Assembly: GCF_001610895.1 (NCBI RefSeq)
Contig: NZ_CP011273.1
Span: 1,860,001-1,924,000 of the forward strand
From: Planctomyces sp. SH-PL62
GTDB lineage: Bacteria; Planctomycetota; Planctomycetia; Isosphaerales; Isosphaeraceae
DNA: 64,000 nucleotides
Reading direction: 5' to 3'
The first letter of the stretch is position 1. The number at the start of each line of letters is the position of its first letter. The notes below the pieces were generated by a model. That model searched no databases, was not told where the DNA came from, and was given only the letters and a program-made list of their open reading frames with translations. This document shows positions 1 to 64,000 of the stretch, one piece after another. Position numbers and translations under genes: made by a program.

Positions 1-3000
1 TCAAGGTCCACTCGTGCACGGCCTCCTCAAGGCGGCCCAGACGCCGGAGGGCCTCGGCCTTGCGGGTGTGGGCGAACGTCCCCCCCGAACGCGCGATCGC
101 CAGCTCCAGATCCGGCAGTGCGGCCTGGGCGTCCCCCCCTTCGGCGCGGAGAGCGCCCCGGATTTCGAGCAGCCCCGGATCGCCGGGGTCGAGCCGAAGG
201 CCCAGCTCGACCTCCTGGAGCGCCCACGCGCGGTCGCCGGCGCGATGCGCGACCCGAGCGGCGATCAGGTGGGCTTCCGGCGAGTTCTGGTTGGAGGCCG
301 CGATCGCCTCGCGCGCGGCCAGCGCGGCCTCGCGGTGACGTCCCAGGGCCGAGAGGATCACCGCGCGGGTGGACTGGGCGCGGTAGACGACCCCGGGACG
401 GCCTCTGGCCGATTCGGCCAGCCGCCGCTCGGCCGCTTCCAGATCAGCCCGAAGCGGCGCGGCGCCGAACGGGAACAGCACCAGTTCCTCGGGACGATCC
501 AGCTGGAGTTCGTCGTCGCGTCCGGCGGCAAGGAGCGCCCGCTCGACCAGGCGGTCGCGGGCGGGGGTGGGATCGAGCCGACGCGCTTCGAGGGCGTCGA
601 CCACCGCCTCGTCGTCTCGGTCGAGCATCATGCGGACGACCGACCGGGTCGCCAGCAGGTCGCTCCGCGCCGCGGTGCGACGCTCGCGGGGAATCAGGCC
701 GTCGAGCGCCTCGGCGGCCGACGCCGGGCGCCCCTCCCGAAGATCCAGCAGGGACCGGCTGAGCCGCGCGGCGGAATCGTCCGGGTCGAGCGCCAGGACC
801 TCGGCGTACCCGGCCCGCGCGCGGTCGACGTCCCCCGACTCGGCGTCGAGATTGGCCAGGTTCAGCCGTGCGGCCCGTCCCAACTCGTCCGTCGGGTCGG
901 CCTTGACCACCTCATGATACTGGGCGCGGGCCCGAGGGAAGTCGCCGAGCGCCTGGTGGACGTAGCCCATCTCCAGGCGGACCTTCAGCGCCTCGGGCCG
1001 GGGGCCCATCAGCTCCAGGGAACGTTGCAGGTCCTCCAGCGCCCAGGTCCACCTCCCCTTCTTGCGGTAGATCCGAGCTCGACTGAAGAGCACCCAGGGG
1101 GATTCGGGCTTCACCGCCGCGGCGACGCTGTACTGGTAGAGCGCCTCATCCTCCGCGCCCTCCTCGTCCTCCAGGTAGCCGAGATAGAACTGATACCAGT
1201 AGTTCGACCAGTCGATCCGGACGGCCCGCTGGAGCCAGGAGATGGCGCGGCCGGACTCGCGACGGCTCGAATGGAGGATCCCCCACTGGAAGCAGGCCAG
1301 GGCCGATCGCTCGTCGCCGACCTGGGGCTCGGCGGTCACGTCGCCGCCCGCGGATTCGGGGTCGTCCTGGTCGGCGAGCCGCGCCTGGAAGCGGGAGCGA
1401 AGCTCCAGCCAGGGGCCGGCCGGGGTCACGAACCGGAGCGCCTTGTCGCAGACCTCGATCGCCGCGGCGACGGACTTTTCGCGGGCCGGGGCGTCGGCCG
1501 AGCCCGCGGCGGGGAGTGCCGATTCGACGCCGACCATCCAGAGGAACAGCAGCTCGTTCACCTCGGATCTGAGCCGGTCCAGCTCGGCCGGGTCGAGCAT
1601 GTCGAGGTTGTGGTCGAGCTGGGTCCAGTCCTTCTGGCCGAGGACGTAGAAGGGCTTCAGCAGGACTTGCAACTCCTCGGTCGCGCCGGCGCGGTCCTCG
1701 CCGATGCCGACGAACCGCATCCGCAGCCCCTCCGAGGCGTCGTGGATCGCCTGGGCCTCCCGGCGCTTGGTGGCCGAACGATCGGCGAGGGCCTTCTTCT
1801 CCTTGGCCAGTTCTTCCAGGCGTTCGAGGTCGCTGTGGGCGTCGGGCTCGGCCAGCCGCACTCGCGCGCGTTCGGCCAGGTCGCGGATGTTCCGCCAGTC
1901 GAAGACGCGGTCGAGGAAGCCCTGATCGGGCCCCTCGGCGAACTGGAGGGCGGCCTCGAACTGGACGACCGCCTTGTCGAAATCGCGCTTCCGCATCAGG
2001 TCGTCGCCGCCTTCGAGCCGCCGGCGGGCCTGGGCGTAGCGGTCGCTCCGCTCGATCCCGAGGTTGATCGCCGCCGCGCCGGCCGCCGCGCACGAGAGCA
2101 GGATGAGCGCGGCGGTGGCGAACCGGAGACGGTTGCGACGGAGCCGGCGGGCCAGACGGCTCCAGACCGGCTCGCGCGCGAAGGCGAGCGGCAGGTCGTC
2201 GGCGACGGCTTGCAGGTCCAGGGCCAGCTCCTCGGCCGACTGGTAGCGGTCGGCCGGGGCGGGGGCCAGGCAGCGCTCCAGAACGGACCGAAACGGGGCG
2301 GGGACGGAAGACCCGGCCGGGAAGAGTCCCCGGGGCTCGCGGCGTTCGTCGGCCGCGCGGAGGAGGGCCTCAACGATCGAGCCGGTCTTGCGAGGGGGGG
2401 CGAACGGCTTCTCGCCGACCACCGCCTCATAGAGCATCACGCCCATCGAGAAGACGTCGGAGCGGGCGTCGACGTGGTCGCCGCGGCCCTCGGCGAGGGC
2501 CTCCAGGTGCTCGGGCGCCATGTAGTCGACCGTGCCGCCGAGGCTCGCCCCGGCCTTGTCCGCATCGCCGGGGAGGACGACCTCGTGGGCGAGGTTGAAG
2601 TCCAGGAGCATGGGGGTGCCGTCGGCCGCGACCAGGACGTTCGACGGCTTGACGTCGCGGTGGAGCACCCCCCGATCGTGCGCGTGCCCGAGCGCCTCGG
2701 CGAGTCGGGAGCCCCACCAGGCCAGGGCCCGCGGGAAGCTTCGGCTCGCCAGGGCCTGGCGGCCGGTCGACGGCCCCGACGGCGCGCCGTCGGGGGGCTC
2801 CAGGCGGTCGAGCGCCGCGACCAGGGCCGGGCCGGTGGGGGGCTCGCCGCCGCTCGCCCGTTCCACCTCGGCGAGCACCCGCGCCAGCGTGACCCGCCCG
2901 AAGTAGGGCATGCAGAGCAGGTGGAGGCCGGTCGCCGAATCGACCCGGTGCGAGTGGACCGGGACGATGTGGGTGTGCTGGAGCCGCGCCAGGGTCTGGG

Positions 3001-3646
3001 GCTCGCGCGAGCCCCGCAGGCTCAGCTTGAGGGCCACCAGGCGGTCGGCGAGCTGGGTCTCGCGGGCCAGGAAGACGCGCGCGAACGAGCCCCGGCCCAG
3101 CTCTTCCACGAGCTGGAACCCGGCGATGGCGTCGCCCGCCTCGGGGAATCGGGGCTTCGACGCGGGTTCGTCGGCCGACTCGGCCGCCCCGCCCGAGGTC
3201 GATCCCTCGGTGAAGTTGGAGGTGGACGCCCCGCCGACGAGCGTGTGGATGTCCAGCACGCGCCGGAGCGGCTCGGCGTAGGACGGATAGCGGCCGAGGA
3301 AGGCGGCGGCCTCGGGCGCCTCGCCGGCCTCTTCCCGCAGGCAGAACTCCTCGTAGATCAGGGCGACGATCGTGTCCTGGTCGAGTTCGGGGAAGTGGGC
3401 GACGTACCAGTCGGCCGAGGGCTGCTGGCCGGCCTCCCAGCGGAGCGACATGTCGGTGCGGAGAAGGGCCAGGCGGGCGCCGGGGAACCCGCCCGGCTCG
3501 GACCAGCCGGCGAGGAAGAGCCGGGGGTCCGGCCGCGAGCCCGACGCCTGGGCGTCGCGCCAGGCGCGCTCGTATCGTCTGGTGAGGCGGGCCGCGGAGG
3601 GCGTCGAGGCGTCCTCCCACGTCCGGCCCCAGGCGCCTACGCTCAT
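1..3646 (-). CDS. Ser/Thr protein kinase with C-terminal TPR repeats (3' end cut by window edge)
   Basis: Membrane-anchored Hanks-type kinase, reading leftwards and still open at the left edge (at least 1215 codons). Visible in order: an N-terminal segment rich in Glu/Trp that resembles the leader seen in planctomycete kinases; a kinase domain from about residue 175 with glycine loop (LGRGSFARV, about 183), VALK lysine (about 206), catalytic loop HRDVKPSN (about 330), DFN in place of DFG (about 350) and MAPE (about 376); one membrane helix at about 508-530; then a long TPR-rich part with repeated A-L-x-x-G/R-x-x-x-A patterns up to the edge. The start ATG overlaps the stop of the upstream sigma factor (TGATG), so the two are translationally coupled. 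The domain order implies a cytoplasmic kinase and a TPR region on the other side of the membrane. Target unknown. Confidence in family is high; the DFG change is noted separately. Confidence 0.93.
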   Translation of the reverse strand, partial: MSVGAWGRTWEDASTPSAARLTRRYERAWRDAQASGSRPDPRLFLAGWSEPGGFPGARLALLRTDMSLRWEAGQQPSADWYVAHFPELDQDTIVALIYEEFCLREEAGEAPEAAAFLGRYPSYAEPLRRVLDIHTLVGGASTSNFTEGSTSGGAAESADEPASKPRFPEAGDAIAGFQLVEELGRGSFARVFLARETQLADRLVALKLSLRGSREPQTLARLQHTHIVPVHSHRVDSATGLHLLCMPYFGRVTLARVLAEVERASGGEPPTGPALVAALDRLEPPDGAPSGPSTGRQALASRSFPRALAWWGSRLAEALGHAHDRGVLHRDVKPSNVLVAADGTPMLLDFNLAHEVVLPGDADKAGASLGGTVDYMAPEHLEALAEGRGDHVDARSDVFSMGVMLYEAVVGEKPFAPPRKTGSIVEALLRAADERREPRGLFPAGSSVPAPFRSVLERCLAPAPADRYQSAEELALDLQAVADDLPLAFAREPVWSRLARRLRRNRLRFATAALILLSCAAAGAAAINLGIERSDRYAQARRRLEGGDDLMRKRDFDKAVVQFEAALQFAEGPDQGFLDRVFDWRNIRDLAERARVRLAEPDAHSDLERLEELAKEKKALADRSATKRREAQAIHDASEGLRMRFVGIGEDRAGATEELQVLLKPFYVLGQKDWTQLDHNLDMLDPAELDRLRSEVNELLFLWMVGVESALPAAGSADAPAREKSVAAAIEVCDKALRFVTPAGPWLELRSRFQARLADQDDPESAGGDVTAEPQVGDERSALACFQWGILHSSRRESGRAISWLQRAVRIDWSNYWYQFYLGYLEDEEGAEDEALYQYSVAAAVKPESPWVLFSRARIYRKKGRWTWALEDLQRSLELMGPRPEALKVRLEMGYVHQALGDFPRARAQYHEVVKADPTDELGRAARLNLANLDAESGDVDRARAGYAEVLALDPDDSAARLSRSLLDLREGRPASAAEALDGLIPRERRTAARSDLLATRSVVRMMLDRDDEAVVDALEARRLDPTPARDRLVERALLAAGRDDELQLDRPEELVLFPFGAAPLRADLEAAERRLAESARGRPGVVYRAQSTRAVILSALGRHREAALAAREAIAASNQNSPEAHLIAARVAHRAGDRAWALQEVELGLRLDPGDPGLLEIRGALRAEGGDAQAALPDLELAIARSGGTFAHTRKAEALRRLGRLEEAVHEWTL

Positions 3647-4251
3647 CAGGTCGGCTCCCACTCCGACTCCATGCGTCGCCTGAGCTCCTCGAGCACGCGC
3701 TGGACCGTCCGGTCGCTGATCCCCAGGCGGTCGCCGATATCCCGGCTCGAGAGGCCCTGCGCCTTCAACTCCAGGATCGTCCGCCGTTCCTCGGGCAGGA
3801 GCGCATGCAGGCGGTCGAAGACCTCGTGGGCCTGGGCCACCTCGCTGGGAGAGTCGATCGGGTCGGCCACCTCCTTGGGTCGGCGGCCGTCGCCCCAGAG
3901 GGGCTCCTCGCGGTGCATGTCGTTCTTGAGGCTGGCGGCGCGACGGTACTCGTCGATCACCTTATTCTTCGCAGCCCGGGCCAGGAAGGCGACAAGATGC
4001 CGCGAATCTTCGAAATCGGTGGGGGCGTCGCGCATCCGGCGGAAGAAGCTCCCCCAGACGCTCTGCAGGAAGTCCAGCGAGTCGAACCGGGAGCGGAGGA
4101 GCCGGGGGAGCTGGCGGCGCACCACCAGCCGGACCTCGGGTTCGTACCGCTGCAGGAGTTCGCGGGCGGCCCCTTCGTCGCCCTGCTGGATCCGCTTCAG
4201 GAAGTCGGCCAACTGGCTCTCTTCCCGCACCGAAGGATCGCCGACCGACAT
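3646..4251 (-). CDS. ECF-type RNA polymerase sigma factor (sigma-70 family)
   Basis: A 201-residue sigma factor with region 2 at about residues 25-105 (LLQRYEPEV..., FLQSVWGSFF, NKVIDEYRR) and region 4 at about 130-195, ending with a helix-turn-helix (GLSSRDIGDRLGISDRTVQRVL). It would direct RNA polymerase to a small regulon. The start has a strong ribosome binding site (GAGGAGG, six bases before ATG). Its stop codon shares a base with the start of the kinase gene downstream, a pairing known from planctomycete ECF groups linked to Ser/Thr kinases; the kinase may control the sigma factor by phosphorylation, which is inference. No anti-sigma factor is visible beside it. Confidence 0.93.
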   Translation of the reverse strand: MSVGDPSVREESQLADFLKRIQQGDEGAARELLQRYEPEVRLVVRRQLPRLLRSRFDSLDFLQSVWGSFFRRMRDAPTDFEDSRHLVAFLARAAKNKVIDEYRRAASLKNDMHREEPLWGDGRRPKEVADPIDSPSEVAQAHEVFDRLHALLPEERRTILELKAQGLSSRDIGDRLGISDRTVQRVLEELRRRMESEWEPT

Positions 4252-4558
4252 GATTCGCCTCCTCGGCCCGGCCGGGCGATCACCCCCGGCTCTCCGTCCC
4301 GCTTCCTCGCGCCGGCCCGCCCGGCCTATCCTGGTTGGCCTGGGACGTGGATCGGACGCCCCAGGCTAACCTCCGGCCGTCGCCGTTGACAAGGCGTCGG
4401 CCCGACCGGCGAGGGGAGGGGGGGCGGCCCGCTGGAGCGGCCAAACCGCGTCTCCCGTTGCCCTCGCCCTCAGCTTATGGCGATAATCCGACTTTGTGAG
4501 CCGCCGCGACGAACGATTTCCACGTCCGCCGCCGGATGGCCGGAGGGCCGTAACGCCG
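4252..4558. other. Divergent intergenic region between sigma factor and epimerase genes
   Basis: About 300 bases without a gene. It separates the leftward sigma/kinase pair from the rightward epimerase operon. The only clear element is the promoter-like pair described at 4458-4487; the rest is G/C-rich and shows no repeat or convincing small gene. Confidence 0.6.
4458..4487 (+). promoter_or_regulatory. Putative promoter of the epimerase-pdxH-STAS operon
   Basis: TTGCCC at 4458-4463 and GATAAT at 4482-4487 with an 18-base spacer, in front of the rightward operon. A transcript starting near 4494 would leave a GTG at 4496 too close to the 5' end and favours the ATG at 4559 as start. Match to the sigma-70 consensus is moderate. 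Confidence 0.4.
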
Positions 4559-5917
4559 ATGCGATCCCAACCGAGAACGCGGGGCCTGGCGATCGTCGTC
4601 GCCGCCTGGGTGCTGACCGTCGCCCCCCTCGCCGCCGGGGCCGACGAGCCCGCCGCGCCGACCGCCGCGAGGCTCCGCGAGCTGCTGGCCGCCGAGACGG
4701 GCCGCTGGCTCCCGGCCGCCGTCGATCGCGACGCCGGGGGGTTCCATCAGGAGATCGCCCGCGACTGGACGATCCGCCCCGACCAGTCCAAGTTCCTGGT
4801 CTACCAGGCCCGGATGACCTGGACGGCCGCCGCGTACGCCGAGTTCGAGCCCGCGAGGCGCGACGAGCATCTCGCCTACGCCCGCCACGGCCTGGCGTTC
4901 CTGGACACCGTCATGCGCGACGCGGAGCAGGGGGGCTTCCACTGGATCCTCGACGCGAAGGGCCGCCTCGACCCCGCGCTGGGGGATGAGAAGCACGTCT
5001 ACGGGACCTCCTTCGTCGTCTACGCCGCCGCCAAGTTGCGGGCCGTGTCCGGCGACGACCTCGCCCTGAAGGTCGCCCGCGACGCCTTCGACTGGCTCGA
5101 AGCCCACGCCCACGACCCCCGGGACGGCGGCTGGTTCGAGGCCGTCCGCCGCGACGGGACGGCGATCACCGGCTTCGACCCGAAGGCCCCCGTCGCCGGC
5201 CGCAAGGACCGCCTGGGGGTCTATTACGGCTACAAGACGATGAATTCCCACATCCACCTGCTGGAAGCCCTGGCCGAGCTGGCCAAGGTGGACGACCGCC
5301 CCATCGTCCGGGAGCGGCTTCGCGAGGCCTTCCACATCGTCCGCGACAAGATCGCCGTCGAGCCCGGCGCCCTCAACCTGTACCTCACCCGCGACTGGCG
5401 GGCGGTCCCGGCGCACGACTCGTTCGGCCACGACGTCGAGACGGCCTACCTGCTGGTCGAGGCCGCCGAGGTCCTCCACATGCCCGACGACGAGGCGACG
5501 TGGAAGGTGGCGAGGGGCCTCGTGGACCACGCCCTCGACTGGGGCTGGGACGACCGATTCGGCGGCTTCTACGACAAGGGGGACGTGTTCGCCGCCGGGG
5601 CCTACGACTTCACGAAAGTCTGGTGGACCCAGGCCGAAGGGCTCAACGCGCTGGCGATGCTGGACCGGAAATACGGCCGCGAGACCGACCGCTACGCCCG
5701 CGCCTTCGCCCAGCAATGGGGGTTCATCGAACGGAGCCTGCTCGACCCCGAATTCGGCGGCTGGTTCGCCGAGGCCGAGCGCGACGGCCGCCTCCGGGGC
5801 GACGGAGCCAAGGCCAGCCCCTGGAAGGCCGACTACCACACCGCGAGGGCCATGATGAACGTCGCCCGGCTCCTGACCCCGGCGCCGGCCTCGGCCCCCA
5901 CCTCGGAAACGCCCTGA
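4559..5917 (+). CDS. Secreted AGE-family sugar epimerase/isomerase (cellobiose 2-epimerase-like)
   Basis: A 452-residue member of the N-acylglucosamine 2-epimerase superfamily, an alpha/alpha-barrel family that epimerises or isomerises sugars at C2. The pattern is closest to cellobiose 2-epimerases: [12 protein letters not shown] (about residue 227), [12 protein letters not shown] (about 288), a WWTQAEG element (about 354) and a C-terminal DYHTARA with the last conserved His (about 425). The start at 4559 is chosen because it gives a signal peptide (RTRG followed by a hydrophobic stretch ending LAAGA) and has GGAGG 12 bases upstream; a GTG at 4496 in frame would bury the signal. Export to the periplasm would be unusual for this mostly cytoplasmic family. 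First gene of an operon; pdxH follows after 14 bases. The exact sugar cannot be read from sequence. Confidence 0.82.
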
Positions 5918-5931
5918 AAGGGGATGACTCG

Positions 5932-6570
5932 ATGAGCCTGTCCGATCTCCGTCGCGATTACCTCCGCCACAGCCTCCTGGAGCAGGACCTCGACCCCGAC
6001 CCGATCCGCCAGTTCGAGCGCTGGTTCGCCGAGGCCCTGGCGGCCGACGTCGTCGAGGCCAACGCCGCGACCCTGGCCACGGCCACCCCCGACGGCCGTC
6101 CCTCGGCGCGGATCGTCCTCCTCAAGGGCTGCGACCCTCGCGGCTTCACCTTCTTCACCAACTACGGCAGCCGGAAGGGACGCGAGCTGGAGGCCAACCC
6201 CCACGCCTCGATGCTCTTCTTCTGGAAGGACCTGGAGCGGCAGGTGTCGGTCGAGGGCCCGGTCGAGCGGGTGTCGGCCGAGGAGTCCGAGGAGTATTTC
6301 CAGAGTCGCCCCCTCGCCTCGCGGATCGGCGCCTGGGTCTCCAAACAGAGCCAGGTCATCCCCGGGCGCGAGCACCTGGAACACCTGTTCCGCGCGTACG
6401 AGGCGAAGCACGCCGACGGCGTCGTCCCCCGGCCCGATTACTGGGGGGGCTTCCGCATCCTCCCGGAAACGATGGAGTTCTGGCAGGGTCGGACCAGCCG
6501 GCTGCACGACCGGCTCCGCTACCGCAAGGCCGCCGGCGAGGCCTGGACCATCGAGCGGCTCTCCCCATGA
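5932..6570 (+). CDS. pdxH: Pyridoxamine 5'-phosphate oxidase
   Basis: A full-length (212 residues) FMN-dependent oxidase that turns pyridoxamine or pyridoxine 5'-phosphate into pyridoxal 5'-phosphate in vitamin B6 metabolism. Family signatures present: [29 protein letters not shown], a central [17 protein letters not shown] segment, and the C-terminal signature [17 protein letters not shown] with the substrate-binding Arg/His. Start ATG at 5932 follows AAAGGGG. It sits 14 bases after the epimerase gene and its stop overlaps the next start by four bases (ATGA), so all three are probably one transcript, though no functional link between them is evident. Confidence 0.95.
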
Positions 6571-6998
6571 ATCGCGAACCCCCACCCGAGCCCGCCGCCC
6601 CGACGACGAATCCCCCGCGGCCACCCTGCCCGGCCTGCGGCGCGATCCCCCAGGGGGACGACCTCGACGCCCCTTGCCCCCGATGCGGCCGGGGCGACTG
6701 GTTTACCTGGAGCCGGAGCGACGACGGCGCCCCCGTGGCGCGGCCGAAGTACGACCTGAGAGACCCTGGGCCGCTCGACCAGTTCCTGAAATCGGTCGAA
6801 TTCCGCCCCGGCGACCGCCTGATCCTCGATCTTTCCGATGTCCATTACATCGCCAGCGAGGCCCTCGGCCGCCTGCTCAGCCTGCGCAAGCGGCTGATCG
6901 GGGCCCAGGGCCGGCTGACCCTCCGACACCTCGACGCGGACCTCCAGGAGATCCTCCGCGTCACCCGCCTGGCCTCGTTCTTCGAGATCGAACCGTGA
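6567..6998 (+). CDS. Zinc-ribbon plus STAS-domain protein (anti-sigma-factor-antagonist-like)
   Basis: A 143-residue protein with two recognisable parts. Residues about 20-50 carry a CPxCG ... CPxCG pair, a small zinc ribbon. Residues about 65-143 look like a STAS domain: [16 protein letters not shown] followed by a helix ([13 protein letters not shown]) and a second strand-helix. The Ser of YIAS sits where SpoIIAA-type antagonists have the phosphorylated Ser, so switching by a kinase is possible. The start overlaps the pdxH stop by four bases. No anti-sigma kinase gene lies nearby. STAS assignment is fairly firm; the role is inference. Confidence 0.75.
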
Positions 6999-7031
6999 GC
7001 GCCGGGCGGTGAGGGCGGCGGGTCCGCGGAA

Positions 7032-7805
7032 TCAGGTCGCGGGGAGGATCGTCCGTGCGTTGCCCCGCCGGATCGCCTCGGACGGTTCGGCGGGAAGGGC
7101 CGATTCCTTGAGCTGGAAGTGCGCCGCCTCCGGATAGAAGAAGGGGGCGTGCGAGCCGAAGAGGAGCCGGTCGGGGCCGATCTGGGCGACCAGTCTTTTC
7201 AGCCCTTCCAGCCCTTCGAGGAGCGCAATGTCGACCCAGACCTCGCCCGCCGCAAGGAGCCGCCGCAGCGGGTCCCCGCTCAGGGTCCGCAGTGCGTTGA
7301 GGATCACGATTTTGGGCTGGGAAGGCCGGGCGAGAAGGGGGATGAGCCGCGCCGGATCGACCCTCGGCAGGTCCTTCAAAAGCGGGTGCAAGGTCCGCTC
7401 GTCCTGCATCCTCAGGGCGATCTGGACGATCAGGCCGCGCCGGCCGGCCTCGTCGAGCAGGTCGGTGACGGCGGGGTCGTCCAGGGGGTAGCCGTGGTAG
7501 TCCGGGTGGAGCCGGACGCCGGGCATCCCGTGCTCCTCGTGACATCGACGGACCTCTTCCCGCCAGTCGGGCAGCATCGGGTCGATCGCGCCGAAGGGGC
7601 GGAGCAGGCCGTCGCCGTGGCGGCGGCAGATCGCGACGGTCCGCGCGTTCACCGCCCCGAGATCCTGGTGCAGGAGGGCGTCGAAGTTGCCGACCCAGGC
7701 TTCAGTTACGCCCAGGGCGCGAAGGCGGGCGACGAGGGTTTCCGGCTCGTCGGCGGGGAGCCGGCGGAAGGGCCATCGGGAGAGCGAGACGTTGACGTCG
7801 ATCAT
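7032..7805 (-). CDS. Amidohydrolase-family protein (TIM-barrel metal-dependent hydrolase), second of a pair
   Basis: A 257-residue protein of the amidohydrolase_2 type. It starts MIDVNVSLSRWPFRR, where the usual HxH metal motif of strand 1 is not present (N and S occupy the expected places), and later shows GVRLHPDYHGY, an LIVQIALRM strand and a final strand with RLLFGSHAPFFYP, in which the family's conserved GSDxP has become GSHAP. The metal site is therefore altered and the enzyme may be non-hydrolytic or use fewer metals. Its start overlaps the stop of the preceding amidohydrolase by four bases (ATGA). Last gene of the minus-strand operon headed by the heme protein. Confidence 0.78.
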   Translation of the reverse strand: MIDVNVSLSRWPFRRLPADEPETLVARLRALGVTEAWVGNFDALLHQDLGAVNARTVAICRRHGDGLLRPFGAIDPMLPDWREEVRRCHEEHGMPGVRLHPDYHGYPLDDPAVTDLLDEAGRRGLIVQIALRMQDERTLHPLLKDLPRVDPARLIPLLARPSQPKIVILNALRTLSGDPLRRLLAAGEVWVDIALLEGLEGLKRLVAQIGPDRLLFGSHAPFFYPEAAHFQLKESALPAEPSEAIRRGNARTILPAT

Positions 7806-8584
7806 GCTTCGATGCCCTTCGCCCGGAGGATCGGCAGGAGGAGTCGGCGAAGGTTCTCGCCCAGGATGAGCCGGCGGTCGGCCTCCGAAATCTCGGCCCC
7901 GAAGACCTTCGCGAGCTGCGTGGCGAAGGATCGGCCGGGGGCGTCGCTGCCGTAGAGCACGCGCTCCGCCCCCAGCTCGCGGACGGCCGTCTCCACGATC
8001 CCGGCCGTCGCGTCGCCCCCGCCCAGGTCGACCGCCACGTTGGGGGAGGACCGGACGGCCCGGAGGCCCAGCTCCCACTGGCCGCCGATGTGGCCGCAGA
8101 CGAAGGAGGCGTCCGGGTGCCTGGCTGCGAGGGCCGCCAGGTCCGAAGGGGTCGACTCGCCCGGCAGGTTCCCTTTCGCCTTGATCCAGGTGTGCTGGAA
8201 GATGAGCGCCTTGAGGGCCTGCGCGTGCCGGACCAGGGCGTCGGCCTCGGGCGAATCGCAACGGCGGGCGACCCAGAGCTTGAGGCCGACCATCGGCCCG
8301 TCTCGGACGCAGCGGTCGATCTCGCGGATGCTGGCCTCGACGTGCGCCGGGCTGACGTAGACGAACCCGAAGGCCCGGTGCCGCCAGTGCTCAAGCGCCC
8401 GGAGCACCTGGTCGTTCTGGCGGACCAGCTCGGCCGGCGAGGGGTCGGCGATGAACGGGTCGCCCATGAAGACGATCAGGCGGTCGATCGCCATCCGGTC
8501 GGCGGCGACGACGAGCCGGGCCATCGCTTCCTCGGGCGTCCGTTCGCCGCTGCCGGCGAGATGCGTGTGGAGGTCCCAGATCAC
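7802..8584 (-). CDS. Amidohydrolase-family protein, first of a pair
   Basis: A 260-residue TIM-barrel hydrolase. It begins MIWDLHTHLAG, with the canonical HxH metal ligands, followed by VGLKLWVARR, LIFQHTWIK (third metal His), FVCGHIGG (fourth His) and RVLYGSDAPGRS (catalytic Asp). All metal-binding positions of the family are therefore intact, unlike in its downstream partner, which suggests that the two form a working pair of one active and one altered copy. It lies 16 bases after the large heme protein on the same strand and overlaps the next gene by four bases. Substrate unknown. Confidence 0.85.
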   Translation of the reverse strand: MIWDLHTHLAGSGERTPEEAMARLVVAADRMAIDRLIVFMGDPFIADPSPAELVRQNDQVLRALEHWRHRAFGFVYVSPAHVEASIREIDRCVRDGPMVGLKLWVARRCDSPEADALVRHAQALKALIFQHTWIKAKGNLPGESTPSDLAALAARHPDASFVCGHIGGQWELGLRAVRSSPNVAVDLGGGDATAGIVETAVRELGAERVLYGSDAPGRSFATQLAKVFGAEISEADRRLILGENLRRLLLPILRAKGIEA

Positions 8585-8600
8585 GGCGAGACTCCCGGTT

Positions 8601-11564
8601 TCAATCCTGGATCCGCAGTAGGAAGGCGATCAGGTCGGCCATCTCCGGCGGGGTGATCGACGTCTCCAGCCCCTCCGGCATCAGCGACTTCCCGGTTCCG
8701 GCGATCTCCGCGAGGTTGCGCCGGAGGATGGTCTCCTCGACTCCTTCCCGGCCGCGCAAGGTGACGCCGGAAGGGGTCTCGGAGGCGACGAGCCCGGACG
8801 CGACCCGGCCGTCGTCGAGGGCGACGGTGTATTCGAGGAACTCGGGCGAGACCTCGCGGTTGGGGTCGAGGATGTTCACGAGGATCTCCTCGGCCGTGCG
8901 CCGCCGGACCCCGGCGAGGTTGGGGCCGACGGCGTGCCCGCGCTCGCCGAGCTTGTGGCAGACCATGCACTCGCGGTCGAAGACGGCGCGGCCCCGATCG
9001 GGATCGCCGGGAGTCTCCAGGATCGGCTTGAATCGCGCGACGGCCTCGGCGCGGGGGCCGACGGCCTCGGCGGCGAACAGGGCCTGGGCGCGCGCCCGGA
9101 CCGCCGGGTCGTTGTCCGCCACCAGCAGGGTGCGGCGGGTCGGCGGGATCTGCCCGACGGCGACCGTCCCCGCCTCGACGGCGTCGAGCAACGGGCCGAG
9201 CCACGCGCGGCGGCCGAGGAGTCGCGCCGCGACCTCGGTGCGGAGCCCCGGCGTGTAGCCTTTCCACGGCCCGAGCAGGATCCCGGCCACCTCCGGCCGG
9301 TCGAACCCGGCGAGAGCCTTCACCGCCGCCGACTGGAGGGCGGGGGGCTGGTCCGGGCCGAGCAGGGGGGCGAGGACGGCGGCGGCCTGATCGTAGTCCA
9401 TCTGGCCGAGGATCGCCGCGGCACGCACCCGGGCGGCGGGCGTCGCGGACTCGTCGGGGGCGGTGCTCGCGGCCGTGGCGAAGAGGGCGTCGAGCCAGGC
9501 GGTCGACTCGGGCGGCAGGCCGACCAGGCCCGAGAGCCGCCGCCGGTTCCGCGCGAGTCCGTCCCCCAGGCCGAGGGCCGCGTCGGACGCCGCGTCGTCG
9601 CGTCCGCCACGAGACAGGGCGGCGAGGACGCGGCCGATCTCATCGTCTTTGCCGCGGGCCCCGACGACCAGGGCGAGCGACCGCAGCAGGGAGGCCCCGT
9701 CACCGGCGGCGGCGAACCCGCCGTCCCCCTGGAGCCGTTCGAACAACCCGGCCGGATCGACCGTCGCGGAGCTGAGCACGGCCGTGCGGATCCAGGGGTC
9801 GGCCGCGTCCCGCCGCGCGATCGCCGCCAACGCCGGCGCGGCGGCCTCGCCGGGGATCTCGCCGAGGGTGAAGGCCACCTGGAATCGGACCCTCGGCTCC
9901 GGGTCCTCGGCCAGCCTGAGCACCGCCTCGCGCAGCTCGGGCGATCCGAGCCTCGGTTCGGCCAGCCGGACGGCATGCTCCCGGAGGTGCGGCGAAACGT
10001 CGCCGAGCGTCAGGAGAAGGTCGGCGTCGCTCAGGGCGGCGAGCCCTTCCAGCGAATAGAGCGCGTGGAGCCGGCCGACGGCCTCGCGGGAGTCGCGAAG
10101 CAGGGCTTTCAGGAACGGGACGGCGGCGGCGTCCTGGCGCTCGAAGAGCAGCCGGTGGGCGGTGTCGCGGTGCCAGCCGTTGGGGTGCTCCAGGAGCTTG
10201 ACGAGCGTCTCCACGTCGGCGTCGCCCAGCAGGGGGGCCCTCCTGTGGACGAAGTCGGGCGGGGCCAGGCGGTAGATCCGGCCCCGGTCTTCGCCGCTGC
10301 GGAGATCCAGCCTCGCCAGGATGTCCTCGGGGATCGACCAGGGGTGCTCGATCGTCTCGCGATACATGTCGAGCACGTGGAGCGTGCCGTCGGGGGCGTT
10401 GACGAAATTGACCGGGCGGAACCAGGTGTCGGTGGAGGCGACGAACTCGACCCGGTCGTCGGCGCGGGTCGCGCGGAAGGTCACGCCGTCGGGCTCCACA
10501 CGCATGCGATGCACGAGGTTGTTCGCGACCTCGCCCAGGAAGAGCTGGCCGCGATAGGAGTCCGGGTAGGCGTCGCCCCGGTAGACGGTCAGGCCGCTCG
10601 ACGAGGTGAGGCTGCCGCCGGCGACCAGCTCGCTGCGGGGCAGGGCCTTGCCGACCTCCGTCCAGCGCCGGGCGCGGAGTTCGCGCCAGGGCTCGGGGGG
10701 GCTCACCCGGTACATCGGGATCGCGTCGCCGGCCTCGGCTGCGTCGTGCAGCACCTTCGGGGTGGGGAGGAACAGGTTGCGGGCGAGGTAGCGGGACGGC
10801 AGCACGACGTGCTCGGCCGGGTTGCGGATGTCGCAGAGGAAGCGGTCGCCCCAGTCGTCGAACGTGTTACCGAACCTCGCCCCGCCCGAGACGACCTCGA
10901 CCCGCCCGGAGCCGGGGTCGAACCGGAAGTCGCGACGGGCGACGTCGACCCCGGCTTGCTCCGGGGCGTCGGTCGGCCGGATCTTGCCGCCGTTGCTCGA
11001 ACCGGCGCCGTAGACCTTGTGGTCGAGGCCCCACTGGAGGTTGTTCATCACCGCCTGGACGTTGTACTTGCGGAAGCCGGTGAGGACCTGCCGCCGCTCG
11101 TCGGCCTTCAGGTCGCCGTCGTGGTCCTTGAGATACCAGACGTCGGGGGTCGCGGCGACGAACACGCCCCCCTTCCAGACGGCGACGCCCGTCGGCCAGG
11201 AGAGCTTGTCGGCGAAGATCTCGCTCCGGTCGAAGACGCCGTCGCCGTCGTCGTCGATCAGGATCCGGACGCGGCCGACCGGGGGGTCCTGGTTGTCGGC
11301 GAACGGGCGATCCTTCGCAGCGTCGACGTGCGGGTAGTCGGTCATCTCGACGACGTAAAGCCGCCCGTTTTCGTCGTAGGCCGCCGCCACCGGGTCCATG
11401 ACCAGCGGCTCGGCCGCCAGGAGGTCCAGCCGAAATCCCGCCTGCATCCGGAACGACTTCGCCGCCTCGGCCGGCTCTTGCGGGGCGAGCCTCGGCAGCG
11501 GGTCGTCGGCGCCGAGGATGGCGAGCGTCAGCAGGGCGAGCCCCGCCTTGAGTGACCGATTCAT
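8601..11564 (-). CDS. PVC-type membrane-bound dehydrogenase / HEAT-repeat / c-type heme protein
   Basis: A 987-residue exported protein of the type found in large numbers in Planctomycetes. Order: signal peptide (MNRSLKAGLALLTLAILG); a beta-propeller dehydrogenase-like domain from about 30 to 480, with GLYVVEMTDYP-like, ILIDDDGDGVFDRSE and VLDMYRETIEHPWSIP segments; HEAT-like helical repeats from about 490 to 830; and a C-terminal cytochrome c domain with the heme motif CMVCH (about residue 864) and GPNLAGV. Expected in the periplasm, passing electrons from an oxidised sugar or other substrate. Start 11564 is chosen for the signal peptide; an upstream extension is Arg-rich and unlike the family. 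Heads an operon with two amidohydrolases, suggesting a catabolic unit. Confidence 0.92.
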   Translation of the reverse strand: MNRSLKAGLALLTLAILGADDPLPRLAPQEPAEAAKSFRMQAGFRLDLLAAEPLVMDPVAAAYDENGRLYVVEMTDYPHVDAAKDRPFADNQDPPVGRVRILIDDDGDGVFDRSEIFADKLSWPTGVAVWKGGVFVAATPDVWYLKDHDGDLKADERRQVLTGFRKYNVQAVMNNLQWGLDHKVYGAGSSNGGKIRPTDAPEQAGVDVARRDFRFDPGSGRVEVVSGGARFGNTFDDWGDRFLCDIRNPAEHVVLPSRYLARNLFLPTPKVLHDAAEAGDAIPMYRVSPPEPWRELRARRWTEVGKALPRSELVAGGSLTSSSGLTVYRGDAYPDSYRGQLFLGEVANNLVHRMRVEPDGVTFRATRADDRVEFVASTDTWFRPVNFVNAPDGTLHVLDMYRETIEHPWSIPEDILARLDLRSGEDRGRIYRLAPPDFVHRRAPLLGDADVETLVKLLEHPNGWHRDTAHRLLFERQDAAAVPFLKALLRDSREAVGRLHALYSLEGLAALSDADLLLTLGDVSPHLREHAVRLAEPRLGSPELREAVLRLAEDPEPRVRFQVAFTLGEIPGEAAAPALAAIARRDAADPWIRTAVLSSATVDPAGLFERLQGDGGFAAAGDGASLLRSLALVVGARGKDDEIGRVLAALSRGGRDDAASDAALGLGDGLARNRRRLSGLVGLPPESTAWLDALFATAASTAPDESATPAARVRAAAILGQMDYDQAAAVLAPLLGPDQPPALQSAAVKALAGFDRPEVAGILLGPWKGYTPGLRTEVAARLLGRRAWLGPLLDAVEAGTVAVGQIPPTRRTLLVADNDPAVRARAQALFAAEAVGPRAEAVARFKPILETPGDPDRGRAVFDRECMVCHKLGERGHAVGPNLAGVRRRTAEEILVNILDPNREVSPEFLEYTVALDDGRVASGLVASETPSGVTLRGREGVEETILRRNLAEIAGTGKSLMPEGLETSITPPEMADLIAFLLRIQD

Positions 11565-11878
11565 AGCACCACCCGGTAAGGCTGCCGTGGCCCGAGGGCG
11601 ACGGAGGAACGGCCGTCCTCCGGTCTCATCGACAGGCCCGAAGCCTGGACGCCGGCCGCGACGGTTCCGGAAGATAACCCGCCCCGGCCGGGGGAGCAAT
11701 CCGGCAGGCCGGGCCTTGCTTCCCAACGCAGGCGCGGCCGGCTGAAGCTTCGCCGCTCGGCCCCGGTCGTTCGACATTGGCAGCGGTGCGGCGGTCGGTT
11801 ACGCTGGGGAGCTTGAAGCGAGTGCGGGGAACGCCCCGGCCTGCGCAGGGTTCGGGGAGAGCGGAGACGCGGCCGAAG
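11565..11878. other. Divergent intergenic region between heme protein and thrS
   Basis: About 310 bases with no convincing gene. It must hold promoters for both directions, but none stands out. No repeat or T-box-like structure was recognised in front of thrS. Confidence 0.5.
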
Positions 11879-14089
11879 ATGCTCCAGATCAAGTTGCCGG
11901 ATGGGTCGATCAAGGAATATCCCGAGGGGACCAGCCCGCGCGAGGTCGCGGCCGGGATCGGCAAGCGGCTGGCGGAGGCGTCGATCGCGGCGGTGGTCGA
12001 CGGCGCGATCGTCGACATGGACCGCCCGCTGGAGATCGGCGACCCAGCGAACGGGGCGATCGAGCTGAGGCTCCTGACCTCGCGCGACCGCGAAGCCCTG
12101 GACGTCCTGCGGCACTCCACCGCGCACATCATGGCCCGCGCCGTCATGCGGCTCTTCCCGGGGGTGCGGCTGGCCTTCGGGCCGACCACGGCCAACGGCT
12201 ACTATTATGACATGGAGGTCGACGGCCGGAGCATCTCCGAGGACGACTTCCCGGCGATCGAGGCCGAGATGGCCAAGATCACCAAGGAGGCCGAGCCCTT
12301 CGAGCGGTTCTCGCTCCCCGTCGACAAGGCCCGCGAGTTCGTCGCCGACCTCGGCCAGACGCTCAAGGTCGAGCACATCGACGAGGAACTGGCGAAGTTC
12401 GGCGTCCTGAGCTTCTATCGCCAGGGCGAGTTCGTCGACCTCTGCCGCGGCCCCCACATCCCCAACGCCGGCAAGCTGGGGGCGTTCAAGCTCCTCTCCA
12501 TCGCCGGGTCGTACTGGAAGGGCCGCACCGACCGGCCGATGCTCCAGCGGCTCTACGGCACCGCCTTCTTCGACAAGAAGGAGCTGGACGCCTATCTCGC
12601 CCAGGTCGAGGAGGCCCGCAAGCGCGACCACCGCAAGCTCGGCAAGGAGCTGGGCCTGTTCACAATCTCGCCCCTGGTCGGCCCCGGCCTGATCCTCTGG
12701 ATGCCCAAGGGCGCCATCATCCGCGGCCTGCTCGAGAACTTCATGAAGTCCGAGCTGATGAAGCGGGGGTACCAGCCGGTCTACACCCCGCACATCGGCA
12801 AGGTCGACCTCTACAAGACCAGCGGGCACTATCCGTACTACAAGGATTCGCAGTTCCCGACCCTCAAGATGCCCGCCGACGCCTCCGCAAAGGAGCTGCT
12901 CGACGGCCTGATCGCCGGCAACGTCGACGACGACGCCCAGCGCGTCCTGCTGGGCAAGGCCGGCATCCCCGAACGCCTGCCCGACGCCGCGTCGGAGACC
13001 AAGTTCACCCGGCCTTACTTCGAGATGAGCGTCGCGGAGCGGATCGGCTACCTCGAACAGACCTGCGAGTTCGAGGAATACCTGCTCAAGCCGATGAACT
13101 GCCCGCACCACATCCAGATCTTCGACGCCCAGCCCCGGAGCTACCGCGAGCTGCCGCTCCGGCTGGCCGAGTTCGGCACCGTCTACCGCTACGAGCAGTC
13201 GGGCGAGCTTTCGGGCATGACCCGCGTCCGGGGCTTCACCCAGGACGACGCCCACCTGTTCTGCACCCCGGACCAGGTCCGCGAGGAATTCCGGGCCACG
13301 ATGGAGCTGACCCAGCACATCCTCGGCTCGCTGGGGCTGGCGGACTACCGCGTCCGGCTCTCCAAGCACGACCCCGAAGACCCCAAATACCAGGGCGCCG
13401 CCGGCGACACCTGGCGCCAGGCCGAGGAAGACATCCGGTCGGTGCTCGACGAGATGGGCCTGCCGTACGAGGAGGCGACCGGCGAGGCGGCCTTCTACGG
13501 CCCCAAGGCCGACTTCATCGTCCGCGACTGCATCGGCCGCCAGTGGCAGCTCGGGACGGTCCAGCTCGACTACGTCCTCCCCGAGCGGTTCGGCCTGGAG
13601 TACGTCGGCGCCGACAACCACACCCATCGGCCGGTGATGATCCATCGCGCGCCCTTCGGCAGCATGGAGCGGTTCATGGGCATCCTGATCGAGCACTTCG
13701 CCGGCGCGTTCCCGCTCTGGCTGGCGCCTGAACAGGTCCGCATCCTGCCCATCTCCGAGAAGGCCGCCGACTACGCCGAGACCGTCCTCAAGCGGCTCAC
13801 CGACGCCGGCTTCCGGGCCACGCTGGACCACCGCCCGGAGAAGATCGGGGCCAAGATCCGCGACGCCCAGCTCGACAAGATCCCGGTCATGTTCGTCGTC
13901 GGCGCCAAGGAAGCCGAGGCCGGCGCCGTCGCCTACCGCGACCGCGTCGCCGGCGACCAGGGCGTCATGAGCCTGGACGAAGCGCTCGCCCGCGTCCGCA
14001 AGGAAGACGACGAGCGCGTCTTCCACCAGGCCGCCCCGCTCGCCCCCCCGACGACCGGCGACGAGTCGGCCGAAAACCATGAGTATTGA
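11879..14089 (+). CDS. thrS: Threonyl-tRNA synthetase
   Basis: A 736-residue class II synthetase that charges tRNA-Thr. Domains: N-terminal TGS ([17 protein letters not shown]), the editing domain with HSTAH (about residue 80) and CRGPH (about 188) that removes mischarged Ser, the catalytic core with the zinc Cys in MNCPHH (about 406), [13 protein letters not shown] and [19 protein letters not shown], and the anticodon-binding domain. It is about 90 residues longer than the E. coli enzyme; most of the excess is one insertion at about residues 328-395, just ahead of the PMNC motif. Start 11879 is preferred because it begins the TGS domain exactly; a longer version from 11777 adds an Arg-rich tail. 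Overlaps the next gene by 11 bases. Confidence 0.96.
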
Positions 14090-15065
14090 GACCTCGCCGG
14101 CCGTCCCAATCGGCGAGTCGCAGATCCGCGAGGCCGTCGAACGGCTCGCGCCGTGGGTCCACCTGACGCCGGTGGCGACCTCGCGGACGCTCGACGAGCG
14201 GGCCGGCGCGTCGGTCTTCCTCAAGTGCGAAAACCTCCAGCGGGTCGGGGCGTTCAAGTTCCGGGGGGCGATGAACGCCCTCCTGCAACTGGACGACGCG
14301 AGCAAGGCGGCGGGGGTCGTCACGCACTCTTCCGGCAACCACGCCCAGGCCCTGGCCCTGGCGGGGAAGCTGCTGGGGGTCCCGGTGACCGTCGTGATGC
14401 CCGATACGGCCCCCCCGATCAAGCAGGCGGCCACGGCCGGGTACGGGGCGACGATCCGACTCTGCGAGCCGACCCTCGCCGCCCGCGAGGCGGCCGTCGC
14501 CGACGAGATCGCCCGCAAGGGGCTGACGCTCGTCCATCCGTTCAACGACTGGAACGTCATCGCCGGCCAGGCGACCGCCGCGTGGGAGCTGCTCGACCAG
14601 GTCGGGCCGCTCGACGCCGTCGTCGTCCCCGTCGGCGGCGGCGGCCTGCTCGCGGGAACCGCCCTCGCCGTGAAGGCGCGGTCCCCCGAAACCCTCGTCA
14701 TCGGGGTCGAGCCCGAGCGCGCCGACGACGCCCGGCGCTCGCTCGCCTCGGGCCGGATCGAGCCCTCCGGCGACCCCCAGACGATCGCCGACGGACTCCG
14801 CACCTCGCTCGGCGAACGCCCGTTCGCCGTCATCTCCCGCCAGGTCGACCGGATCGAGACCGCGAGCGAGGCCGCCATCGTCGACGCCCTCCGCTTCCTC
14901 TGGGAACGTCTCAAGCTCGTCGTCGAACCCTCCAGCGCCGTGGTCGTCGCCCCGCTCCTCGAACGCAAGCTCGACCTCGAAGGCCGTCGGATCGGCGCCG
15001 TGCTCAGCGGCGGCAACGTCGACCTGGGCCCGTTCTTCGACGCCCTCGCCGCCCGCTGGCTCTGA
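14079..15065 (+). CDS. PLP-dependent threonine dehydratase / serine racemase-like enzyme
   Basis: A 328-residue fold-type II PLP enzyme. The PLP Schiff-base Lys is in GAFKFRGA (about residue 63); SSGNHAQ binds the substrate carboxylate and GGGGLLAG (about 190) the PLP phosphate. It lacks the regulatory ACT domains of biosynthetic threonine deaminase (about 500 residues), so it resembles catabolic threonine dehydratase or serine racemase; sequence alone does not separate these. It begins inside the thrS coding region (11-base overlap), so it is cotranslated with the synthetase, a plausible threonine-related pairing. Confidence 0.88.
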
Positions 15066-16045
15066 CGCCCAGCAATCGGCCCCACGATTGGCTTCGTTCG
15101 CAACCCCCGTCGACCGAACCCAATCGACGCAAATCCAACATAGCAATGACTTTACGGCCGGATTTCGGCTTTGGAAATTGGGTTCGTCCGGCGGTTTTCG
15201 TCGCATCGCGTCAAGCGTCCCCGCAGCGATTCGCGACGCCCAACGGCCGAGACTTCGAGGGCCGAGGCGCACCGTCGCTTACCTTGACGATGCACCTTGG
15301 AACCCGGTTACGGCGAGGAATCCGCCCTCGTCGCAGATCTCATCCCTTCCCCCCTCGCGGCGAAGGGGGAGGACGAGAACGGAAACCGCCGGCGGTTCAG
15401 GCGGCCGGTCTGCGAATCCCGACGGCGCCCCTGCCCGCCGTCCCCGTCATCAAGCCCTTCCCCCCTGGCGGGGGAAGGTGGCCCGAAGGGCCGGATGAGG
15501 GGGGGACGAACACCAAGACCGTCGGCGTTTCAAGCGGCCGACCTGCGGAATCTGACGGCTCCCGTGCCGGTCTTCCCTCTCATCTGACGCCTTCGGCGTC
15601 TGGCTTACTCCGCGAGGGGGGAAGACGGTTGTCGAGCACGAAGACCGTCGGCGTAAACTGAGTCTGGGTCGCGAACCCCGACGGCTTCCCGGCCCGTCAC
15701 CCCCTCATCTGACCGCTTCGCGGTCTGTCTTCCCCCGCGAGGGGGGAAGACTTTCCTCGCACGGAAGCCAGAGGCCTTTCGAGTTGAGGAGGCCGCCGGG
15801 ATCCGGGGCCGGGCCCTAACGCCCCTCGCACGCCGTCGACGCCCGGCCGGGCCGGCGGGGCCACGGGTCGGGCGGGCCGAGCGACGCCGGGTGTTTCCGG
15901 CGGGGCATCGTCAGGGGAGAAGGTCTGATCGCGTCGGGAGCGACCGTCGCCGTGCGAAACTCCGCGGGGGCCTTGTGCGGGGGGCGATCGGCCCGCAAGA
16001 TCGGGGCGGTCGTGGAATCTTCCGCTTGCGCTTCCGAGAACGTTC
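15066..16045. other. Gene-free region carrying repeats
   Basis: Nearly 1 kb between the dehydratase and transporter genes. About 15345-15775 is filled by the palindromic mosaic described separately; the left 280 bases and the right 270 bases show no convincing gene. Short open frames here are translations of the repeat and are not counted as genes. Confidence 0.7.
15345..15775. repeat. Mosaic of palindromic repeats with conserved inner segments
   Basis: Alternation of two pieces. The palindromic piece reads, in one orientation, CTTCCCCCCTCGCGGGGGAAG followed by a small GC hairpin (GGCCC..GGGCC) and GATGAGGG; forward versions start near 15345 and 15450, inverse versions near 15575 and 15700. 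Between them lies a conserved segment of about 60 bases with the core AAGACCGTCGGCGT and CTGCGAATCCCGACGGC, seen at about 15372, 15512 and 15640. The same segment and flanks recur at 26665-26885 and in decayed form at 19405-19502. Structure resembles REP/BIME elements or a small non-autonomous transposon. Confidence 0.75.
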
Positions 16046-17347
16046 ATGACAATCCTCGCGTGGCTCGCCGTCGTCGACCTGCTCGCGGTCGTGTTGCTCA
16101 CCGCGCGCCGGGTCGACGTGCGCCTCGTGCTCTTGCTGGGGGCGTTGCCGCTGTTCGCGGCGGCCGGCGGGCCGGGGATGGTGGAGATGATGCGGAAGGT
16201 GGCCGCCGAGATGTCGAACGCGGCGACCATCGTGCCGATCGGCTCGGCGATGGGGTTCGCGTACGTCCTCCGGATGACGGGGTGCGACGGCGAGATGGTC
16301 CGGCTCCTGCTCCGCCCGCTCCGTCGAGCCCCTGCGCTGCTGGTTCCGGGGGGAATCGCGGCGGGCTATCTCGTCAACACGACGATCGTCAGCCAGGCGG
16401 GGACGGCGGCCGTGCTGGGGCCGATCCTGATCCCGCTGCTCCGGGCGGGGGGGCTCGACGCGGCGACCGCCGGCGCGGTGCTCCTGATGGGGGCCTCGAT
16501 GGGGGGCGAGCTGTTCAACCCCGGCGCGGTCGAGATGCGGAAGCTCTCCGAGCTGACCGGGATCGCCGGGCACGAGGTCGTCTCGCGACAGGCCCCGCTC
16601 AATTTCGCGGCCTGCGGCTCGGCCTTGCTCACCTTCTGGATCCTGGCCGCGCGGCGGGCGCGGTCGGAGTCGGAAGCGGACGTCGAGGCCGAGGATGGTC
16701 TCGGGCAGATGCGGGTCAACCCGTTCAAGGCGATGATCCCGATCGCGCCATTGGCGATCCTGTTCATGGACGGGGCGATGGGGCCGAGTTCGCCGCTGGT
16801 CGAGTTCGCGGGGCCGTCGAAGATCCTGACGGCGATGCTCGTGGGCGTGCTCCTGGCGTGGGCGGCCGTGCCGAAGACCGGTTCGCGGCTCGCTCCGGAG
16901 TTCTTCGAGGGGGCGGGCTACGCCTATACGCACGTCATCTCGCTGATCGTGGCAGCGTCGACCTTCGCGGAGGGTGTGCGGCGGAGCGGGCTGATCCAGG
17001 TCCTGGTGCGGCTGCTGGGCGATCAGCCGGCGCTCGCGCCGATGGCCTCGGTGGTCATCCCGTGGAGCCTGGGGGTGATCTCGGGGAGCGGGATCGCGCC
17101 GGCGGTGGCGATCATGGAGTTTTTCGTGCCGGCGGCCGAGCACCTGGGGCTCGACCCGGTCCGGATCGGGACGCTTGCGTCGCTGGGCGCGCACTTCGGC
17201 CGGACGATGAGCCCGGCGGCGGCCGTCGTGGCCATGTGCGTCCGGTTGTCGGGCGAGTCGGCGACGAATTTGATACGCCGGGTCGTCCCGCCGCTCCTGG
17301 TCGGGATGGCGGTCATGATCGTCGTCAGCGTCCTCCGTCTCTTCTGA
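16046..17347 (+). CDS. DcuC-family C4-dicarboxylate transporter
   Basis: A 433-residue membrane protein with about 12 hydrophobic segments and no signal peptide. Features that match the DcuC family: an N-terminal part ending in GMVEMMRKVAAEMSNAATIVPIG, a re-entrant-like VNTTIVSQAGTAAVLGP, LLMGASMGGELFNPGAVE, and a second half with SLGVISGSGIAPAVAIMEFF and LGAHFGRTMSPAAAVV, whose small/polar residues occur at the substrate site of the ion-transporter superfamily. Likely substrates are succinate, fumarate or malate, exchanged or taken up at the inner membrane; direction cannot be inferred. Free-standing, after the repeat region, with YajQ 110 bases downstream. Confidence 0.82.
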   Translation: MTILAWLAVVDLLAVVLLTARRVDVRLVLLLGALPLFAAAGGPGMVEMMRKVAAEMSNAATIVPIGSAMGFAYVLRMTGCDGEMVRLLLRPLRRAPALLVPGGIAAGYLVNTTIVSQAGTAAVLGPILIPLLRAGGLDAATAGAVLLMGASMGGELFNPGAVEMRKLSELTGIAGHEVVSRQAPLNFAACGSALLTFWILAARRARSESEADVEAEDGLGQMRVNPFKAMIPIAPLAILFMDGAMGPSSPLVEFAGPSKILTAMLVGVLLAWAAVPKTGSRLAPEFFEGAGYAYTHVISLIVAASTFAEGVRRSGLIQVLVRLLGDQPALAPMASVVIPWSLGVISGSGIAPAVAIMEFFVPAAEHLGLDPVRIGTLASLGAHFGRTMSPAAAVVAMCVRLSGESATNLIRRVVPPLLVGMAVMIVVSVLRLF

Positions 17348-17457
17348 CGCGAGGCGATCGACTTGTCGCCGGCGTCGGGGATTGGTATCCGTAAAGGCTT
17401 ACGCACGCCCGTGGTGCCCGATCCCGAAACGCCAGCCCGAGGGGAGCCCGTCCAGCC

Positions 17458-17955
17458 GTGGCCGACAACCATTCGTTCGACGTGGTCAGCGAGATCAACC
17501 AGGTTGAGATGCACAACGCCGTCACGCAGGCCCAGCACGAGTGCACCGTGCGCTACGACTTCAAGGGGACCAAGGCGGCGATCGAGTACAACAAGAAGGA
17601 CAACACCCTGACGCTCACCGGCGATCACAAGGGACAGCTCGAGACGGTCCTCCAGGTCCTCAAGGAGAAGATGGCGAAGCGCGGGGTTCCGGTGAACGCC
17701 GTGGTCCGCGGCAAGCTGGAGGAGGCCTCGCACGACTCGGTGCGCGAGACGATGACGATCCATTCCGGGATCGAGTCGGACGACGCCCGCAAGATCGTCA
17801 AGGAGGTCAAGCAGATGAAGATCAAGGTCCAGGCCCAGATTATGGACGACAAGGTCCGGATCACGGGCAAGAAAGTGGACGACCTCCAGGCGGTCATCGC
17901 CCACCTGAAGGAGAACGGACCGGAATATCCTCTCCAGTTCGTCAATTTCACCTGA
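17458..17955 (+). CDS. yajQ: YajQ-family nucleotide-binding protein
   Basis: A 165-residue protein matching YajQ over its full length: SFDVVSEINxxEMxNAVxQA at the start, RYDFKGTKAAIEYN, a central KMAKRGVPVN segment, and a C-terminal IMDDKVRITGKKVDDLQAVI, ending FVNFT. YajQ proteins have two ferredoxin-like domains and bind nucleotides; some bind cyclic di-GMP and act with a transcription regulator. The start codon is GTG at 17458, with GAGGGGAG upstream and the family's usual N-terminus right after. No c-di-GMP gene lies near. Confidence 0.94.
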   Translation: MADNHSFDVVSEINQVEMHNAVTQAQHECTVRYDFKGTKAAIEYNKKDNTLTLTGDHKGQLETVLQVLKEKMAKRGVPVNAVVRGKLEEASHDSVRETMTIHSGIESDDARKIVKEVKQMKIKVQAQIMDDKVRITGKKVDDLQAVIAHLKENGPEYPLQFVNFT

Positions 17956-18114
17956 CCCTCTCGACCGCACCGCGCCGGCAGGGTCGAAGGCCCGACCGGC
18001 GGGTACGGGGTGAAGCGACATCCTCCCGACGCCGATCTGATAGAGACCTGGCTGTGATCCGGGCTCGCGGATCGGCGAGAGGCCGCCCGGACGGACTATC
18101 GAGGAGGATGACGG

Positions 18115-19296
18115 ATGGGCTTCCTGAACGGACGAATGACTTTCACCCGGTTCCGCGTGGGCGGCCCGTCCCCGCTGCCGTTCTCCGAGGAGACGCTGGC
18201 GGTGCTGGAGAGCCATCGGATCGGCCACCACAGCGCGGCGGAGCCGGCCGACGGCGTGACCACCGGCTGGGCGGGGGGGAGCCACGTCCTCGACGTCCGA
18301 TTCGAGCTGGACAAGAACCTGATCAACGACTCGCTCCACGCCGCGATCCGCGTCGACACCGACAAGATCCCCGGCACGCTGCTCCGCGCCTACACCCAGA
18401 TCGAGCTGGACGCCCGGGCGGCGATGAACCCCAGCGGGACGCCCACGAAGGCCCAGAAGACCGAGGCGAAGGAGGCCGCGAAGGCCCGCGCCGAGTCCGA
18501 GGCCGCCGACGGCCGATTCCGCCGCTGCAACCATTATCCGATCCTTTGGGACGGCCGTCAGGGGATCCTCTACGTCGGCTCGACCAGCTCGAACGTCGTC
18601 GAGCGGGCCACGGCCCTGTTCCGCGAGACGTTCGAGCGCCCCCTGGAGCCGATCACCGCCGGGGCGTTGGCGATGGGGAGCCCGGACACGATCGAGGAGT
18701 CCGACCGCACGGCCGAGCGACTGGGGACGAACTCGCTGAACCTGTACGGCGGCGACAGCGGCGACCAGCTCTCCACCGTCGCCTGGGCCGAGAAGGCCCC
18801 GAACATGCTCGACCACCTCGGTAACGAGTTCCTGGTCTGGCTCTGGCACCAGCTCCAGAACGAGAGCGACACCATCCCGCTGGCCGACGGCACCGAAGTC
18901 GCCGTGATGCTCGCCAAGACGCTGATGCTGGACTGCCCTCGCGGCGAGACCGGCCGCGACAGCCTCACCGACGACGCCCCGACCCGGCTCCCGGAGGCCT
19001 TCCGCGCCCTCCAGTCTGGCAAGCTGCCGCGCAAGGCGGGCCTGATCGTCGTCCGCCACGGCGCCCAGTATGAGTTCACCATCCAGGCCGAGAGCCTCGC
19101 CGTCACCGGCGCCTTGCTCCCGAAGCCCGAAGACCGCCTGGCCCCGTACGAGGCCAAGTGCGAGCGGATCGACGGCCTCCGCCACTTCGCCGAGACGCTG
19201 GACCTGCTGTTCGCCGCCTACCGCGACCGCAAGACGGCCGCATCCTGGGCCGCGGAAGTCGACCGCATCAAGCGCTGGCTGACCGCCGCCGCCTGA
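18115..19296 (+). CDS. RdgC-like recombination-associated protein
   Basis: A 393-residue protein similar in layout to RdgC, a ring-shaped DNA-binding protein that limits RecA loading. Shared landmarks: short N-terminal strand (MGFLNGRMTFTRFRV), the GWxGG...H segment near residue 50, IPxxLLRAYTQIELDAR with a following Lys/Ala/Glu-rich helix of the KAQKTEAKEAAK type, a DGRFRRCNHYPILWD strand, and a FRETFERPLEPI element. It is about 90 residues longer than E. coli RdgC (about 300), with extra sequence after the middle. Start at 18115 has GAGGAGG seven bases upstream. Identification is by pattern only, so moderate confidence; no rec gene lies close by. Confidence 0.62.
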   Translation: MGFLNGRMTFTRFRVGGPSPLPFSEETLAVLESHRIGHHSAAEPADGVTTGWAGGSHVLDVRFELDKNLINDSLHAAIRVDTDKIPGTLLRAYTQIELDARAAMNPSGTPTKAQKTEAKEAAKARAESEAADGRFRRCNHYPILWDGRQGILYVGSTSSNVVERATALFRETFERPLEPITAGALAMGSPDTIEESDRTAERLGTNSLNLYGGDSGDQLSTVAWAEKAPNMLDHLGNEFLVWLWHQLQNESDTIPLADGTEVAVMLAKTLMLDCPRGETGRDSLTDDAPTRLPEAFRALQSGKLPRKAGLIVVRHGAQYEFTIQAESLAVTGALLPKPEDRLAPYEAKCERIDGLRHFAETLDLLFAAYRDRKTAASWAAEVDRIKRWLTAAA

Positions 19297-19404
19297 TCCA
19301 CGAACCAATCGAACGCAACGGCCCGCGGAGTCGTCAGCCTTCGCGACCCGGGGCCGTCGCCGTCCGATCGAGCCACGAGGGGGGAAGCCGAACGCGAAAG
19401 CGGG

Positions 19405-19502
19405 CGGCGACATCCTTTTCCCCCTCGTGTCGCTCATTTCGAAGACCGACCGAACGCCCTCCCGGCTCGCGGGGGAAGATCGCCCGATAGACCGGATGAG
19501 GG
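19405..19502. repeat. Decayed copy of the palindromic repeat
   Basis: Downstream of the RdgC-like gene lies TTTTCCCCCTCG, GAAGACCGACCG, then CTCGCGGGGGAAGATCGCCCGATAGACCGGATGAGGG in pieces. These are the same blocks as at 15345 and 26665, with substitutions. It sits between convergent genes (RdgC-like and aldo/keto reductase). Confidence 0.6.
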
Positions 19503-19528
19503 CTCAAACCGTCGTCAGGTCCCAGGAA

Positions 19529-20482
19529 TCAGGCGCTGGCGTCGTCGAGGAGCTTCATCGCCTCGGCGTCGAGCTTGATCGAGAGGGCCTGGACGAGATC
19601 GTCGAGCTGTTCGACGCTGTTGGCGCCGGCGATCGGGGCGGTCACGCCGGGGCGGGCGAGCAGCCAGGCCAGGGCGACGCTCGCGGGCTTGGCCTTCAGG
19701 CCGGACGCCACCTGGTCGAGCGCGTCGAGGACGCGGAAGCCGCGATCGTTGAGGTATTTCTTGACGTTGGTGCTCCGCGCGGGGCTCTTCGACAGGTCGT
19801 CCTCGCGGCGATACTTGCCGGTGAGGAAGCCGCTTGCCAGCGAGTAATACGGGATGACGCCGATGTTCTCCTTGAGGCAGAAGGGACCCAGCTCGGCCTC
19901 GAAGTCCGCCCGCTCCACCAGGTTGTAGTGCGGTTGGAGGCACTGGTAGCGCGGGAGGCCGGTATCGGCGGCGATTTTGAGGGCCTCGGCCAGCCTCTCG
20001 GCGGTGAAGTTCGAGGCTCCGATCACACGGACCTTGCCCTCCTTGATGAGCTGGTCGTACGCTTCCAGCGTCTCCTGCTGGGGCGTCTCGGGGTCCTGGT
20101 CCTTGTGGGTCTGGTAGAGGTCGATGCGGTCGGTCTGGAGCCGCCTGAGCGAGTCTTCCGCGGCGCGGAGGATGTAGGACTTGCTCAGGCCGACCTTGCC
20201 GTCGCCCATGTCCATGCCGACCTTGGTCGCCAGGACGACCTGGTCTCGCTTGCCGCTCGCCTTGAACCACTTGCCCAGGATCGTCTCGGACTCGCCCCCC
20301 CGATTGCCGGGGGCCCATCGCGAGTAGACGTCGGCCGTGTCGATGAAGTTCAACCCGGCGGCGACGAAGCCGTCGAGCACCCGGAAGGAGGCCGCCTCGT
20401 CGATCGTCCAGCCGAACACGTTCCCGCCCAGCGCGAGCGGGACGACTTCCAACTCCGAGCCGCCGACCTTGCGCCTTTCCAT
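19529..20482 (-). CDS. Aldo/keto reductase
   Basis: A 317-residue NADPH-dependent oxidoreductase with a TIM-barrel. Catalytic residues of the family are visible: Asp and Tyr in FIDTADVYSRW (about 47-57), Lys in VVLATKVG (about 82), His in DLYQTHKDQD (about 123). NADPH-binding loops near the C-terminus include PIAGANSVEQLDD. It resembles the YajO/YghZ/IolS branch. The start at 20482 has a GGGAGA ribosome binding site; upstream the frame is open but Arg-rich and unlike the family. Alone on the minus strand, divergent from the HAD gene and convergent with the RdgC-like gene. Substrate cannot be named. Confidence 0.9.
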   Translation of the reverse strand: MERRKVGGSELEVVPLALGGNVFGWTIDEAASFRVLDGFVAAGLNFIDTADVYSRWAPGNRGGESETILGKWFKASGKRDQVVLATKVGMDMGDGKVGLSKSYILRAAEDSLRRLQTDRIDLYQTHKDQDPETPQQETLEAYDQLIKEGKVRVIGASNFTAERLAEALKIAADTGLPRYQCLQPHYNLVERADFEAELGPFCLKENIGVIPYYSLASGFLTGKYRREDDLSKSPARSTNVKKYLNDRGFRVLDALDQVASGLKAKPASVALAWLLARPGVTAPIAGANSVEQLDDLVQALSIKLDAEAMKLLDDASA

Positions 20483-20693
20483 CGTCCATCTCCCTGTTCG
20501 AGGTGTTCCGCGACGCAGCTTCGACATTTCGCCGCGCTTCGCCGACATTTTAGCGGGCAGGCAAACCGCGACCGCCGTTTGGGGACCGGGAGCCGTCCCG
20601 GATGCGAAACGCACGGCGAAACGGTAAGCTCGTCGAGACGCCCGCCACAGGATGGGGCGGGGACGCAACCGAGGCCGGGGACCGCAGAGAACG

Positions 20694-21350
20694 ATGCAAG
20701 CGACGATTGACGCCGTGGCGTTCGACCTGGACGGGCTGATGTTCGACACGGAGGCCCTGTTCTTCCGGGTCGCGTGCGAGACCCTGGAGGCCCGGGGGGG
20801 CCGGTTCACGGCCGAGATGATGGCGGCGATGATCGGCCGCCGGGCCGTCGAGGCCGGCCACGTCCTCCAGACGATGAGCGGGATCGACGCCGACCCGGCG
20901 GAACTGCTCGCCGACGTCCGCGAGCGATACCTCGCGGTGCTGGACACCGACGCCGCGCCGACGCCGGGGCTGCTGGCCCTGCTGGATCGGCTCGAAAATC
21001 GGAGGCTCCCCAAGGCGGTCGCCACGTCGTCGCGACGGGCCCACGCCGAACGGCTGCTGGCCGGGCACGGGCTGCGGGATCGGTTCGCGTTCGTCCTGGG
21101 CTCGGAAGACGTGGAGCGGGGCAAGCCGGAGCCGGAAATCTACCTGAAGGCGGCCGAAGGGTTCGGCGTGGCGCCCGAAAGCCTTATGGTTCTGGAAGAC
21201 AGCCCGGCGGGCGTCGCCGCGGCGCGCGCCGCCGGGGCCTTCGTGGTGGCCGTGCCCCACACGCACAGCGTCGCCGAGGGGCTCGGCCTGGCCGACCTGA
21301 TCGTCCCCCGCCTGGACGCCCCCGCGCTGCTGGCGCGGCTGGGCTCCTGA
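20694..21350 (+). CDS. HAD-superfamily phosphatase (beta-phosphoglucomutase-like)
   Basis: A 218-residue haloacid-dehalogenase hydrolase. Motif I FDLDGLMFDTE gives the nucleophile and acid/base Asp pair; motif II is in AVATSSRRA; motif III Lys in RGKPEPEIYLKAA; motif IV in LEDSPAGVAAARAAG. The small helical cap between motifs I and II places it in the subfamily of beta-phosphoglucomutase, phosphoglycolate phosphatase and related sugar phosphatases. Start 20694 chosen because the domain begins within ten residues. Sixteen bases before the CAAX-protease-like gene, so probably cotranscribed with it and the rhomboid gene. Confidence 0.9.
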   Translation: MQATIDAVAFDLDGLMFDTEALFFRVACETLEARGGRFTAEMMAAMIGRRAVEAGHVLQTMSGIDADPAELLADVRERYLAVLDTDAAPTPGLLALLDRLENRRLPKAVATSSRRAHAERLLAGHGLRDRFAFVLGSEDVERGKPEPEIYLKAAEGFGVAPESLMVLEDSPAGVAAARAAGAFVVAVPHTHSVAEGLGLADLIVPRLDAPALLARLGS

Positions 21351-21366
21351 CCCAAGGAGAACGCCG

Positions 21367-22077
21367 ATGTCCGCCCCCGTCGAGAGCCCCCCCCAGACGT
21401 TCGACGCCCTCCCCACGGTGACTCGAGACTTCCTGCCCTACATCGCCCCGATGTTCGCGTACGTCGCCCTTTCGAGCCTGGAGGGCTACCTCCCGAGCCC
21501 CGGCTGGTATCCGGCGGCTTACGCGGCGAAGGCGGCGGTCGTGGCGGCGATCATGTGGTACTTCCGCTCGACCTGGAGCGACCTCCGGCCCGCGCCCCGG
21601 ATCCTTGACGTCGTGCTGGCGACGGCGGTCGGATTGGTGGTGTTCGCGCTCTGGATCGGCCTGGACGGCCGCTATCCCGACCTGCCGTTCATGGGAGGGG
21701 CGAGGCAGGCCTTCGATCCCGAGGTCCTGAGCCCGGCGGGGAGGATGGCGTTCGTCGCCGTGCGGCTGGCGGGCCTGGTGCTGCTGGTCCCGGTGTTCGA
21801 AGAGCTGTTCTGGCGGTCGTTCCTGATCCGCTGGCTGATCGACCAGGAGTTCTGGAAGGTCCCCATCGGCCGGGTGACCTGGACCGCGGCCCTGATCAGC
21901 TCCGGGGCGTTCGCGCTGGCGCATCCCGAATGGCTCCCCGCGCTCCTGACCGGCCTGATCTGGGCGGGGCTGCTGGCCTACTCGCACTCGATCTCGGCCT
22001 GCGTGATCAGCCACGTCGTCGCGAACCTGGCGTTGGGGATCTATGTGATCGCCACCAGGTCGTGGAAGTTCTGGTGA
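21367..22077 (+). CDS. CPBP/CAAX-protease-related intramembrane protease (exosortase-associated type)
   Basis: A 236-residue polytopic membrane protein. Glu-Glu motif VFEELFWRSFLIRW, first His in ALAHPEW and second His/Asn in CVISHVVANL are the putative metal-binding set of the CPBP family. The stretch WRSFLIRWLIDQEFWKVPIG and the C-terminus NLALGIYVIATRSWKFW match the form known from PEP-CTERM/exosortase systems (the CAAX prenyl protease-related family, as I recall TIGR03008). A PEP-CTERM protein is encoded at 37039-37896. Exosortase itself is not in the window. Between the HAD gene (16 bases) and the rhomboid gene (22 bases), so in one operon. Confidence 0.85.
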   Translation: MSAPVESPPQTFDALPTVTRDFLPYIAPMFAYVALSSLEGYLPSPGWYPAAYAAKAAVVAAIMWYFRSTWSDLRPAPRILDVVLATAVGLVVFALWIGLDGRYPDLPFMGGARQAFDPEVLSPAGRMAFVAVRLAGLVLLVPVFEELFWRSFLIRWLIDQEFWKVPIGRVTWTAALISSGAFALAHPEWLPALLTGLIWAGLLAYSHSISACVISHVVANLALGIYVIATRSWKFW

Positions 22078-22099
22078 GCCTCGCCCTGGGAGGGGCCGC

Positions 22100-23305
22100 A
22101 TGATCATCCCCTGGGGGACCGACGCCCCGATCTACCACCGGCCGATCGCCACGGTCGGGGTGATGGTCGCGTGCGTCCTGGTCTTCGCGATCGATCCGGG
22201 ACACCGGCACACGGAATGGCAGCTGGCGCTGGGGGACGGCCTGCATCCGGTGCAATGGGCGACCCACATCTTCATCCACCAGGGGATCGGCCACCTGCTG
22301 GGGAACCTGCTCTTCCTCTGGGCGTTCGGGATCATCGTCGAGGGGAAGCTGGGCGCGATCGGATTCCTGGCCGCCTACCTGATCCTGGGGATCTTCCCGG
22401 GGGCGTTGATCCAGGCGCTCGTGTCTCGCGAGGAGGTCGGCCATGCGATGGGAGCGTCCGGCGCCATCTTCGGCCTGATGGCGCTCTGCCTGATCTGGGC
22501 GCCGAGGAACGACCTGTACTGCCTGGTGATCCTCGGCGGGTTCATGCGGATGCTGGTCTTCCAGCCGGAGATCCCGATCCTCTGGTTCGCGGCCTTCTAC
22601 ATCGTCTGGGACGTGGTGAAGGTGAGCACGCTGTCGATCGCGGGGGTGGCCTGGGTCGGCGGGCTCGGGCACAGCTTCGGGGCGCTCGGGGGCGTGCTCC
22701 TGGGGCTCGCGCTGCTCAAGCTGGACCTGGTCGATTGCGAGGGCTGGGATCTGCTCTCTCGCATGAAGCACGGCCGGACCGGGACGATGCACCGACCCAC
22801 CAAGCGGAAGCCGCATCGCTCGTTCGTCGAGAAGGCCCAGAAGAAGCTCGCCAAGGCGAAGAAGGCGAAGCAGGCCGGCGAGGCCCCGGACGTCGTCGCG
22901 CTCCGGACGCTCCGGGGCCACCTCGACGCCGAGGAGACCGAGGCGGCCCTGAGCTTCTACCGGACGACCCGCCGGCGGCTGCGGGGCTGGCGGCCCCCGG
23001 ACCCCGAACGGGTCGATCTCATCAAGGCCCTGGTCGCGGCGCAGGCCTGGGAGGAGGCCGCCGGGGTGATGCAGGCCTACCTGGACGAGTCCAACCTCCC
23101 CTCGCCGAAGATCCGCCTGAAGTTGGCCGAGGTGCTGATCCGACGCCTGGAACGCCCCGTCGCCGGGCTCCGGACCATCGAACGGCTCCCCGAATCCGAC
23201 CTCCCCGGAAACCTCGTCGACGCTCGCCGCAAGCTGGTGACCCTGGCCGAGCAACTCCGCGAGGAAGGAGTCCTGGAGCTGGACGATGCAGTCCAGCCTC
23301 TCTGA
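22100..23305 (+). CDS. Rhomboid-family intramembrane serine protease with C-terminal helical extension
   Basis: A 401-residue protein. The first 225 residues form a rhomboid core of about six membrane helices: IFIHQGIGHLLGNLLFLWAFG supplies the oxyanion His/Asn, GASGAIFG (about 117-124) the catalytic Ser, and GHSFGALGGVLLG (about 190) the catalytic His. After this comes a Lys-rich linker (QKKLAKAKKAKQ) and about 150 residues that look like helical TPR-type repeats (AAGVMQAYLDES, LAEVLIRRLERP), a cytoplasmic tail found in many planctomycete rhomboids. It cleaves transmembrane substrates within the membrane. Follows the CAAX-protease-like gene after 22 bases. Confidence 0.9.
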   Translation: MIIPWGTDAPIYHRPIATVGVMVACVLVFAIDPGHRHTEWQLALGDGLHPVQWATHIFIHQGIGHLLGNLLFLWAFGIIVEGKLGAIGFLAAYLILGIFPGALIQALVSREEVGHAMGASGAIFGLMALCLIWAPRNDLYCLVILGGFMRMLVFQPEIPILWFAAFYIVWDVVKVSTLSIAGVAWVGGLGHSFGALGGVLLGLALLKLDLVDCEGWDLLSRMKHGRTGTMHRPTKRKPHRSFVEKAQKKLAKAKKAKQAGEAPDVVALRTLRGHLDAEETEAALSFYRTTRRRLRGWRPPDPERVDLIKALVAAQAWEEAAGVMQAYLDESNLPSPKIRLKLAEVLIRRLERPVAGLRTIERLPESDLPGNLVDARRKLVTLAEQLREEGVLELDDAVQPL

Positions 23306-23566
23306 CCGCCATCGCCCTCGAGACCGTCGCCACCTACCCAATCGCCAATCTCCTTGAAGACGGCACCCGCACGCCTGAGCGCCGCCTGTCGACCTTGCAA
23401 TCCCCGAAGCCGTTAGGCAGGATGAAAGGGTCGCACACCCTGGGAAAGGCGAGGCGATTCTTCCGCTTCGACGGCTTCTCCCGCGGCGAGCTCCCCCTCC
23501 GACGGTCGCCCTGGGCGACCTCTTGCGACACTTCCCGAGTCCGCATCCACCTTCGAGGAGCGCTTC

Positions 23567-26542
23567 ATGACGCGCATCGGTCGTTTCGGGGTCCTGGCGT
23601 CCCTGGCGCTTGCGGCGTTGCCGGCTGCGAAGGCGCAGGAGTCGCCGGCGAGCCTCCCAGTCCAGGACGGCGCGAAGCTCGACGTGGGCGAGGCGATCGC
23701 CGCCGCCAGGGCCGCGCAGGGCTCCGGCGGGGCCCGGCCGGGCCCCCAGGGGAACTTTCGCGACTTCAACGAGGTGACCAAGGACGCCGAGAAGATCGAC
23801 GGCCTGTTCACCCTGTACAAGACCGGCGACAACCTCTACGCCGAGATCCGCCCGGACCAGTTCAACCAGACGCTGCTCGTGCCGGTCACGATCGCGAAGG
23901 GGATGGCGAACGCCGGCATGCCGGTGGGCGACGACGACCTCGTCCTGATCTTCAAGCGGGTCGGCGACCGGATCCAGGTCGTGCGCCGCAACATCCATTA
24001 CAAGGCCCCGGCCGGGACGCCGATCGACAAGGCGGTGAAGCAGAACTACACCGACTCGATCCTCATGGCCCTGCCGATCGTCACGCTCAACCCGATGCGA
24101 GGCGGAGCGCCGCTGATCAACCTGTCGGACATCTTCATGACCGACTTCGCCCAGCTCGGCCTGGGTTCGATCGACCGTTCGCGGAGCACCTGGCAGAAGG
24201 TCAAGGGGTTCCCGAACAACGTGGAATTGCAGCTCGAAACGACCTATACCGGGCGGGGCAACTTCGGCCGGGGCGACGGCGGGGTCGCCGATCCGCGCGG
24301 GCTGACGGTGGTGGTCCACTACAGCATCATGAAGACGCCGGACGCCGGCTTCCGCAGCCGCCCGGCCGACGACCGCGTGGGCTACTTCCTCGCGGCGGCG
24401 AAGGACTTCGGCAGCGACAGCCAGGACGGCAACTTCGTCCGCTCGATCTACCGCTGGCGACTGGAGAAGTCGGACCCGAAGGCCAAGCTCTCCCCCCCCA
24501 AGAAGCAGATCGTCTGGTACGTCGAGGACAACGTCCCCCTGGAGTACCGGCCGTACGTGGAGGAGGGGATCCTCGAATGGAACAAGGCGTTCGAGAAGAT
24601 CGGCTTCAAGAATGCGTTGGCCGTCCGTTGGCAGGAGTCCGGGCGTGACGACTTCGACCCCGAGGACACGAACTACTGCACCTTCCGCTGGGTCGCCAGC
24701 GAGTCGGGCTCGGCCATGTCGTGCGTGCGGGCCAACCCCCTGACCGGCGAGATCATCGACGGCGACGTCATCTTCGACGCCAGCTGGATCCGCCACTGGA
24801 AGCAGGAGTACGCCCTGCTGGTCGGCAACGCGACGACCGCCGGCGGCGAGGCCCAGGTCACGCCCCTGGCCCTCGGCGAGGTCGTCAGCCCGATCCTGGC
24901 CTCGAAGATGGGCTACGGCGTCCCCCAGGCGTCGTCCATGCCGGGCTTCGACCCGCTCCATCGCCTTCCCGGCCAGATGGTCCCCGAGCTGATCCCGGCC
25001 GACCAGAGCCTGCTCAAGTGGCAGTTCGCCCGGAACCTCGCCCGCAACGCGCAGGGCTTCTGCCAGCGCCACCAGGGCTTCACCCAGGACCTCAGCCTGG
25101 CCGCCATCTCCCTTTCCGGCCCCCAGGCGCCGACCACCCCGGCCGCCGACGCCGCCAAGCCGGGCGAGAAGAAGGAAGACGCCAAGCCCGAGGAGAAGAA
25201 GAAGCCCGAGATCAAGGACGAACTCCCCGAGGAGTTCCTCAGCCAGGCGATCAAGGACGTCGTGATGCACGAGGTCGGCCACTCGCTGGGCCTCCGCCAC
25301 AACTTCAAGTCCAGCACCATGCTCACCGCCGACCAGCTCAACGACACGGCCGTCACCCGCGAGAAGGGCCTGGGGGGGAGCGTCATGGACTACAACCCGG
25401 TGAACCTCGCCCCTCGGGGGAAGAAGCAGGGGGACTACTACTCGACGACCATCGGCCCCTATGACTACTGGGCGATCGAGTACGGCTACAAGCAGGTCGA
25501 CGGCGACGAGGCGGCCGAGCTCAAGAAGATCGCCTCGCGGGCCCCGGAGAAGGACCTGACCTACGCCACCGACGAGGACGTCGTCCTCAACGACGACCCC
25601 TACGTCAACCGCTGGGACCTGGGCTCCGACCCCTGCCAGTTCGCCAAGGACCGGATCGAGCTGGCCAGCGAGTTGCTCAAGGACCTCGATTCGCGAGTCG
25701 TGAAGGACGGCGAGTCCTGGTCCCGGATGCGGCGGGCGTTCAGCGTCCTGCTCAACCAGTGGGGCAACGCGGCGACCCTCGCCTCGCAGTACGTCGCCGG
25801 CCAGTCGATCTCGCGCGACCACAAGGCCGACAAGGACGCCCGCGACCCCATCGACCCGATCCCGGGCGAGAAGCAGCGCGAGTGCCTGAAGTTCCTGGCC
25901 GAGAACATCCTGACCGACAAGCCGTTCACGTTCTCGCCCTCCGTCATGCGGCGGCTCGGCAACGAGCGCTGGATGCATTGGGGCAACGAGGGCCTGTTCT
26001 CCGGCCCCAACGCCGACATCTCGGTCTATGAGCGGATCCTGGGCATCCAGCGCATCGTGCTGGGGCACTGCCTCGGCGGGTCCACGCTCTCCAGGCTCCA
26101 GAACCAGGAACTCCAGTCCAACCCCGGCTCGTCGCCGCTCCGCATCGACGAGGTCTTCCGCGCCCTCACCGACGGCGTCTGGGCCGACCTGGACAAGCTG
26201 CCGACCCAGGACGAGAAGGACCCCAAGCCGGCCCTCTCCACCGTCCGCCGGAACCTCCAGCGCGAGCACCTGCGGCGGCTGGGCCTCCTGGTCGTCGGCC
26301 AGGGCGGGGGAGGCGCGGAAGGCCCCACCTTCGTCGTCCTCTACGGCCGCGGCAACAGCTCCGTCCCCGCCGACGCCCGCTCCCTGGCCCGACTCCACCT
26401 CAAGGAGATCGCCGCCAGGATCACCAAGGAACTCGACGCCAAGGGCACCCAGCTCGACGACACCTCCCGGGCCCACCTGGAAGAGAGCAAGGAGAAGATC
26501 GCCAAGATCCTCGAAGCTCGGATCGACACCCGCGACCTTTGA
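23567..26542 (+). CDS. Secreted zinc-dependent metalloprotease (DUF5117/DUF4953 type)
   Basis: A 991-residue exported metalloprotease. Signal peptide MTRIGRFGVLASLALAALPAAKA; a DUF5117-like region at about 60-250 (LFTLYKTGDNLYAEIRPDQ, GDRIQVVRRNIHYKAP); then a metzincin-like catalytic part with HEVGHSLGLRHN (about residue 567) carrying the HExxHxxGxxH zinc ligands, and a downstream GSVMDY element, the Met-turn Met, about 38 residues later. A Pro/Lys/Glu-rich linker (about 525-550) interrupts the domain just before the zinc motif. Homologues are common in Bacteroidetes and Planctomycetes; substrate unknown. The start has a GAGGAG box. A strong hairpin terminator follows at 26580. Confidence 0.9.
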   Translation: MTRIGRFGVLASLALAALPAAKAQESPASLPVQDGAKLDVGEAIAAARAAQGSGGARPGPQGNFRDFNEVTKDAEKIDGLFTLYKTGDNLYAEIRPDQFNQTLLVPVTIAKGMANAGMPVGDDDLVLIFKRVGDRIQVVRRNIHYKAPAGTPIDKAVKQNYTDSILMALPIVTLNPMRGGAPLINLSDIFMTDFAQLGLGSIDRSRSTWQKVKGFPNNVELQLETTYTGRGNFGRGDGGVADPRGLTVVVHYSIMKTPDAGFRSRPADDRVGYFLAAAKDFGSDSQDGNFVRSIYRWRLEKSDPKAKLSPPKKQIVWYVEDNVPLEYRPYVEEGILEWNKAFEKIGFKNALAVRWQESGRDDFDPEDTNYCTFRWVASESGSAMSCVRANPLTGEIIDGDVIFDASWIRHWKQEYALLVGNATTAGGEAQVTPLALGEVVSPILASKMGYGVPQASSMPGFDPLHRLPGQMVPELIPADQSLLKWQFARNLARNAQGFCQRHQGFTQDLSLAAISLSGPQAPTTPAADAAKPGEKKEDAKPEEKKKPEIKDELPEEFLSQAIKDVVMHEVGHSLGLRHNFKSSTMLTADQLNDTAVTREKGLGGSVMDYNPVNLAPRGKKQGDYYSTTIGPYDYWAIEYGYKQVDGDEAAELKKIASRAPEKDLTYATDEDVVLNDDPYVNRWDLGSDPCQFAKDRIELASELLKDLDSRVVKDGESWSRMRRAFSVLLNQWGNAATLASQYVAGQSISRDHKADKDARDPIDPIPGEKQRECLKFLAENILTDKPFTFSPSVMRRLGNERWMHWGNEGLFSGPNADISVYERILGIQRIVLGHCLGGSTLSRLQNQELQSNPGSSPLRIDEVFRALTDGVWADLDKLPTQDEKDPKPALSTVRRNLQREHLRRLGLLVVGQGGGGAEGPTFVVLYGRGNSSVPADARSLARLHLKEIAARITKELDAKGTQLDDTSRAHLEESKEKIAKILEARIDTRDL

Positions 26543-26579
26543 TCAGGCCGGACCTCGCTCCTGAAGCCGGAACCCCTTC

Positions 26580-26629
26580 GGGACCGCTCCGCACGCCCTC
26601 ATCCGGCGGCCGAGCGGTCCCGCTTTCGT
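26580..26629 (+). terminator. Intrinsic terminator after the metalloprotease gene
   Basis: Ten-base inverted arms GGGACCGCTC (26580-26589) and GAGCGGTCCC (26612-26621), then GCTTTCGTT. Lies 38 bases after the stop codon. Confidence 0.6.
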
Positions 26630-26664
26630 TGACGGCGGACGATTCCGAGCGCCGTCGGAATCCT

Positions 26665-26885
26665 AATAACGTCCTTCCCCCCTCGCGGGGGAAGGTGGCC
26701 CGCAGGGCCGGATGAGAGGGAAGACCAGCACGAAGACCGACGGCGTTATGGTCGGCCGGACTGCGAATTCCGACGGCTGGCGCGCTCGTTTTCCCCCTCA
26801 TCTGACCCCTGCGGGGTCTGTCTTCCCCCGCGAGGGGGCGGAAGACCGCTCGATTGAGCACGGAAGCCATCGGCCGGATCGCGTC
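26665..26885. repeat. Second full copy of the palindromic mosaic element
   Basis: Forward piece at 26672-26725 (CCTTCCCCCCTCGCGGGGGAAGG, then GGCCCgcaGGGCC and GATGAGAGGG), then the conserved inner segment (CACGAAGACCGACGGCGTT ... GCGAATTCCGACGGC, about 26728-26785), then an inverted piece at 26800-26845 (CCCCCTCATCTGACCCC ... GTCTTCCCCCGCGAGGGGG), and a further shortened inner segment to 26885. Same order as at 15450-15630. Fills the gap between two convergent genes. Confidence 0.75.
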
Positions 26886-26892
26886 TCCCCGC

Positions 26893-27987
26893 TCACAGCT
26901 TGAGGAAGATCCGGTTCTTCTCCAGGTAGCGGATCAGGCCCCAGCAGATCACGAAATACACGAGCGTCCCCAGGGCGGCGTACCAGAGCGGGGCGTCGCG
27001 CGGAAGGTAGGGGCGGACGGCCTGGGCGACCATGCCGTGGAGCACGTAGGCCGCCAGGGCGTTGGTCCCGAAGGTGCGGAACAGGCCCACCGACCATCCC
27101 CAGGCGTCGCAGACGACGACGAACAGGGCGTAGACGACCAGCGAGAAGCCGGCCGCGAAGGTCATGTAGGACACGCTCCCGGTGCGCTGGCTCATCGTCC
27201 AGAGGTCGACGACATACCCTTCGGCCGGCGGCGTGAACGGCGGCGGAGCGAGTCCCGCCATCGACGACAGCCCGTAACCGGCCAGCATCATCACCGCCCC
27301 CCAGCCCAGCAGGGCGGGGACGGCCGACGCCCGGGGACGGCCGACGGCGTCTCGGGCGGCGATCGCATCATAGGCGAACGTCCCGGCCAGCATGGGGATC
27401 GCCCAGCTCAAGATCCCCAGCCAGCCGCCGTCGATCACCGGGGTCTTCATGGCGAAGTCCAGGTAGAACCACGACGACAGGACCAGGTGCAAGATCGCCC
27501 CGCCGACGAGATACAAGGCTCGCCCCCGCGCCGAGGCCGCCACGACCGGCAGGATCCAGACCGACGTCAGCGCGATCTGCACGAGCGTCTGGCAGAGTTC
27601 GCGCCGGAACGCCGTCGCCAGGAAACCCGAGAAGCCCAGCGAACGCAGCTCCTCCCAGGTCTTGACGCCGCCATCCAGGTGGTAGAGTACGAACCCCACC
27701 AGGATCAGCCCCAAGGCCCGCCGGATCACGGCCGTCGACGCCGCGCGGCGGCCCAGCGTCGCCAGCCGGCGGAGGAAGGTCAGCCGGTACGAGAACCCCA
27801 CCGCGAAGAAGAACTGCGGCATGATCGTATCGGCATAGCTGCAATACGTATTGTGATGCCGGAGGACCGCGTGGGAGGCGGCCAGGCCGCCGACGAAGTT
27901 GACGAACAGCATCCCGGCGACCGTGTAGCCCCGGAACTGGTCGAGGGAGGCGATGCGCCCGGGCGAGACCTTCGGCTCGTCGCTCAT
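26893..27987 (-). CDS. DUF5009 / heparan-alpha-glucosaminide N-acetyltransferase-like membrane acyltransferase
   Basis: A 364-residue membrane protein with about ten hydrophobic segments. The N-terminus RIASLDQFRGYTVAGMLFVNFVGG and a following HHNTYCSYADTIMPQFFFAVGFSYR are hallmarks of the COG4299/DUF5009 group, related to the lysosomal transmembrane acetyltransferase. The polar face carries the conserved Asp and paired His expected at the acyl-transfer site. Start 27987 follows GAAGGGA; the frame is open further upstream but without family similarity. It lies 65 bases after copA on the same strand and may share its transcript, with no clear functional link. Substrate unknown; sugar O- or N-acetylation is likely. 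Confidence 0.82.
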   Translation of the reverse strand: MSDEPKVSPGRIASLDQFRGYTVAGMLFVNFVGGLAASHAVLRHHNTYCSYADTIMPQFFFAVGFSYRLTFLRRLATLGRRAASTAVIRRALGLILVGFVLYHLDGGVKTWEELRSLGFSGFLATAFRRELCQTLVQIALTSVWILPVVAASARGRALYLVGGAILHLVLSSWFYLDFAMKTPVIDGGWLGILSWAIPMLAGTFAYDAIAARDAVGRPRASAVPALLGWGAVMMLAGYGLSSMAGLAPPPFTPPAEGYVVDLWTMSQRTGSVSYMTFAAGFSLVVYALFVVVCDAWGWSVGLFRTFGTNALAAYVLHGMVAQAVRPYLPRDAPLWYAALGTLVYFVICWGLIRYLEKNRIFLKL

Positions 27988-28052
27988 CCGGCGTCCGTTC
28001 CCTTCTTTTTCGTTTCGTTCGAGTTCGACCGGTGGAGCGACGACGTCCGACC

Positions 28053-30617
28053 TCAAGTCGCGGTCGACTCGTCGAGGTCGAGCCTGGCGAGCCAGCCTGA
28101 TCGGGCGACGACCGTGACCGAGCTGAGCGACATCGCCAGCGCCGCGATCATGGGTCCATGCCGCCCGAAGAGGCCGAGGGCCGCCAGGGGGATCCCCAGC
28201 GTATTGTACGCGAAGGCCCAGAACAAGTTCTGACGGATTGCCCGGAGCGTTTCCCGCCCCAGGACGAGCGCCCGAGGGACGGCCTGGAGATCCCCCGAGG
28301 CGATCACCACGTCGGCTGCCGCCTTGGCCAGGTCGGCCCCCGTCCCCAGCGCGATCCCGACGTCCGCCGCCGCCAGCGCGGGGGCGTCGTTGAGGCCGTC
28401 GCCCACCATCGCCACTTTCTTCCCGTTCAACTCGCTCCGGAGCGCTTCGATCTTCGCGGCCTTGGCGTCCGGGAGGACCCCGGCGATCACCCGATCGGGC
28501 GGCAGCCCCAGTTCGGCCCCCACGGCGCGGGCCGTCGCCGGGTTGTCGCCGGTCAACAGGACGACGTCGCCCCCCCGCTCGCGAATCCCGGAGACGACCT
28601 CGCGGGCGTGCGGCTTGAGGCGATCCGCCAGGGCCGCCGCCCCCGCCGGACGGCCGTCGACCGCCGCGCAGAGGACGGTCAGGGCCTCGCCTTCCCAGGC
28701 GTCGGCGATCGGGTCCAGGGGGCCGAGTTCGACCCCCTGGTCGGCCAGCAGCGCCCGCGAGCCCACGAGGACCTTGCGGCCGTCGACGGTCGCCGAGACG
28801 CCGCGCCCCCGGATCGCCCGGAACTCCGTCGCGGCCCGGTCGTCCCCCTTCCCGGCGAAGGCCCGCGCCAGGGGATGCTCGCTCGACGACTCGGCCGCCG
28901 CGATCAGGGCGACGAGTTCTGGCTCGTCCCAGCCGGGGAGGGCGCGGGCCTGGACGAGACTCGGACGGCCTTCGGTCAGCGTGCCCGTCTTGTCGAAGAC
29001 GATCACGCCGATCCGGTCCATGTTCTCCAGGGCCGACGCCTCCCGGATGAACAGCCCCGCGCGGGCGCCCCGGCCGGTCGCCACGGCGACGGCCATCGGC
29101 GTCGCCAACCCCAGGGCGCACGGGCAGGCGATGATCAGCACCGCCGCCGCGTTCAGCACCGCCCGGCTCCAGTCGGCGGTGGCGAGCCCCCAGCCCAGGA
29201 AGGTCGCCAGGGCGACCACCAGCACCGCCGGCACGAAGATCGACGAGACCCGGTCCGCCAGCCGCTGCACCCCCGCCTTCGACCCCTGCGCCGCCAGGAC
29301 CAGGCGGACGATCTGCTCCAGCGCGCTCTCCTTGCCCAGCCGCTTGACCTCGATCACCAGCGATCCGTCGCCGTTCATCGTCGCGCCGGTGACGCGGTCG
29401 CCCGGCTTCTTCGCGACCGGGACCGACTCGCCGGTGAGCATCGACTCGTCGATCTCGGACTCCCCTTCGAGGACGTCGCCGTCGACCGGGACCGTTTCGC
29501 CCGGCTGGACCCGGACCCGGTCGCCTCGCACCAGGTCGGCGAGGGGCACCTCGACGACCCCGCCGGCCTCGTCCAGACGATTCGCCGTCCGCGGGGACAG
29601 GTCCAGCAGCCGCTCGACGGCCGCGCCGGCGTTCCCCTTGGCGCGGACCTCCAGGAACTTGCCCAGCGTGATCAGGGTCAGGATCAAGCCCGCGTCCATG
29701 AAGAAATGGGCCTGATGGAGATGCCCCACCAGCAGGTGATACAGGCTGTACAGGAACGCCGTGGAAGTCCCCAGGGCGATCAGCGTGTCCATGTTGGCGG
29801 AGCCCTGGAGGAGCCTCCGCCACGCGCCCCTGATGTACGGCCCCCCCAGCGCGACCTGGAGGAACGCCGCCAGGCCGCACATCGACCACCCGACCCAGGC
29901 GGCGTGGCTCCACGACGGAACGACCATCGAGCCGATCCCGAGAGCCACCAGGGGGACCGTCGCGACGACGCCCACGACCAGCCGGTTCCGCCACATGGCG
30001 ACGCTCGCGGCCCGCTCCTCGCGGAGCTGCGCGGCGGCGCGGGCCCCGAACATCAGGTCGTCCCGTCGGGCCGAGTACCCGGCGTCGGCGGCGGCGCGGG
30101 CCAGATCCTCGATCGCCACCCGATCGGGAACGACGACCACCGCCGCGCGTTCCGTCGCCAGATTGACCCGCGCATCCTCGACGCCGGGCACCTCCTTCAA
30201 CGCCTTCTCGACCCTCGCGACGCAACTCGCGCAGTGCATGCCGCCGATCGCCAGGTCCCATTCCTCCTGTGCGGGCCCCGGGGAGACGGCCGGTTCGGTC
30301 GTGGGAGGAGGGGTCGAATCCTCCGCCGGCTTCGCCGCGAGGCCGCCGATCGTCAGCAAGACCGGGGGAGGGGGGACGGCCTCGCCGGGATCGTCCCCGT
30401 CGTCGGTCGTGTAGCCGGCGTCTCGAATCGCCCGGGCGACCGCCGAGCGGCTCGCGACGACCGGATCGACGACGACCTCCGCGTTGGCGCCCGCCAGGTC
30501 GACGACGGCCGAGACGACGCCGGGCGTCGATTCCAGCGCCTTCGTCACCGATCGGACGCAATGCCCGCAGGTCATTCCCCGGACCGGAACATCCCAAACC
30601 TCGGTCGCGACCGCCAT
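28053..30617 (-). CDS. copA: Copper-translocating P1B-type ATPase
   Basis: An 854-residue heavy-metal pump. Two N-terminal metal-binding HMA domains with GMTCGHC (about residue 15-20) and GMHCASC (about 130), separated by a Pro-rich linker; then eight membrane helices with the ion-site motif ACPCALG, actuator domain TGES, phosphorylation site DKTGTLT, ATP-binding SSEHPLA (the HP dipeptide), and hinge [11 protein letters not shown]. The CPC motif and paired CxxC domains indicate Cu(I) export. ATG at 30617 is chosen (GCGAGGA seven bases before); a GTG five codons upstream is an alternative. No copper regulator or chaperone is adjacent. Confidence 0.95.
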
Positions 30618-31094
30618 GGCTGATCCTCGCACTCAAGACATCGAGCTTGCGCCAGGCCGGCGAACCGCCGAGCGAGGCGCCTCGCACCGGAGCATTATAG
30701 AGCGACCCGCAAGGCCGCCTCTCCGTCGACGCTCATTAGACGGGTTTCATGCTCTCGTCAAAGCGCGAACAGGGCGTTTCATGAGAGGATCAGCACAATT
30801 AAACCAATCTGGGAAACCGGCCGCGCCCGCCGTCTAGTTTGGCAAGACGTTTACTATCGCCTCGATCGACCGTGACCTCGCGTCCGGCGGCCACCGTCTC
30901 AAGGGCCGTTCCGTCATCGCCATGCCTTTCCGGTTCGAATCACGGCCGCACGCCTTGTTCGCGCGACGTGACGTCCGGGGCTCGCGGCGGAGAGATCGGC
31001 CCAGGACGCCGAAGGGCCTTACACTGGCTCCGCCAGGGTCTCGGGAGGGCCCGAAACACGGAGCCGGCCGCATGAAGAAAAATCATAGGGAGGG

Positions 31095-31123
31095 TTGACT
31101 CGCACGCAGATTGATCGTATTTT
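31095..31123 (+). promoter_or_regulatory. Strong sigma-70-like promoter with no downstream protein gene
   Basis: TTGACT (31095-31100), exactly 17 bases, then TATTTT (31118-31123). This is the best consensus match seen in the window. Confidence 0.5.
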
Positions 31124-31129
31124 GACGTT

Positions 31130-31535
31130 CGTTCGCGACATGACGACGAAATTCATCAACAAAACGTCATGCCGCAGTGCCAGTTAGTCATTATTTCATC
31201 CCTTCATGCCGGTCGACCGTACGTCGCTTCCCGACGCTACGGCCTCACCCCCCCAAAGTTCAAGGTTCGATTCCGGGCGGCACGGATGCGCGCGTCTGGT
31301 TCGGCCTTCCCCTTGAGTGGACTCCGTCGGCCCCGCCGGAGGCGTCCGCTCACGTTCGGCCACACGGTCCGGACCCCGATATCACAAGGATGTGACCATC
31401 GGACCGGACCGCCGTGGGCCAACGACAAGCTTTAATAAGCATAAATCGCATTCGCCGCCGGTTTTCGGCGGCGAGCGCGTTTCGAAGACGTGACCGCCCG
31501 ACCTGCACCCGCCGGGGGAGGTCGGCTTTATTTTT
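31130..31535 (+). ncRNA. Candidate RNA gene bounded by promoter and terminator
   Basis: A transcript from the promoter at 31095 to the terminator at 31498-31535 would be about 400 bases long. The interval has no reading frame with protein-like composition; an 88-codon frame from 31169 is Arg/Pro-rich and has no ribosome binding site. Signature elements of RNase P RNA, tmRNA or SRP RNA were looked for and not found, so it cannot be named. Evidence is only the two flanking signals and AT-richer composition. Confidence 0.25.
31498..31535 (+). terminator. Intrinsic terminator, plus strand
   Basis: CCGACCT (31498-31504) pairs with AGGTCGG (31519-31525), with further CCC/GGG pairing in the loop, followed by CTTTATTTTT. 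No plus-strand gene ends here. Confidence 0.55.
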
Positions 31536-31566
31536 CGTCGCAGCCGGGGCCGTCCGATCGCCTGGA

Positions 31567-32112
31567 TCAGGGGATGACGCGGTCGGTGTACGCGGCGTCG
31601 GCCTGGTCGCGGAGCATCACCGAGTCGGGGACGGCGCTTCGGGAGAAGAAGGGGTTGGAGGCGGGAGTGCTGGGCGGGGCGTCGGGGATGGGTTCGGGGG
31701 CGCTGTGGCCCAGCCGGACGGCGACCCGTTCCAGGATGGCGCGGGAGAGCGCCTGGTCGCCGAACCAGCCGACCCTGACGACGGCGTGCGACGTCCGTCC
31801 GAGGGACCGGATCGTGACGGAGGCCGAGCGATCATCGGTGGTGACGGCCTCGTATCGGAGGACGGTCCCGTCGCGGGTCGGGCGAAGGTCGCGCAGGCCG
31901 AGGTCGGCGAGGGCCTCGGCGGCCGCCGGGCCGACCGCCGACTGGGGGGCGGCGAAGCTTCGCGCGCCTTGCCCGGCGGAATAGGCGAAGTCCGCCCCCG
32001 CGTCCGTCGACACCCCCATCGGGGGCGCGATCCGAGGCGATGTCACGGCGCATCCGGCCGTGACCAGCAGCACGGCCGCCAGGGAGGCCCGTCTCGTCGC
32101 TCGGCGTCTCAT
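31567..32112 (-). CDS. Small lipoprotein, DUF3568-like
   Basis: A 181-residue protein with a lipoprotein signal: basic start MRRRATRRA, hydrophobic LAAVLLV, lipobox TAGC (Cys about 21). The middle (about 95-135) reads YEAVTTDDRSASVTIRSLG...VRVGWFGDQALSRAIL, a pattern of the DUF3568 family of small exported proteins, which carry a V-x-I strand and an R-V-G-x-F-G-D motif. The C-terminus is Pro-rich. Expected to be lipid-anchored outside the cytoplasm. Role unknown. Divergent from rpsA, with 400 bases between. Confidence 0.75.
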   Translation of the reverse strand: MRRRATRRASLAAVLLVTAGCAVTSPRIAPPMGVSTDAGADFAYSAGQGARSFAAPQSAVGPAAAEALADLGLRDLRPTRDGTVLRYEAVTTDDRSASVTIRSLGRTSHAVVRVGWFGDQALSRAILERVAVRLGHSAPEPIPDAPPSTPASNPFFSRSAVPDSVMLRDQADAAYTDRVIP

Positions 32113-32304
32113 CCGTGAATCACCTCGGCGCGAATGCCCAGGGCGTCCGACGGCCTTCCGCGAAGCACGGGCGAGGGCCGGGCGCCTTCCGAATCGGCGG
32201 CACGCTATCGCGGGCCGAGGGGGCGGTCAACCCCGTCCTCTCGACGGCGGGACGATCTCGGGGGGGGCGGCGCGGCGTGTTTGCAAGCGGCGGGCCGAAT
32301 GAGG

Positions 32305-32334
32305 TTGTCATCGCCCCACCTTAGCTGATAGGAT
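32305..32334 (+). promoter_or_regulatory. Putative rpsA promoter
   Basis: TTGTCA (32305-32310), 18 bases, TAGGAT (32329-32334). A transcript would start near 32341, right before the hairpin at 32349. Confidence 0.4.
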
Positions 32335-32348
32335 TCGTCAGAGTCCCT

Positions 32349-32382
32349 CCATCCCGCGCGTATCGGGGTGGTTTTTGTTTTT
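32349..32382 (+). terminator. Terminator-like hairpin in the rpsA leader (possible attenuator)
   Basis: CCATCCC (32349-32355) pairs with GGGGTGG (32365-32371, one G-U), nine-base loop, then TTTTTGTTTTT (32372-32382). It lies between the likely promoter and the rpsA start, with no plus-strand gene before it, so it can only act on the rpsA leader or on a very short RNA. Confidence 0.55.
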
Positions 32383-32511
32383 CAGCTTTCGCCAGGTCTC
32401 CGCGGGACCTCGCCGATCGGCCTTCGGGCCGCCGCGCGGGGGGACGCATGCCGGCGAGTCCGCCACGGCCGCGGCTTGGCTTCCGGCGGAAGACATCCAC
32501 GAATCGAACAT

Positions 32512-34395
32512 ATGGTAGATCGCAACCTCCTTCGTGAATTCGACGTCAACGAGGACGAACTGGCCGCCGTGATCACGGCGGAGGACGGCTCGAAGACCCT
32601 CGACGACTTCCTGGGCGAAGGCCAGAACTTCGAGATCGGCGGGATCGTCTCGGGCAAGGTCATCGAGATCGTCGGCGATCAGGTCGTCGTCGACGTGGGA
32701 TACAAGTCCGAGGGTCTGGTCTCGCTCAACGAGTGGGAGGACGAGCCCGCGCCGGTCCCCGGCGACGAGGTCGAGGTCCTGCTCGAAGGCATGGAGGACG
32801 AGACCGGCGAGATCGTCCTGTCGCGCAAGAAGGCCCACCGGATGCGGGCCTGGGAAATGGTCATCTCCAAGTACCACGAAGGCGACGTGGTCAAGGGGAA
32901 GGTCACCCGCAAGATCAAGGGCGGCCTGCTGGTCGACATCGGCGTCAACGTCTTCCTGCCCGCCAGCCAGGTCGACATCCGCCGCCCGTCCGACATCGCC
33001 GACTTCATCGATCAAGAGATCGAGTGCATGATCTTGAAGATCGACGAGTCCCGCCGCAACATCGTGGTCAGCCGCCGCAAGCTGATCGAGATCACCCGCG
33101 AGCAGCAGAAGAAGGCCCTGCTCGAGGAGATCGCCGAGCGCCAGATCCGCAAGGGGACGGTCAAGAACATCGCCGACTTCGGCGCGTTCGTCGACCTCGG
33201 CGGCATCGACGGCCTGCTGCACATCACCGACATGAGCTGGGGCCGCATCAACCATCCCAGCGACATGCTCAAGATCGACGACCAGATCGAGGTGATGGTC
33301 CTCCACGTCGACAAGGAACGCGAGAAGATCGCCCTGGGCCTCAAGCAGAAGAGCGCGAGCCCCTGGGAGAACGTCGCCGACAAGTACCCGGTCACCACCC
33401 GCGTCGTCGGCGAGGTGGTCAACGTCATGTCCTACGGCGCCTTCGTCAAGCTGGAAGAGGGCATCGAGGGCCTGGTCCACATCTCCGAGATGAGCTGGAC
33501 CAAGCGGATCAACCACCCGAGCGAGCTGGTCAACACCGGCGACAAGATCGAGGTCGTCGTCCTTGGCATCAACAAGGACAAGCAGGAGATCTCGCTCGGC
33601 ATGAAGCAGACCCAGGTCAACCCCTGGGACCAGGTCGCCAACAAGTACCCGCCGGGCACGATGGTCGAGGGCACCGTCCGGAACCTCACCAACTACGGCG
33701 CGTTCATCGAGATCGAGGAGGGCATCGACGGCCTCCTGCACATCTCCGACATGAGCTGGACCCGCAAGATCGGCCACCCCAACGAGGTGCTCGAGAAGGG
33801 CCAGCGGATCAGCTGCCAGGTGCTCAACGTCGACCAGGACCGCAAGCGAATCGCCCTGGGTCTCAAGCAGCTCAAGGAAGACCCGTGGGAGACCGACATC
33901 CCCGGCCGCTACGAGCCCAACGACGTCGTCAAGGGCAAGGTCACGAAGCTCACCAACTTCGGCGTCTTCGTCGAGCTTGAGCCGGGCCTCGAAGGCCTGC
34001 TCCACATCTCCGAGCTGGCCGACCACAAGGTCGACAGCCCCGAAGAGGTGGTCAAGGTCGGCGACGAGATCGAGGTCAAGATCCTCCGGGTCGACCGCGG
34101 CGAGCGCAAGATCGGCCTCTCCCGCAAGAAGGCCCACTGGTCGGGCCGCGAGGATGAGGAAGGCGAAGCCACCTCCGAGGGCGGCGAACTCTCCACGACG
34201 GCTCCGAAGGAGTCCAAGGAGAACAAGGAACTCAAGGGCGGCCTCGGCGGCGGCGGCCCCCTCTTCAGCATGGGCGGCACCACGCCGGCCGAACCCGAGC
34301 CCACGCCCGAGCCCGAGCCCGAGGCCGCAGCCGAACCCGAGGCTGAAGCCGAAGCCGAGCCTGAGACCGAAGCTGAAGCCGAAACCGAAGGCTGA
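32512..34395 (+). CDS. rpsA: 30S ribosomal protein S1
   Basis: A 627-residue protein with six S1 RNA-binding domains. The first two (GGIVSGKVIEIVGDQ, GDVVKGKVTRKIKGG) are divergent and ribosome-binding, the next four (GTVKNIADFGAFVDLGG, GEVVNVMSYGAFVKL, GTVRNLTNYGAFIEI, GKVTKLTNFGVFVEL) are the mRNA-binding type, each with a GLLHIS/GLVHIS element. After domain six comes a tail of about 85 residues, ending in alternating Glu/Pro/Ala (EPEPEAEA type), longer than usual. S1 recruits mRNAs to the 30S subunit. The start ATG at 32512 begins MVDRNLLREFD; the frame extends upstream but without similarity. A strong terminator follows. Confidence 0.95.
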   Translation: MVDRNLLREFDVNEDELAAVITAEDGSKTLDDFLGEGQNFEIGGIVSGKVIEIVGDQVVVDVGYKSEGLVSLNEWEDEPAPVPGDEVEVLLEGMEDETGEIVLSRKKAHRMRAWEMVISKYHEGDVVKGKVTRKIKGGLLVDIGVNVFLPASQVDIRRPSDIADFIDQEIECMILKIDESRRNIVVSRRKLIEITREQQKKALLEEIAERQIRKGTVKNIADFGAFVDLGGIDGLLHITDMSWGRINHPSDMLKIDDQIEVMVLHVDKEREKIALGLKQKSASPWENVADKYPVTTRVVGEVVNVMSYGAFVKLEEGIEGLVHISEMSWTKRINHPSELVNTGDKIEVVVLGINKDKQEISLGMKQTQVNPWDQVANKYPPGTMVEGTVRNLTNYGAFIEIEEGIDGLLHISDMSWTRKIGHPNEVLEKGQRISCQVLNVDQDRKRIALGLKQLKEDPWETDIPGRYEPNDVVKGKVTKLTNFGVFVELEPGLEGLLHISELADHKVDSPEEVVKVGDEIEVKILRVDRGERKIGLSRKKAHWSGREDEEGEATSEGGELSTTAPKESKENKELKGGLGGGGPLFSMGGTTPAEPEPTPEPEPEAAAEPEAEAEAEPETEAEAETEG

Positions 34396-34426
34396 CCGAG
34401 GCTCGCCTCGAACCGCCATCTCACGA

Positions 34427-34461
34427 ACGCCGCCCCGGGACCATCCCGGGGCGGCGTTTTT
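34427..34461 (+). terminator. Intrinsic terminator of rpsA
   Basis: Fourteen-base perfect arms ACGCCGCCCCGGGA (34427-34440) and TCCCGGGGCGGCGT (34444-34457) with a three-base loop, then TTTT. The T tail touches the stop codon of the convergent methyltransferase gene. Confidence 0.9.
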
Positions 34462-35681
34462 CATGCGCCGGGCGAATCCGGCCCCGGATCGCCGAGGCCG
34501 CCCCCCAGCCGACGCGTGATCGCGGCGGCCGGCGACTCGATCAGTTCGACTCCCTCGAACGCCGCGCCGGGCTCGGTCGGCTCGCGAACCACGAGGATGA
34601 GCCGCGACGCCCGCTTCGACGCCCCGGCGCGACGGAGCTTGGCCGCGGCCTCCGCCGCCGTCTCCCCCGGGCGCTGCACCCGCACCGCGACGGGGAGGCC
34701 GTCGTGAGGTTCCTTGAGGATCGCGTCAATCCCTCCGTTCCGCTGGACCGGCGCGCAGTCCAGCCCGGCCAGGAGCGCGAGGCTCACCGGGTCGGCCGTC
34801 CGGTACGCCTCGCGACCGCGCTCCAGCAGGCGTGAACGGCTCCGCACCGGGCGTTCCAGCCGCGCCCTCGCCAACTCCACGGCCGGCTCCGAGCGGTCGA
34901 TGCCGATCGCCCGCCGCCCCAGCGCCGCGGCGGCGACCAGCGTCGTCCCGCTGCCGCAGAACGGATCGAGCACCAGATCGCCCGGACGGCTCGCCAGCGC
35001 GATGATCCTTTCGAGCAAGGCGAGCGGCTTCTGGGTCGGATAGCCCGTCCGCTCGCGGGCCTTCGGGTTCAGGTAGGGGAGGTCCCAGACGTCGCCCAGC
35101 GGCACCCCGCGCTTCGGGCCGGAAGGGACCGGACGGCCCTCCTCGTCGCGATCATAGATCGCCTTCTGCGAGGCGTCGCGGCGGCGGCGCTGGAGGAGCT
35201 GGTCGACGTTCGTCGCCGGCGAATACGCCTCCCAGATCGGGTTGAACACGTAAGAATCGGTTTTCGTGTAGTAGTGGATCGTCTGGTGCGCGGGGAGCAG
35301 CGACGACGCGCCGCTCGACCAGCGCCGGTAGTGCCAGATGATCTCGGAGCGGAACCGCTCCGGGCCGAACACCCGGTCCAGCAACCCCCGAGCGACGTGG
35401 CCGGCGTCGCGACCGCAGTGGAAGAAGAGCGATCCGGTCTCGGTCAGCACCCGCCGGACCTCCACAAGCCTCGCGAGCAGGAACGACTCGTAGGCCTGTG
35501 GCGATTCCCAGACGTCGTCGAACTCGTAGGCCGTCACGCGATCCCTCGCGGACAGCCGATGGACCCGCCCGGTCTGGAAGGGGGGGTCCAGGTAGGCCAG
35601 CCCGACGACCCCCGACGCCATCCCCTTCAAGTGCGCCAGGCAGTCGCCCAGGAGGACCGAGGGCGAATCAAACGCATTCAT
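34461..35681 (-). CDS. Orphan beta-class DNA (N4-cytosine/N6-adenine) methyltransferase
   Basis: A 406-residue methyltransferase. Catalytic motif IV, LAYLDPPF, lies near the N-terminus (about residue 30) and the SAM-binding motif I, DPFCGSGTTLVAAAALGRRAIGID, near residue 240, the order of the beta class. Between them TGYPTQKPLALLERII precedes motif I as is typical, and a WDLPYLNPKA segment belongs to the target region. The C-terminal 130 residues form an extra domain. It modifies DNA; the DPPF form fits adenine or cytosine N-methylation and the target site cannot be predicted. No restriction enzyme is next to it, so it looks solitary. An alternative start at 35729 adds 16 residues of poor character. 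Confidence 0.85.
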   Translation of the reverse strand: MNAFDSPSVLLGDCLAHLKGMASGVVGLAYLDPPFQTGRVHRLSARDRVTAYEFDDVWESPQAYESFLLARLVEVRRVLTETGSLFFHCGRDAGHVARGLLDRVFGPERFRSEIIWHYRRWSSGASSLLPAHQTIHYYTKTDSYVFNPIWEAYSPATNVDQLLQRRRRDASQKAIYDRDEEGRPVPSGPKRGVPLGDVWDLPYLNPKARERTGYPTQKPLALLERIIALASRPGDLVLDPFCGSGTTLVAAAALGRRAIGIDRSEPAVELARARLERPVRSRSRLLERGREAYRTADPVSLALLAGLDCAPVQRNGGIDAILKEPHDGLPVAVRVQRPGETAAEAAAKLRRAGASKRASRLILVVREPTEPGAAFEGVELIESPAAAITRRLGGGLGDPGPDSPGA

Positions 35682-36302
35682 GCAGCACCCAGGTCTCGCA
35701 CCCGTACACGAACTCAACTTGCCTTGCATTCATCTTGACCCCGGACGAAGCACATCTCTATTCTTAATAAAGCTGGCAAGGCTTGCCTAACCGGCAAACC
35801 CGCGACATCCGAGCTATACCATGCCTTCTAACCAGACCCTCAAACCCCCATGCCCCACACATTTCCAAATTATCCTAGTTTTCCAATCCTCTCTCAGCTT
35901 ATCATCCAACCGCCGAACATCCGATATTTCGATTGTCAAGCCGCGAATGGCGGAGTCGCAAGGGCGTGAGGCGGGATGCGGAGCGCGAGCGGGAGGAGGC
36001 CCTGATCTGGAGGGGTTTCCGCCCGGGTGCCTGGCCTCGCCGCGAACTCGGGGTCGGACCTGGCGTCGGCCGTCGCGAGACGACGGTGCGTCGGGGATCG
36101 CCCGCCGACGCCGCCTGGTCGCGGGGGGGAGACTCTCCCTCGATGCTGGCGGGGTGTTTCGAATTCGAATCGTCGCGTCGACGCGGGGCGTTGGGTCCCG
36201 GTCTGCGTCCTCCCTTGGGCCCACCGTCCCGGCTTCGTATCGCGTGCCCCGAATCGGGGGACGCGAGCGGACCTGCTGACGACCGATACAACGAGGATCT
36301 TC
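35682..36302. other. Divergent intergenic region with palindromes
   Basis: About 620 bases between the methyltransferase and sigma factor genes, with an A/T-richer part at 35740-35950. It contains the overlapping palindromes at 35775-35797. The right part (35950-36290) is G/C-rich and open in several frames, but none has a ribosome binding site or protein-like composition. Confidence 0.55.
35775..35797. promoter_or_regulatory. Two overlapping inverted repeats, possible operator
   Basis: GGCAAGGCTTGCC (35775-35787) is a perfect palindrome around one base, and TTGCC (35783-35787) pairs again with GGCAA (35793-35797). The shared half-site would allow two alternative hairpins or two adjacent protein-binding sites. 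Located in the gap between the methyltransferase and sigma factor genes. Confidence 0.3.
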
Positions 36303-37139
36303 ATGGCCCGGATTCGACGACATCGCCGTGATACGGTGCAGAGCCCCCTGGAGACTTATCTCCGGGAGATCAATGAAGTGGCCCTGTTGACCGCGGACGA
36401 GGAAAAGCAACTCGCCTATCGGATCGCGGACGGGGACGACCAGGCTCGGGATCGGATGGTTCGAGCGAACCTCCGCCTGGTGGTCAATATCGCCCGGGGC
36501 TACGTCGGCAAGGGCCTCGCGCTCCAGGACCTGATCGAGGAAGGGAACCTCGGGCTGCTCCGCGCCGTCGAGGGGTTCGACCCGGCCGTGGGGACGCGGT
36601 TCAGCACCTACGCCAGCTACTGGATCAAGCAATCCATCAAACGGGCGCTGGTGAATACGGCGAAGCCGATCCGCATCCCGGCCTACATGGTCGAGTTGCT
36701 CTTCAAGTGGCGGCGGACCTCGGCCGAGCTGCAAGAGACCCTGGGGCGGGCGGCGACGGTCGAGGAGATCGCCAAGACCCTGAAGCTCCCCAAGAAGAAG
36801 CTGGCGATCGTCAAGAAGGCGATCAAGGTCTACAACCTCGTCCCCCAGACCGACCAGCCCGAGAACGGCTGGAGCCTGGGCGAGATGCTGATGGACGAGC
36901 GCACTCGCGCCCCCGACGTCGAGATGGTCGAGGCCGACAACCTCCGCATGGTGATGGATCGCCTGGATGAGATGGACAAGCGCGAGGCCACGGTCCTCCG
37001 CATGCGATTCGGCCTCAACGACGAGGAGCCGAAGACGCTCAAGGAGATCGGCGAGTCCCTCGGGCTGACGAGGGAGCGGGTCCGGCAGATCGAGAACGAG
37101 GCGCTAGGCAAGCTGTCGGCGCAGATGCAGGCCGACTGA
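36303..37139 (+). CDS. Primary-type (group 1/2) RNA polymerase sigma-70 factor
   Basis: A 278-residue sigma factor with region 1.2 (SPLETYLREINEVALLTADEE), the complete region 2 (LRLVVNIARGYVGKGLALQDLIEEGNLGL in pieces, FSTYASYWIKQSIKRAL), region 3 and region 4.2 with GLTRERVRQIENEALGKL, so it recognises normal -10/-35 promoters. It lacks region 1.1 and the long non-conserved insert, so it is shorter than a typical RpoD and more like the SigA/RpoS-sized factors that planctomycetes have in several copies. ATG at 36303 is chosen for GAGGA seven bases before and because region 1.2 starts immediately; an upstream extension is Arg-rich. Its last 100 bases overlap the convergent PEP-CTERM gene. Confidence 0.9.
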   Translation: MARIRRHRRDTVQSPLETYLREINEVALLTADEEKQLAYRIADGDDQARDRMVRANLRLVVNIARGYVGKGLALQDLIEEGNLGLLRAVEGFDPAVGTRFSTYASYWIKQSIKRALVNTAKPIRIPAYMVELLFKWRRTSAELQETLGRAATVEEIAKTLKLPKKKLAIVKKAIKVYNLVPQTDQPENGWSLGEMLMDERTRAPDVEMVEADNLRMVMDRLDEMDKREATVLRMRFGLNDEEPKTLKEIGESLGLTRERVRQIENEALGKLSAQMQAD

Positions 37140-37896
37140 GCGAGGCGGCGAGGGCCTGCCGACGGCGGAACCGGCGACGACGAACGGAGCGGGCGGCGAT
37201 GCAGCCTCCGCCGACGGTCGCCATGAAGAGCAGGAGGGTGGGCTCGGGCACCGGGATGGGGGCGCTATCCGACCGGGAGGCCCGCAGGCTCGTCAGGGGG
37301 CGGTCGCCGGAGAAGTTCTCGGCGAAGGTCCCCTGGAACGTGCCCCCCACCTGGGGCGTGATCCGGAAGTACGCCTCCGGGCCGAACGCCTTGGCCAGCT
37401 TGCCGCCGGTCACCTTCAGGCTGAGATCGAAGATCCCCGCCCCTCCCCCCGCCTTCTCGCCGAGGGTCTGCGCCCCGAAGGCCGTGGGCCGACCGGTGAG
37501 CAGCAGGCCCTCGTAGACCTGGCCGCCGATCGTGACCGAACCGCGCAGCTCGAAATTGTTGTCGTCCTGATCGACGAGCCGGCCCTCGCGGTCGAGCGTG
37601 AGATTCAGGGTCTCGTTGAGCGTCCCCTCGACGTCGGGCATGACGTTGATCATCTGACGCCCGGTCGGCCCGAGCGTGATGACGTGGGGCGCGTTGGTGA
37701 CCCGGAAAACCCCGGTCTGCGACAGCGCGTCGTACTCGTACGTCTGCTCCCCGGCCATCTCGCCCGCGATGTTGGGGTAGGCTCGGAAGCCGTGGGGACG
37801 GATCAGCTCGCCGCGCGAAGGGGAGCCGAGGCTGCTCAAGACGAGCACGAGAGCGGGAATGACCAATCGTTTGATGTCGTTTCGCATCCGGTGCAT
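37039..37896 (-). CDS. PEP-CTERM sorting-domain protein with unusual C-terminal extension
   Basis: A 285-residue exported protein. Signal peptide (KRLVIPALVLVLSSLGSPSRG), a beta-rich middle (LNLTLDREGRLVDQDDN, FDLSLKVTGGKL), then VPEPTLLLFMATVGGGC and an Arg cluster RSVRRRRFRRR: the VPEP motif, hydrophobic helix and basic tail of PEP-CTERM proteins, recognised by exosortase. Normally such proteins end at the Arg cluster; here the frame runs on for about 40 residues into the 3' end of the sigma factor gene on the other strand. The start at 37896 has GAGGGA upstream. The CAAX-protease-like gene at 21367 belongs to the same kind of system. Function of the middle part unknown. Confidence 0.75.
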   Translation of the reverse strand: MHRMRNDIKRLVIPALVLVLSSLGSPSRGELIRPHGFRAYPNIAGEMAGEQTYEYDALSQTGVFRVTNAPHVITLGPTGRQMINVMPDVEGTLNETLNLTLDREGRLVDQDDNNFELRGSVTIGGQVYEGLLLTGRPTAFGAQTLGEKAGGGAGIFDLSLKVTGGKLAKAFGPEAYFRITPQVGGTFQGTFAENFSGDRPLTSLRASRSDSAPIPVPEPTLLLFMATVGGGCIAARSVRRRRFRRRQALAASLSRPASAPTACLAPRSRSAGPAPSSARGTRRSP

Positions 37897-38384
37897 GGCG
37901 ACGTTCCCTCGTACGCTCGCATCCCGCGAGCGCGACCTGACCTCCTGGTGATCGGCATCATGCTGATCTCTTAGACTTTCCGCCGCGCCCGGGGCGCGGA
38001 GGACGAGCCGAAGAGGGTCGTCGGGACCCGGTTCGGAAACGAAGGTGTCAGGTCGAAGGTGTGCATCCGAGCTTCCGTCCGTCGAAGCTCTGGGGGCGAC
38101 CGCGCGAGCGGCGTCCTCATGGTCCGCGACGCCGAGGATTAAAACCGGGAGCGCCGCGTCCGTCAACCCCGAAATCCGCCGCAAGCGTCCCGACCGTCGC
38201 GATCGCGACGAGCCTCCTCGCCACGCCTGACGGCCGCGGCCCTCGATCGCGACGGCTCGCGCTTGCTCGCCCACGCCCCCGGCCCCTACACTCGGGGGAG
38301 GCGTGGCGGACCGCCGTCGCCTTCCCCCCGACGACTTCCAACCAGCGAGGCGGCGTCGCGGACGATCCCGCGGCGACGATCACC
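37897..38384. other. Divergent intergenic region
   Basis: About 490 bases between the PEP-CTERM gene and the HEAT-repeat gene. An imperfect inverted repeat, GATCGGCAT/ATGCTGATC, lies at 37949-37967 and could be a protein-binding site. Otherwise G/C-rich with no convincing gene or promoter. Confidence 0.5.
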
Positions 38385-39401
38385 ATGACCTCTCCAATCC
38401 CGCCCGACGAACAGGGCGCGCGGACGCCCGCCTCCGACTCCCCTCGTGAGCTGCCGGACCTTCCGCCGGTCGAGCTTCCCTCGGCGAGCTTCGTCGTGCA
38501 GCTGTTCCTGATCCCCGCCGCGGTGGTGGTGGCGGTGGTCGCGGTCTGGCTGCTGTTCGGCAAACTCGCGGGCGGCGGACGGGATGCGCTCGATTACGTC
38601 CGGGAGATTCGTTCCGGCTCCGGGAGCTGGCGGTCGGCCTACGAGCTGGCGACGCTGCTCGGGAACGATCCCGCGCTGGCGAGCGACCCGAGGCTGCTGG
38701 GCGAACTGACGGAGATGCTCGACGCCGAGCTCGCCGGCGCGGAGGACCCGGAACTGGCCCGCTACCTGACGTTGGCGCTGGGGACGTTCCAGTCCCTCGA
38801 CGCGAGGCTCGCCGACGGCCGCGCCGTCGATCCCCTGGCGACGCTCTCCACCGCGCTCGACGCCCGGTTCGGGATTCCGATCCGTCTGGCCGCCGCGGCG
38901 AGCCTGGCCCGGCACGCCGCCAGGCTGGATGGCCGGTTCGACGACGCTCGCGCGGTCGCCGCGCTGGCCGGGGCGGCGGCGGCCCCGGACTCGCCCGAAC
39001 TTCGACGTCTCGCCGTCTTCGGGCTGGGCTTCTGCGCCGGCGAGGCCGCGTCGGACGCCCTGAAAGTTCGGGTCGAGAGCGACGCCGACCGCTTCGTCCG
39101 CTATAACGCCGCGGTCGCGCTGGCGAGGCGGGGCGACCCCGCCGCGACGGCCCCCCTCCGCGAGATGCTCGCGACGACCGAACTGGAACGGCCCCTCGAA
39201 ACGCCCGACGAACCGGACTCGTCCCGACTCGTCGAGACGATCCAGCTCCAGGCTCTCGAAGCGATCATCGCGGCGGCCACGATCGATCCCTTCCATCGAC
39301 TCCAGCCCGAGGTGGAAGCCCTCACGCGATCGGGCTCGGCGGCCGTCCGCATAAGGGCTGCGGAAGTCTTGCAAAAACTACAAGCAAGCCCCCGCCTGTA
39401 A
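38385..39401 (+). CDS. Membrane-anchored HEAT-repeat-like protein
   Basis: A 338-residue protein with a Pro-rich N-terminus, one membrane helix at about residues 35-57 (FVVQLFLIPAAVVVAVVAVWLLF) and about 270 residues made of helical pairs that look like HEAT/PBS-lyase repeats (LRRLAVFGLGFCAGEAASDALK, RYNAAVALARRGDPAATAPLREML). Such repeats usually bind other proteins. No catalytic motif. The start at 38385 is preferred since the frame before it lacks protein-like composition, though no good ribosome binding site is visible. Specific role unknown. Confidence 0.75.
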   Translation: MTSPIPPDEQGARTPASDSPRELPDLPPVELPSASFVVQLFLIPAAVVVAVVAVWLLFGKLAGGGRDALDYVREIRSGSGSWRSAYELATLLGNDPALASDPRLLGELTEMLDAELAGAEDPELARYLTLALGTFQSLDARLADGRAVDPLATLSTALDARFGIPIRLAAAASLARHAARLDGRFDDARAVAALAGAAAAPDSPELRRLAVFGLGFCAGEAASDALKVRVESDADRFVRYNAAVALARRGDPAATAPLREMLATTELERPLETPDEPDSSRLVETIQLQALEAIIAAATIDPFHRLQPEVEALTRSGSAAVRIRAAEVLQKLQASPRL

Positions 39402-39855
39402 ATTTTACAAACCGCGCAATACTTGAGAGTTAGGCGCAAATCTCCGCACCCTTCGCAAGGATTCTGCGTACAGTGCAGATGGGGAGGGCGACCGGCCGCA
39501 TCGCCCCGTCGGCATGCGGCTTGCTCCACTTCCCCGATGAGAGCGACCCATCCTTCCGGCTCAGGCGTTGCGATCGCTAGAGAAGGACGAAGGCCGCCGG
39601 GAATTCCCGCCAATTCCTAAAGTCGCGAAATCGGCCGGTGTTATACTCGACTTCGTGGGGCCCGCAGTGAGCCTCGAACGTATTGATTTCGGCATGAGTC
39701 GGTCGGTCTCTTGAGGGAGTTTTCGAGAGGCCGGAAAGAATTTTTGTCGGGAGGGCTATCTCAGGGACGAGACAGCGACTCCCTCGGGGCTGGCCGCCGG
39801 TCCGCAACGGTCCGGCGGCGAGGTGGAAGCCCGAGGATCCGCCGAGGAGTTCCGC
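39402..39855. other. Upstream region and long leader of the YTV gene
   Basis: About 450 bases. The promoter at 39639-39647 leaves a leader of about 200 bases, which contains a stem-loop (CCGCCGGTCCG / CGGTCCGGCGG, about 39798-39823) ending some 30 bases before the start codon. The left half is A/T-richer and holds GGAATT..AATTCC at 39600-39617. No small gene was recognised. Confidence 0.55.
39639..39647 (+). promoter_or_regulatory. Extended -10 promoter of the YTV gene
   Basis: TGTTATACT: a TG one base before TATACT. Extended -10 promoters can work with a weak -35, and no good -35 is seen. Confidence 0.45.
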
Positions 39856-41427
39856 ATGTTGACGTCCTTGAAAGCCGTGCGTCTCGCCGGCGCCGCCGCG
39901 GCCCTGCTCACCGGGTTCGCCTCGCCGGCGTGGGCCACCTACGGAGGTGGGGCTTGCCACTCGTGCGCCCCCGCTCCCGTCGTCGCAACCCAGTTGAGCG
40001 TGGTCGCCCTGGCCCCCCAGGTGCAGACCGTCTATCAGACGGTTTATGAGACCGTCTATGAAAACCAGCCCGTCACCCTCATGGAGACGCGGTATCGCAC
40101 GGCCTTGCAGACGGAGAACTACACCGTCATGCGGCCGGTCGTCGAGACCTCGTACGTCCAGCGCAAATACACGGTGTCCAAGCCCGTGTATCAAACCGTC
40201 AATCAGGAGCGCAAATACACGGTCATGAAGCCCGTGTATCAGACCGAGCGTCGCGAGCGCCGGTACACCGTCACCAAGCCCGTGTACCAGACCGTGAACC
40301 AGGAACGCAAGTACACGGTCATGAAGCCGGTGGTCCGCACCCAGCAGCTCGAGCGGCGCTACACCGTCGCCAAGCCGGTCTATCAGACCCAGAAGATGGA
40401 GCGGCGCTACTCGGTCATGAAGCCGGTGTATCAGACCGAGCGTCGCGAGCGCCGTTACACCGTCACCAAGCCCGTGTATCAGACCGTCAATCAGGAACGG
40501 CGTTATACGGTGATGAAGCCCGTGACCGAGACGGTCATGGTCGATCAGCCTTACACGGTCTGCCGTCCCGTCACCACGGTTCGCCAGGAGGTCGTGGAAA
40601 CCGGCTACTTCGAGCGGCAGTACACGACCATCCCCGGCCCCGTGGTCGAGCGGCAGGTCCGCGTTCCGGCGCCAGTGTGCGAGCCCTGCGGCTACGAGCG
40701 TCCTCGGGGCCTGTTCGGCTGCCTCCACAAGAAGAAGGTGACCGCGACGGTCGCGGTGCAGTGCCCGCCCCGGACGGTCAGCCAGCGGGTCTTCGTCTCG
40801 CGTCCCGTCACCCGCGACGTCTCCGAAACGACCTACGTCCGCGAGACCATGGTCCGCCAGGTGCCCGTCACTCGCTGCCGGTACGTCGCCGAGGAACGCG
40901 TCGAGTCGACCCCGGTGACCACCTGCCGCTACGTCGCCGAGGAGCGGGTCGAGCCCTACGAGGTCCAGACCTGCCGCTACGTCGCCGAGGAGCGGGTCGA
41001 GCCCTACGAGGTCCAGACCTGCAGCTACGTCAATGAAGAGCGGGTCGAGCCCTACGAGGTGCGCACCTGCGAGATGGTGGCCGAGGAGCGTTCCGAGACG
41101 ATCCCGGTGACCACCTGCAGCTACGTCGCCGAGGAGCGGGTTGAGCCCTACGAGGTCCAGACCTGCCGCTACGTCGCCGAGGAGCGGGTCGACACGATCC
41201 CGGTGACCACATGCAGCTACGTCGCCGAGGAGCGGGTGGAAAACGTCCCGGTGACGCAGACCCGCATGGTCGCCGAGACGGCCAGCCGCCAGGTCCCGGT
41301 GACCGTGGCCGAGCAGGTCCCGGTCACGACGAACCGCGTGGTCGCCCGTTACGTCCCCCGGACCGTGGCCGTCCAGCAGTACACGACGGTCCCCGTCGTG
41401 GTCCCCACCTGCCTGACCTGCTACTGA
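39856..41427 (+). CDS. YTV-repeat planctomycete cell-wall protein with a second Cys-containing repeat family
   Basis: A 523-residue exported protein with signal peptide (MLTSLKAVRLAGAAAALLTGFASPAWA). Residues about 88-240 hold about ten units of the YTV type, each near 16 residues, such as RYTVTKPVYQT and KYTVMKPVYQT. After a Cys-containing middle (about 270-330) come about nine units of a different repeat, such as TCRYVAEERVEPYEVQ. The YTV domain is known only from Planctomycetes, where such proteins are reported in the cell wall. Regularly spaced Cys (about one per unit) could form disulfide cross-links. Start 39856 is set by the signal peptide and GAGGAG upstream. Long leader and a double terminator suggest strong expression. 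Confidence 0.88.
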   Translation: MLTSLKAVRLAGAAAALLTGFASPAWATYGGGACHSCAPAPVVATQLSVVALAPQVQTVYQTVYETVYENQPVTLMETRYRTALQTENYTVMRPVVETSYVQRKYTVSKPVYQTVNQERKYTVMKPVYQTERRERRYTVTKPVYQTVNQERKYTVMKPVVRTQQLERRYTVAKPVYQTQKMERRYSVMKPVYQTERRERRYTVTKPVYQTVNQERRYTVMKPVTETVMVDQPYTVCRPVTTVRQEVVETGYFERQYTTIPGPVVERQVRVPAPVCEPCGYERPRGLFGCLHKKKVTATVAVQCPPRTVSQRVFVSRPVTRDVSETTYVRETMVRQVPVTRCRYVAEERVESTPVTTCRYVAEERVEPYEVQTCRYVAEERVEPYEVQTCSYVNEERVEPYEVRTCEMVAEERSETIPVTTCSYVAEERVEPYEVQTCRYVAEERVDTIPVTTCSYVAEERVENVPVTQTRMVAETASRQVPVTVAEQVPVTTNRVVARYVPRTVAVQQYTTVPVVVPTCLTCY

Positions 41428-41438
41428 GCGAAACCATC

Positions 41439-41531
41439 CCGGCCCGCGACGCCGAACCGTCGCGGGCCGGAGGATTCGACGAGGGGCGGCGCCCTCCCAT
41501 CCGTGGGAACGGCGCCGCCCCTCGTCCTTTT
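41439..41531 (+). terminator. Tandem terminator hairpins after the YTV gene
   Basis: Hairpin one: CCGGCCCGCGAC (41439-41450) with GTCGCGGGCCGG (41459-41470). Hairpin two: GAGGGGCGGCGCC (41481-41493) with GGCGCCGCCCCTC (41511-41523), followed by GTCCTTTT. The second has the T tail. They separate the YTV gene from the convergent lipoprotein gene. Confidence 0.75.
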
Positions 41532-41560
41532 CCGGGGGATCGAGCCCCACGCGGCGGGGC

Positions 41561-42019
41561 TCAATCCTGGAGCGTGAGGTCGAGCCGGGTCGGCTCGGCG
41601 GCCTTGAGGTCGATCGTGATGTCCGTGCTCTCGGGGTCGAGGAACCTCGGCGGGACGGCGTAGCCGGGAGGCGGCATGATCTTCATCGTCTCGGGATCGG
41701 TGTAGATCGGCGGACGAATGTAGACGGCGTAGCGGCCGGGCTGGATCGGGATGTCGAACCTCGACGAGATGAGTTCGAATCGGCCGGTGGAATCCAGCGC
41801 GCCGATGCCCCAGGTCGTCGTGTCCTCGGCGAGGGGCATGAGGATGACGGTTCCCTGGGTGAGCGGCTTCCCCCTTGCGACAACCTGGCCCCAGACCAGG
41901 CTGGGTATCTCGTCCGACCACCAGCCGCAGCCGAGCGGCAGCCAACCGAGTCCGACGAGGCCGGCGACGCGAAGGGTGCTCCGCCAACGTCCTCGAGAAC
42001 CGCGAACGGGGGTTTTCAT
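41561..42019 (-). CDS. Small lipoprotein, carboxypeptidase-regulatory-like domain
   Basis: A 152-residue protein with a lipoprotein signal (basic GRWRSTLRVAG, hydrophobic LVGLGWLPLG, Cys about 31). The remainder is predicted beta: VWGQVVARGKPLTQGTVILMPL ... GIGALDSTGRFELISS ... PGRYAVYIRPP, the pattern of transthyretin/CarboxypepD-regulatory-like proteins that planctomycetes encode in great numbers. Start 42019 has AAGAAGG upstream; a TTG six codons earlier is possible. Expected to be lipid-anchored on the outer face. Role unknown. Confidence 0.8.
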   Translation of the reverse strand: MKTPVRGSRGRWRSTLRVAGLVGLGWLPLGCGWWSDEIPSLVWGQVVARGKPLTQGTVILMPLAEDTTTWGIGALDSTGRFELISSRFDIPIQPGRYAVYIRPPIYTDPETMKIMPPPGYAVPPRFLDPESTDITIDLKAAEPTRLDLTLQD

Positions 42020-42089
42020 GGGAGGGACCTTCTTCAAGCGGTCGCTGCGTTGAGGACTCGCCCCATCGTAATTCGCCCGACCGGCCCGA

Positions 42090-42800
42090 TCAATCCAGCC
42101 TCGCGGCCGAGGGGCGAAGGCGGGCCGCGAGGGTCTCGATCGGACCGAAATCGAGCAAGCTCTCGCCGGCCGCGACGAGGCAGCGGAGCCCCGAGGCGCC
42201 CCACGCGGCGGGCGTCGCCGCCGTCGCGACGTCGAGCCCGGCGGCGTTGCCCGAGAACGCGGGCAGGACGATGAGACTCGGGCCGACGACGAAGCAGGGA
42301 GAGGCGAATCCCGACGCGCGGAGCACCGGATGATGATGGCCGATCACGGCCCGATCGCCGACCGTCGGCCGGTCGCCGTGCTGGATCGTCCAGTCGGCGA
42401 CGGTCGCGGTGAGGGCCGTCGCGGGTGGCCTGGGAAACGCGGCCAGTCCCCGGTCGTGATTCCCCAGCGTAACGAGAAGCTCCACGCCTCGCGCGTTGAG
42501 CCACGAGCCGAGACGCGCGACGTCGGCGGCCGTCCGCGCGCAGGGACGCGAGGATTCGACGAGATCGCCGGCGACGATCAGTCGCCGCACCGCACCGCGA
42601 GCGAGCATCCGATCGAGCCGCTCGCGGGTCTCGTCGAACGAATGCGCGGGGATGCAGTCTCCGGCCGACCCGCGCGCCCACTCGTAGCCCAGATGGACGT
42701 CGGCGATGACGGCGGTCGCCTCGTCGGGCCGGATCGCCGCCCCCTCGGGCGTCAGGAGCCAGCCCTCGTGTGGGTGGCTGGCCGCAGCCGAACCGCTCAC
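42090..42800 (-). CDS. pdeM: PdeM-type metallophosphoesterase (ligase-associated DNA damage response)
   Basis: A 236-residue calcineurin-like phosphoesterase. Metal-binding motifs are complete: ADVHLGYE, GDLVES, GNHDRG and GHHHP. Together with the overlapping helicase gene this matches the PdeM family, a nuclease/phosphodiesterase in the ligase-associated DNA repair cluster. The start is GTG at 42800, overlapping the helicase stop by four bases (GTGA), so it is translated by coupling. The other usual members of the cluster, an ATP-dependent ligase and an exonuclease, are not adjacent. Confidence 0.85.
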   Translation of the reverse strand: MSGSAAASHPHEGWLLTPEGAAIRPDEATAVIADVHLGYEWARGSAGDCIPAHSFDETRERLDRMLARGAVRRLIVAGDLVESSRPCARTAADVARLGSWLNARGVELLVTLGNHDRGLAAFPRPPATALTATVADWTIQHGDRPTVGDRAVIGHHHPVLRASGFASPCFVVGPSLIVLPAFSGNAAGLDVATAATPAAWGASGLRCLVAAGESLLDFGPIETLAARLRPSAARLD

Positions 42801-45463
42801 GAGCCGCCCCCGGCCGCGGCGGTCATCCGGGCGTGGAGTCGCCGCAGGGCGTCGGCCGGGGAATCGTAGCGCAACGACTCGTCGCCGCCGGGTGCGATCC
42901 AGGCGGTCGCGAACGGCGAGGCCGCCGCCAGCCGTCGCAGCCGGAGGGTCGGCCGGGTCTCCAGCCATCGCGCGGCGGCGGGGACGTCCAGGACTTCGTG
43001 AAGGATCTCGCGCCGGGTCTCGCGGAGCAGGGGGTGGTTCGGGCAGGCCGCCTTGACCAGCGGATACAGACGCGAGTAGACCCAGTTCATGCCGCCGACC
43101 CGGACCCGCTTCCCCGGCTCCGGGTTGCGCAGGACCATCAGCGCCGTCGCCGCGACGTGCCGAAACCGTCGCGCGGCCAGCTCGCCTCGGTCGACCCCTT
43201 CGAGCACGTCGTCGGCCAGGTCGTCGAGAGTGGCGATCTCGGCGAGGTCGGCCTCGCCGATCCGCACGTCGTCGGGCAGGCGGATCGTCCAGCCGAGGTC
43301 GGCGGCCTGGAACGCCGCGTCGCGGCCGAACCGTCGACCCAGCCGCGCCGCGACGGCCCGCCCGAGCGCCTCGGCGGCCGACCGATTCAAAGGCGCGTGG
43401 AACGCATAGGTCCAGCCCGGTTCGAGCAGGGTCGGGGATTCCTCGACGAGCAGCGTGTCGACGCCGGGGGTCTCGCTCCAGCGGTCCTGGGCCTCGATCA
43501 GCTCGGCGACGACCTCGGCGGCGCGGGCGTCGAGTTCGAGCGCCTCGGCCAGCCATTCGCGGAGGGCGGAAGGGCCGTCGCAGGTCGATCGACGCGAGGC
43601 CTCGGCGCGGAAGGTCGCCAGATCCGCGGCCAGCTCGGTCGACAGGGACTGGCGGTCGCTGTGCCAGACCGGCAGCGCGCCGGGCTCGCCGCCGACGAGC
43701 CTGGCGTGGACCACCAGCCCTTCGAGGCGGCGGAACTCCAGCGTGCGGCCGTCGAGCACGAAGCGATCCCCGGCGGAGAGCCGCTCGGCGTAGGCCCCCT
43801 CGACGGTCCCGATGGGGGTCGCTTCGGCGATGACGGTCGCCGATTCCTCGGCGTTGATCGTCCCCACGTTGCTCCAGAACCAGCGCTGGACGCGGCGGCT
43901 GCGGACTCCGAACCAGCCGTTTCGCTTCCAGATCCTCGGCGCGGTCCATCGCGGGGTCGCGCCGGGCTCGGGCTCGGAAGCCCCCGACGGCGAGGACAAT
44001 TCGCCGGCGAGGAATTCGAGGCAAGCGAGGAAATCATCGCGGCCGAGGTCGGCCGTCGGCCCGGCCTTTCGCAACAGTTCATAGGCTGCGTCGACGGAGG
44101 TCTCGCCCGCGCAGGCCATGCCGATGAGTTGCTGGCAAACGACGTCGAGCGGCGAGGCGATCGGCTTCAAGGGCTCGATCGCACCGGCCCGAGCGGCCCG
44201 GGCCGTGACGGCTCCCGCGGCGACCTCGGCGGCGGTAGCCGCCAGGATCAGGCCCCGCGACCGGCCGCCGACGTGATGCCCCGACCGGCCGATTCGCTGG
44301 ACGCAACGCGCGACGCCGCCGGGGAGGCCGACCTGGACCGTCAGATCGGCCGTGCCGACGTCCACGCCCAGCTCCAGGCTCGTGCTGGTGACGACGGCCC
44401 GGAGCCTGCCCGCCTTGAGCCGCTCCTCGACCTCGCGCCGACGCGCCGCGTCGAGCGCCGAGTGGTGGACGGCGACCTCGGTCTCGCCGTCGAACGCCCG
44501 GCCCGTCTCGCCACGTCCCGGAGGTGCGTTGCGCAGGTCGTGCGCGATCTTCTCGGTCATCGGCCGACTGTTGGCGAAGACGACCGTGGTCCGGTTGGCG
44601 GACACGGCCTTGCGAATCCGCCGGAGCAGCCGACGATAGGTCAACCCTCGGTGCGGCCCCTCGCCGGGACGGAGCAGCGACTCGACCGCGATCTCCAGGG
44701 CTTGCGAGCCGGCCGGGCGCGGGGCCTCGACCACCCGGCAGGTCCGCGACGGCCCCACCAGGAAGCGGGCGACCGGATCGGGGGGGCGGCAAGTGGCCGA
44801 GAGCCCGACCCGCGCGGGATCGGCCCCCGTCGCTTCGGCCAGCCGCTCCAGCGAGATCGCCAGGTCGGCCCCGCGCTTGGTCGCGGCCAGCGCGTGGACC
44901 TCGTCCACGACGACGTGCGAGACGCCGGCCCAGTGGTCGCGCCAGCCGGACTGACTCAGGAGCAGCGACAGGCTCTCGGGGGTGGTGATGAGGATGTGCG
45001 GGGGGGAGTCCCGAAGTCGCCGCCGTTCATAGGCCGAAGTGTCTCCCGTGCGAACTCCGACCCGGATCGGACATTTCTCCAGACCCAGCAGTCGCCCGAC
45101 GCCGTCCAGGGGGATCGCCAGGTTCTTCTCGACGTCGTAGCCGAGGCTCCGCAGCGGCGAGATGTAGACGCATCGGAGACGGCGCGAGAGCGTGTCCGCC
45201 TGGTGCTCGCGCAGGAGCCGATCGACGATCGCGAGGAAGCCGGCAAGTGTCTTGCCGGTCCCGGTCGGTGAGATCAGCAGCACGTTCTCGCCCGAGGCGA
45301 TCGCCGGCCAGGCGAGCCTCTGCGCGGGGGTCGGCCCGGCGGGGAAGGCGTCGGCGAACCAGCTTCGCAATGGGTCGCCGAGCAACCCCAGGGCCTCTCC
45401 GGCGTCATCCTTGCCGTCGATCATGGTGTACCCCGGAGTGACCTCGACTTCCGTCCAGGTCAT
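42797..45463 (-). CDS. Lhr-type DEXH-box DNA helicase (ligase-associated DNA damage response)
   Basis: An 888-residue superfamily 2 helicase. Walker A in LLISPTGTGKTLAGF (about residue 62), DEVH box in VVVDEVHALAATKRG (about 195), motif VI in CVQRIGRSGH (about 385), followed by a winged-helix and a long C-terminal Lhr core. The length and domain order match the ligase-associated Lhr family, which unwinds DNA during repair. It is coupled to pdeM by a four-base overlap. Start is uncertain: ATG at 45463 is used here, while an ATG at 45424 (MIDGKDDAG) is equally possible. The neighbour upstream on the same strand ends 57 bases before. Confidence 0.9.
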   Translation of the reverse strand: MTWTEVEVTPGYTMIDGKDDAGEALGLLGDPLRSWFADAFPAGPTPAQRLAWPAIASGENVLLISPTGTGKTLAGFLAIVDRLLREHQADTLSRRLRCVYISPLRSLGYDVEKNLAIPLDGVGRLLGLEKCPIRVGVRTGDTSAYERRRLRDSPPHILITTPESLSLLLSQSGWRDHWAGVSHVVVDEVHALAATKRGADLAISLERLAEATGADPARVGLSATCRPPDPVARFLVGPSRTCRVVEAPRPAGSQALEIAVESLLRPGEGPHRGLTYRRLLRRIRKAVSANRTTVVFANSRPMTEKIAHDLRNAPPGRGETGRAFDGETEVAVHHSALDAARRREVEERLKAGRLRAVVTSTSLELGVDVGTADLTVQVGLPGGVARCVQRIGRSGHHVGGRSRGLILAATAAEVAAGAVTARAARAGAIEPLKPIASPLDVVCQQLIGMACAGETSVDAAYELLRKAGPTADLGRDDFLACLEFLAGELSSPSGASEPEPGATPRWTAPRIWKRNGWFGVRSRRVQRWFWSNVGTINAEESATVIAEATPIGTVEGAYAERLSAGDRFVLDGRTLEFRRLEGLVVHARLVGGEPGALPVWHSDRQSLSTELAADLATFRAEASRRSTCDGPSALREWLAEALELDARAAEVVAELIEAQDRWSETPGVDTLLVEESPTLLEPGWTYAFHAPLNRSAAEALGRAVAARLGRRFGRDAAFQAADLGWTIRLPDDVRIGEADLAEIATLDDLADDVLEGVDRGELAARRFRHVAATALMVLRNPEPGKRVRVGGMNWVYSRLYPLVKAACPNHPLLRETRREILHEVLDVPAAARWLETRPTLRLRRLAAASPFATAWIAPGGDESLRYDSPADALRRLHARMTAAAGGGS

Positions 45464-45519
45464 ATCCTATACAGCCGCGCCGGGATTGGGAACCGGCGCG
45501 ACCGAAAGGACCGATCGAA

Positions 45520-47636
45520 TCAGGGATTCGGGCGGGGCTGATTCTCGGCCTGGCGACGCGCCGCGGCGCGGGCGGCGGGGCCGTCCGGGCGAGGTGCCGG
45601 CGGAGGTCGCCGGGCCAAGGGGCGTTGAGGATTGAGTTGCCTTTGCTGAGGAGAGCCAGCTTCTGGGCCTTGTTGCATCGGCCTCCGCATAGGCCCGTTC
45701 CTGGCCGCACCGGCCCTCGGTCCTTGCGGCCTACTCTCGGCCCTCGGCCTCGGGGCGGCGGGGCCGAGCTCGCGGGACTGTTGCGGCGGGAACGCCCGGC
45801 CGGCCATCGGGGCGGGACGGTTCGCGTTCGCGGCCGGGATGGGTCGTTCCTGATTCCTCGGTGCGGTGCCGCCGGGGCCGCACCGCCCGGTCCGGGCTGA
45901 GGCCGGGGGAAGGGCGCCGCTGGGTTCCGCGCCTGCAAGGGCTGGGCGGCGGGCATCGGTCGTTCGCGAGGGGCCATCGGGCCGGGGACCCGGCCGACCG
46001 GAGGCTCGCGACGCTCCGGCCGCGCGACCACGGCGTTCGGCCTGTCGGCGAGAGGTCGGGGGGCGACCGGGCGTGCGGGCCCTTCAGTGAGCGAGACCGC
46101 CTGATCCTGCGGGCGCGACGGGCGGGCCGGGCGCGCGGCCGGGGCGCGATCGAGCCTCGGGGCGGCGACGGGCGAGGCCGACATTGCGAACGGCCGGGGG
46201 CGGGCCTGCGCCAGTTGCTGCTGAGCCTGGGCCGGGCGAGCCGCGCCCGGGCCGGGGCGAGGCGTGGCCTCAAGCTCGCGCCCGGCGCGCTCGACCCGGA
46301 AGTCGGCCATTTGGCGAGACCGCGACTGCCATTGCCGTCGGGCGTCGACGTCGAGCCGTTCCAGCCTCGCCGCGCCCGGCTCCGGCCGTCGCATCGCGAC
46401 CTGCTCGATCGGACGACCGATCATCGCGGCCGGACCGTGCCCGGCACCAGTTCCTGGGCGCCCCCCGCGTCCCTGGTTGATGATGGTCACGTTGTTGGTG
46501 ATGTTGACGTTGTTCTGGACGATCCGGGTCTGCTCGATGTACGTCCGGGGCGGGCGCATCGCGATGTTGTCCCGACGAAGGACGTAGTCGTCGCGGCACC
46601 GCGAGGCCCAGCCGGGATTGCTCCGCACGTTGACCGACGCATAGAAGGTGAACAGCGGGTCGTAGTAGGCCGGGGGTCGCGGCCCCGACTGATAGGAGAA
46701 CGAGAACCAGGGGAAGACGCCCACGGAGAGGAACCGGCTGTCGTAGTAGTCGCCGAAGCAATAGTGATTGTAGGTCGGCTGCACGAACAGGTTGGCGACC
46801 AGCCCCGGTGCGGCGATGGTGATCGTGGGCGTGTAAACGTAGGCGGGTTGCAGATAGACCGGCCGGGCGTAGTAGACCGGCGCGAACAGGATGCCGCGAT
46901 CGACGAGGGGGAGGTCCCAGTAGCCTTCGACGAACAGGCAGCCACCGGGCGTCCAGACGTAGTGCGCAGGGACCCAGACCCAGGTCGGCTGGACGGCCGC
47001 CCAGAAGCCGGGACGCCAGACGTAGCGGGCCTGACGCCAGAACCAGCAGCCGGGGCTCCAGAAGACCTCGGTCGAGGGCCGGGGGATGTTCGGGCCGGCC
47101 TCCAGGCTGGCGGGGGGCTCGGGGAGGTAGGCGGCCTCGCCCTGCGCGAGCCCCACTTCGGCGTCGAGCGGCGCGGCGGCCTGGCCGACCGGGATCCAGG
47201 CGCCGGGGACCCACTGCGAGCCGTTGGGGACCGGGTTCCAGTACCCGGGGACCCACTGTCGGCCCGGAGGGGGCTCGCGCCAGATCCCGCTGACCCAGAC
47301 GAAGTCGTCGCGCCCCTGGTCCCAGCTCCAGTAGCCGGGCATCCATTGGACGTCGTCGCCGGCCGGCTTCTGGTCGGGGGGCATCTCCTCGACGGCTTCG
47401 GGAGGGGTCCTGGAGATGATCAGGCCGGGTTTCGGGTCGTTGACGACGGGGACCGCGAACGCCTCGTGGACGGGCCCGCGGGTCAGGACTTCCACGCCGT
47501 CCGGGGAGTCGCCCGACGGCCCCTGGCCGCGCGCCGTCGCGTAGATGGCGGACAGGCCGACCAGCCAGACGGCGGCCAGCGTCCGGGCTCCGGGTCCGAT
47601 CCGCTGGCGGTTGCAACTCGTCGATGTGCGATCCAT
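45520..47636 (-). CDS. Secreted WXXGXW-repeat protein with Pro/Arg/Gln-rich tail, apparently frameshifted
   Basis: A signal peptide (RTLAAVWLVGLSAIYATARG), then from about residue 85 to 260 a row of aromatic repeats of the WxPGYW/WxPGxW type (QWMPGYWSW, QWVPGYWNP, VWRPGFWAA), a Tyr-rich region, and a tail of about 300 residues rich in Pro, Arg, Ala and Gln. WXXGXW repeats are known in proteobacterial and planctomycete exported proteins. Near 45874-45877 (a run of four G, C on the coding strand) the likely frame changes: upstream the tail continues in one frame, downstream the natural-looking tail (PRNQERPIPAAN ... RQAENQPRPNP) is in the -1 frame and ends at 45520. Without the shift the protein would run into the helicase gene to 45405. 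Role unknown. Confidence 0.7.
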
Positions 47637-47808
47637 CCGTGCGCTCCTGACGTCGGAACGTGGCGGTCGGCCGTCGGACGCCTGCGAATCGCTTCGCCCG
47701 CCCGGTCGATCGCTCGTCCCATCTATGATGAACGGCGCGGCCGCCGTGCCGCGCATGGGGCGGTTCTACCAGAACCGCGCGGATTCGTCCCGGGCGTTTC
47801 GCGATCGC

Positions 47809-48612
47809 TCAGGCGGCCAGGGGATCGGACTGGAATTCGCGGGAGGCGATCGCGACGATCCGGGGGTCGACGAGCGGCTTCCCCTCGGCGTAGGCGATCA
47901 GGAGGCCGAGGTCGGCGAGGTGGTTCAGGCGCCTGGGGACGCCTAGCGCGGCGCGATGGAGATCGGCGAGGGCGTCGGGGGTGAACAGGGGCTCGCGACC
48001 GCCGGACGCCGCGAGCCGCCCCTGCACGTACGCCGTCGTCTCCGCCAGCGTCAACGGCGGCAGCAGGCTTCGGGCCGTCAGGCGGTCCTGCAAGGTCGCG
48101 GGGAGTTGCAGCAAAACCTCGGCGGTGCCGACCAGGAGGAGCGAAAGGACGGGGAGGCCGTCGGCGTGGAAGTTGAGGAGCAGGCGGAGCGACTCGAACA
48201 CCAAGGCGTCCTGGACGAGCTGGGCCTCGTCCACGATCAGCAGCGGCCGCGCCCCGCGCGAGGCGAATTCCGCCAGGGCCTCGCGAAGCCGCCGCAGGGC
48301 CGACGCCATCGTCGGGGCCGCGACGGGCTCGCCGCCGAGTTCCTCCGCAAGGTGGACGAGGAGGTCGTGGGCGGGCATGGCCGGAAAGGTCAGGTGGACC
48401 GTCGGCGCGTCGATCTCGGCGGCGAGGCGGAAGGCCGCCAGGGTCTTGCCCGATCCCGAGCCGCCGTAGAGCAGGGCGGGGCCCAGGCCGTGCTCCAGGC
48501 CATAGCGCACGCGTCGAAGGGCCGCGTCCCGGCTGGGGAGCGGGACGTAGGCCGACGCGCGGGCGGTTTCGCCGAACGGTCGCTGTTCGAGACCGTAATG
48601 GGCTTCGTACAC
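47809..48612 (-). CDS. ExeA/GspA-like AAA ATPase
   Basis: A 267-residue AAA ATPase beginning YEAHYGLEQRPFGET, the typical start of the ExeA/GspA family and of the ATPase found beside PEP-CTERM/exopolysaccharide loci. Walker A is GGSGSGKT (about residue 50), Walker B LLIVDEAQLV (about 125), then sensor-1 LLLVGTAEVL and the arginine finger region LQDRLTAR. It probably drives assembly of an envelope or export complex. The start is GTG at 48612, with GGGGAGGA directly upstream. It lies 17 bases after the tyrosine-kinase-like gene and is the third gene of that operon. Confidence 0.85.
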   Translation of the reverse strand: MYEAHYGLEQRPFGETARASAYVPLPSRDAALRRVRYGLEHGLGPALLYGGSGSGKTLAAFRLAAEIDAPTVHLTFPAMPAHDLLVHLAEELGGEPVAAPTMASALRRLREALAEFASRGARPLLIVDEAQLVQDALVFESLRLLLNFHADGLPVLSLLLVGTAEVLLQLPATLQDRLTARSLLPPLTLAETTAYVQGRLAASGGREPLFTPDALADLHRAALGVPRRLNHLADLGLLIAYAEGKPLVDPRIVAIASREFQSDPLAA

Positions 48613-48629
48613 GGATCCTCCCCGCGCGG

Positions 48630-49420
48630 TCAGGCGAACGTCTCGGCGAGCCCGAGCAGGGGGACGCCGCCGGCTTCGAGCACCTCGCGAGCCCGCAAGA
48701 TCGAGCGCTCGCCGGTGGCGTCTCGGCTGTGGACCAGGACCGCCGCGTCGACCGAGCGATGGAGCACGGCCGCCGAGAGCCCGGCGAACAGCGGGCCGCC
48801 GTCGATCAGCACCAGGTCGAAATCGCGACGCAATCGGGCCATGGTGCAGGCCCAGGCGGCGCTCGCCAGGAAGTCCCTGGGCCGCGAGACCGCGGCGCGC
48901 ATCGGCAGGACCCAGAGCCGGTCGCCGGCCGACTCGATCAGCGCGTCCTCGACGGCCTTGCCGTCCTCGACCACGTCGTCGAGCCCGACGTCGCAGCGAA
49001 TCCCGAGGGAACGTCCGAGCATCGGACCGGAGAGGTCGGCGTCGACGAGCAAGGTCTTGATCGGCCGTCCCGCCAGGGCGCGGGCCAGAGTGAGCACGAG
49101 CGTCGTGCGGCCTTCGGCGCGATGGCAACTCGTGAAGAGAAGGACCTTGACTCCCTTGCGATCGCGGGCCTCGAGAATCCGGTCGGCCATCTGCCGGAAG
49201 CGATCGCCCCAGGAGCGTTCCAGAACGTCGACGACCTCGGGCCATTCGAGCTTGCCGGCGGGAGGGGGAGCCGGAGGCTGATACACCTGGGAGGGCCGCA
49301 CGGGGCGGGTCGCCGCGTGGACCGGTGCGGCGAGGGGACGCCGACGACTCCAGGTGCTCGATCGCCCTCGCGTCCTTGCTGGGCGTAGACACGGCTGAGC
49401 GCCTCGTCAACTTCCCTCAT
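48630..49420 (-). CDS. CpsD/BY-kinase-like P-loop ATPase, altered Walker A, apparently frameshifted
   Basis: About 263 residues if one base is restored. N-terminal piece MREVDEALSRVYAQQG starts at 49420 with an excellent GAGGAGG box; the ATPase domain is in the -1 frame and would otherwise have to start at a GTG at 49301 without ribosome binding site. The join lies near a run of four G (C on the coding strand) at 49334-49337. The domain matches bacterial tyrosine kinases of the Wzc/CpsD type: P-loop CHRAEGRTT, where Arg replaces the usual Lys; Walker A' LLVDADLSGPMLG; Walker B DLVLIDGGPL. There is no Tyr-rich tail. Such proteins control polysaccharide export. Middle gene of a three-gene operon. 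Confidence 0.72.
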
Positions 49421-49892
49421 GAGACGCCTCCTCGCGACGTTCGGCGGGCAGCAGGTAGCCGGGGAAGACCACCGGGCTCTCGGGCTCGGCGTCGATCGCG
49501 TCGATCGCGCTGAACGGCCTGATCGACAGTCGGACCCGCAGGGGACCGGCGTCGTCGTCCATCCGGGGCGACGACGCGACTTCGGCCGCCTCCAGGCGTC
49601 GCACGGGGGGGACCCCCCAGGCTCCGACCGCGGTGAGGAGCGGCGCGAACGCCAGGACGAGGCAGGCCGCCACGCGGATCTCGCGACGCAGGCGGCGCCG
49701 GGGCCGTCGGGCTCCCGACCGCGCACGCATCCGATCCGCCCAACCTTCCTCCCAACTCTCGATCGAGGAAGGGCGACGACGGATCGGTCCCACGTCCGGG
49801 ACCTGGATCAGCGTCTGGCCCCAATCGAACTCGAACCCGCCGTCGTCGAACCGGGCGGTCGCGTCGTTCGTGGGTGCGAGGAAGGGAGTCAT
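49407..49892 (-). CDS. Small single-pass membrane protein, first gene of the kinase/ATPase operon
   Basis: A 161-residue protein of unknown family. N-terminal half polar (FDDGGFEFDWGQTLIQVPDV), then an Arg-rich patch (RRPRRRLRREIR), one membrane helix at about 75-95 (VAACLVLAFAPLLTAVGAWG) and a C-terminal part that ends VVFPGYLLPAERREE. Its last 14 bases overlap the start of the tyrosine-kinase-like gene. By position it may be the membrane partner of that protein, as Wzc-type kinases often need a separate activator helix; this is inference. Confidence 0.65.
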   Translation of the reverse strand: MTPFLAPTNDATARFDDGGFEFDWGQTLIQVPDVGPIRRRPSSIESWEEGWADRMRARSGARRPRRRLRREIRVAACLVLAFAPLLTAVGAWGVPPVRRLEAAEVASSPRMDDDAGPLRVRLSIRPFSAIDAIDAEPESPVVFPGYLLPAERREEASHEGS

Positions 49893-50223
49893 GGCGGTCG
49901 CCCTCGATTCGATCGGTTCGGTGTATCCGGCTGTTGGTCCATGAGGTCGACGGGGCGTGACCTACGTTCGTCTGCGGCTCGGCCCCGGAGCGTCCTCTCG
50001 CGATGGTGTTAGGATCGGCCGTCGCGGCGGGAAACTTGAACAGCCGTGACGAAAATACCGAAGCGCGAAGGACGTCCGATTCCGGGGCCGTTTCCGACGC
50101 GCCGGGTTTGCCGATCGTACGAATCGCGCGGTCGGGATGGTTTCGAAAAGCCGACCGCCCGACCGGATCGGCAAGGGGCCTGCGTCCGGTCGGGCGGTCG
50201 GGGGGGAGTCGGGGCGGGAGCCG
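49893..50223. other. Intergenic region between two minus-strand genes
   Basis: About 330 bases. It must hold the promoter of the three-gene operon to the left, and it contains the long terminator hairpin of the transglutaminase-like gene at 50145-50201. No gene recognised. Confidence 0.55.
50145..50201 (-). terminator. Intrinsic terminator of the transglutaminase-like gene
   Basis: Perfect 17-base arms: CCGACCGCCCGACCGGA (50151-50167) and its complement at 50185-50201, loop of 17. On the minus strand it is followed by CTTTTC. Lies about 20 bases after the stop codon. Confidence 0.8.
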
Positions 50224-51810
50224 TCAACGGCCTCGGAAGAAGCCGAAGAAGCTGCCGCGACGGGCCGTGGCGGGGGAGCCGTCGTAGCCGGGAGCGCCGG
50301 CGCCGGCGTTGGCCCCGGAGGGGGCGCCCGCGAACATGGTCCCGCCGACGCCCGGCAGGCTGCGACCGGCTTCGTACTGGGCGACGGGGAGGAACTCGGG
50401 GGGCTTGCCGGCGAACCGGGGGTTCGCCGCGCCGCCGTTGGCGAGGTCGAGCGACAGGACGTTCTCGAGCGTGACGTACGGGTTGTGCCCGGACCACTGG
50501 GATTCGAGGACCACCATCACGTTCAGGGGCGCGAACAAGGCCTCGCCGCCGACCGAGATCCAGTCGGCCGCGGCGGGATTGGTCTCGTCCACCCGGCCGT
50601 CCAGCCCGTATACCAGGCTGTACTCGTATTTGACGATTCGATCCTTCTCATCCTGCCCGTTGAGGGACGACCCCGTGTTGGCGTGGAGGTCGATCGAGAT
50701 CATGACGGCGCGGGGGCCGCGGCCGGGGATCGACTTGTACTCGGCGACGTACTTGTAGATCGCCTGGTTCCACACCTCCGCCTCCGAGCCGCGCGGCGGG
50801 AAGGCGCGCATGTTGGAGAGCAGGGCGATCCGCTCGCCGCGAATGTGGGTCTCGAGCATGGCGTGCACGCGCGAGACCTTCCAGTCGGTCGGGTCGGGGC
50901 CCGGGCGAGGGGGGCCGGCCGGGATGTCGGTGGCGTAATCGCCGATCCGGTGGTTGAGATGATTCTCGCCGAGCTCGGCGTACAGGGCCCTCAGCTCGTC
51001 CTTGGTCATGCCCGTGCCCGGGGCGGGGACGGGATCGTTGAAGCGGATCGACGCGACGGCGCCGCCGAGGCAGTGGCCCGGCCAGCGGCTGATGTCGTGA
51101 TTCTGCGTGTTGACCGCCTCCCAGATCCGCGCCGAGGTGCCGAAGAGCTGGTCGTACTTCAGCAACGGCGAGGGGGTCTGGAAGAGGGTCTTGTCGGGGC
51201 CCATCCAGAACAGGTCGTCATAGAGGTTGGGGAACCAGGTCGCGTCGTCCCCCGCGGCGGGCGAGGTCTCCAGGATCCCGTTCCGACCGGCCATGATGAT
51301 GTCCTGGCCCGGCGCGATGTAGCCTCCGGGCGCGGCGAGCCAGACGTCGTCGCCCTGGAGTTGCAAGGTGTCCACCCGCGCGTTGCCGCCGGCCCAGGGC
51401 TCGTGCAGCGAATCCGCCTTGGTCGGCCAGTAGTAGAAATTCCAGGGCTTCTTCGCGCTCTGGGCCGTCTGGACGAACTTGGTCTCGACCTTGTAACGCT
51501 TCTTGGCGCCGGCCACCTTGAAGGTGAACCATCCCTGCTGGTCGACGCCGACCTCCTGGCCGTTGGACCGGATCGCTCCGTTCGGCCCCTTGATCTCCTC
51601 GACGGTGCCATCCGTCGACTTGACGGTCAGCACGCCGCCGAAGCGCGTCGGGATATAGACCCCATAGTAATGCTCGCCTTCCCTGGCCTCGAGCGAGCCC
51701 CCCAATGGGACGGCGACGACTCGCTCTGTGGCGTCCGCCCGGGCGGTCGCCCCATAAAGGGCCGCGACCACCCCGAACATCGCACCACCGAGCCGAATGC
51801 CGATACGCAT
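50224..51810 (-). CDS. Secreted transglutaminase-elicitor-like protein
   Basis: A 528-residue exported protein with a signal peptide (MRIGIRLGGAMFGVVAALYGATARA). After a beta-type N-terminal region of about 120 residues comes a part resembling the transglutaminase-elicitor family (as I recall Pfam TGase_elicitor, from the oomycete GP42 enzyme and bacterial relatives): RWPGHCLGGAVASI with the candidate catalytic Cys at about 247, DELRALYAELGE, EVWNQAIYKYVAEY, and SIDLHANTGSS with a candidate His at about 375. Such enzymes form isopeptide bonds between Gln and Lys. Identification is by pattern and order, not by alignment. It is divergent from the Lys/Gln repeat gene, with about 690 bases between. 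Its own strong terminator follows. Confidence 0.6.
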   Translation of the reverse strand: MRIGIRLGGAMFGVVAALYGATARADATERVVAVPLGGSLEAREGEHYYGVYIPTRFGGVLTVKSTDGTVEEIKGPNGAIRSNGQEVGVDQQGWFTFKVAGAKKRYKVETKFVQTAQSAKKPWNFYYWPTKADSLHEPWAGGNARVDTLQLQGDDVWLAAPGGYIAPGQDIIMAGRNGILETSPAAGDDATWFPNLYDDLFWMGPDKTLFQTPSPLLKYDQLFGTSARIWEAVNTQNHDISRWPGHCLGGAVASIRFNDPVPAPGTGMTKDELRALYAELGENHLNHRIGDYATDIPAGPPRPGPDPTDWKVSRVHAMLETHIRGERIALLSNMRAFPPRGSEAEVWNQAIYKYVAEYKSIPGRGPRAVMISIDLHANTGSSLNGQDEKDRIVKYEYSLVYGLDGRVDETNPAAADWISVGGEALFAPLNVMVVLESQWSGHNPYVTLENVLSLDLANGGAANPRFAGKPPEFLPVAQYEAGRSLPGVGGTMFAGAPSGANAGAGAPGYDGSPATARRGSFFGFFRGR

Positions 51811-52497
51811 GATGCCTCCCGATACCGGTGTAGAGTTGATGACGCTACATCCTAGTCTAGCGCAATACCCGGACCGCGGACCACCGTGTCCTCGTCAACG
51901 GGCCCATGCTCTTCCGCCCCAACGTGCCAGCGGCTCCTTGCCAAACCTCCATCATGGTTCGGCTTCGAATCCGCTGCGGGGCGATCCCATTTGACCGGGT
52001 TCATGCACCCAGTCCCTTGAAACCCGGCAAAGACCCTAGAGCCCCCCAAGACGGCAAGTTCTCGAATCGACGATCTGATGTGGAACCCCGCTCGAGGGGA
52101 TTCACGCCCCGCATATCCATGACATTCGCCAAATTCACCAAAGCCCCCCAAGCCAGCAGGTTCTCGAATTTGTCAAGATCACTGGATGGGTCGGGGGGCG
52201 ATGCCGATAACCAGCAGTGGCCACCTCTGGGGTGGAGCATGGAACACGGCCAAGATGACCGGTTCAAGGCTCCCCTCACCGACCGAGGCCTGCCGGGCTG
52301 TCTCCAAAGAATGGAAGTGGGGACAGGCTTCACCTTCCGACCCTCGGGGACGAGGGTGAAGAACGAACGGGCGGTGGGGTCGGCGACCGGCCGGTGTCCT
52401 GGACACCAGCCAATCCCGGACCATCAGTGGAAAAGTCTGCTCACTCAGTCGATCGAGACGTCGACCGACGACCTCACTCATCACAGAGGACATCGCG
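51811..52497. other. Divergent intergenic region with two near-identical 28-base sites
   Basis: Nearly 700 bases, A/T-richer near 51800-52160. Contains two copies of AGCCCCCCAAG-N8-TTCTCGAAT at 52040-52067 and 52142-52169, and the palindrome at 52393-52407. Open frames cross it but have no ribosome binding site or protein-like composition. It must carry promoters of both the transglutaminase-like and the repeat gene. Confidence 0.55.
52393..52407. promoter_or_regulatory. Palindrome upstream of the repeat gene
   Basis: GGTGTCCTGGACACC: seven-base perfect arms around one base, about 90 bases before the repeat-protein start. Could be a repressor or activator site. Confidence 0.3.
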
Positions 52498-53415
52498 ATG
52501 ACCAGTGCGGTTCTAGTTGTTGCCCTGAGTGTCTCGGGCCAACTATTCCACAATAGTGCCCCGGCGAAGATCGCCCCGGCCCCCCAGGCCCCTTATAAGA
52601 TCGCCCCGGCCCCCCAGGCCCCGGTGAAGGTCGCCCCGGCCCCCCAGGCTCCGGCCAAGATCGCCCCGGCCCCCCAGGCTCCGGCCAAGATCGCCCCGGC
52701 CCCCCAGGCCCCGGCCAAGATCGCCCCGGCTCCTCAGGCCCCGGCCAAGATCGCCCCGGCCCCCCAGGCTCCGGCCAAGATCGCCCCGGCTCCTCAGGCC
52801 CCGGCCAAGATCGCCCCGGCCCCCCAGGCCCCGGCCAAGATCGCCCCGGCCCCTCAGGCCCCGGCCAAGATCGCCCCGGCCCCCCAGGCTCCGGCCAAGA
52901 TCGCCCCGGCTCCTCAGGCTCCGGCCAAGATCGCCCCGGCTCCTCAGGCTCCGGCCAAGATCGCCCCGGCCCCTCAGGCTCCGGCCAAGATCGCCCCGGC
53001 TCCTCAGGCTCCGGCCAAGATCGCCCCGGCCCCTCAGGCTCCGGCCAAGATCGCCCCGGCTCCTCAGGCTCCGGCCAAGATCGCCCCGGCCCCCCAGGCC
53101 CCGGCCAAGATCGCCCCGGCCCCCCAGGCCCCGGCCAAGATCGCCCCGGCCCCCCAGGCCCCGGCCAAGATCGCCCCGGCTCCTCAGGCCCCGGCCAAGA
53201 TCGCCCCGGCCCCCCAGGCTCCGGCCAAGATCGCCCCGGCCCCCCAGGCTCCGGCCAAGATCGCCCCGGCCCCCCAGGCTCCGGCCAAGATCGCCCCGGC
53301 CCCCCAGGCCCCGGCCAAGATCGCCCCGGCCCCCCAGGCCCCGGCCAAGGTCGCCCCGGCTCCTCAGTTCTTCCCGGCCCCCCAGGCCCCGGTGAAGGCT
53401 GCCCCCCAGAGCTGA
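52498..53415 (+). CDS. Secreted Pro/Ala-rich protein of tandem Lys/Gln decapeptide repeats
   Basis: A 305-residue protein. The first 20 residues contain a hydrophobic stretch (AVLVVALSVSG) that can act as a short signal peptide although it has no basic residue. Nearly all the rest is about 27 copies of APAKIAPAPQ; the second and third units (Y or V for A, V for I) and the last three are variant. Every unit has exactly one Lys and one Gln, giving a strictly periodic, extended chain with reactive Lys and Gln every ten residues. Start ATG at 52498 has AGAGGA eight bases upstream; a strong terminator follows. No other domain is present. A structural, probably surface, role is likely; a transglutaminase substrate role is proposed under findings. 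Confidence 0.78.
   Translation: MTSAVLVVALSVSGQLFHNSAPAKIAPAPQAPYKIAPAPQAPVKVAPAPQAPAKIAPAPQAPAKIAPAPQAPAKIAPAPQAPAKIAPAPQAPAKIAPAPQAPAKIAPAPQAPAKIAPAPQAPAKIAPAPQAPAKIAPAPQAPAKIAPAPQAPAKIAPAPQAPAKIAPAPQAPAKIAPAPQAPAKIAPAPQAPAKIAPAPQAPAKIAPAPQAPAKIAPAPQAPAKIAPAPQAPAKIAPAPQAPAKIAPAPQAPAKIAPAPQAPAKIAPAPQAPAKIAPAPQAPAKVAPAPQFFPAPQAPVKAAPQS
52561..53400 (+). repeat. Tandem 30-base repeat array inside the Lys/Gln-repeat gene
   Basis: Twenty-eight 30-base units in register, with CCGGCCAAGATCGCCCCGGC as the constant part. Differences between units are almost all synonymous (CCC/CCT, GCC/GCT in the CAG-flanking part), with three or four amino-acid changes confined to the first three and last two units. 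The block of identical internal units and variant ends is typical of arrays that expand and contract by recombination. Confidence 0.95.
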
Positions 53416-53460
53416 GATCGGTCTCTTAAAGATCGAGTCGACCAGTTCACCATAGAACAC

Positions 53461-53504
53461 CGGGCGTCGCACCCCAATCCGGGGGGCGACGCCCGTGTCG
53501 TTTT
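53461..53504 (+). terminator. Intrinsic terminator of the repeat gene
   Basis: CGGGCGTCGC (53461-53470) with GCGACGCCCG (53486-53495), inner CCCC/GGGG pairing, then TGTCGTTTT. Confidence 0.75.
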
Positions 53505-53890
53505 GTGGTGTTTCTTGATTTGATGCAACGGCCTCCCCGCCAGTCACTCCTCCCACACCTCGCCATTCCTCACCTCGTCCTCCCCCACTACGCCAAACGA
53601 CAGCCTGAAAACGCCTTAACTTACTGCGATTCAAGCCATTTGAGACGCAATAAGCGAGTCGGCGTCGGTCGCGTGTTCCTTGAAATCACCCATTGATGAA
53701 ATCGCCGACAAAACGCGCGCCAGCGACGGCGTGCCGGCAGAATACGACCTAGGCTTTCTGGCAGAGGTTGCATCAGAGACGCGAGCCCCGACGAAGAGGC
53801 GACCCGCCTCTCCATCAGGGACGCGCCGCCAGGGATAGACGAGAGCCGAGCTCGCCCACACGTTTCGCAACTCAAGGGAGTGCACCTACC
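53505..53890. other. Intergenic region before the matrixin gene
   Basis: About 390 bases, A/T-richer in 53510-53720. It holds the presumed promoter of the two-gene surface-protein unit, but no clear -10/-35 pair was identified. No small gene was recognised. Confidence 0.45.
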
Positions 53891-55390
53891 ATGCGACAAT
53901 CCCAGCGTCGCTCACGCGGTGGTCATTCGCCGGCCCCCGATCGCCGCTCGCGGCCGAAGCTGGAGGGCCTTGAATCGCGGCTCCTCCTCTACGCCACCCT
54001 CAACGCCAAGTGGAACTACGGGGAGAGGATCACCTACAGTTTCGTCCCGGACGGCACGACGCTCGGCGGGGTCCCCAGCACACTCTTCCAGACGCTGGAC
54101 GCTCGCTACTCGAGGACGACCTGGCAGGAGGAGATCGCCTCGGCGGCGGCCGTCTGGCAAAGGTATGCGAACATCAATCTCGTCCAGGTCTCCGACGCGG
54201 GCCAGTCCATCGGCTCTTCGGGTTGGCAGCAGGGCGACGACCGCTTCGGCGACATCCGGTTCAGCGCGATCCCCCTGTCGACCGGGACGCTTGGCGCGGC
54301 CTACTCGCCGCCGCCGATCAACGGCGGCACCCTGGCCGGGGACATCGTGCTCAACTCGTCCATCAGTTGGATGATCGACGCCCACTACGACCTGAAGACG
54401 GTCGCCATTCATGAGTTCGGCCACGCCCTGGGCATGAGCCATTCGCAGATCGGCCAGGCCGTGATGTGGTCGTATTACACGTCGATCAAGCAGACCTTGA
54501 ACTCCGACGACATCAGCGGAATCCGGTCGGTCTACGATCCCCGCGAGTACGACCACTGGAACAGCGGCGGTCGCAGCAACCTGATGTACTGGGACGCCGT
54601 GAGCATGGACGGCGCAAGGAACCCCGCCACGAATCAGATCACGGTGGCGAACCTCCAAATCACCGATCCGGGGCAGACCGAGTGGTACTGGGTCACGATC
54701 CCCAGCAACAACATCGGCCGCTTCTCCGCCACGGTCCAATCCACGAACCTGAGCCTCCTGGCGCCGAGGGTCACCGTCTTCGACGCCTCCCTGAACAGCA
54801 AGGGCGACAAATATCTGTACGGCTACGGCGGGACCGCCAAGGTCGACGTGACCAACGTCACGGCCGGGCAGGGCTTCTTCATCCGGGTGGCCGGCGGATT
54901 CGGCGGCTCGACCGGCGCGTTCGCGCTGCAGATCAACTTCAGCGCGAACGACATGCCCCCGGTCGCGCCGCCGTACACCAAGGTCCCCTACCAGATGGGA
55001 ACCGGAGGCGGCATCAGCACGATGGCCCAGGGCGAGGATCACGGTCACGATCACGGACTGGAGAGCGTCCAGATCGGCAATCTCCTCGCCTGGGGAGAAC
55101 CGCTGTTCGCCGTCGGCGTGGCCCGGCCCTCGCCGACGGCCCTGATGCGATTCGCCGCGTCCATGAGTCCATCTCCGACCGTCAAGACCGACTTCGGCCT
55201 CATGGCCGCGGCGGCGTCCGACGCGAGCATCCTCGGCGGGTGGGGAGGGGGCGCGTACGCGTTCTCTCCCGGCTGGAGCAGCGGATTCCCAACCTCGGCC
55301 GACTCGGTCGACCAGGCGTTGACGGTCTGGGGGGTCGACGGCGGTTTCGGCTGGTCTTCGGCCCTGAGGCGAAAGGGCGCGACCCATTGA
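53891..55390 (+). CDS. Matrixin-like (M10) surface metalloprotease with planctomycete LESR N-terminus
   Basis: A 499-residue protein. It begins with a basic region and KLEGLESRLLLYA, the LExR-x-LLxA motif common at the start of very large planctomycete exported proteins. Residues about 35-220 are a metzincin: ITYSFVP, AAAVWQRYANINLVQV, and the zinc motif HEFGHALGMSH (about 174-184) with a Met-turn-like VMWSYY. The C-terminal half contains a pre-peptidase-like beta domain (FSATVQSTNLSLLAP) and a His-rich patch (EDHGHDHGLE). Probably a secreted protease on the cell surface. Start 53891 follows AAGGGAG. The next gene begins 129 bases downstream. Confidence 0.85.
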   Translation: MRQSQRRSRGGHSPAPDRRSRPKLEGLESRLLLYATLNAKWNYGERITYSFVPDGTTLGGVPSTLFQTLDARYSRTTWQEEIASAAAVWQRYANINLVQVSDAGQSIGSSGWQQGDDRFGDIRFSAIPLSTGTLGAAYSPPPINGGTLAGDIVLNSSISWMIDAHYDLKTVAIHEFGHALGMSHSQIGQAVMWSYYTSIKQTLNSDDISGIRSVYDPREYDHWNSGGRSNLMYWDAVSMDGARNPATNQITVANLQITDPGQTEWYWVTIPSNNIGRFSATVQSTNLSLLAPRVTVFDASLNSKGDKYLYGYGGTAKVDVTNVTAGQGFFIRVAGGFGGSTGAFALQINFSANDMPPVAPPYTKVPYQMGTGGGISTMAQGEDHGHDHGLESVQIGNLLAWGEPLFAVGVARPSPTALMRFAASMSPSPTVKTDFGLMAAAASDASILGGWGGGAYAFSPGWSSGFPTSADSVDQALTVWGVDGGFGWSSALRRKGATH

Positions 55391-55519
55391 TCGGATCCAG
55401 GGCGAAGCGGCGGGCTCCCTTGCGACTCGCCGCCGCCGAGCCGTGGATCATCGACCGCGACGGGAAGGTCCCCGTGCCGCGGCTGACAGGTTTCGAGTCG
55501 CTCTCACGATGGTGCAACC

Positions 55520-57871
55520 ATGAAGATGCGGCGTCCCAGCCATCGGAAACGGTTCGGAATTGAGACCCTGGAATGCCGACGCACGCCGTCGGCGAGTCCC
55601 GTAGCCGCCATTGCGCCGACCTCGCAGACGGCTGATGCGTTGGTAGGCCTGAGGACCTCGCCCGCCGATGGGGAGATCGTGGACGCCTCGAACGCCCCCG
55701 GCTCCATTGGGGTGGGCCTCCAGGGCATCCCGGCGAGTGCGTTGACGTTCTATGGCGTCGAACTCCGTCGAGTCGAGGCCGACGGTTCGGAGTCGACGAT
55801 CCTTGACGGGACCGAGATCGACCGGGGAACGCTCGACGACTCGACGGGCGCCTTGTCGTTCCGGCTCGACGCCCCGCTGGGAGTCGGTCGCTATCGCATT
55901 GTGCTGAGCGGCGGGAGCCTGCTCTCCCGGTCGCTCTCTCGGGGTCGATGGGATCCTTCCCAGGATCGGACGGTCTCGGAGTTCGAGGTCAAGGGGTCGA
56001 CGGCGACGACCGTGACATCCGACGACCTGGGCCAGATCGGTCCCGACGTCCGATCGATCGCGGGTTCCTTGACGGGCTCGGCGGCGTCGCAGGCCTCTTA
56101 CCGGATCAGGCTGGACAGCGGCCACGCGCTCTGGCGCCTGGGCCTGCAGCTCGACGCCGGCCGGATCGGGAGCCCGCTCCTCGGCGGGATCACGGTCTAC
56201 GACGCGGACGGGAACGTCGCGGCGACCACCAGCGCCAGGCTCGACCTCCCCCTGGGGTTCCCCAACGATCCGTATCTCTTCGTCGGGCTGGGGCCCGGGG
56301 AATACGACGTGGTCGTGACGAAACCGGAGGGCCAAACCGGCGGCGATTTCCGCCTCAACGTCGTCGCGGATCCGGCCGCGACGATGACGAAAGTCGCCGC
56401 GTTCGCGGTCGATCAAACCGACGGCGAGGTGATGGGCTTCACGATCTCCTTCACCTCGCCGATCGACCCGGCCCGGCTCGCGTCGCAAGGGATCCTGGTG
56501 ATCGAGGCGGGCGGGGGCGTCCACCTCGCCCACCTGACCCGCGTCGAACCCGGCCTGCAACGCTTGGGGTTCGAGTTCGATCAGCCCTTGCCGGCCGGCG
56601 AGTACCACTTGCTCGCGACGGACGACGGCCCGATCGTGGACCTCATCGGACGCGTGCCGATCGCCGAAGGCCTCTCGGCGGGAATCCTGGCGGCCTGGAT
56701 GGTCTCCCCCAACGGAGAAGCGACGGTCTGGACGCCCCCGTCGACGAACCTCGGCCGGGGCGAGTTCTCGCTCAACCCGGGCCAGTCGATCGAGATCCCG
56801 ATCCTCGTCGACCAGGCCAAATCCCTGATCCTGCGGTCGATCCTGACCAACGGAGGGGTGTCGATCGAGGTGATCGGGGAAGGTTTCGTAAAAGTCGTGG
56901 ACCCCGCTTCCGGCACTCCTGGTCAGGAATATTCCTTCGAGCTCCCCGCCGGTTCCTACGTCCTGCGGCTGACCGGCGTGGGCGAGGGGCCGGCGACGGG
57001 CGGCTGGAGCCTGGACCTGAAACTGGTCTCGGCCGAATCGCTCATCGCCAGCGCGGTCGGGCCGGGCGGTGCGCTGAGCCTCCGTCTCGGCCAGTCCGGC
57101 GACGCGAGCACGCCTGCGTCGACGCAGACCTCGTCGTCTCACAGCCGTTCTTCACCGACGGCGGGGGCGAACGCACGGATGGGCCCACTTTCCTCGGCCT
57201 CCCCGTTCTCGAGGACCGCCGCATCGCGGCCGATCGGACGGCCTTCGACGGGCTCGGTCGCGATCGCGGCCGTCGGCCCGTCGGTCATGGGGGGAAGGAC
57301 CGCGGTCGCCTGGGCGGGAGCGTCGTCCGCGAATCAGGGCGCGGCGGCGAGCCTGATCCTGAGCGTGAACGGCCAGGCGGACGACGGCCTCCCACGCGGG
57401 CCCGCCGGCATGTCGGAGCCGACCGCGGCGACGCCGACCTTCGACGGAGAAGTCACCCTGACGGCCCAGGCGCGGGCGACCGACGAAGGGGACGATGCGG
57501 CGATCCTCCAGGCCGATCGCGTGATCGCGGCGGTGCAGGGAGGGCTCCGATGGCTGCTCGACGGCCCCTCGGCCGAGTCCGCGCCCCACGACCTCGCCGG
57601 CGTCATCCCCCGGACGATCGACCCGGCGGCGGCCGAGGCCGCCGACGGCGAAGGCCCTTCGGACGGCAAGGTCGAGCGGGCGTCCTTCGAACTGCCGCTC
57701 GGGATCCTGGTCCTCACGACCGCCACGTTCCATTTCCGGCGCGCGGCGCTCCGTTGGTGGCGGAAGCGGAAGGCCGCCGCCGGTGGGCTGGCACAGGTCT
57801 CGCCAGGACCGTATCGAGGCCCTCGGCGGATGAGTCCGACGGCCGCTCGGGCCCCGGGCGTACGGACGTGA
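55520..57871 (+). CDS. Large exported protein with LECR N-terminus and C-terminal membrane anchor
   Basis: A 783-residue protein of unknown function. Its start, MKMRRPSHRKRFGIETLECRRTPSA, is again a basic stretch with an LExR motif. Residues about 40-500 are predicted beta-rich and look like repeated immunoglobulin or pre-peptidase domains (FYGVELRRVEADGSES, FTISFTSPIDPARLASQGI, SLNPGQSIEIPILVDQAKS). Residues about 510-600 are Ser/Thr/Pro-rich. Near the end one hydrophobic segment (LPLGILVLTTATFHF) is followed by RRAALRWWRKRK, a membrane anchor with basic stop-transfer. It follows the matrixin gene after 129 bases on the same strand and probably shares its transcript. Surface or adhesin role is inference. 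Confidence 0.7.
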   Translation: MKMRRPSHRKRFGIETLECRRTPSASPVAAIAPTSQTADALVGLRTSPADGEIVDASNAPGSIGVGLQGIPASALTFYGVELRRVEADGSESTILDGTEIDRGTLDDSTGALSFRLDAPLGVGRYRIVLSGGSLLSRSLSRGRWDPSQDRTVSEFEVKGSTATTVTSDDLGQIGPDVRSIAGSLTGSAASQASYRIRLDSGHALWRLGLQLDAGRIGSPLLGGITVYDADGNVAATTSARLDLPLGFPNDPYLFVGLGPGEYDVVVTKPEGQTGGDFRLNVVADPAATMTKVAAFAVDQTDGEVMGFTISFTSPIDPARLASQGILVIEAGGGVHLAHLTRVEPGLQRLGFEFDQPLPAGEYHLLATDDGPIVDLIGRVPIAEGLSAGILAAWMVSPNGEATVWTPPSTNLGRGEFSLNPGQSIEIPILVDQAKSLILRSILTNGGVSIEVIGEGFVKVVDPASGTPGQEYSFELPAGSYVLRLTGVGEGPATGGWSLDLKLVSAESLIASAVGPGGALSLRLGQSGDASTPASTQTSSSHSRSSPTAGANARMGPLSSASPFSRTAASRPIGRPSTGSVAIAAVGPSVMGGRTAVAWAGASSANQGAAASLILSVNGQADDGLPRGPAGMSEPTAATPTFDGEVTLTAQARATDEGDDAAILQADRVIAAVQGGLRWLLDGPSAESAPHDLAGVIPRTIDPAAAEAADGEGPSDGKVERASFELPLGILVLTTATFHFRRAALRWWRKRKAAAGGLAQVSPGPYRGPRRMSPTAARAPGVRT

Positions 57872-57884
57872 GCCGCGACCCGTT

Positions 57885-57911
57885 CGAGCCGCCGGCCCGG
57901 CCGGCGGCTCG
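57885..57911. terminator. Hairpin between convergent genes
   Basis: CGAGCCGCCGG (57885-57895) pairs perfectly with CCGGCGGCTCG (57901-57911). It lies between the convergent surface-protein and response-regulator genes. There is no T tail on either side, so it may only stop or stabilise transcripts. Confidence 0.4.
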
Positions 57912-57913
57912 TC

Positions 57914-58507
57914 TCAGGCGTCGGCCTGGAATGCCTCGTCGGCCGTCAGGATCATCTGGGCGATGTCGACCAGCTTTCGGTTGCGATCGCTGGCCAGCCG
58001 CTGGAGACGGCGGAATGCGTCCGTCTCGCCGAGCCCGGTTCGTCTCATCAGCAGCCCCTTGGCCTTCTCGATGAGCTTCCGGTCTTCCAGCGCCTGGCGC
58101 AGGTCGGCGGTTTCCTTGCGAAGCGCCTGGAATTGCTCGAATCGACTGACGGCCACGACGATCGCCGGCTCGACGTCGGCCTGCTTGATCGGCTTGACCA
58201 GGAACGCCAGGATGTGCTCGCGGCCGGCGCGTTCCAGGACGTCGGCGTCGTGGTGGGCCGAGACGAGGATGATGGGGACCGGCGTGCGTTCGTAGATCCG
58301 CCGAGCGGCCTCGATCCCGTCGAGGCCGGGCATCTTGACGTCGGTGATGATGAGGTCGGGGGTCTCGGCGCGGCAGGCGTCGATCAACTCCAGGCCGTCG
58401 CGGGCGGCGGCGGAGACGACGTGCCCCAGGCGGGGGAGGATCGTCTGGAAGTAGTCGCGCATGTCGCGCTCGTCGTCGGCGACGGCGATGCGTAGCGGTC
58501 GAATCAT
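57914..58507 (-). CDS. ANTAR-type response regulator
   Basis: A 197-residue two-component regulator. The receiver domain (about 1-120) has the acidic pair VADDE, phospho-accepting Asp in IITDVKMPG (about 55), Ser in ILVSAHH and Lys in FLVKPI. The C-terminal part (about 135-190) is an ANTAR domain: LIEKAKGLLMRRTGLGETDAFRRLQ. ANTAR domains bind nascent RNA and act by transcription antitermination. The start overlaps the stop of the histidine kinase gene by four bases (ATGA), so the two are a cognate pair. Targets in this window are not evident. Confidence 0.9.
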   Translation of the reverse strand: MIRPLRIAVADDERDMRDYFQTILPRLGHVVSAAARDGLELIDACRAETPDLIITDVKMPGLDGIEAARRIYERTPVPIILVSAHHDADVLERAGREHILAFLVKPIKQADVEPAIVVAVSRFEQFQALRKETADLRQALEDRKLIEKAKGLLMRRTGLGETDAFRRLQRLASDRNRKLVDIAQMILTADEAFQADA

Positions 58508-59622
58508 GCGTCGTCTCCTCGTCCTCGGGGGATCGTCAGGACGACCTCGGCGCCTCGGGGGTGGGCCGCGCCGACCTCCACGCGGCCGCCGTGGGCCTCG
58601 ATGATCCGCTTGACGATGGCGGTCCCCAGCCCCGTCCCCCGGGTCTTGGTGGTGAAGAAGGCGTCGAAGAACCGGGCGCGTTGTTCCGAGGTCAGGCCCG
58701 GGCCGTCGTCCCGCACGACGACCCGGAGGCCGTCCCGGCCGTCGAGCCGGGCGAGCGAGGCGTCCACGGTCACTTTCGCCGGATCGGTCGAAGCGGCCAG
58801 CGAGTTGTCGAAGAGATTGGCGAACACCTGTTCGAGCCTGAACGCGTCGGCCGTGCATTCGAGCGAGAGGACCTCGCCGGCCTCTTCGAACCGGACGTCT
58901 CGGCCCATTCGGGCGCGGTCGAGCTTCTCCCAGGCGCGCCGCCAGACGTCGCTCAGGCGGCAAGGCCGCAACTCCAGATGGATCGGAGCGGCGAACTCGC
59001 GGACGTCCTCATAGAGCCGATGCAGGTCGTCCTGGGCCTGCTGGATCCGGCCGATCAGGTCGACCGCGTCGGGGCGGTCCTCGACCTTGAGCGCCAGCAT
59101 TTCCAGGCACGCCTGGCTCCGCTGCAGCGCGTTGCGGCTCTCGTGGGCCAGCCCGGCGCTGACCTGGCCGATCGCCGCCATCCGCTCGGCCTGGAGCAGC
59201 CGCTGCTCCGCCCGGCCGACGTCGGTGACGTCCCGGCCCACGATCAGCAGGGCCGAGACGCCGTCGGGACCGGCGATCGGCCGCAGTCCCCATCGAATCA
59301 TGCGCAGCGATCCGTCGCGGCGACGGATCATGCCGTCCAGGTCGACCGCGACGCCGGATCGCGACGACCGGCGCGAGGCCGCCTCGAACGCCTCGCGATC
59401 CTCGCCGGGGATCAGCCTATCGGCGAAGCTCCGGCCCACGACCTCGGACGCCGGGATACCGGTCGACCTCTCCGTGAACGGATTGATGTAGGCGACCGCC
59501 CCATCACCCGGGCTCGCCACCGCGACGACCCGCTCGACGGCGTCGGCCAGTTCCCGAAACGCGACGGCCGCACGCCCGTCCGCCTCGACCCAGGATCGAT
59601 CCGGGAATTCCGTGTCCGCCAT
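58504..59622 (-). CDS. PAS-domain sensor histidine kinase
   Basis: A 372-residue sensor kinase without membrane helices. A PAS domain spans about residues 25-140 (VVAVASPGDGAVAYINPFTERSTGIPASEVVGR), then the dimerisation/phosphorylation helix with the His in GLAHESRNALQRS (about 180), and an ATPase domain with LEQVFANLFDNSLAA (N box), VVRDDGPGLT (G1) and GTGLGTAIVKRIIEAHGG (G2). Input is probably a soluble or PAS-bound signal. Start 59622 is chosen because a TATAAT lies at 59681-59686 on the same strand, inside the longer alternative frame from 59697. Transcribed with its response regulator. Confidence 0.9.
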   Translation of the reverse strand: MADTEFPDRSWVEADGRAAVAFRELADAVERVVAVASPGDGAVAYINPFTERSTGIPASEVVGRSFADRLIPGEDREAFEAASRRSSRSGVAVDLDGMIRRRDGSLRMIRWGLRPIAGPDGVSALLIVGRDVTDVGRAEQRLLQAERMAAIGQVSAGLAHESRNALQRSQACLEMLALKVEDRPDAVDLIGRIQQAQDDLHRLYEDVREFAAPIHLELRPCRLSDVWRRAWEKLDRARMGRDVRFEEAGEVLSLECTADAFRLEQVFANLFDNSLAASTDPAKVTVDASLARLDGRDGLRVVVRDDGPGLTSEQRARFFDAFFTTKTRGTGLGTAIVKRIIEAHGGRVEVGAAHPRGAEVVLTIPRGRGDDA

Positions 59623-59680
59623 CCGTCCGCCGTGGTCAGGAGCCGAGGAAAGGGAGAGCCCAGGGCGTGGGCGCGACCCG

Positions 59681-59686
59681 ATTATA
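59681..59686 (-). promoter_or_regulatory. Putative -10 box of the histidine kinase operon
   Basis: TATAAT on the minus strand, about 60 bases before the ATG at 59622. No clear -35 is seen. Confidence 0.35.
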
Positions 59687-59888
59687 TCAAATTCCACACC
59701 GCGGCACGTCCCACCATCCGGCCCTCTCGGGCCATCCGGCCGCCTCGCGGCGTCACGCCCGCGTCGACGGCCCGTCGCTCCCGGCGCGCCATTTGCTTAC
59801 ACTGGGACCCGAGCTGCAAGCTCGGCGATCCGACGATGTCGCGTCGAACGCCTCGGCGTCCCTCTTGATCTCCCACAGGAATACTTTC

Positions 59889-62126
59889 ATGCGCGTCTGG
59901 CCTGGCCGACCTTTCCCCCTCGGAGCGACCTGGGACGGTGCCGGAGTGAATTTCAGCCTGTTCGCCGAGAACGCGACGCGCGTCTCGCTGTGCCTGTTCG
60001 ACGGCCCGGACGCCGTCCGGGAATCCGCGACGATCACGCTGCGGGAGCGGACCGCGAACGTCTGGCACGTCTATCTGCCGGACGTCGTCCCCGGGCAGCT
60101 CTACGGCTACCGGGTTGAAGGCCCCTTCGACCCGGCGAACGGCCATCGGTTCAATCCCCACAAGCTGCTGCTGGACCCGTACGCGAAGGTGATCGGCCGC
60201 GATTTGCAGTGGGACGGCTCGCTGTTCGGCTATCCGCTGGACTCCCCCGAGGGCGACCTGGCGTTCGACGCCCGCGACAGCGCCGCATTCGCCCCCCTGG
60301 CCGCCGTGGCCGACACCTCGTTCGTCTGGGGCGACGACCGGCCCCCGCTGACGCCCTGGCACAAGACGTTCATCTACGAGGTCCACGTCAAGGGCTTCAC
60401 CAAACAGATGCCCGAGGTCCCCGAGAAGGTCCGCGGCACCTACGCCGGACTCGGTTCCGAGGCGGCCGTCGAGCACCTCAAATCGCTGAACGTGACGGCC
60501 GTCGAGCTGCTGCCGATCCATTATCATATCGACGACCAGTTCCTCACCGACAAGGGCCGCGTCAACTACTGGGGCTACAACACCCTGGGCTTCTTCGCCC
60601 CCGACCCCCGCTACTCGACCCAGCCGACCGACCCGCTGGCCGCGATCCGCGAGTTCAAGATGATGGTCCGCGCCTTGCACGCGGCGGGGATCGAAGTCAT
60701 CCTCGACGTGGTGTACAACCACACGGCCGAAGGCCAGCAGCAGGGCCCCACGCTCTCGTTCCGGGGGATCGACAACGCGGGCTATTACCGCCTGAGCCCG
60801 GAAGACCCTCGGTACTACATGGACTTCACCGGCTGCGGCAACACCTTCAACATGAGCCAGCCGCACGTCCTCCAGCTCATCATGGACAGCCTGCGGTACT
60901 GGGTCGTCGACATGCACGTCGACGGCTTCCGGTTCGACCTGGCCAGCACCCTCGCCCGCGAGCTCTACGAGGTCGACCGCCTCGGCGCGTTCTTCGACAT
61001 CATCCACCAGGACCCGATCCTGTCGCAGGTCAAGCTGATCGCCGAGCCCTGGGACGTCGGCCCGGGGGGCTATCAGGTCGGCCACTTCCCGATCCTCTGG
61101 ACGGAATGGAACGGGAAGTATCGGGACAACGCCCGACGGTTCTGGAAGGGGGACGGCGGCACCGTCTCCGAGTTCGCCACCCGCCTCACCGGGTCGAGCG
61201 ACCTCTACCAGCAGACCGACCGCGCGCCCCACGCCAGCATCAACTTCATCACCTGCCACGACGGATTCACGCTCCGGGACCTCGTCTCCTACAACGAGAA
61301 GCACAACGAGGACAACGGCGAGGAGAACCGAGACGGAGCCAGCGACAACGACTCGTGGAACTGCGGAGCCGAAGGCCCGACCGACGACCCCGAGATCAAC
61401 GCCCTCCGCGAGCGCCAGATGCGCAACTTCCTGACCACCCTGATGCTCTCTCAGGGGGTCCCCATGCTGCTCGCCGGCGACGAGATCGCCCACACCCAGA
61501 AGGGGAACAACAACACGTACTGCCAGGACAACGAACTGACCTGGCTCGACTGGAACCTCGGCGACGACCAGAAGCGGTTCCTCGACTTCACTCGCCGCCT
61601 CACCCAGCTCTGGCGGGAGCACCCGGTCTTCCATCGCCGGAAATTCTTCCAGGGCCGGGCCCTCCGGGGCTCCGAGATCAAGGACGTCTCGTTCCTGATG
61701 CCCACCGGCGAGGAGATGAGCGACGACGACTGGAACGCCGGCTTCGTCAAGTGCCTGGGCGCCCGGTTCGCCGGCGACCTGATCGGCGACCTCGACGATC
61801 ACGGCGAGCCCATCGTCGACGACACGGCGCTGATCCTGCTCAACGCCCATCACGAGACCATCCCGTTCACCCTCCCCGCCACCCAGGAGGGCCACGTCTG
61901 GCGGCGGGCGATCGAGACCTTCGCCGACGACCAGGATTCGTGGGTCGGCGAGGGAGGGGTCGTGTATGATCTCCAGGCGCGCTCGACGGCCGTCTTCTTC
62001 ACCCGAGACCTGGCGGAGGTCCAGCCCGACATCTCCGCGAAGCAGATCCAGGTGCTCCGCCGCGAAGCGGCCACGCCGGTGCCGACCGTCCCCTCGGCCC
62101 AGCGGACCCCCTCGCGCGAGGTCTGA
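59889..62126 (+). CDS. glgX: Glycogen debranching enzyme / TreX (isoamylase type)
   Basis: A 745-residue GH13 enzyme that hydrolyses alpha-1,6 branches in glycogen. A carbohydrate-binding module (PFPLGATWDGAGVNFSLFAENATRV in parts) precedes the barrel. Catalytic elements are complete: VILDVVYNHT, VDGFRFDLAS with the nucleophile Asp, LIAEPWD with the acid Glu, and NFITCHDGFTL with the transition-state Asp. The neighbour downstream is treY, so here it probably acts as TreX, supplying linear maltodextrins for trehalose synthesis. ATG at 59889 has CAGGA upstream and begins the family's usual N-terminus. Confidence 0.93.
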   Translation: MRVWPGRPFPLGATWDGAGVNFSLFAENATRVSLCLFDGPDAVRESATITLRERTANVWHVYLPDVVPGQLYGYRVEGPFDPANGHRFNPHKLLLDPYAKVIGRDLQWDGSLFGYPLDSPEGDLAFDARDSAAFAPLAAVADTSFVWGDDRPPLTPWHKTFIYEVHVKGFTKQMPEVPEKVRGTYAGLGSEAAVEHLKSLNVTAVELLPIHYHIDDQFLTDKGRVNYWGYNTLGFFAPDPRYSTQPTDPLAAIREFKMMVRALHAAGIEVILDVVYNHTAEGQQQGPTLSFRGIDNAGYYRLSPEDPRYYMDFTGCGNTFNMSQPHVLQLIMDSLRYWVVDMHVDGFRFDLASTLARELYEVDRLGAFFDIIHQDPILSQVKLIAEPWDVGPGGYQVGHFPILWTEWNGKYRDNARRFWKGDGGTVSEFATRLTGSSDLYQQTDRAPHASINFITCHDGFTLRDLVSYNEKHNEDNGEENRDGASDNDSWNCGAEGPTDDPEINALRERQMRNFLTTLMLSQGVPMLLAGDEIAHTQKGNNNTYCQDNELTWLDWNLGDDQKRFLDFTRRLTQLWREHPVFHRRKFFQGRALRGSEIKDVSFLMPTGEEMSDDDWNAGFVKCLGARFAGDLIGDLDDHGEPIVDDTALILLNAHHETIPFTLPATQEGHVWRRAIETFADDQDSWVGEGGVVYDLQARSTAVFFTRDLAEVQPDISAKQIQVLRREAATPVPTVPSAQRTPSREV

Positions 62127-62162
62127 CGCCGCGGCCCAGTGCGAACCACGACCGAAAACGGA

Positions 62163-62186
62163 GGGGCGGGCCCGCGGGCCCGCCCC
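62163..62186. repeat. Perfect palindrome between glgX and treY
   Basis: GGGGCGGGCCC (62163-62173) and GGGCCCGCCCC (62176-62186) around GC, in the 102-base gap between the two genes. No T tail, so not a classic terminator; may set the ratio of the two products or stabilise the upstream message. Confidence 0.5.
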
Positions 62187-62228
62187 CGAACCATTTCCGG
62201 CCGACCACCGAAATCGGAGGACCCACAC

Positions 62229-64000
62229 ATGGAAGCGACCAGCCCGACGACCGATCCCGGATCGGAAGCGGCGGCGCGATGCGCCAAGGATCTTCTCGCC
62301 GCCGCGCTCGAGGAGATCGGCCGTCGCCGCGTCGTCCCGACCGCCACTTATCGCGTGCAGCTCCACGCCGGCTTCCGGTTCGAGGACGCCGCCAGGATCG
62401 CCCCCTATCTGGCCAAGCTGGGGATCACCGACCTCTACACGTCCCCCTATCTCAAGGCCGCGCCCGGCAGCACCCACGGCTACGACATCGCCGACCATAC
62501 CCAGCTCAATCCCGAGATCGGCGACGAGGCCGCCCACGAGGCCATGCTCGACGCCCTCCGCAGCCGCGACCTGGGCTTGCTGCTCGACGTGGTCCCCAAC
62601 CACATGGGCGTGGTTGGGAATGAGAACCTCTGGTGGAACGACGTCCTGGAGAACGGCCAGGCCTCGGTCTACGCCAGCTACTTCGACATCGACTGGTCCG
62701 CGCCCGTCCGGCCCGAGAACCGTGGCCGCATCCTCCTGCCGTTCCTGGGGGGCCTGTACGGCGACGTGTTGGAGGCGGGAGACCTGATTCTCGGCCGCGA
62801 CGGCGGGGCGTTCCATGTCGCCTACCACGAACATCGCTTCCCGCTCGACCCGAGGAGCAGCAACGCGATCCTCGAACCCGCGCTCAAACCGCTGCTCGCG
62901 GAGTTCGGCGAGGAAGATCCCGGCGTCCTGGAACTCCAGAGCATCCTGACGGCCGTCCGCAACCTCCCGGCGCACTCCGAAACCGACCCGGCCCGCATCG
63001 CCGAGCGGAATCGGGAGAAGGAGATCGTCAAGCGCCGCCTGGCCTCGCTGCTCGACGAGCGGCCCGCGATCGCCGCCGCCGTCGACGTGGCGCTCGACGA
63101 CCTCGACGGCACCCCCGGCGACCCCCGGAGCTTCGACGGCTTCGACGACCTGCTCAGCGCGCAGCCCTACCGGCTGGCCTACTGGCGGGTGGCCTCCGAC
63201 GAGATCAACTATCGGCGGTTCTTCGACATCAACTCCCTGGCCGCAATCCGCGCCGATCGCGAGGAAGTCCTCCGCGCGACCCACCGACTGGTCCTGGACA
63301 TCGTCGCGCGACTGCCGGCCGCGGGCCTGCGGATCGACCATCCCGACGGCCTCCTGGACCCCCAGGCCTATCTCGGCCAGCTCCAGGAGGCGTTCGTCCT
63401 CGTCGTCGCCCACAAGATCCACCAGGCAAGCGACCAGGCCGAGGCCGTCTCCTGGGCCGAGGTCGAGCCCGAGCTGCGCCGGTTGCTCGCCGCGACCGCC
63501 CCGAGCGACGACCGGTCCCCCCGGCTCTACGTCGTCGTCGAGAAGATCCTCGCCTTCGAGGAGACGCTCCCCCCCGCCTGGGCCACGCACGGGACCTCCG
63601 GCTACGACGCCCTCAACCGCATCAACGGCCTGTTCGTCGACGGGTCGAGCGAGGCGGACTTCACCCGCCAGTACGAGGAGCTGATCGACGACGCCACGCC
63701 GTATCGGGACCTCGTCCTGGAGAAGAAGCAGCTCATCATGGACGCCTCGCTGTCGAGCGAGCTGCACGTCCTGGCCTTCCAGCTCGAGCGGATCGCTTTG
63801 CGCGACCGCCGCGCCCGCGACTTCACGCTCAACTCGCTGCGCACGGCGCTGCGGGAGGTCATCGCGGCCTTCCCCGTCTATCGCAGCTACATCACGGCGG
63901 AGGGCGTCTCGGCCAAGGATCGGATGCTCGTCGGCCGGGCCGTCGGCCGGGCCAAGCGTCGCAACCCGCTCCTCAGCCCGGCGATTTTCGACTTCCTCAG
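62229..64000 (+). CDS. treY: Maltooligosyl trehalose synthase (3' end cut by window edge)
   Basis: At least 590 residues of a GH13 intramolecular transglycosylase that turns the reducing end of maltodextrins into a trehalosyl unit. Recognised by TYRVQLHAGFRFEDAARIAPYLAKLGI in pieces near the start, YTSPYLKAAPGSTHGYDIADH, LLLDVVPNHMGV, WWNDVLENG, YRRFFDINSLAAIR, LRIDHPDGLLDP (nucleophile Asp about 370) and VVVEKILAFEE (acid Glu). The open frame runs to the end of the window. Start ATG at 62229 follows CGGAGG by eight bases. With the upstream debranching enzyme it forms the TreX-TreY pair; treZ is expected downstream, beyond the window. Confidence 0.93.
   Translation, partial: MEATSPTTDPGSEAAARCAKDLLAAALEEIGRRRVVPTATYRVQLHAGFRFEDAARIAPYLAKLGITDLYTSPYLKAAPGSTHGYDIADHTQLNPEIGDEAAHEAMLDALRSRDLGLLLDVVPNHMGVVGNENLWWNDVLENGQASVYASYFDIDWSAPVRPENRGRILLPFLGGLYGDVLEAGDLILGRDGGAFHVAYHEHRFPLDPRSSNAILEPALKPLLAEFGEEDPGVLELQSILTAVRNLPAHSETDPARIAERNREKEIVKRRLASLLDERPAIAAAVDVALDDLDGTPGDPRSFDGFDDLLSAQPYRLAYWRVASDEINYRRFFDINSLAAIRADREEVLRATHRLVLDIVARLPAAGLRIDHPDGLLDPQAYLGQLQEAFVLVVAHKIHQASDQAEAVSWAEVEPELRRLLAATAPSDDRSPRLYVVVEKILAFEETLPPAWATHGTSGYDALNRINGLFVDGSSEADFTRQYEELIDDATPYRDLVLEKKQLIMDASLSSELHVLAFQLERIALRDRRARDFTLNSLRTALREVIAAFPVYRSYITAEGVSAKDRMLVGRAVGRAKRRNPLLSPAIFDFL

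Follow-up and report, generated by a model that had tools for sequence, protein, structure and literature searches.

A GP42-like predicted transglutaminase and a Lys/Gln repeat protein encoded as a divergent pair in Isosphaeraceae: a candidate protein cross-linking system

Introduction

In the cornified envelope of vertebrates, involucrin and the small proline-rich proteins, which contain Pro-rich Lys/Gln repeats, are substrates of transglutaminase 1; in the repeats of SPRR1 (KVPEPCQ), the spacing from Lys to Gln is six residues. Surface proteins are also welded by a transglutaminase in bacteria, i.e., by Tgl in the spore coat of Bacillus subtilis, where the substrates are ordinary coat proteins (PMC6490927). 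The GP42 transglutaminase of Phytophthora sojae, crystallized with its catalytic Cys mutated to Ser (PDB: 3tw5), has an active site composed of a CH motif plus either an Asn on a second strand or an Asp, and the PF16683-type (TGase_elicitor) group has been cited as a link between oomycetes and Vibrio (PMC10318531). Among envelope proteins of planctomycetes, the YTV proteins are repetitive and specific to the phylum, but they are rich in Cys rather than Lys and Gln, and no enzyme partner has been proposed for them (PMC8567305).

Here we describe a locus of Planctomyces sp. SH-PL62 (Isosphaeraceae), lying in a stretch of 64,000 nucleotides that was analyzed as a whole and is referred to as the window, in which a gene for a GP42-like enzyme is divergent from a gene for a repetitive protein carrying Lys and Gln. 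Like Tgl, the enzyme would be a bacterial transglutaminase acting on surface proteins, its activity being predicted; unlike the coat proteins, its putative substrate is a polymer of tandem Lys/Gln repeats whose gene lies alongside. The likeness to the vertebrate cornified-envelope precursors would be convergent; neither the sequences nor the organisms are related. Among the papers searched, none describes this enzyme/repeat pair, and a paper on the comparative genomics of Isosphaeraceae makes no mention of transglutaminase (PMC5352709).

Results

The Enzyme Is a Remote Relative of GP42

The features of the locus are listed in Table 1; the positions and divergent arrangement of the two genes are those given in an earlier reading made from the sequence alone (the sequence-only reading).

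Table 1. Features of the locus, with positions in the window
Feature	Position	Strand	Remarks
AAA ATPase (PF13401)	47809..48603	minus	Best NCBIfam match XrtA/PEP-CTERM-associated ATPase, below cut-off; conserved neighbor
Tyrosine-autokinase-like P-loop ATPase	48630..49301	minus	Best matches XrtA-associated/exopolysaccharide autokinases, below cut-off; conserved neighbor
GP42-like transglutaminase gene, predicted	50224..51810	minus	528 aa
Parts of the enzyme			N-terminal signal-like segment; beta domain, residues ~30-117; papain-like catalytic domain with GHC and VWN
Shared divergent intergenic region	51811..52497		687 bp
Lys/Gln repeat protein gene	52498..53415	plus	305 aa, 27 decapeptides
Tandem array encoding APAKIAPAPQ	52558..53367	plus	27 x 30 bp; Tandem Repeats Finder score 1333
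Matrixin-type metallopeptidase (PF00413)	53768..55390	plus	Conserved neighbor in many relatives

That reading had assigned the enzyme to the transglutaminase-elicitor family. The Pfam model (PF16683) gave it only 10.4 bits (E = 0.28), short of the gathering cut-off of 25, and weak matches in 12 of 22 homologues had an E value of 0.017 at best. By the gathering-score rule the enzyme is a non-member, i.e., a relative lying outside the Pfam family as drawn, and because the score was sub-threshold the label needed support by other means. Searches with the enzyme of PDB and Pfam sequences, NCBIfam, PADLOC and plasmids gave no significant match, and neither did Foldseek alone with a model of its structure. 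This AlphaFold model, built from a 34-sequence alignment, had a mean pLDDT of 75.7, and a match to GP42 emerged when it was re-aligned to PDB chains. The top chain was 3tw5, with a Z score of 17.2 (rmsd 3.2 over 254 residues) against 7.3 for the runner-up; IdeS/Mac-1 scored 6-6.5, and cathepsins near 5. With a second and less confident model (63.8) of an orthologue 53% identical to the enzyme, 3tw5 was again the best match (Z = 14.1), the runner-up (9.0) coming from a different domain. The comparison with GP42 that the earlier reading had called for was positive with both models.

We also compared profiles of the window enzyme family (A3), of three bridging proteins (A5) and of the true PF16683 set (A4). 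Using hhalign, A3 matched A5 over 379 columns with an E value of 7e-39, and A5 matched A4 with an E value of 6e-10; the direct comparison of A3 with A4 gave 6e-9, and that of A4 with 3tw5 gave 4e-31. The fold match and this bridging chain of profiles together supply the support for the label that the Pfam score did not.

Several landmarks are shared across these groups. The motif GHC-x-G is common to all of the bacterial groups compared, reading WWGHCNGW in planctomycete PF16683 members, and its counterpart in GP42 is W-F-G-I-C-H, the Cys being C290, replaced by Ser in the mutant structure. At the FH position the window enzyme has H316, and two of the bridging proteins lack it. The sequence EVWN includes N348 of the window enzyme, its VWN being what opens the Pep-13 stretch (VWNQ) of GP42, and a tyrosine-rich strand region is a further shared landmark. 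GP42 and the window enzyme are thus alike in the catalytic fold, the W-x-G-x-C context, FH, VWN and the tyrosine-rich region, but the window enzyme scores far below the Pfam cut-off, has a different N-terminal domain, and is a bacterial protein with a repeat gene as partner. Moreover, in the window enzyme and in planctomycete PF16683 members the His precedes the Cys (HC), as opposed to CH in GP42; with the His on the other side of the Cys, catalysis may differ from that of GP42.

The Cys in question, C247, is the only one in the ORF translation. The candidate Cys and His residues picked out in the sequence-only reading withstood alignment: C247 lines up with the GP42-family Cys, and C247, the adjacent H246 of the GHC motif and N348 of the VWN motif are invariant in 40/40 aligned homologues. 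In the AlphaFold model, C247 is placed near the start of a helix (residues 244-256), directly preceded by H246, and N348 is on a strand (346-360). The beta domain resembles pre-peptidase C-terminal domains, and inspection of the sequence shows a hydrophobic N-terminus. We conclude that the enzyme, though distant, truly belongs to the GP42/TGase_elicitor superfamily, forming a new branch outside the Pfam model, with a predicted transglutaminase activity.

The Repeat ORF Is a Coding Sequence with One Lys and One Gln per Unit

The sequence-only reading had counted about 27 copies of APAKIAPAPQ with a single Lys and a single Gln each. There are indeed 27 units, of which 24 match this sequence exactly, the rest reading APYKIAPAPQ, APVKVAPAPQ and APAKVAPAPQ, and one Lys and one Gln occur in every unit (27/27). 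Lys totals 28 and Gln 30 in the whole protein, from which Asp, Glu, Arg and Cys are absent. Its short hydrophobic N-terminus (MTSAVLVVALSVSG) lacks the positive charge usual in signal peptides, and the protein ends in a conserved tail (PAPQAPVKAAPQS). An NCBIfam candidate for its identity, Rv3852, was rejected: the match scored 29.8 bits, the cut-off being 100, and lay in low-complexity Pro/Ala/Lys sequence.

Between units, 34 of 41 base differences are silent in the annotated frame, compared with a random expectation of 28%; in the other five frames between 0 and 22 of 38-41 differences are silent, the best frame having 22/40. Because of this excess, we conclude that the ORF encodes a protein, is subject to purifying selection, and is more than a simple DNA repeat.

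Lys, Gln and Their Spacing Are Retained while the Repeats Diverge

In orthologues, a repeat unit may be as short as 10 residues or as long as ~40, and its sequence varies (KVAPAPQ, KVLPAAQ, KVTPAAQ, KVLPCPQ, KSLPSGQ), yet each protein contains 5-12% Lys and 7-12% Gln. The earlier reading would have been weakened by relatives with repeat proteins devoid of Lys or of Gln, and none was found among the orthologues. In 409 of 506 cases a Lys is followed by Gln at exactly the sixth position, shuffled sequences giving about one tenth, and no other Lys-to-Gln distance up to 15 exceeds 6%. This spacing would set the Lys and Gln side chains on one face of a three-fold polyproline helix. The start region and the tail are conserved, together with the spacing, across many genera. 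There are hardly any acidic residues or Arg, with the exceptions of L058, which is frameshifted, and L039; Cys is additionally present in the repeat proteins of four loci.

In L039 (genome G024) the divergent repeat, LPAAKQAVPADQRPD, keeps Lys and Gln, contains Asp and Arg, and has no six-residue spacing; its start codon is ambiguous. In the repeat gene of L058 (G002), a C6 tract within one of the early repeats is one base short, which turns the Lys/Gln reading into an Arg-rich frame with no early stop; sequencing error, decay and slippage-driven phase variation are alternative explanations.

The genome of the window also encodes a second, unlinked Lys/Gln repeat protein (L052:8953-10233), composed of ~20 copies of APTKVAPVAQ, in which 19 of 23 Lys have Gln at +6. 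Its gene is flanked by one for a squalene-cyclase-like protein and one for a TPR protein. Of the enzyme and the two repeat proteins, it alone has a canonical-looking signal peptide (MLRTRLFSVAAVALAASTAQAQ). Similar unlinked proteins occur in other genera (L175-L177, L179), and in that of G033 Glu replaces some of the Gln.

The Enzyme and Repeat Pattern Are Confined to Isosphaeraceae within the Class

The enzyme was present in 36/36 other Isosphaeraceae genomes sampled, and in 0/22 other genomes of the class. Of 45 Isosphaeraceae genomes, 41 contain the repeat pattern, which often recurs tens of times in one genome; among 204 genomes from the rest of the class, none had more than two matches, a background equal to that of the reversed control. 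Within the class genomes searched, both are thus confined to Isosphaeraceae.

A search of the phylum revealed true PF16683 proteins in 13/392 genomes, and distant matches to the window enzyme family in four genomes outside Isosphaeraceae. Those in G074 and G136 read as real relatives, G136 having a PF16683 protein as well; those in G114 and G324 were rejected, being short and inside unrelated-looking proteins. The true PF16683 proteins and bridging forms (L157-L159, L162-L174) belong to other planctomycete families, and several carry FG-GAP repeats or extended repeat domains at the C-terminus. Within a few kb of these true PF16683 or bridging genes, we detected no Pro-rich Lys/Gln gene like that of the window, so the pairing is a trait of Isosphaeraceae and not of all GP42-like enzymes. 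Near the true PF16683 gene in L171 (G227) there is a separate Lys-rich ORF with GAKKKAGAKKQ repeats, possibly there by chance and possibly histone-like.

The Two Genes Are Paired in Most Isosphaeraceae Loci

The upstream sequence was long enough for this comparison at 44 distinct Isosphaeraceae enzyme loci. In 38 of them the enzyme gene is accompanied by a divergently transcribed Lys/Gln repeat gene, 0.54-0.75 kb away where measured, which bears out the expectation of the sequence-only reading that the two would co-occur in relatives. The loci without this partner (L048, L059, L063, L068, L070 and L104) form three small groups in the tree. Five of these six enzymes are second copies, the other copy in the same genome being paired; from its grouping with L048, the second copy of G021, L104 appears to be an extra copy of the enzyme.

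The kinase-like and ATPase genes beside the enzyme are nearly as conserved as the pair, so part of the pairing reflects general synteny and is not proof on its own. The pair is, however, kept in L038 and L041-L043, where the other neighbors from the window were not found, the flanking sequence being shorter for L041 and L042. Tandem 16-residue Cys repeats of the YTV cell-wall type (CRYVAEERVEPYEVQT) occur at 40168-41304, ~9 kb from the pair, and such repeats are also seen near the enzyme in the relatives L056, L060, L061 and L046.

The intergenic region contains blocks conserved across the family, i.e., TGGTTCGGC, TGCCGATAAC...TGGCCACCCCTGGGGTGG at about -280 and TCGATCGAGACGTCGACCGAC at -48 from the start of the repeat gene, and these keep a fixed distance from that gene. 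In most of 37 loci the region is 543-611 bp long; the window and three other loci have longer copies, the extra ~100 bp in the window seemingly due to a partial duplication. The blocks may be regulator sites or an undescribed RNA. An Rfam search of the region found no family, and folding of the alignment of the conserved block revealed almost no covariation, so we make no claim for an RNA. A weak Rfam match to isrC lies downstream, on the opposite strand.

Discussion

We think it probable that the enzyme is a transglutaminase dedicated to the repeat protein, its polymer substrate, and that the two together form an isopeptide-linked extracellular matrix. Cys247 would attack the side-chain amide of a repeat Gln to form a thioester, which would then be passed to a repeat Lys to create a gamma-glutamyl-epsilon-lysine isopeptide bond. 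The substrate would be an extended Pro/Ala chain of the form K-x-x-P-x-x-Q with almost no other reactive side chain, and with ~28 Lys and 30 Gln per molecule it could set into a network, probably located in the cell envelope or in an exopolysaccharide matrix. The sequence-only reading had already proposed a transglutaminase with a Lys/Gln substrate, and the conserved active-site residues, the co-occurrence of the genes and the retention of Lys and Gln all support it; the chemistry, the export and the surface location we infer.

Papain-like folds are also found in proteases and deamidases, and the enzyme might instead process the repeat protein, by cutting it or by converting Gln to Glu, with no cross-linking. 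Deamidation is an established side reaction of transglutaminases, some drift from Gln to Glu is seen in one unlinked repeat paralogue, and IdeS/Mac-1 and cathepsins do match the fold, although more weakly (Z = 5-7). GP42 was nevertheless by far the best match with two models, and a protease or deamidase would leave unexplained the equally strict retention of Lys and Gln and the near absence of acidic residues. We consider this explanation unlikely.

We rate as rather improbable the idea that the two genes stay together because they share their regulation and inherited their adjacency within an exopolysaccharide locus. The enzyme would then have some other protein as its substrate, or would attach matrix amines or amino sugars to Gln, and the repeat protein would be a passive, cationic, polysaccharide-binding spacer. 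The exopolysaccharide kinase-like and ATPase-like genes conserved beside the enzyme are consistent with this, as are the conservation of the intergenic region itself and the polycationic chain that results from Lys without acidic residues. A polycation needs no Gln, however, and here Gln is kept at approximately 1:1 with Lys and at a fixed spacing; the pair also persists in the four loci where those neighbors were not found. Cross-linking accounts for the retention of both Lys and Gln with little else that is reactive, which the protease, deamidase and polycation models leave unexplained.

That the ORF is a non-functional or fast-drifting minisatellite, with Lys and Gln as by-products of a GC-rich 30 bp repeat, is very improbable and largely refuted, because, although the array is GC-rich and of low complexity, with several open frames and a frameshift in one relative, the silent differences are far more frequent in this frame than in the others, and the start region, tail and Lys/Gln spacing are conserved in many genera.

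A more ambitious version of the cross-linking proposal, which we regard as finely balanced, is that Isosphaeraceae possess a bacterial equivalent of the cornified envelope, made of a protein polymer that cross-links itself. A GP42-type transglutaminase specific to the family would weld the K-x-x-P-x-x-Q repeats of the protein encoded divergently beside it into a covalent protein layer, and in several genomes the second, unlinked repeat protein would serve as an additional substrate.

If the proposal is correct, an entire family of bacteria would join oomycetes and Vibrio as sources of GP42-like transglutaminases, and the pair would represent a ready-made enzymatic protein glue, in which the Lys-Gln spacing has been kept in evolution while much of the repeat has changed. 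What holds together the planctomycete envelope and cell aggregates is an old question, hitherto discussed in terms of protein-rich walls and YTV proteins, and an enzyme-substrate pair would provide a testable mechanism.
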